DNA from: an uncultured Lachnospiraceae bacterium
GTDB taxonomy: Bacteria; Bacillota; Clostridia; Lachnospirales; Lachnospiraceae
Assembly: GCA_934359535.1 (NCBI GenBank)
Contig: CAKRLN010000013.1
Span: 1-17,346 of the forward strand
Length of the DNA stretch: 17,346 bases
Direction: 5' to 3'
The notes under the pieces are model-generated. The model was not told the origin of the DNA. It saw only the letters and a program-made list of their open reading frames with translations, and did not search any database. The translations under genes and the position numbers were made by a program. Shown here piece after piece: positions 1 through 17,346 of the stretch. Each line of letters begins with the position of its first letter. Within the stretch, counting starts at the first letter, position 1.

Positions 1-1
1 A

Positions 2-217
2 AGCTGGTGCGGATGGCTGGATAATGCCTTTGACGGTGTGCCATTTATCGGACCATGCCTGGATGCAGAAGGACTTATCGTTGCCTGTGGATTTACCGGA
101 CACGGCTTTGGTACTGCTCCTGCTGTCGGTCTTATGCTCTCCCAGATGGTTCACGGCGAAGAAACGGTCGTTGACTTAAGTGCGCTTGCACCAAACCGTT
201 TCCGTCCAAATAAATAA
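2..217 (+). CDS. FAD-dependent oxidoreductase, C-terminal end (partial)
   Basis: The reading frame is open from the window edge to TAA at 215-217 and gives the last 71 residues of a protein. The segment DGVPFIGP, then GLIVACGFTGHGFGTAPAVG, matches the conserved C-terminal FAD-binding block of the DAO family (glycine/sarcosine/D-amino-acid oxidase-like flavoproteins). In that family the glycine-rich stretch closes over the flavin. The substrate cannot be read from this end. The gene sits directly upstream of an ornithine cyclodeaminase-family gene on the same strand. A flavoprotein that makes an imine beside an imine/amino-acid-handling NAD(P) protein is a plausible pair, but this is inference. 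The start lies outside the window. Confidence 0.8.
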   Translation, partial: SWCGWLDNAFDGVPFIGPCLDAEGLIVACGFTGHGFGTAPAVGLMLSQMVHGEETVVDLSALAPNRFRPNK

Positions 218-286
218 AAAAATAAGCAGTATCGTTTTTTCCAATACAAAAACAGTCTGTTACGTTAATATAATAAAGAATAATAC

Positions 287-315
287 TTGAAATCTTAAAA
301 TAATTATGTTACATT
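287..315 (+). promoter_or_regulatory. Candidate sigma-A promoter ahead of the cyclodeaminase operon
   Basis: TTGAAA at 287-292 is separated by 17 bp from TACATT at 310-315, which predicts a start near 322. A second isolated TATAAT at 269-274 lacks a good -35. The predicted transcript would run almost immediately into the hairpin at 327-356. Confidence 0.4.
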
Positions 316-326
316 GAAGAGGACGA

Positions 327-361
327 AGGCGTCAGGTGAGTGATCATCTGACGCCTTTTTT
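327..361 (+). terminator. Strong intrinsic terminator or attenuator
   Basis: A 13-bp stem (327-339 with 344-356, one G-U pair) closes a GTGA loop of the GNRA type and is followed by a T tract. It lies 40 nt before the cyclodeaminase start codon. It could simply end the upstream flavoprotein transcript. Because a promoter-like element lies just before it, it may also act as an attenuator. Confidence 0.8.
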
Positions 362-369
362 CTCTTTTA

Positions 370-392
370 CCGGTCAGAAACCGGAAAGGAGG
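370..392 (+). promoter_or_regulatory. Small hairpin abutting a strong Shine-Dalgarno
   Basis: CCGGT (370-374) pairs with ACCGG (380-384) around a 5-nt loop. The Shine-Dalgarno AAAGGAGG (385-392) follows at once, 8 nt before the ATG at 401. The short stem could help terminator/antiterminator choice or ribosome access. That role is inference. Confidence 0.4.
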
Positions 393-400
393 ATATTATT

Positions 401-1534
401 ATGGATACAAAAATTGATTTTCTCTATCTCTCAGAGCCAGATATGATAAAGGCTGGTGTCAAGGACATGGCAAAATGCGTAGACTGCATGGAGGATCTGC
501 TCCTCACCTTAAATAAAGGTGATTACATGATGGGCGGTGAGAACCACAATTCCCACGGATGCATGATCATGTTCCCGGATGATCCGAAATTCCCGGGCAT
601 GCCAAAGAACGGCCCGGACCGCAGATTTATGGCAATGCCTGCATACCTTGGCGGAAGCCATCAGCTTGCCGGAATGAAATGGTACGGCTCGAACATCGAG
701 AACAAGGAAAAAGGACTGCCGCGCTCCATTCTTATGATGATGTTAAATGATAAGGATACCGGAGCACCACTTGCCCTGATGTCCGCAAACCTTGTAAGCT
801 CTTACCGCACCGGTGGAATTCCGGGTGTCGGTGCAAGATACCTCGCAAGAAAGGATTCCAAGGTTGTCTCCATCATCGGACCTGGTGTTATGGGAAAAAC
901 CTCCCTTGCAGCTTTCATGGCAGTCTGCCCGAAGCTTGAGACCTTAAAGGTCAAGGGAAGAGGTGCCAAATCTTTAGAGAATTTCACTGCCTGGGCAAAG
1001 GCAGAATATCCACAGCTCAAAGAGATTATTGTCTGCAAGGACAATGAAGAAGCAATCCGGGACAGCGATATTATCAGCTTTACCACGACCGTGTTAAACG
1101 ACGTATCCACCTTCCCTGAAATCAAGGAGGAATGGGTGAAAAAAGGAGCTTTGATCTCCATGCCGTCCGCAGCAAGATTTGACAGCAAAGAGTTTGTTGC
1201 AAAACGAACCAAAATGGTCGTTGACAACTACGCACTCTATGAGGCATGGGAAGAGGAATACCCTTATCCAACCTACGATACCGTCTGCATCGTTGGATCA
1301 CTGTTTACTGACCTCGTACACGAAGGACTGGCAGCACGCGAAGATATTATCGACATCTCAGATATTATTACAGGAAAGCATGTCGGAAGGGAAAGTGATG
1401 ATGAGATCATCATCTTCTCCGTAGGCGGTATGCCGGTAGAGGATATTGCATGGGGCCATGAGGTCTACAAAAATGCAATAATGAAAGGAATCGGCGTCAC
1501 ACTGCCTTTATGGGATAAACCTGACATGGCATAA
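401..1534 (+). CDS. Ornithine cyclodeaminase/mu-crystallin family protein
   Basis: This is a 377-residue protein of the ornithine cyclodeaminase/mu-crystallin superfamily, NAD(P)-dependent enzymes that cyclise or reduce amino acids and imines. The nucleotide-binding loop GPGVMG is at residues 160-165, after a beta strand (VVSII). The family block MSANLVSSYRTGGIPGVGA spans about 127-145, and the KW plus GLPRS segment (93-109) matches the substrate-side region. At 377 aa it is longer than classical cyclodeaminases (about 330-350 aa). Extra residues sit near 41-75, in a Met/Gly/Pro-rich stretch. From memory, some clostridial relatives are labelled tyramine oxidase subunit B; I cannot verify that here. 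It is the first gene of an operon with the AraC, P-II and permease genes. The start is fixed by AAAGGAGG 8 nt upstream. The true substrate is unknown. Confidence 0.85.
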   Translation: MDTKIDFLYLSEPDMIKAGVKDMAKCVDCMEDLLLTLNKGDYMMGGENHNSHGCMIMFPDDPKFPGMPKNGPDRRFMAMPAYLGGSHQLAGMKWYGSNIENKEKGLPRSILMMMLNDKDTGAPLALMSANLVSSYRTGGIPGVGARYLARKDSKVVSIIGPGVMGKTSLAAFMAVCPKLETLKVKGRGAKSLENFTAWAKAEYPQLKEIIVCKDNEEAIRDSDIISFTTTVLNDVSTFPEIKEEWVKKGALISMPSAARFDSKEFVAKRTKMVVDNYALYEAWEEEYPYPTYDTVCIVGSLFTDLVHEGLAAREDIIDISDIITGKHVGRESDDEIIIFSVGGMPVEDIAWGHEVYKNAIMKGIGVTLPLWDKPDMA

Positions 1535-1548
1535 GAGGTGTGATTTTT

Positions 1549-2328
1549 ATGAATCTGATGCAGCCATTTGTACAGAAAAATGCGAAAGGATATGAAAGCA
1601 TACGGGCAACAAAACCCGGTATCTTTGAATACTATGCTTTCTGGGAAGAGCCAAAGGCACGCCCGATCAATGCGGTACCAGATGGCTGCGTCGATCTTTT
1701 ATATGGGATTGGTGAACATGATGTGCGCTGCTATCTCGGCGGCACCGTGCTCAAAATGAAATACTGGCCCTTTGATAAAAACCGGATGTATTTTGGAGTC
1801 CGGTTCCAGCCGGGACAGTGTCTTCTTCCAAAAGACATCCAGATCAACGACATTATCAATACCGATATTGAAATTCCGTCTGATGCTTATGGAATGAATA
1901 TTGATGAAGCACTTTATGAAGCCTCTGACCTTCCTTCACGCGCCGCAGTTGTCTTGCGGCTGTTCCAGCTGACGGGAAGCACCGAAAGCACCCCTGACGC
2001 AAAGGAAGCAATCGAAGGCTATATCCGCAGGCGGATTTACGAAACAAAGGGAACGGTCTCCATTAAGGATATTTCCACAGAAACTGGATATTCCGAATGT
2101 TATGTACGCAGAAGCTTTCATGAAATGCATGGCATCAGTCCGAAAACCTTCGAAAAAATCGTCCGCTTCCAGAACACACTGGATGAAATGGCACAGCATA
2201 AAAACACTGCCTTTTATAAGCTGGCACAAGACAGCGGTTACTATGACCAGTCCCACATGGTAAAGGAATTCAAAAGCTTCATGGGACTTACCCCGGAAAA
2301 TTATCTGAACTATATGGCAAATGCATAA
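1549..2328 (+). CDS. AraC-family transcriptional regulator
   Basis: This 259-residue cytoplasmic regulator has an N-terminal effector-type domain (about 1-145, with PDGCVDLLYGIG at 44-55, like the N-terminal domain of DUF6597-type AraC proteins). Its C-terminal AraC DNA-binding domain (about 155-257) has two helix-turn-helix units: VSIKDISTETGYSECYVRRS near 170-189 and the second around FYKLAQDSGYYDQSHMVKEF near 222-241. I chose the ATG at 1549 because AGAGGTG lies 8 nt upstream. A GTG at 1540 is in frame but overlaps that site. The gene starts 14 nt after the cyclodeaminase stop, so the two are cotranscribed. It probably activates its own operon, or the upstream oxidase gene, in response to the transported amine or amino acid. 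The ligand cannot be inferred. Confidence 0.88.
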   Translation: MNLMQPFVQKNAKGYESIRATKPGIFEYYAFWEEPKARPINAVPDGCVDLLYGIGEHDVRCYLGGTVLKMKYWPFDKNRMYFGVRFQPGQCLLPKDIQINDIINTDIEIPSDAYGMNIDEALYEASDLPSRAAVVLRLFQLTGSTESTPDAKEAIEGYIRRRIYETKGTVSIKDISTETGYSECYVRRSFHEMHGISPKTFEKIVRFQNTLDEMAQHKNTAFYKLAQDSGYYDQSHMVKEFKSFMGLTPENYLNYMANA

Positions 2329-2349
2329 CAAAACAAAGGAGGATATATT

Positions 2350-2700
2350 ATGGCTTCTGGCTTATCAAAAATAGAGATCATTACCAGCTTTACCAAATTT
2401 ACGGAGCTGCAGAAAGAATTAGGACATCTTGGTGTCCGCGGCATGACGGTCTCACAGGTGTTAGGCTGCGGCATCCAGAAGGGCTCCGCAGAATATGCAA
2501 TCGAAGAAAATGAAGAGCTTGTCCTGCTTCCGAAGCAGCAGATCAGCCTTGTTGTGGAAACCGGAAAGGTACGCGAGATTGTTGAGGCTGTCAAGCAGAT
2601 TCTCTACACCGGACACATCGGCGATGGAAAAATATTCGTCTACTCACTCGACAATGTCATCAAGGTACGTACCGGTGATGAAGGTATCGATGCATTGTAG
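2350..2700 (+). CDS. P-II family signalling protein lacking the uridylylation tyrosine
   Basis: This 116-residue protein belongs to the P-II (GlnB/GlnK) family, trimeric sensors of ATP/ADP and 2-oxoglutarate. The signature TGHIGDGKIFV (87-97, B-loop) and the GMTVSQVLGCG segment (31-41) are clear. Gln43 and Lys62, matching E. coli Gln39 and Lys58 used for 2-oxoglutarate and T-loop contacts, are kept. In the T-loop the modified Tyr51 is replaced by Glu55, Tyr46 by Ala50, Arg47 (the AmtB plug) by Ile51, and Arg38 by Ile42. Uridylylation and classical AmtB blocking are therefore unlikely. It has a strong AAAGGAGG site and lies between the araC-type gene and the permease gene, 12 nt before the latter. 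The permease is its likely target (inference). Confidence 0.88.
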   Translation: MASGLSKIEIITSFTKFTELQKELGHLGVRGMTVSQVLGCGIQKGSAEYAIEENEELVLLPKQQISLVVETGKVREIVEAVKQILYTGHIGDGKIFVYSLDNVIKVRTGDEGIDAL

Positions 2701-2712
2701 GAGGAGCGGCTT

Positions 2713-4113
2713 ATGGAAGAGAAAAAATTAGGTCTCGGAAGTGTCATTTCCACCTCTGTCGGACTCGTCATTGCAACAAGCTGTCTTGTATCACTTGGCC
2801 AGGGTGCGGGTGAGGTCGGCATCGTATTTATCGGTGCCATGGTCGCTGCCTGTCTTTTGAATATGACAACAATCGGCTCACTTTCCGAATTAAATGCGCT
2901 TATGCCCAATATAACCGGTGGTCTTGCTCAGTATACCCTCGCCTGCATGGGACCACTTCCAACAATCATTTCCATGGTTGGCGGTTATCTGATCTGTAAT
3001 ATCTTATCCGCAGGTGTCGAGGCATCCATCTTCGCCTATGCTATGTCACAGGTCATCCCGCTTCCAATCCCAAGCATTGTATACACTGCTGTCATGATGA
3101 TTGTCGTTATGGCAACCAATCTGATCGGTGTTGACATGTTCGCAAAGGTACAGGATCTCGTTGCTTTTCTGTTAGTCGGCTCCATGGTTCTGATGGGGCT
3201 GATCGGCATCCTTAAGCTCGGAACCGGAACCGTAATCTCACAGCCTGCATGTATGGCATCCAGTCCCAGAGAAGTAATCTCCATGACTGCCACTGCTTTC
3301 TGGCTTTTTATCGGAGCAGAATTCGCAATTCCGATTTCCAGCCAGGTAAAAAATGCCAAACGCAATGTCCCGCTTGGCATGGCACTCGGACTGATCGTAA
3401 TTCTTATTATGCAGGCGATCATGGTTCTCGGCTTCTACCACTATACGCCATGGAATGAGCTTGCCAATTCTGCAGCACCTCATATGCTTTATGGAGAGCT
3501 TCTGCTTGGAAAAGCCGGCAAAATCTGGATGGCATTTGTCGCAGCCCTTGCTGTTATCAGCACACAGAATTCCGGTGTCAACGGACTTGCCTATATCGGA
3601 CAGGGTATGGCAAAAATGAATATGCTGCCACAGGTATTTGCCAAAACAAACAAACGCGGTGTTCCATATATCGGAGTCATTGCAATCTCTGTCTCCATGT
3701 TTATTTTTGCCTATATCAGCGATGGATCTTCGGATATGATCGAATTTCTGATCTTAGTCGGCTCTGTATTCTGGATGATTACCTACATTTTTGCACATAT
3801 GGATATTCTGATCCTGCGCAAAAAGCTGCCGCATGCCCCAAGAAGCTTCAAGGTACCGTGTGGCCCGCTGTTTCCAATCATCGGTATCATCGGAACCTCC
3901 TACATGATTTTCTACATCTCAACCGATCCGCATGAACGTCTTATGATCTGGGCAATTACAGGAATCACCATTCTTGCGCTCGGAATCTATGCCTTTTTCT
4001 GGACGAAATATAAGATGAAAATGCCCGTATTAAAAGCAGTTCCAATCGAAAAGGTTATGGCAATGGACAATGAAATGTACTATCAGCTTCGCAAAAAGCA
4101 TGGCATCTGGTAA
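2713..4113 (+). CDS. APC-superfamily amino acid/amine permease
   Basis: This 466-residue integral membrane transporter has about 12 hydrophobic segments, typical of the amino acid-polyamine-organocation superfamily. The first helix is broken by a Gly/Ser-rich region (GLGSVISTSVGLVIATS), where family members bind the substrate backbone. Helix 6 (TATAFWLFIGAEFAIPISSQV, about 194-214) carries the typical aromatic and acidic residues. The C-terminal tail (about 435-466) is charged and cytoplasmic. It is the last gene of the operon; its Shine-Dalgarno overlaps the P-II stop codon, suggesting translational coupling. It probably imports the compound handled by the upstream enzymes. It converges with the histidine kinase gene with only 13 nt between the stops and no obvious terminator. 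Substrate specificity is not readable. Confidence 0.88.
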   Translation: MEEKKLGLGSVISTSVGLVIATSCLVSLGQGAGEVGIVFIGAMVAACLLNMTTIGSLSELNALMPNITGGLAQYTLACMGPLPTIISMVGGYLICNILSAGVEASIFAYAMSQVIPLPIPSIVYTAVMMIVVMATNLIGVDMFAKVQDLVAFLLVGSMVLMGLIGILKLGTGTVISQPACMASSPREVISMTATAFWLFIGAEFAIPISSQVKNAKRNVPLGMALGLIVILIMQAIMVLGFYHYTPWNELANSAAPHMLYGELLLGKAGKIWMAFVAALAVISTQNSGVNGLAYIGQGMAKMNMLPQVFAKTNKRGVPYIGVIAISVSMFIFAYISDGSSDMIEFLILVGSVFWMITYIFAHMDILILRKKLPHAPRSFKVPCGPLFPIIGIIGTSYMIFYISTDPHERLMIWAITGITILALGIYAFFWTKYKMKMPVLKAVPIEKVMAMDNEMYYQLRKKHGIW

Positions 4114-4126
4114 ACCTGGATTTTAA

Positions 4127-6265
4127 CTATCTCCTGCTCTGCGCAACTGCTTCTACCACCTGCTCAAGCTCAATTGGCTTGGACAGGTGGTAATTCATTC
4201 CGGCCTCATAGCTTCCTTGGACATCATCTGCAAATGCATTGGCACTCATCGCAATGATTGCAACCTCCCGGACATCGCTGCGGTTCGAGCTTCTGATCCG
4301 CCTTGCGGCCTCTAGTCCATTCATCACCGGCATCATAATATCCATAAGCACTACATCGATCGAATCCGGCTCTGATCCTTCTAAAATCGTCACTGCCTCT
4401 TTTCCATTATAGGCTTCCACAACCTCTGCCCCTGCATGCTCTAACATAAAATGAGCAATTTCCATATTCGTCTGATTATCCTCAACAACCAGAATGCGAA
4501 GTCCGGCAAGTGCCTCTTCAATTGGAACCTTTCCACATATTTCCTCTTTTTCCCCGCTTGTATCCACATCAAATGGAATACATACGGTAAATGTTGTTCC
4601 TATCCCCTGTTTACTTACAAACCGGACTTCCCCCTTCATCTGTTCGACAAGCTTTTTCGTGATCGCAAGCCCAAGACCAGTTCCCTGATAATCGGTACGT
4701 GCCGTCTCCTTTTCCTGCGCAAACGGCTCAAATGCATGCTTTTGAAATTCTTCGCTCATTCCCTGACCTGTATCCATGATCACAAATTCCATGACAGCAC
4801 TTCTTTCTTCCCAGCAGTCTGTCTCCCTGCACCACACAGTAACTTTCCCGCCTGGCTTATTATATTTTATGGCATTGGATACAAGATTCTGAAGGATCTG
4901 TCTTAAATGCAGCACACTGCCAACCAGATGTTCATGTGTAACTGCCACCTCCTCCACCTCGAACCGGATTCCCTGTTCTCTTGCCTGCGCTTCAACCATT
5001 GTCTCCACATCCCTTAACACCAGAGAAAGCATAAACGGCTTATACTCAAAATAGATCTTCCCGGATTCCAGCTTATTCATATCAAGTGCATCATTGACAA
5101 GATCTAAAAGGAAGCCTGAAGAAATCATAATCTTGTCCAGACATTCCGCCTGCTTTTTCTCATTCCCCATATAATAGCGGCAGATTTCCACCATCCCGCG
5201 AATCCCATTGATCGGTGTCCGGACATCATGGCTCATGCGCCGTAAAAAATCTGTTTTTGCAATATTTGCACGCTCGGCCTGTTCTGCACTCTCCTTCAGG
5301 CGCTTCTGATACTCCTCAAGCTGCCGCATATTGCTGCGCACCATTCTTTCGCGGAGCTGGGACAATAAGATCCATACAGAGAAGCTGCTTACGATTCCAA
5401 TCAAAAACACCTTGGTACGAAACGCAAACACCGCGGAAGCTGGAAAACAGACATAGATCTTGTAGCCCTTCATCCGCTTTGTTTTTCCATACCAGCTTTC
5501 GTCTGCACCCTTTACGTGGAATAATCCATGCCTGTCCATAGCAAAAGAGCCATCATAAAGTCCGCTGCACTGTGAGACTGCCTGTTGCTGAAGCTGTTTC
5601 GCATTGGTTGTCACAATTCTCTTTCCATCTGTCACTACGGCAATTCCCTTCATCTCAAAGGTAAACCCGCCAAGCAGCTTCTTCATGGAAATATCTCCAT
5701 CCATTCCCTCCGTATTGCTCTTCTGCACATAACAGAGGATAAGACCTTTTTCATCCCTGCGTGATACTATCGCAAGATCATAGGTTTCCCCCTCTTTTTC
5801 CACCCGCGTCAGAAAGGATTTCTTAGGGTAGGCGATCATATCACGGATCGTCTTGCTGCAAAATGTATCCTTCCAGAACGAATATGCATCCACAGGCTCC
5901 CCCATCTGTTTGACACAGCCAAGCTCTTCATCTAAAATCAGTACTCCGTCGATTCTCTGCTCATATATATACTGCTCTAAAAACTGCTCACGATCTGCCT
6001 TGTCCTCCGCAAGCTGCCTGCTTAATTCTGTTGTCTTGTCCAAAAGACGGTACAGACTTTTGATCTTGTCGTTTTCCTTAAAATCCGTAAAGGTCTGAAC
6101 CCGCTCCTGGGTAAAAGCAAGTGCTTTATCTGCAACATTTCCAAGTCTTGTCAGATCATACCAGGTCAGAAGCTGGAAGCCCACCACGAAGAGCACTCCT
6201 GTCATAAGAAGTATCATTCCCACAAGTTTCCCTCTTTTTTCCGGTTGTCTTATAAGCTCCTTCAT
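4127..6265 (-). CDS. Hybrid sensor histidine kinase (kinase plus receiver)
   Basis: This is a 712-residue membrane sensor. Transmembrane segments at about 14-34 and 285-302 bracket a roughly 250-residue extracytoplasmic domain that could be Cache-like but is not certain. After a coiled-coil linker (305-335) come HisKA with His346 (MSHDVRTPING) and an ATPase domain with N box (about 455-466), DTGQG (498-502) and GTGLGLAI (528-535). A C-terminal receiver domain follows, with Asp642 (LMDIMMP), Ser674 and Lys696. No HPt domain and no DNA-binding partner are visible nearby, so the phosphate acceptor lies elsewhere. Its ATG overlaps the TGA of the solute-binding gene (ATGA), which implies translational coupling. 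It is therefore likely to read that binding protein, as in BvgS-type systems but on separate polypeptides (inference). Confidence 0.92.
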   Translation of the reverse strand: MKELIRQPEKRGKLVGMILLMTGVLFVVGFQLLTWYDLTRLGNVADKALAFTQERVQTFTDFKENDKIKSLYRLLDKTTELSRQLAEDKADREQFLEQYIYEQRIDGVLILDEELGCVKQMGEPVDAYSFWKDTFCSKTIRDMIAYPKKSFLTRVEKEGETYDLAIVSRRDEKGLILCYVQKSNTEGMDGDISMKKLLGGFTFEMKGIAVVTDGKRIVTTNAKQLQQQAVSQCSGLYDGSFAMDRHGLFHVKGADESWYGKTKRMKGYKIYVCFPASAVFAFRTKVFLIGIVSSFSVWILLSQLRERMVRSNMRQLEEYQKRLKESAEQAERANIAKTDFLRRMSHDVRTPINGIRGMVEICRYYMGNEKKQAECLDKIMISSGFLLDLVNDALDMNKLESGKIYFEYKPFMLSLVLRDVETMVEAQAREQGIRFEVEEVAVTHEHLVGSVLHLRQILQNLVSNAIKYNKPGGKVTVWCRETDCWEERSAVMEFVIMDTGQGMSEEFQKHAFEPFAQEKETARTDYQGTGLGLAITKKLVEQMKGEVRFVSKQGIGTTFTVCIPFDVDTSGEKEEICGKVPIEEALAGLRILVVEDNQTNMEIAHFMLEHAGAEVVEAYNGKEAVTILEGSEPDSIDVVLMDIMMPVMNGLEAARRIRSSNRSDVREVAIIAMSANAFADDVQGSYEAGMNYHLSKPIELEQVVEAVAQSRR

Positions 6266-7113
6266 TGCTCTGTATCTCCTGCTGCGGCATAGCTATCAAG
6301 TCCGTATTTTTCTGCGATTGCCCCGATCGTTCCATCTGCCTTCATCTTCTCAAACTCCTGTGTCATCCTCTTAGCAAGCTCTGCATGCGTATTTTTTTCA
6401 AATGCCACACCAAGACTCGACTCATACAGACTTTCCGGCAGAATCTCAAACTGCCCGGAATTTGTCAAAACAAATGTTCCAAGCGCACTCTCATGTCCCA
6501 TAATGGCATCGACATAGCCCTTTCTTAAGCTTGCATACAGCTCCTCCATCGTTGACAGACTATATACACACTGCACCTGCGAGATCCGGTCATCCACCCC
6601 CGTAATAAGAATCTGTTCCGGTATTGTCGTTGCCTGAACTGCAACCCGTTTCCCGGCAAGCTCTGCCAGCGAATGAATCCCGCTCTCCTTCGACACCGCT
6701 GCCACCTCCCGGCTGTACATATACGGTCCTGCCCACTCATACTGATCCTCTCTTCCGCTCATCGTAAAGCAGCCCCACAGACAGTCTACCTTCTGCTTCT
6801 TTAAATACATATCCTTCTGTTCCCACGGAACCTGTTTAAACACCGGTCTAACCCCAAGTCTTTTGCATAACTCTTCTGCGATTTCCACATCGATTCCAGC
6901 TGGATTCCCATCCGGGTCAATATAGTTATATGGCTCATAGTCATCACTTCCAATAATTAATTCCGGAAGTGGGACAACATCCGCGGTTTTCTCCCCGGCT
7001 CCAGTCTTGTCCCAAACAATAACTGCCACAAGCAGCACCGCGATAAACAATGCACCAGATATTCTCTTTCCCGATATTCTTTTTCCTGTTATCCTTTGTC
7101 GTTTTTCTTTCAT
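6262..7113 (-). CDS. Membrane-tethered solute-binding protein family 3, sensor partner
   Basis: This 283-residue extracytoplasmic binding protein of the amino-acid type (family 3) has domains in the normal order. The first lobe begins at LIIGSDDYEPYNYIDPDGNP (52-71), and the hinge and second lobe at LAGKRVAVQATT (152-163). The C-terminal helix is KMKADGTIGAIAEKYGL. Arg121 in MSGREDQ matches the arginine that holds the ligand carboxylate. The N terminus is very basic with a direct repeat (GKRISGKRISG), then a hydrophobic segment (20-34). There is no lipobox cysteine, so it may be a signal anchor. No ABC permease or ATPase accompanies it; the overlapping neighbour is a hybrid kinase, arguing for sensing rather than transport. 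An upstream in-frame extension is open, but the ATG at 7113 matches the basic N terminus. Confidence 0.85.
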   Translation of the reverse strand: MKEKRQRITGKRISGKRISGALFIAVLLVAVIVWDKTGAGEKTADVVPLPELIIGSDDYEPYNYIDPDGNPAGIDVEIAEELCKRLGVRPVFKQVPWEQKDMYLKKQKVDCLWGCFTMSGREDQYEWAGPYMYSREVAAVSKESGIHSLAELAGKRVAVQATTIPEQILITGVDDRISQVQCVYSLSTMEELYASLRKGYVDAIMGHESALGTFVLTNSGQFEILPESLYESSLGVAFEKNTHAELAKRMTQEFEKMKADGTIGAIAEKYGLDSYAAAGDTEQ

Positions 7114-7119
7114 AGCCTT

Positions 7120-7148
7120 ATTGTAATAAAGCCCCTGTGCAAAATCAA
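7120..7148 (-). promoter_or_regulatory. Candidate promoter giving a leaderless sensor mRNA
   Basis: On the minus strand TTGATT (7148-7143) and TACAAT (7125-7120) are 17 bp apart. The -10 ends 6 nt before the ATG at 7113, so the predicted start coincides with the start codon. The only ribosome binding site is a weak AAGG directly next to the ATG. The -35 lies in the loop of the preceding terminator. Confidence 0.45.
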
Positions 7149-7160
7149 TTGCACAGAGGC
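7125..7160 (-). terminator. Intrinsic terminator of the LUD-domain gene
   Basis: Read on the minus strand, an 11-bp stem (7160-7150 with 7141-7131, one G-U pair) with an 8-nt loop is followed by TTTATT. It lies about 40 nt after the LUD-domain stop codon and just before the sensor gene. Confidence 0.6.
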
Positions 7161-7199
7161 TAAAGTAAGCACTCATCGACAAATATTGACAGATTATCC

Positions 7200-7835
7200 C
7201 TAGAAGCCAAGTGCTTCGTCGACAAGAATAATTTGAAATCTGCCTTTTACCCTGCTGAATCTTGTCGTCAGAATCTGACAGCAGATGCACTGTGGGCTCT
7301 TGCAGTCAAAGCAGCTTCCATTCCTGACACATGGCGTCTCAATTCCAAACCGCTGTGCATTGACTGGTGCTGCCTCATTTCTTGCCCTGCTTAATGCATC
7401 GGCTTCCGTTTTTACAACCTTATTCATGCCAACGATCAGCAGTACATGTTTCGGTCCATACGCATATGCTGCCACACGGTTCGCATTGCCATCAATATTA
7501 ATAAATACACCATCTGCACTCATCGCATTCACACTTCCCAGGAAATAATCGCAGGAAAATGCTTTCAGGGCGATCGCTTCCTTTTCCTCTGGTGTGCTTA
7601 CCTTATCCCTGTCATAAAACTGATACCTTCCATCTGATAATGCCTGATAAAGTCCGCACTCTTTTACAGAAGCTGCGCCACCCATGGAAATCGTACTTCC
7701 CTCCGGAATCAGCTCTAGTGCTTTTTTGACCGCCTCTTCCTTTGTTTCCACATAATAAGCCTCCATGTTTCTGCTCTCCAATGCCTTGACAAGCTGTGCC
7801 CCAAGCACTGCATTTCTCTTTTGTCTTACGTCCAT
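7200..7835 (-). CDS. LUD-domain protein (LutC/YkgG-like, DUF162)
   Basis: This 211-residue cytoplasmic protein has the LUD/DUF162 fold of the lactate-utilisation LutC and LutB families. Visible blocks are IPEGSTISMGGAASVKECGL (43-62), DYFLGSVNAMSADGVFINID (96-115) and AYGPKHVLLIVGMNKVV (125-141). Near the C terminus six cysteines cluster between residues 169 and 186 (C169, C175, C178, C183, C185, C186), a pattern that could bind metal or an Fe-S centre. The gene stands alone: no LutA or LutB lies beside it, so a lactate role should not be assumed. I chose the ATG at 7835; a GTG at 7844 is in frame and also near a purine-rich stretch. An isolated TATAAT lies upstream on the minus strand (7878-7873). 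A terminator follows it. Confidence 0.8.
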   Translation of the reverse strand: MDVRQKRNAVLGAQLVKALESRNMEAYYVETKEEAVKKALELIPEGSTISMGGAASVKECGLYQALSDGRYQFYDRDKVSTPEEKEAIALKAFSCDYFLGSVNAMSADGVFINIDGNANRVAAYAYGPKHVLLIVGMNKVVKTEADALSRARNEAAPVNAQRFGIETPCVRNGSCFDCKSPQCICCQILTTRFSRVKGRFQIILVDEALGF

Positions 7836-7919
7836 AATCCTCACTCTCTTTCCGTTTATCCAAACGATAACTATTATATTTTCTTATGACTATAGATACA
7901 CAATTATGAAATCGTTTCT

Positions 7920-9173
7920 TTAATTTCTATAATAGCGAAGCCCTCTTCCAGATCCCTTTTTACTGATAATCTGCTTTTCAAGTAACTGATTCAACACCCG
8001 GATTGTCTTATCTTTCGTAAATCCCGATGCCTTTTCCAGCTGCAGCCTCGCCATTGGATTTCCTGATTTTAATAAATCTAATAAGATTTTTTCTGCTTCT
8101 GTGTAACTTTCTGCTCCCTGAATGACTGGAAGTGTAATCTGTATGGAATTTTCAAAAAAATGAAACTGTGGTTTTACAACTGACTCCGCATACGCATGAT
8201 TGATACGAAGAATCCCTGTTCCAAATTTTTCAATATATTTCAGCCTAAAAAAAACATTTCCAAGTATCGGATTTCTCAATATGGAAACCTGTCCATTCAA
8301 ATACTCTTCTTCTCCCATTCCTTCCGGCAGGCCTCCTGGTGAAATAATCTCCATTCGATCTGTATACATACAGACCTTAATAGAAGCTTTTACATCCCAT
8401 GTACGATGCACCAGCGCATTTGCAATTGCTTCGCGAAATGCTTTTGCTGGTATTTTGTCAACAATCTCCCGTTTCGTGCCTTCTATCTTTTCATATTGAT
8501 AATAGGTTTGAAACATCTGTACACTTTGCTCCATCATTTGCAAAACTGATACCTTTTCTATGACTTTTCTTTCCATAATTTCATCAATGCTGTTGCCAAA
8601 CCGCACAATGTCCACACCTGGGAAGCCGTTCTGATCTGCAAGAAGCTCTGCTGCAATGTTAAATCCATCTTTATCCGTATACAATTCCAATGTCTTTAGA
8701 ATATCCTGATTCAATTTCCCGATTCCCATAACACGGATCAATTCCTGTTCCAATCTTTGAAAGGTCAACATCTGATTTCTTGCGGGAATCTCTTCATATG
8801 ATTGATCTCTTCCTGCCAAAACAAGCCTGTTATATTCCATTCTCCCAACTTCAATAGTCGCAGAATCATTTCTTTTGTATGCTTTTCCTTTATATAAATA
8901 TGGTTTGTACAATCCCTCTTCTACTGTAAGAACAACGGTTGTATCTTCCCGTATATCCAAAGAATACTCTGGCACTGGCTTAATGCTATCGTTAATCCGG
9001 TTTTCAAGATTCAGACATATTTCCTGTGGATCGGAAAATCCAACTACTTTTCCATCATCTGTAATTCCAAATATGATCTGTCCTCCTTCATAATTAGCAA
9101 ATGCACTTATTGTTTTCATATAGGTGGTGGAATGATCATTTTCTTTATACTCCGGATTTCTATTTTCCCTCAT
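7920..9173 (-). CDS. AlbA_2/Schlafen-domain putative transcriptional regulator with ATPase fold
   Basis: This 417-residue protein is of the family often labelled RecG-like helicase or ATP-binding regulator. The N-terminal AlbA_2 (Schlafen-type) domain starts at NPEYKENDHSTTYMKTISAF and continues with ANYEGGQIIFGI (27-38) and KPYLYKGKAYKRNDSAT (90-106). The middle is a divergent GHKL-type ATPase fold: FREAIANALVHRTW (246-259, with Glu248 and Asn252), DRMEIISPGGLP (272-283) and EKFGTGILRI (315-324). The C terminus (about 355-415) is a winged-helix-like domain. A perfect AGGAGG site precedes the ATG. No helicase motifs are present, so the RecG label would mislead. The promoter at 9218-9246 and paired dyads at 9244-9298 suggest autoregulation. 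Its other targets are unknown. Confidence 0.85.
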   Translation of the reverse strand: MRENRNPEYKENDHSTTYMKTISAFANYEGGQIIFGITDDGKVVGFSDPQEICLNLENRINDSIKPVPEYSLDIREDTTVVLTVEEGLYKPYLYKGKAYKRNDSATIEVGRMEYNRLVLAGRDQSYEEIPARNQMLTFQRLEQELIRVMGIGKLNQDILKTLELYTDKDGFNIAAELLADQNGFPGVDIVRFGNSIDEIMERKVIEKVSVLQMMEQSVQMFQTYYQYEKIEGTKREIVDKIPAKAFREAIANALVHRTWDVKASIKVCMYTDRMEIISPGGLPEGMGEEEYLNGQVSILRNPILGNVFFRLKYIEKFGTGILRINHAYAESVVKPQFHFFENSIQITLPVIQGAESYTEAEKILLDLLKSGNPMARLQLEKASGFTKDKTIRVLNQLLEKQIISKKGSGRGLRYYRN

Positions 9174-9217
9174 ATAATCCTCCTGCCTTTCCCAGTGTAG
9201 TACGTTTCTTTCCTTCC

Positions 9218-9246
9218 ATTATAGAATAGCAGTCCCAAACATGCAA
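9218..9246 (-). promoter_or_regulatory. Promoter of the AlbA_2-domain regulator
   Basis: On the minus strand TTGCAT (9246-9241) and TATAAT (9223-9218) are 17 bp apart, about 45 bp upstream of the ATG at 9173. The -35 overlaps the first dyad repeat by 3 bp, an arrangement that fits repression. Confidence 0.55.
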
Positions 9247-9298
9247 CGATTTTTCTTTTCGTTGTAGATCAAATCAAACGATTCTGTTTTTCGTTGCA
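9244..9298. repeat. Two 23-bp dyad repeats, likely operator pair
   Basis: Copies at 9244-9266 and 9276-9298 match at about 18 of 23 positions and start 32 bp apart, close to three helical turns. Each copy is itself an inverted repeat with arms (C)AACGA and TCGTT(G). The first touches the -35 of the regulator gene. This looks like a tandem operator on one face of the DNA. Confidence 0.55.
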
Positions 9299-9354
9299 TT
9301 CCGTTTGCATCGATTCTATGATATCCAATCCATTCGATTTTATTCCGCCCATAA

Positions 9355-9393
9355 CAATAGAAACCGGAAGAAGGACTTCTCCCTCTTCCGGTT
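9355..9393 (-). terminator. Flagellin gene terminator
   Basis: Read on the minus strand, AACCGGAAGA (9393-9384) pairs perfectly with TCTTCCGGTT (9371-9362), then comes a modestly T-rich tail. It lies 33 nt after the flagellin stop codon. Confidence 0.65.
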
Positions 9394-9425
9394 CCTGTAA
9401 AAATTTCTTATCAATGCATATATAA

Positions 9426-11054
9426 TTACTGAAGTAATGATAATACACCCTGGTTGGACTGGTTTGCCTGTGCAAGCATAGACTGACCTGCCTGTGCAAG
9501 AATGTTGTTCTTGCTGTAGTTTACCATCTCTTCTGCCATATCTGTGTCACGGATTGCTGACTCAGCGGATGTGGTGTTCTCAGAAATGTTATCCAGATTG
9601 CTGATTGTATGCTCCAGACGATTCTGAACAGCACCTAATTTACTTCTCTCTGCTGAAACTCTCTTAATTGCATCATCGATTGTTGTAGTAGCTTTCTGTG
9701 CTCCACTCTGAGTGCTTAAATCTACTTTTCCGGCACCAACACCTAAAGATTCTGCGCTCATATTATTAATTCCAAAGTTCATTGTCTGGCCTTCATTTGC
9801 ACCAATCTGAAGTGTAATTCCACCATTTGCTGCTGTCTTTGTAGATGCTGCATCAATACCAAGAGCCTTGGTCGCATCATTCGATAAGAAAGACAAGCTT
9901 CCGCTTGGACTGCTAAATACAAGACGGCCTTCACTTGTAGCTTCAACTGTTACATCCTCAATATATCCTTCATCACCTTTTGCTTTATTGGTATTTGCTG
10001 TTGCAATCGCAGTATTAATGTCAGTCTGCAGTTTAGTCGCAACGTCGGATAAATCCTCTGTATTTGCTGTGATAGCCTGAGCTGTTGATGCAGTGATAAC
10101 AGTTCCTCCAATATCAAAGGAAAACTTTGTGCCCGCTGTAATGGAATCTCCATTATACTTTGTTGTACCAGTTGTCTTAACACCAGCTGTAGCCGTTGTA
10201 CCATTTGTCATTTTTCCAACATAACCCGTATTATTTCCGCTGGTTATGCTCGCATCTGTCCCTGTTGAACCAGATTTAATTGTAAATGCACCTGTTCCAG
10301 CTGATGTTACCGACACAGAGCTTACATTGTAACCAGATTTTGAAATTGCATCATTAATCGCATTTTCCATGATTTCTGCTGCTTTTTTTGCATCATCTGT
10401 TGAAAAGTCTGTTCCAGCTGTTCCAGTCCATTTCTTCTTTAATGCAGCCTGATCGTCTGTTGATAATTTTGACCACTCAACCTTAACATCAACACCATCA
10501 ATGTTCATGGTTTCATCTGCCAATGTAAATGTAGACATATCTGCTGCTGTCGTAGTCACAGATGCTGCTGCTGTTTTTGCTACTACAGCACTTGTTGTTG
10601 TGTTTCCTGTTGTAGATACTCCTTTTGGTCCTGCCTGGCTTCCATCCAGTAACTTCATGGTGTTAAACTCTGTTGTATCGGAAATTCTTGTCAGCTCTTC
10701 CTGTAACTGTGAGATCTCGTTCTGTACAGATTCACGGTCATCATCTGTCTCCGTACCATTGGATGCCTGAACAGACAACTCTCTCATTCTCTGAAGAATA
10801 GACTGGGATTCATTTAAAGCACCTTCAGCAGTCTGAATCATGGAAATACCATCCTGCGCATTATCGGATGCTTTATTTAAACCACGGATCTGGCTTCTCA
10901 TTTTCTCAGAAATAGAAAGTCCTGCTGCATCATCTGCTGCACGGTTGATTTTATATCCGGAAGATAATTTCTCTGTTGATTTTGCCTGTGCTCCTGTTGT
11001 TACATTTAACATTCTGTTGGCATTCATTGCCTGTAAATTGTGTTGTACTACCAT
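9426..11054 (-). CDS. Flagellin
   Basis: This 542-residue flagellin forms the filament outside the cell. The N-terminal D0/D1 domain (1-about 140) is classic: MVVQHNLQAMNANRMLNV, LSSGYKINRAADDAAGLSIS, and the segment LQRMRELSVQASNG (87-100), which contains the D1 helix recognised by TLR5 in other flagellins. Residues about 145-420 are a Thr/Ala/Ser-rich variable domain exposed on the filament. The C-terminal D1/D0 domain (about 425-542) starts near MNFGINNMSAESLGV and ends in ILAQAGQSMLAQANQ and a typical LLQ terminus. There are no cysteines. GGAGG precedes the ATG by 7 nt within CATGGAGGTA. It follows csrA by 94 nt. I see no convincing sigma-28 promoter in that gap, so expression may depend on readthrough from upstream of csrA (inference). 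Confidence 0.95.
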   Translation of the reverse strand: MVVQHNLQAMNANRMLNVTTGAQAKSTEKLSSGYKINRAADDAAGLSISEKMRSQIRGLNKASDNAQDGISMIQTAEGALNESQSILQRMRELSVQASNGTETDDDRESVQNEISQLQEELTRISDTTEFNTMKLLDGSQAGPKGVSTTGNTTTSAVVAKTAAASVTTTAADMSTFTLADETMNIDGVDVKVEWSKLSTDDQAALKKKWTGTAGTDFSTDDAKKAAEIMENAINDAISKSGYNVSSVSVTSAGTGAFTIKSGSTGTDASITSGNNTGYVGKMTNGTTATAGVKTTGTTKYNGDSITAGTKFSFDIGGTVITASTAQAITANTEDLSDVATKLQTDINTAIATANTNKAKGDEGYIEDVTVEATSEGRLVFSSPSGSLSFLSNDATKALGIDAASTKTAANGGITLQIGANEGQTMNFGINNMSAESLGVGAGKVDLSTQSGAQKATTTIDDAIKRVSAERSKLGAVQNRLEHTISNLDNISENTTSAESAIRDTDMAEEMVNYSKNNILAQAGQSMLAQANQSNQGVLSLLQ

Positions 11055-11059
11055 TTGTA

Positions 11060-11087
11060 TACCTCCATGTTTTTACGTCACAAGTCC
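11060..11087 (-). promoter_or_regulatory. Flagellin leader with two GGA motifs, candidate CsrA target
   Basis: On the minus strand the leader has AATGGACTT (GGA at 11087-11085) and CATGGAGGTA (11069-11060), the second being the Shine-Dalgarno. In Bacillus subtilis hag, CsrA binds two GGA sites, one over the Shine-Dalgarno. The same CATGGAGGTA occurs before csrA. Binding itself is inference. Confidence 0.45.
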
Positions 11088-11121
11088 ATTTGCAACGTGT
11101 TCGTATTAATGATTTATAATA

Positions 11122-11147
11122 AAGCGGATGCCTAGGTTCATCTGCTT
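11122..11147 (-). terminator. Possible weak terminator between csrA and flagellin
   Basis: A stem with one mismatch or wobble (11146-11139 with 11130-11123, 8-nt loop) follows the csrA stop codon directly and leads into TTTATTATAAA on the minus strand. It may lower or process readthrough. The pairing is better on the plus strand. Confidence 0.3.
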
Positions 11148-11148
11148 A

Positions 11149-11457
11149 TTACCTGCTTTCCGGACGCATTGGGCGTCCTGCCCTGTAAACTGTTTTCCGT
11201 AACGGTTTTGTTTCTTCACATTTTTCCTTTTTCTTATATTTTTCCGGATGCTCCTCCTCGGCATAATACTTTGGCATTTTTGCGATCAGGTCCGGATCGC
11301 CAAGCCGCTTCTCAAGCGCCTTGCTTCTTGCAATCGAGACCTCCTTCGGGGCATCAATCATAATTCTGTGATGCTTCCCGGAGCCTCCGAGAAATACAAT
11401 CTTCACATCGTCCCCGATCATAATGTATTCTTCATTTTCTACCGAAAGTCTTAACAT
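11149..11457 (-). CDS. csrA: Divergent CsrA-family RNA-binding regulator with C-terminal extension
   Basis: This 102-residue protein's first 55 residues align with CsrA: MLRLS at the start, YIMIGDDVKI (11-20), LGGSGKHHRI (23-32) and APKEVSIARS (36-45). CsrA dimers bind GGA motifs in mRNA leaders and block translation; in Gram-positive bacteria flagellin is the main target. Here the paired arginines of the first strand (E. coli Arg6/Arg7) are Val6/Glu7, while Leu4 and the second RNA-contact arginine (Arg44) remain. About 40 extra residues, highly charged (EEEHPEKYKKKEKCEETKP), extend beyond the usual 55-75 aa. GGAGG lies 7 nt before the ATG; a longer open frame upstream has no supporting start. 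It sits directly upstream of flagellin. No fliW is present in the window. Confidence 0.8.
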   Translation of the reverse strand: MLRLSVENEEYIMIGDDVKIVFLGGSGKHHRIMIDAPKEVSIARSKALEKRLGDPDLIAKMPKYYAEEEHPEKYKKKEKCEETKPLRKTVYRAGRPMRPESR

Positions 11458-11462
11458 CGCTC

Positions 11463-11505
11463 TACCTCCATGCACTGACTGCCAGAAATTGGCAGCCCGG
11501 CTTCC
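11463..11505 (-). promoter_or_regulatory. csrA leader: hairpin and GGA motifs
   Basis: On the minus strand CAAGGAAG (GGA 11505-11503) is followed by a hairpin CTGCCA/TGGCAG (11495-11479) and then CATGGAGGTA (11472-11463), which serves as Shine-Dalgarno. The 10-mer is identical to that before flagellin. The layout suggests CsrA autoregulation (inference). Confidence 0.4.
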
Positions 11506-11518
11506 TTGCTTTTGTGAA

Positions 11519-11543
11519 GTAACAAAGTATATAATTCTGTTAC
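11519..11543. repeat. Left candidate recombination site (inverted relative to the right one)
   Basis: The site is GTAACAAAG-TATATAA-TTCTGTTAC on plus: two 9-bp arms around a 7-bp core, ending 61 bp upstream of the csrA ATG. It matches the reverse complement of 12735-12759 at 23 of 25 positions, with an identical core. Confidence 0.65.
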
Positions 11544-11675
11544 TTTTTATACGGACAGTATTCTCTGTAGCACAGCAGAAAACATAATGAATTACCGATG
11601 AATTATTTTTGTTAAAGTGACACTTTCTGAATGTGTGCTTTACAATGGGGTGAAAATTAGAAAAAATAAATAGAA

Positions 11676-11888
11676 TCGCCCTAAAAAGAAGCAATCCACA
11701 AAGAAACTCTTAAAAATATGGGCGAATTGATTGTGTAATATGAAAAATAGCCCTAATTTTAAAGAATTTTAGGGCGAATAAAGAAAAAAGACAACATATC
11801 GCCCAGATAGAGTATTATAAGCGCGATAGCTGCATGAATTTTAATAAAAATCGGGTTATTTTTAAACAGAACTTTAAAATTAGCCCTT
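11676..11888. repeat. Cluster of six GGGC(G/T)A-type motifs in AT-rich non-coding DNA
   Basis: This fills most of the non-coding stretch 11544-11900. Cores lie at 11678-11681 (-), 11720-11723 (+), 11750-11753 (-), 11772-11775 (+), 11801-11804 (-) and 11883-11886 (-), with a rough consensus AGGGCGAW. Neighbouring copies are often inverted, so several alternative hairpins could form (for example 11750 with 11775). They are conspicuous because the surrounding DNA is very AT-rich. The role is unknown; protein-binding sites or RNA structure are possible. Nothing else coding is seen in this stretch. Confidence 0.45.
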
Positions 11889-11900
11889 ATAGCATTTTAC

Positions 11901-12040
11901 ATGGTCGGATACAGACCTGAACCACTCAAATTCCAAAAAACCTGCCGCTGCATCACGGAGAACACCGGCTTGTCTATCCTATGGATACGAATGGGAATCT
12001 GATGATATATTCCTGCAAATTTCATTATGAAAATGCATAG
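11901..12040 (+). pseudogene. Short frameshifted relic reading frame
   Basis: From ATG 11901 the frame reads MVGYRPEPLKFQK. After the A6 run at 11935-11940 the protein-like sequence continues one frame over as NLPLHHGEHRLVYPMDTNGN and ends at TAG 12038-12040. Joined, this would be about 47 residues. I do not recognise it and there is no good ribosome binding site. It may be a decayed fragment or chance. Confidence 0.25.
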
Positions 12041-12049
12041 CCTTTCTAT

Positions 12050-12649
12050 CTATAAAATAATATCCCGGAACACCTCGTCCCTGTCATCCTGTTCAATTCC
12101 AAGATAACGGATCGTAATTTTATAAGAAGAATGATTGTAAATATTTGTGAGAAGTGCAGGTGAATAGCCCTGCTTCCATGCCTGATAGCCGAAGGTTTTC
12201 CGAAGGGAATGGCTGCTGACCGGCTGGTCGATCTGGCATTCCTCTGCTGCCTTTTTGATAATACGGAATGCCTGTATCCGTGAAATGGGCGCAGTCTTTG
12301 ACTTCTGTCCAAGGAAAATATACTGTTCTTCCATCACTTCCTTGGAACCGGTATTCTCTAACCGTTCCATGTAATACGGCGCAAGAGCCGCCCGGATATT
12401 ACGGTTTAGGAAAATGCGTGTCTGCTTTCCAGTCTTCTTTTCGCGGATATTCAGATGTGAACGATACTTACATGTGTGAAAATCATAAACATCCTTCCAT
12501 TTCAGCTTCAAAATATCCGAAATCCGGAGTGCAGTATTTAATCCAAGAATAATCAGTGCATGATTCCTGCGATTCGGGTTCACTTCTTTATAATATGCTT
12601 TCAATTTCTGTAAATCTGCCGTATCCCGGATCGGTTGTGCTGTGTTCAT
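12050..12649 (-). CDS. Short tyrosine recombinase (FimB/FimE-sized), candidate invertase
   Basis: This 199-residue tyrosine recombinase consists only of the catalytic domain, the size of FimB (200 aa) and FimE (198 aa). All active-site residues are visible: Arg42 (TALRISD), Lys72 (KKTGK), His147 and Arg150 (SHSLRKTF), His173 (YNHSS) and nucleophile Tyr182 (RYLGI). There is no N-terminal arm- or core-binding domain and no phage or conjugative gene nearby. That points to a local inversion system rather than an integrated element. I chose the ATG at 12649 with GGAAGGGG about 8 nt upstream; a TTG at 12670 is in frame. It lies inside the segment bounded by 11519-11543 and 12735-12759, which I propose as its substrates. 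Similar proteins are common in Lachnospiraceae, mostly of unproven function. Confidence 0.9.
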   Translation of the reverse strand: MNTAQPIRDTADLQKLKAYYKEVNPNRRNHALIILGLNTALRISDILKLKWKDVYDFHTCKYRSHLNIREKKTGKQTRIFLNRNIRAALAPYYMERLENTGSKEVMEEQYIFLGQKSKTAPISRIQAFRIIKKAAEECQIDQPVSSHSLRKTFGYQAWKQGYSPALLTNIYNHSSYKITIRYLGIEQDDRDEVFRDIIL

Positions 12650-12688
12650 CTCTTTTTCCCCTTCCAGCAAAAATTTTAAAAAAGGTGT

Positions 12689-12714
12689 TAAGTATTTTTC
12701 TATTCATCCGATAT
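12689..12714 (+). promoter_or_regulatory. Sigma-28 (FliA/SigD)-like promoter pointing away from csrA-flagellin
   Basis: TAAG (12689-12692), 14 bp, then TCCGATAT (12707-12714) closely fits the flagellar sigma consensus TAAA-N15-GCCGATAT. It lies 20 bp inside the right inverted site and reads rightwards. Inversion would aim it at csrA and flagellin. Confidence 0.6.
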
Positions 12715-12734
12715 AAATTGTGTAGACAAAGAAT

Positions 12735-12759
12735 GTAACAGAATTATATATTCTGTTAC
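12735..12759. repeat. Right candidate recombination site
   Basis: The site is GTAACAGAA-TTATATA-TTCTGTTAC on plus: perfect 9-bp inverted arms around a 7-bp core that is the reverse complement of the left-site core. A T6 run follows at 12760-12765, outside the segment. As RNA on the plus strand the site plus T run would also act as an intrinsic terminator just after the sigma-28 start. Confidence 0.65.
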
Positions 12760-12822
12760 TTTTTTATTGCCTGAATTTATAAATGCTACATATCGTTACT
12801 TTTTTCGACATATATGCAACAT

Positions 12823-12865
12823 CATATTAATATGTTCATTTCAAATATGCTACGTTACGTAGCAT
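12823..12865. repeat. Two perfect palindromes upstream of a small gene
   Basis: CATATTAATATG (12823-12834) and a 19-bp inverted repeat with 9-bp arms ATGCTACGT/ACGTAGCAT (12847-12865) lie before the 38-residue gene. The second is followed by CTTATTTTT, so it might be an attenuator hairpin (ATGCTAC, loop GTTAC) or an operator. A related ATGCTAC...GTTAC occurs at 12783-12799. Confidence 0.45.
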
Positions 12866-12909
12866 CTTATTTTTGTTTCCAATTATTTAGGAATGCACGG
12901 GAAAAATCA

Positions 12910-13026
12910 ATGATAAATACCACACTTGAAAAAGAAATGCTTTATTACTTTGGGCAGCTTTCTGCCGAAGACAAAAGAGAAATGATCGAATTTACAAAGA
13001 TCAAAGCGCGTAAGCATAAAAAATAA
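12910..13026 (+). CDS. Small 38-residue protein, unknown function
   Basis: From ATG 12910 the protein is charged and helical: MINTTLEKEMLYYFGQLSAE, then DKREMIEFTKIKARKHKK. It resembles the short C-terminal tail seen after some helix-turn-helix regulators, but it has no DNA-binding helix of its own, so no function is assigned. The frame is open further upstream (to 12814), but that part runs through palindromic DNA and has no ribosome binding site. The chosen start has only a modest GGGA 7 nt upstream. A terminator hairpin follows the stop by 3 nt, which supports a real gene. In the current orientation the sigma-28-like promoter points towards it. Confidence 0.45.
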   Translation: MINTTLEKEMLYYFGQLSAEDKREMIEFTKIKARKHKK

Positions 13027-13029
13027 AAC

Positions 13030-13057
13030 CCAGACCTTGGGGGGTGGTCTGGATTTT
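13030..13057 (+). terminator. Intrinsic terminator after the 38-residue gene
   Basis: CCAGACC (13030-13036) pairs with GGTCTGG (13046-13052) around a G-rich 9-nt loop, followed by ATTTT. Confidence 0.6.
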
Positions 13058-13097
13058 ATAAAGGAGTTATGAAAAAGATTATGAAAAAAAATTATTG

Positions 13098-13126
13098 TTT
13101 TATGTCCTTTCGACATGTTCTATAAT
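13098..13126 (+). promoter_or_regulatory. Candidate promoter for the 59-residue gene
   Basis: A perfect TATAAT lies at 13121-13126. The -35 is poor (TTTTAT at 17 bp spacing, or TTGTTT at 20 bp). It would give a leader of about 115 nt for the gene at 13250. Confidence 0.35.
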
Positions 13127-13249
13127 AAAGAGGAAATGTGAAAAAACCGTGTTTGAAAAATTAACAATATATGAAAAAATATGGAAATATCTGTTCACAA
13201 ATAACTGAATACTTATGTTCATACATAAAAGAAAGGAGCCCATACAATC

Positions 13250-13429
13250 ATGTGGAAAGTAAAACAGATTTTTGATGGAGAATATGGATGCGAGGAACGT
13301 ATGCCCGGAGAAAAGACAAAATGCCTGGTCACGCTCATTGATGAAAATGGTCACACCAAAAGCCTGAACGTCGAAGATGCCTGGCTGACCGATCATGGAA
13401 TTGTTGAAGGAAGTGTATGGCCGGAATAA
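13250..13429 (+). CDS. Conserved-looking 59-residue small protein
   Basis: ATG 13250 to TAA 13429 encodes 59 residues. It begins MWKVKQIFDGEYGCEERMPG, continues with a beta-rich stretch TKCLVTLIDENGHTKSLNVE, and ends with DHGIVEGSVWPE. AAAGGAG lies 11 nt upstream, slightly long spacing. The balanced, soluble composition and an ending on a full codon context make it a credible gene. I believe similar small proteins occur in related gut Firmicutes, but I cannot confirm this here. No known domain is recognised; the Trp- and Gly-rich pattern suggests a small beta barrel-like fold. It stands alone between two terminators. Confidence 0.65.
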   Translation: MWKVKQIFDGEYGCEERMPGEKTKCLVTLIDENGHTKSLNVEDAWLTDHGIVEGSVWPE

Positions 13430-13470
13430 CTATTTTTCTATTATGCAAAACTTTCTCTTAGAAAATATAG

Positions 13471-13548
13471 ATCATATCGTTTATTGTCACTGTTATGGCT
13501 GGTGTGGTTTGCCACCTCATCAACAAATGGTTAGACGGAGACAAATAG
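13471..13548 (+). pseudogene. Possible relic of a tiny hydrophobic toxin-like peptide
   Basis: The frame after TAG 13468-13470 reads IISFIVTVMAGVVCHLINKW, then LDGDK and a stop at 13546-13548. A hydrophobic helix ending in KWLDGDK resembles very short membrane peptides common in gut Firmicutes, some treated as type I toxin-like. No ATG precedes the hydrophobic part: the only ATG (13495) falls inside it, and a stop sits directly upstream. It therefore looks start-less or decayed. A strong terminator follows at 13600-13634. Confidence 0.3.
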
Positions 13549-13599
13549 TTGGCAGCTAGCCTATGGGCTTAAGCCTTCCCATTGCCAAAATTAGGAATA

Positions 13600-13634
13600 A
13601 AAAAGCCGAAGGTCTCGCACACCTTCGGCTTTTT
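13600..13634. terminator. Bidirectional intrinsic terminator
   Basis: A 9-bp stem GCCGAAGGT/ACCTTCGGC (13605-13613 with 13621-13629) has a 7-nt loop and is flanked by A5 on the left and T5 on the right. It can end transcripts from both sides: the small + genes and the serine hydrolase gene on -. Confidence 0.85.
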
Positions 13635-13722
13635 GTTACCAATGAAAGATAACTCTCATATCGTTTGCCTACTGGCATTATAGCATATACAATATGCAAA
13701 TTTCTGTTCTTCTTTACCATAA

Positions 13723-14909
13723 TTACAGTAGCGCACCAAGTGCAATATTCCGGATCTTTCTTGTAAGTGAAAACGTTCCGGCATCCTTTTTCTGGGTTCC
13801 AATCAGAATTGTAAGCTTCTCCTTCGGGAAATTGGCAAAATACATGCCAAGCCAGCCATCCCAGCCGTATTCCCCATAGGCACACAGATTCTTGTGCCGC
13901 TCCGGCTCTACACATCTGCGCATCAGATTGCTGTAGGTAAATCCATCGAGTCCGATCCAGTGCTGTAGCTCGGCATCCTGATGTGGAAGCAGACGTCCCT
14001 CTGTCAGATAACGAACTGTTTTTCCTGAAGGATCTGCGCGCTGCCATAGCTTCCACCATTTAACAGCATCTGCGCAAACTTCATATAATCATCCAGTGTC
14101 GATACAAGTCCCGCACCACCTGCCTCATATGCCGGTGCCTTGTCCATCGCATTGTTGATTGCAAGATGATGACCGGTATAGCGGATCATTTTCTTATCTC
14201 CATCCTCCGTTACAGTCTCATAGGTCATCGCAAGACGGTTCTGCTTCTCCTTCGGAACCCAGAATGCGGTATCTTCCATTTCAAGCGGAAGAAAAATCTC
14301 TTCCTTTAGAAATTCCGAAAATTTCTTCCCGGAGACCGCCTCAATCACCGCGCCAAGCACATCTGCTGATGTACCATACTGCCACAGGCTCCCCGGTGCA
14401 AATGCCAGAGGGCCTTCTGCAAGACGGTTCACAAGCTCCATCGTTGTCATCGGATTTTCACTGCCAAGACGCGCAACAGCCTCATCAAAGACCTTCCCGG
14501 ATGCTCTTCCGGCTTCCGTCAGCTCATCCGGATAAGAAAGCCCGGAGGTCATGCAGAGTAAATCATGGAGCATCACCGGACGCCCCGGTGTCTTAAGAAT
14601 TCCATCCTCATATACCTTCTGTCCTGCAAATGCCGGAAGAATATCACAAACAGGCTGATACAGCTCAATTTCCCCGCGTTCTAAGAGCAGCATAACCGCC
14701 GCTGCCGTGACTGGCTTTGTCATCGAATACAGACGGAAAATCGTATCCCGCGCAATCGGTCTTCCTGTTTCCCTGTCTGCAAATCCTTCCCCGCAGTACA
14801 AAACCTCTTTGCCATCCTTTCGGGCAAGAAAATTGACGCCCATAACATCATGACCGTCAATTGCTTTATTCATCGCTCTTCTTAAATTCTTTTCTAATTC
14901 CTGATACAT
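13723..14909 (-). pseudogene. Serine hydrolase (beta-lactamase/S12 family), frameshifted
   Basis: The protein is a class C beta-lactamase-like serine hydrolase of the kind annotated as EstB-like esterase or D-aminopeptidase/PBP4*-like. Numbered from the first in-frame ATG at 14960, the catalytic SMTK is at 79-82 and the second motif YGTS at 195-198. The first frame stops at 14004 after QILQEKQFVI. A one-base shift at the A5 run (complement of 14019-14023) restores the expected continuation TVRYLTEGRLLPHQDAELQH and the family C-terminal block EYGWDGWLGMYFANFPKEKL, ending at 13723. One deleted A explains everything, so it is a recent inactivation, a phase-variable tract or a sequencing error. 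I use ATG 14909 (MYQELEKN); ATG 14960 has a better but distant AGGAG. The role of the intact protein is unknown. Confidence 0.8.
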
Positions 14910-14933
14910 CGGAAACCCCCGCTTTCTATCATA

Positions 14934-14992
14934 GGTAACGCTTATGATGCTTTCCATCATAATACGTCAGTCTCCTGATTGCAAGCGTTACC
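14934..14992. repeat. 10-bp perfect inverted repeat around the hydrolase leader
   Basis: GGTAACGCTT (14934-14943) and AAGCGTTACC (14983-14992) are perfect inverted repeats 39 bp apart, enclosing a smaller ATGATG/CATCAT hairpin and the AGGAG site. The right arm overlaps the stop codon of the ABC ATPase gene. There is no T run. It may protect or attenuate the ABC transcript, or control translation of the hydrolase. Confidence 0.5.
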
Positions 14993-15773
14993 CCTGCGCA
15001 TAGCGGGTTAAAAACTGCTTTGTCCTTTCTTCCTTCGGATGATCAATTACCTCATGCGGATCGCCCTGCTCCACAATCACACCACCATCCATAAAAATGA
15101 CCTGATCTGCAACGTCCCTTGCAAATGCCATCTCATGTGTGACTATAATCATCGTCGTTTTCTGTTCTGCAAGTGTACGGATGACCTTTAACACTTCTCC
15201 TGTCAGCTCCGGATCAAGTGCAGAGGTCGGCTCGTCAAAGCATAAAATATCCGGTTTCAGTGCAAGTGCACGCGCGATCGCAACCCTCTGCTGCTGTCCA
15301 CCGGAAAGCTGATGCGGATAATGATCCATACGCTCGGAAAGTCCCATACGTGTCAGAAGCTCTTTTCCGTGCTCTTCGATCTGCTCTAAAACAGCCTTTT
15401 TGTTCTGCTTGTAATCCGGTTTTTCCTGTGCCAAAAGCCGTTCGGCAAGTGTCACATTCTCAAGTGCCGTATACTGCGGAAACAGATTGAAGGACTGGAA
15501 TACCATACCAAAATGCAGGCGTTTTTTGCGAAGCTCCGCATCCCTGTCTGCGCTGGCATCTGCCACATCAAAAAGCGTCTCTCCATTTACACAGATGCGT
15601 CCGGAGTCCGGCTTTTCGAGAAAGTTTAAGCAGCGCAGAAGCGTTGTTTTTCCGGAACCGGAGGAGCCGATAATCGCAAGTGCAGTCCCCTCCTCCATGG
15701 AAAAGCTGACATCCTTTAGGACATTCGTTTTCCCAAAATGTTTTTCAATATGTGATACCTCTAAAATCGCCAT
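14988..15773 (-). CDS. Polar amino acid-type ABC transporter ATPase
   Basis: This 261-residue cytoplasmic ATPase energises the importer. Walker [10 protein letters not shown] is at 36-44, the signature LSGGQ at 156-160, Walker B ILCFDEP around 176-182, and the switch histidine at His213 (VTHEMAF). Overall it matches the GlnQ/HisP/ArtP group, which power amino-acid uptake. Compared with GlnQ (about 240 aa) it has a small charged insertion after the first lobe strands ([13 protein letters not shown]) and another near 118-135 ([16 protein letters not shown]). A perfect AGGAGG precedes the ATG, 9 nt after the permease stop, so it is the last gene of a three-gene operon. The substrate is set by the binding protein. 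Confidence 0.93.
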
Positions 15774-15782
15774 GGCTGCCTC

Positions 15783-16439
15783 CTACTTAAAATAATCCAG
15801 TCTGCGTTCAATATAGTTAAACAGCAGCGTAAGAAGTCCAACAAAGACCAGATAAAATACACCGGTATAGAAAAGCGGCCAGGTCAGTCCATCGGATTTC
15901 ATAAATGCTGCACCCGCAAAGGTCAGCTCATACGCAGCAATAATACGCGCAAGTGAGGTGTCCTTTACCAGTGTAATGATCTCATTCGACATTGGCGGAA
16001 CAACACGCTTAATCATCTGAAGCAGCGTAATCTTAAAAAAGATCTGGCTCTTTGTCATACCAAGCACCTGTCCAGCCTCTCTCTGCCCAGCCGGAACGCC
16101 CTCAATGCCTCCACGGAAGATTACGGAAAAATAGCATGCATAATTAATCACAAAGGCAACAACCGTAGCCGTGATACGTCCCGCTTCATTTCCACTCCAG
16201 ATTGTTCTGTGAAGCCAGAGTCCCGGCCCATAGAAAATAATGATAAGCTGTAACATAAGCGGTGTTCCACGGATCACCCATACAAGCACCTGAATCAGTC
16301 CGCGCAGCGGTTTAAACCGGCTTAAGAGACCTCCAGCAAGCAGAAGGCCAAGCGGCAGTGCAAAGATTAATGTAAGTATAAAAATTTCAAATGTCGTTGC
16401 AAGACCTCCAAGCAGCGACTGTGTTACTGTCCAGAACAT
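15783..16439 (-). CDS. Polar amino acid-type ABC transporter permease
   Basis: This 218-residue membrane permease is of the HisM/GlnP type. It has about five hydrophobic segments and the conserved cytoplasmic EAA-like loop GVPAGQREAGQVLGMTKSQI (about 124-143), which docks on the ATPase. Only one permease gene is present, so it should act as a homodimer. Its ATG lies 4 nt after the stop of the binding-protein gene, with AGGAG at the end of that gene acting as ribosome binding site. The pair is translationally coupled. The short length (218 aa) is normal for this subfamily. Confidence 0.92.
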   Translation of the reverse strand: MFWTVTQSLLGGLATTFEIFILTLIFALPLGLLLAGGLLSRFKPLRGLIQVLVWVIRGTPLMLQLIIIFYGPGLWLHRTIWSGNEAGRITATVVAFVINYACYFSVIFRGGIEGVPAGQREAGQVLGMTKSQIFFKITLLQMIKRVVPPMSNEIITLVKDTSLARIIAAYELTFAGAAFMKSDGLTWPLFYTGVFYLVFVGLLTLLFNYIERRLDYFK

Positions 16440-16443
16440 CGTT

Positions 16444-17247
16444 CTATTTCTCCTGTGTCTCCACTACAACCTGTGCATTGTTGCAGTATGCATTTGTACA
16501 TTCCATTGCAGATGTTACTTCATCGGTAAGCGTCATTCCGTTCCACACAACATCAATGCTCTTTGAATCAAGCTCCATCACCTTATTATCCCAGTCGATG
16601 ACAACAAAGTCTGCCTCGACGCCAAGCTTTTCGGCAACCAGTCTCGCCATATCCGCATCAAAGCCAACCCACTCATCGGAATCATCCTTGTAATCCATTG
16701 GCTCAAACTCAGTGATTCCAACAACAAGCTTGCCCTTTTTCTTAATATAGTCCACATCGCTGTCGCTTTCCGACTGTTCAAAGGCTGCATCCTTCTGCTC
16801 CACAAGTGCCTCCTGAACACCGTATTTCTCAGCGATCTCTTTCATGCTTCCATCCTTGTAGGACTCAGAAAACACCTGATTGATATAAGAGGCAAGATCA
16901 GATCCCTTCCGGCATCCTACGCCGTATTCTTCGGTCGTGAGCTTGTCCGTATACTTCATATCCGGATAGCTTGTTCCCTCTCCGATCATCGCACCTGCCA
17001 TCAGAAGATCGATAATTGCCTTATCCGAGGTTCCGGAAGCAACCTCCATAAGTGCATCTGCCTGAGAAGCTACGGAGTTGTACTGATATCCTTTTTCCTT
17101 CGCTGCTTCCTCTCCAGCGGACCCTGCTTCAACCGCATAGACCTCTTTGCCTGCACCTTTTTCTGTATCGCCAGTGTCCTTTGAACCACATGCAGTCATT
17201 CCAAATGCCATGACCGCCACTAATAATAATGCTATTCCTCTTTTCAT
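16444..17247 (-). CDS. Circularly permuted solute-binding lipoprotein of the ABC importer
   Basis: This 267-residue surface lipoprotein binds substrate for the adjacent importer. The signal peptide ends in GMTAC with lipid-anchored Cys20. The family 3 fold is present but in swapped order. Residues about 34-151 carry what is normally the second half: EVYAVEAGSAGEEAAKEKGY (usually right after the hinge), AIIDLLMAGAMIGEGTSYPD, EEYGVGCRKGSDLA and the last helix KEIAEKYGVQEALVEQ. After a polar linker (about 152-170) comes the normal first half: KGKLVVGITEFEPMDYKDD, WVGFDADMARLVAEKLGVEA, and DVVWNGMTLTDEV, ending with AYCNNAQVVVE at the C terminus. The new ends fall at the inter-lobe hinge. I chose ATG 17247 because GGAGG lies 5 nt upstream; ATG 17259 contains that site. 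The ligand is unknown; the usual carboxylate-binding Arg is Val here. Confidence 0.9.
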   Translation of the reverse strand: MKRGIALLLVAVMAFGMTACGSKDTGDTEKGAGKEVYAVEAGSAGEEAAKEKGYQYNSVASQADALMEVASGTSDKAIIDLLMAGAMIGEGTSYPDMKYTDKLTTEEYGVGCRKGSDLASYINQVFSESYKDGSMKEIAEKYGVQEALVEQKDAAFEQSESDSDVDYIKKKGKLVVGITEFEPMDYKDDSDEWVGFDADMARLVAEKLGVEADFVVIDWDNKVMELDSKSIDVVWNGMTLTDEVTSAMECTNAYCNNAQVVVETQEK

Positions 17248-17270
17248 AAGTGCCTCCATTTTTCGTCCGT

Positions 17271-17299
17271 ATAATAACTTTTATTTTTTAACATATTAA
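17271..17299 (-). promoter_or_regulatory. Promoter of the ABC importer operon
   Basis: On the minus strand TTAATA (17299-17294) and TATTAT (17276-17271) are 17 bp apart, about 24 bp before the ATG. The region 17300-17346 is AT-rich with two CTTTA repeats and no gene. Confidence 0.45.
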
Positions 17300-17346
17300 C
17301 AAATTATCATGCTAAAGTAAAGAGGTTAAAGCAAAGAGCCTGCCAC

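Follow-up and report, generated by a model that had tools for sequence, protein, structure and literature searches.

A probable promoter-inversion switch upstream of a csrA-like gene and flagellin in an uncultured Lachnospiraceae bacterium

Positions 11519–12759 of the window, that is the whole 17,346-nucleotide stretch of DNA from an uncultured Lachnospiraceae bacterium that was analysed, probably constitute a self-contained phase switch in which inversion of a promoter would control a csrA-like gene and the flagellin gene that follows it. The capability of the segment to invert appears well supported by its recombination sites and by comparison with related loci, ON/OFF control of csrA and flagellin is the natural reading of the arrangement and would follow from it, and inversion may also occur in the strain from which the window derives. 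Our confidence in the switch is slightly lowered because the breakpoint on the far side of the segment is only bracketed. The region contains the following features:

9426–11054, minus strand: flagellin gene, 542 aa, presumably the controlled gene (PF00669 2.1e-43, PF00700 2.4e-29)
11149–11457, minus strand: csrA-like gene of 102 aa, the nearest gene on the downstream side of the putative switch (PF02599 2.1e-17; start codon checked)
11519–11543, no strand: proximal recombination site, two arms of 9 bp around the core TATATAA (paired-site analysis)
11544–12049, no strand: stretch of about 500 bp in which no gene was recognised, from the recombinase stop to the proximal site
12050–12649, minus strand: tyrosine recombinase, 199 aa, clade A (PF00589 1.3e-24; grouped in the tree with a clade that has 17 rows and a support of 100/99)
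12688–12715, plus strand: sigma-D/sigma-28 promoter motif TTAAGTATTTTTCTATTCATCCGATATA, PWM score 29.5, pointing away from csrA (OFF)
12735–12759, no strand: distal recombination site, opposite in orientation to the proximal site and with an identical core (paired-site analysis)

Each of the two 25-bp sites is an imperfect palindrome with two 9-bp arms around a 7-bp core, the proximal one reading GTAACAAAG-TATATAA-TTCTGTTAC and the distal one, when reverse-complemented, GTAACAGAA-TATATAA-TTCTGTTAC, and as inverted repeats they match at 23 of 25 positions. The pair is the top inverted repeat in a repeat search of positions 9000–16000 (30 nt at 90%, 11517–11546 against 12732–12761), compared with 77% only when the pair is taken as a direct repeat. 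None of 150 dinucleotide shuffles of positions 11001–13300 gave a 25-mer pair matching at 23/25, the best shuffle reaching 22, once. Judged by the window alone the site pair is unusual, not overwhelming in AT-rich DNA, and its reality is settled by its conservation across genomes. The segment is 1241 bp long and contains both the recombinase and the promoter motif. The csrA ATG is located at 11457, 61 bp from the left (proximal) site, and csrA and then flagellin are encoded on the same strand. In most of the clade A units displayed, roughly 6–110 bp separate the recombinase stop from the proximal site, compared with about 500 bp in the window, and long gaps are also present in L058 and L005. 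Near the flagellin end, positions 7920–9173 of the window encode a protein with Schlafen AlbA_2 and RecG-C-like HATPase_c_4 domains.

The recombinase frame is intact and encodes 199 aa from an ATG or 206 from a TTG, with PF00589 (1.3e-24) as its sole Pfam match. R, K, HxxR, H and Y, which we take to be the catalytic residues, were found by reading its sequence, and the protein aligns with XerA 5hxy; the NCBIfam DNA-invertase models match it only under the model cut-offs. An earlier note, made from the letters of the window, had described the two 25-bp sites at their positions with core and 23/25 match, their inverted rather than direct pairing, a recombinase between them with all six catalytic residues, and a left site 61 bp from the csrA ATG with flagellin next, and all of this agrees with the sequence, the repeat search, the Pfam matches, the XerA alignment and the start codon check. 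In a tree of 90 recombinase units the window is placed inside a clade of 17 with a support of 100/99, in which the recombinase is divergent from the promoter, and in the other csrA-linked units the recombinase is mostly co-directional with the promoter. Internal stops were flagged in three distinct recombinase matches (G005:C61, G041 and G241) in the genome searches that included the genus of Roseburia porci and its family, and in none of the 30 matches listed from a search of the genus of G002 with the recombinase of locus L040.

Related units were collected by several searches, and the loci are the best matches of each search and no census. The window recombinase gave 27 loci in a scan of GTDB representative contigs, and in whole genomes it had matches, at E<=1e-40, in 25 of the 62 genomes belonging to the genus of Roseburia porci and in 27 of 397 genomes of the family of that species, part of a larger group, at 1e-50. 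With the L072 recombinase as query there were matches in 16 of 397 genomes of the same family, again part of a larger group, at 1e-60, and with the L040 recombinase in 19 of 61 genomes of the genus of G002, likewise part of a larger group, at 1e-50. After removal of repeats there are 116 distinct recombinase units, 87 of them with csrA within 2.5 kb, counts that include related species and several units per genome, the units being non-independent. For the other 29 the stretch covered shows no csrA within 2.5 kb, and some are cut by a contig or locus end, as L092 and also L069, for which csrA is present in the longer locus L193. Relatives of the cassette are present in many other Lachnospiraceae genomes, with up to four recombinase units per genome (G002, G011), not all of them on flagellin.

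The promoter motif of the window has the form TTAA N16 CCGATAT, is located 19 bp from the distal site and is directed out through it, and the consensus for sigma-D/sigma-28 is printed as TAAA N15-17 CCGATAT in the available text of PMC3720852. The position weight matrix derives from 46 strict matches in the vicinity of these recombinases and both strands were scanned; no other match in the 17-kb window scores above 12, and TAAA-N16-CCGATAT recurs beside the distal site in intergenic stretches of related loci. Exactly one sigma-D match above 14 is found in 83 of the 87 csrA-linked units and none in the remaining four, compared with 0/87 after dinucleotide shuffling, one shuffle each. The end of the -10 region is spaced from the next site by a median of 19 bp (quartiles 18–20, n=81), and this rigid spacing is our argument that the promoter should be part of the switch. 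By arithmetic (x -> 24278-x), inversion would turn the motif towards csrA and bring it to 11563–11590, leaving about 105 bp between the -10 end and the csrA ATG. The invertible segment proposed earlier is supported, with promoter inversion through the sigma-D motif, which had been overlooked, as its probable mechanism.

A pair of sites can be aligned in 80 of the 87 csrA-linked units, and was not obtained in seven (L011, L026, L039, L066, L076, L089 and L180), where L026 is a clade A member with its recombinase against csrA. The six central positions are identical in all 80 pairs, and the arms are on average 90% identical. With equal freedom of shift, the 7-bp core is identical in 73/80 pairs when inverted, in 1/80 when direct, and in 63/6320 comparisons between units; the pairs were picked by their best inverted match, which somewhat inflates the contrast of inverted to direct, and much less that of within to between units. 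There are 64 different 7-bp centres among the 80 pairs. Cores that are alike within units and different between them are what would be expected as a signature of recombination if the exchange needs matching cores and continues. In L039 (G011:C20, 2280–2411) no distal site was found next to the promoter, where another inverted-repeat sequence is located instead, and this unit may be locked OFF.

The promoter points away from csrA (OFF) in 81 of 83 promoter-bearing units and toward it (ON) in two, L040 and L072, and inversion is therefore rare in what gets assembled. Among the OFF units the recombinase is directed with csrA in 16 and against csrA in 65, and the constant feature is the promoter direction, not the recombinase direction. 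The orientation of the recombinase was rejected as a marker for ON and OFF; it follows the clade and had suggested that there is no inversion, and the promoter direction resolved the matter. Of the 21 contig ends found at most 1.5 kb from a defined repeat pair, 15 are no further than 500 bp away; contig ends were not used as a sign of mixed populations, since neighbouring repeated flagellin sequence can break contigs too. P0001 encodes a recombinase 97% identical to that of the window on a contig of 1246 bp, where the segment length is 1241–1245 bp, and a contig of this length is as expected from an assembler meeting both orientations, which is only a hint.

Both orientations of the segment are seen, across species, when one orthologous locus is compared among three related genomes, with the far breakpoint bracketed only. 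Two pairs of loci represent the ON units, L072/L198, which is intact, and L040/L195, which is degenerate. When L198 (G037, ON) is compared by blastn with L197 (Roseburia sp. RGIG9039, OFF), the far flank matches in one orientation over 2996 bp at 79%, and csrA (301 bp), two portions of the flagellin region and, at a different spacing, a 564-bp piece beyond them match in the same orientation, whereas 590 bp of the recombinase and 55 bp that extend into the site are in the opposite orientation. In the comparison of L196 (G007, OFF) with L198 the far flank and csrA are forward and 691 bp of the segment are reversed. The forward and reverse matches overlap inside the proximal site, which gives the breakpoint on the csrA side. 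Neither blastn nor tblastx gave an alignment from the distal site to the far flank, for about 2.5 kb in L198, 2.1 kb in L197 and 0.9 kb in L196, and because this stretch is unaligned the breakpoint on the far side is only bracketed. The earlier note had suggested that relatives be compared for flipped assemblies, and a reversed segment is indeed present in L198 relative to L197 and L196; at the window locus only the OFF orientation was seen. In the degenerate pair, 776 bp of the segment of L195 (G002:C13, 5929–8469, ON) match L194 (OFF) at 77.8% in one orientation, and the opposite orientation holds for csrA (212 bp) and for 49 bp at the far site. The csrA match of L195 is short and flagellin is absent, with genes for a LicD-type protein and a cytidylyltransferase following, and the switch may here have been handed over to a surface-glycan cluster. 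L040 was at first taken as the main ON example, and was demoted to a secondary one as the flagellin is missing.

In the mechanism that we propose the tyrosine recombinase would recombine the two inverted sites by exchange in the identical core, by which the segment would flip. In the OFF state, as can be read from the sequence, the sigma-D motif faces out of the segment across the distal site and away from csrA; a flip should place the promoter with its -10 end about 105 bp before the csrA ATG, where csrA and flagellin would be transcribed together with the late flagellar genes (ON). The usual state would be OFF, with the switched flagellin as a reserve turned on in a minority of cells, and the filament would be supplied by other flagellin genes with fixed sigma-D promoters.

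Inversion might occur on evolutionary time scales only, with populations effectively fixed OFF and no working phase-variation switch in living cells, as could be read from the 81/83 promoter-bearing units in one state and from the single intact ON unit (L072/L198) beside one that is degenerate. A default-OFF bet-hedging switch would give the same look in assemblies, and with cores that are identical within units and differ between units, and recombinase frames that are mostly open, we regard this explanation as unlikely. It could also be that the switch is two-sided and that the promoter in its present orientation drives a gene on the far side, since it is directed outward and short plus-strand ORFs (12814–13026 and 13250–13429, both without a Pfam match) are located beyond the distal site. 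The far-side ORFs of the units compared are on either strand and of variable size, which makes a two-sided switch very unlikely, and a far-side gene as the real target was rejected because there is no consistent arrangement across units.

The nearly constant orientation of the recombinase within clades would fit with sites that the recombinase binds as operators or structural elements, without any inversion. This is highly improbable when the asymmetric cores match inverted in 73/80 and direct in 1/80 of the pairs, a contrast somewhat inflated by the way the pairs were picked, and when an orthologous locus has the segment reversed, the breakpoint next to csrA falling in the site. An integrated mobile element, with att sites upstream of csrA by chance, might be suggested by a recombinase of the phage integrase family PF00589 and by the 29/116 units without csrA within 2.5 kb, partly through stretch or contig ends, but it is extremely improbable as the sites are inverted, not direct, the position next to csrA recurs in 87/116 units, and no relative was found in the IMG/VR viral contigs at the sensitivity of the scan. 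A phase switch by promoter inversion is the reading that we prefer.

The units vary in their build. The recombinase is located just outside the promoter-bearing segment in the variants of G048 (L063/L109) and G018 (L193, on a 3.4-Mb contig); in L193 this segment is about 2.2 kb. L130 (G008, R. inulinivorans) has a promoter-only segment, where the locus ends within the second site and no recombinase is present on the stretch. Recombinases of the same family in L097, L099, L022 and L078 are found beside glycosyltransferase, chemotaxis receptor, tRNA modification and oxidoreductase genes, and are possible switches of other functions; L022, L078 and L097 have inverted sites, yet without a sigma-D match.

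Nine genomes have 6 to 15 flagellin-like matches each, split pieces counted, and 30 of these were examined as loci. Eight distinct loci among them have flagellin without csrA or recombinase, and in seven of these the motif faces the flagellin (L114, L118, L119, L120, L121, L129 and L134, with L136 repeating L120), the exception being L132, the second of a tandem, with no sigma-D motif. There are five csrA–flagellin pairs without a recombinase in the locus; the motif faces the flagellin in L131 and faces away, between two sites, in L130, and L122, L133 and L138 show no sigma-D match above 12. These three have a GACGATATA-like element upstream of csrA, and are perhaps fixed relatives of the switched units. 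Since the placement of the motif differs among flagellin loci of the same genomes, fixed and switched flagellins appear to coexist.

By length and N-terminus, the flagellin of L010 is ROSEINA2194_00549, that of L130 is 02155 and that of L138 is 01473, the strains DSM 16841 and A2-194 presumably being the same. In six Eubacterium and Roseburia species no promoter, or a weak one at best, was found for several flagellin genes according to the available text of Neville et al. (PMC3720852), in which the flagellin band of R. inulinivorans A2-194 cultures is assigned to ROSEINA2194_00549, a sigma-43 and a poor sigma-28 promoter are proposed for flagellins 00549 and 02155, and ROSEINA2194_01473 is given no promoter. 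An OFF-facing sigma-28 promoter would explain that no good promoter was detected in that work for 00549 and 02155, not for 01473. L010 is assembled OFF despite the culture band assigned to its flagellin, and either ON cells were present in the culture, or the OFF state is not silent or there is a second promoter, such as the proposed sigma-43 one. The candidate ROSEINA2194_01473 as the switched flagellin was wrong, L010 matching 00549 and 01473 (L138) having no switch unit here.

In Salmonella, Hin is helped by Fis, HU and an enhancer, and fljA represses fliC. The invertible segment at fljBA holds Hin and the promoter of the flagellin operon according to the text available from PMC9368917, and Hin is described as a serine recombinase in that of PMC11868660. 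The window is alike in having recombinase and promoter inside the flipping segment and a flagellin operon with a flagellar regulator that would be switched, and differs in its tyrosine recombinase with palindromic sites, in csrA preceding the flagellin where Salmonella has fljA in the operon, and in the up to four recombinase units per genome (G002, G011), not all on flagellin. The only Pfam match is PF00589, not a serine recombinase of the Hin type, and because the enzyme family differs the window switch is not a member of that type, yet it would share the working principle of the Hin segment. The earlier note had seen a distinct design in a recombinase inside a flipping flagellin segment, which has to be withdrawn, as the Salmonella Hin segment already has this, with an unrelated serine recombinase.

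RecV of C. difficile is encoded outside the flagellar switch segment, and at fimS of E. coli small tyrosine recombinases, also encoded outside the segment, invert a promoter that controls fimbriae. In the text available from PMC5386303, which also mentions fimS with FimB/FimE, the C. difficile flagellar switch is a 154-bp segment in the leader of the flgB operon, with 21-bp inverted repeats and RecV, which also acts on the cwpV switch. A tyrosine recombinase, inverted repeats and motility control in a clostridial organism are common to this switch and the window, whereas 154 bp is too short for a recombinase and the window segment of 1241 bp contains recombinase and promoter motif, and the target is an early flagellar operon there and one flagellin here. 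The fimS switch shares with the window the small tyrosine recombinase and promoter inversion, and differs in its recombinases outside the segment and in the control of fimbriae. PhaseFinder and PhaVa invertons of gut bacteria, obtained by genome scanning, are likewise DNA inversion switches, many of them with promoters (available text of PMC11868660). With a catalytic domain, inverted sites of identical core and a promoter motif beside a site, the window has the parts of a tyrosine-recombinase promoter-inversion system. No listing in the open literature, inverton catalogues of supplements or closed journals apart, was about invertible csrA–flagellin units by its title or the start of its abstract.

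Roseburia-like commensals have flagellins that act as pro-inflammatory antigens, according to the available text of PMC3720852. We tentatively suggest, as a possibility somewhat short of even, that motile Lachnospiraceae carry modular reserve flagellins, each with a default-OFF sigma-D switch and a private recombinase and core; independent flips of several such units per genome might then give combinatorial variation of the filament towards host TLR5, IgA or phage, with the OFF bias built into recombination or its regulation. The switch would represent a convergence with that of Salmonella Hin through an unrelated enzyme, and flagellin phase variation in these commensals becomes directly testable.
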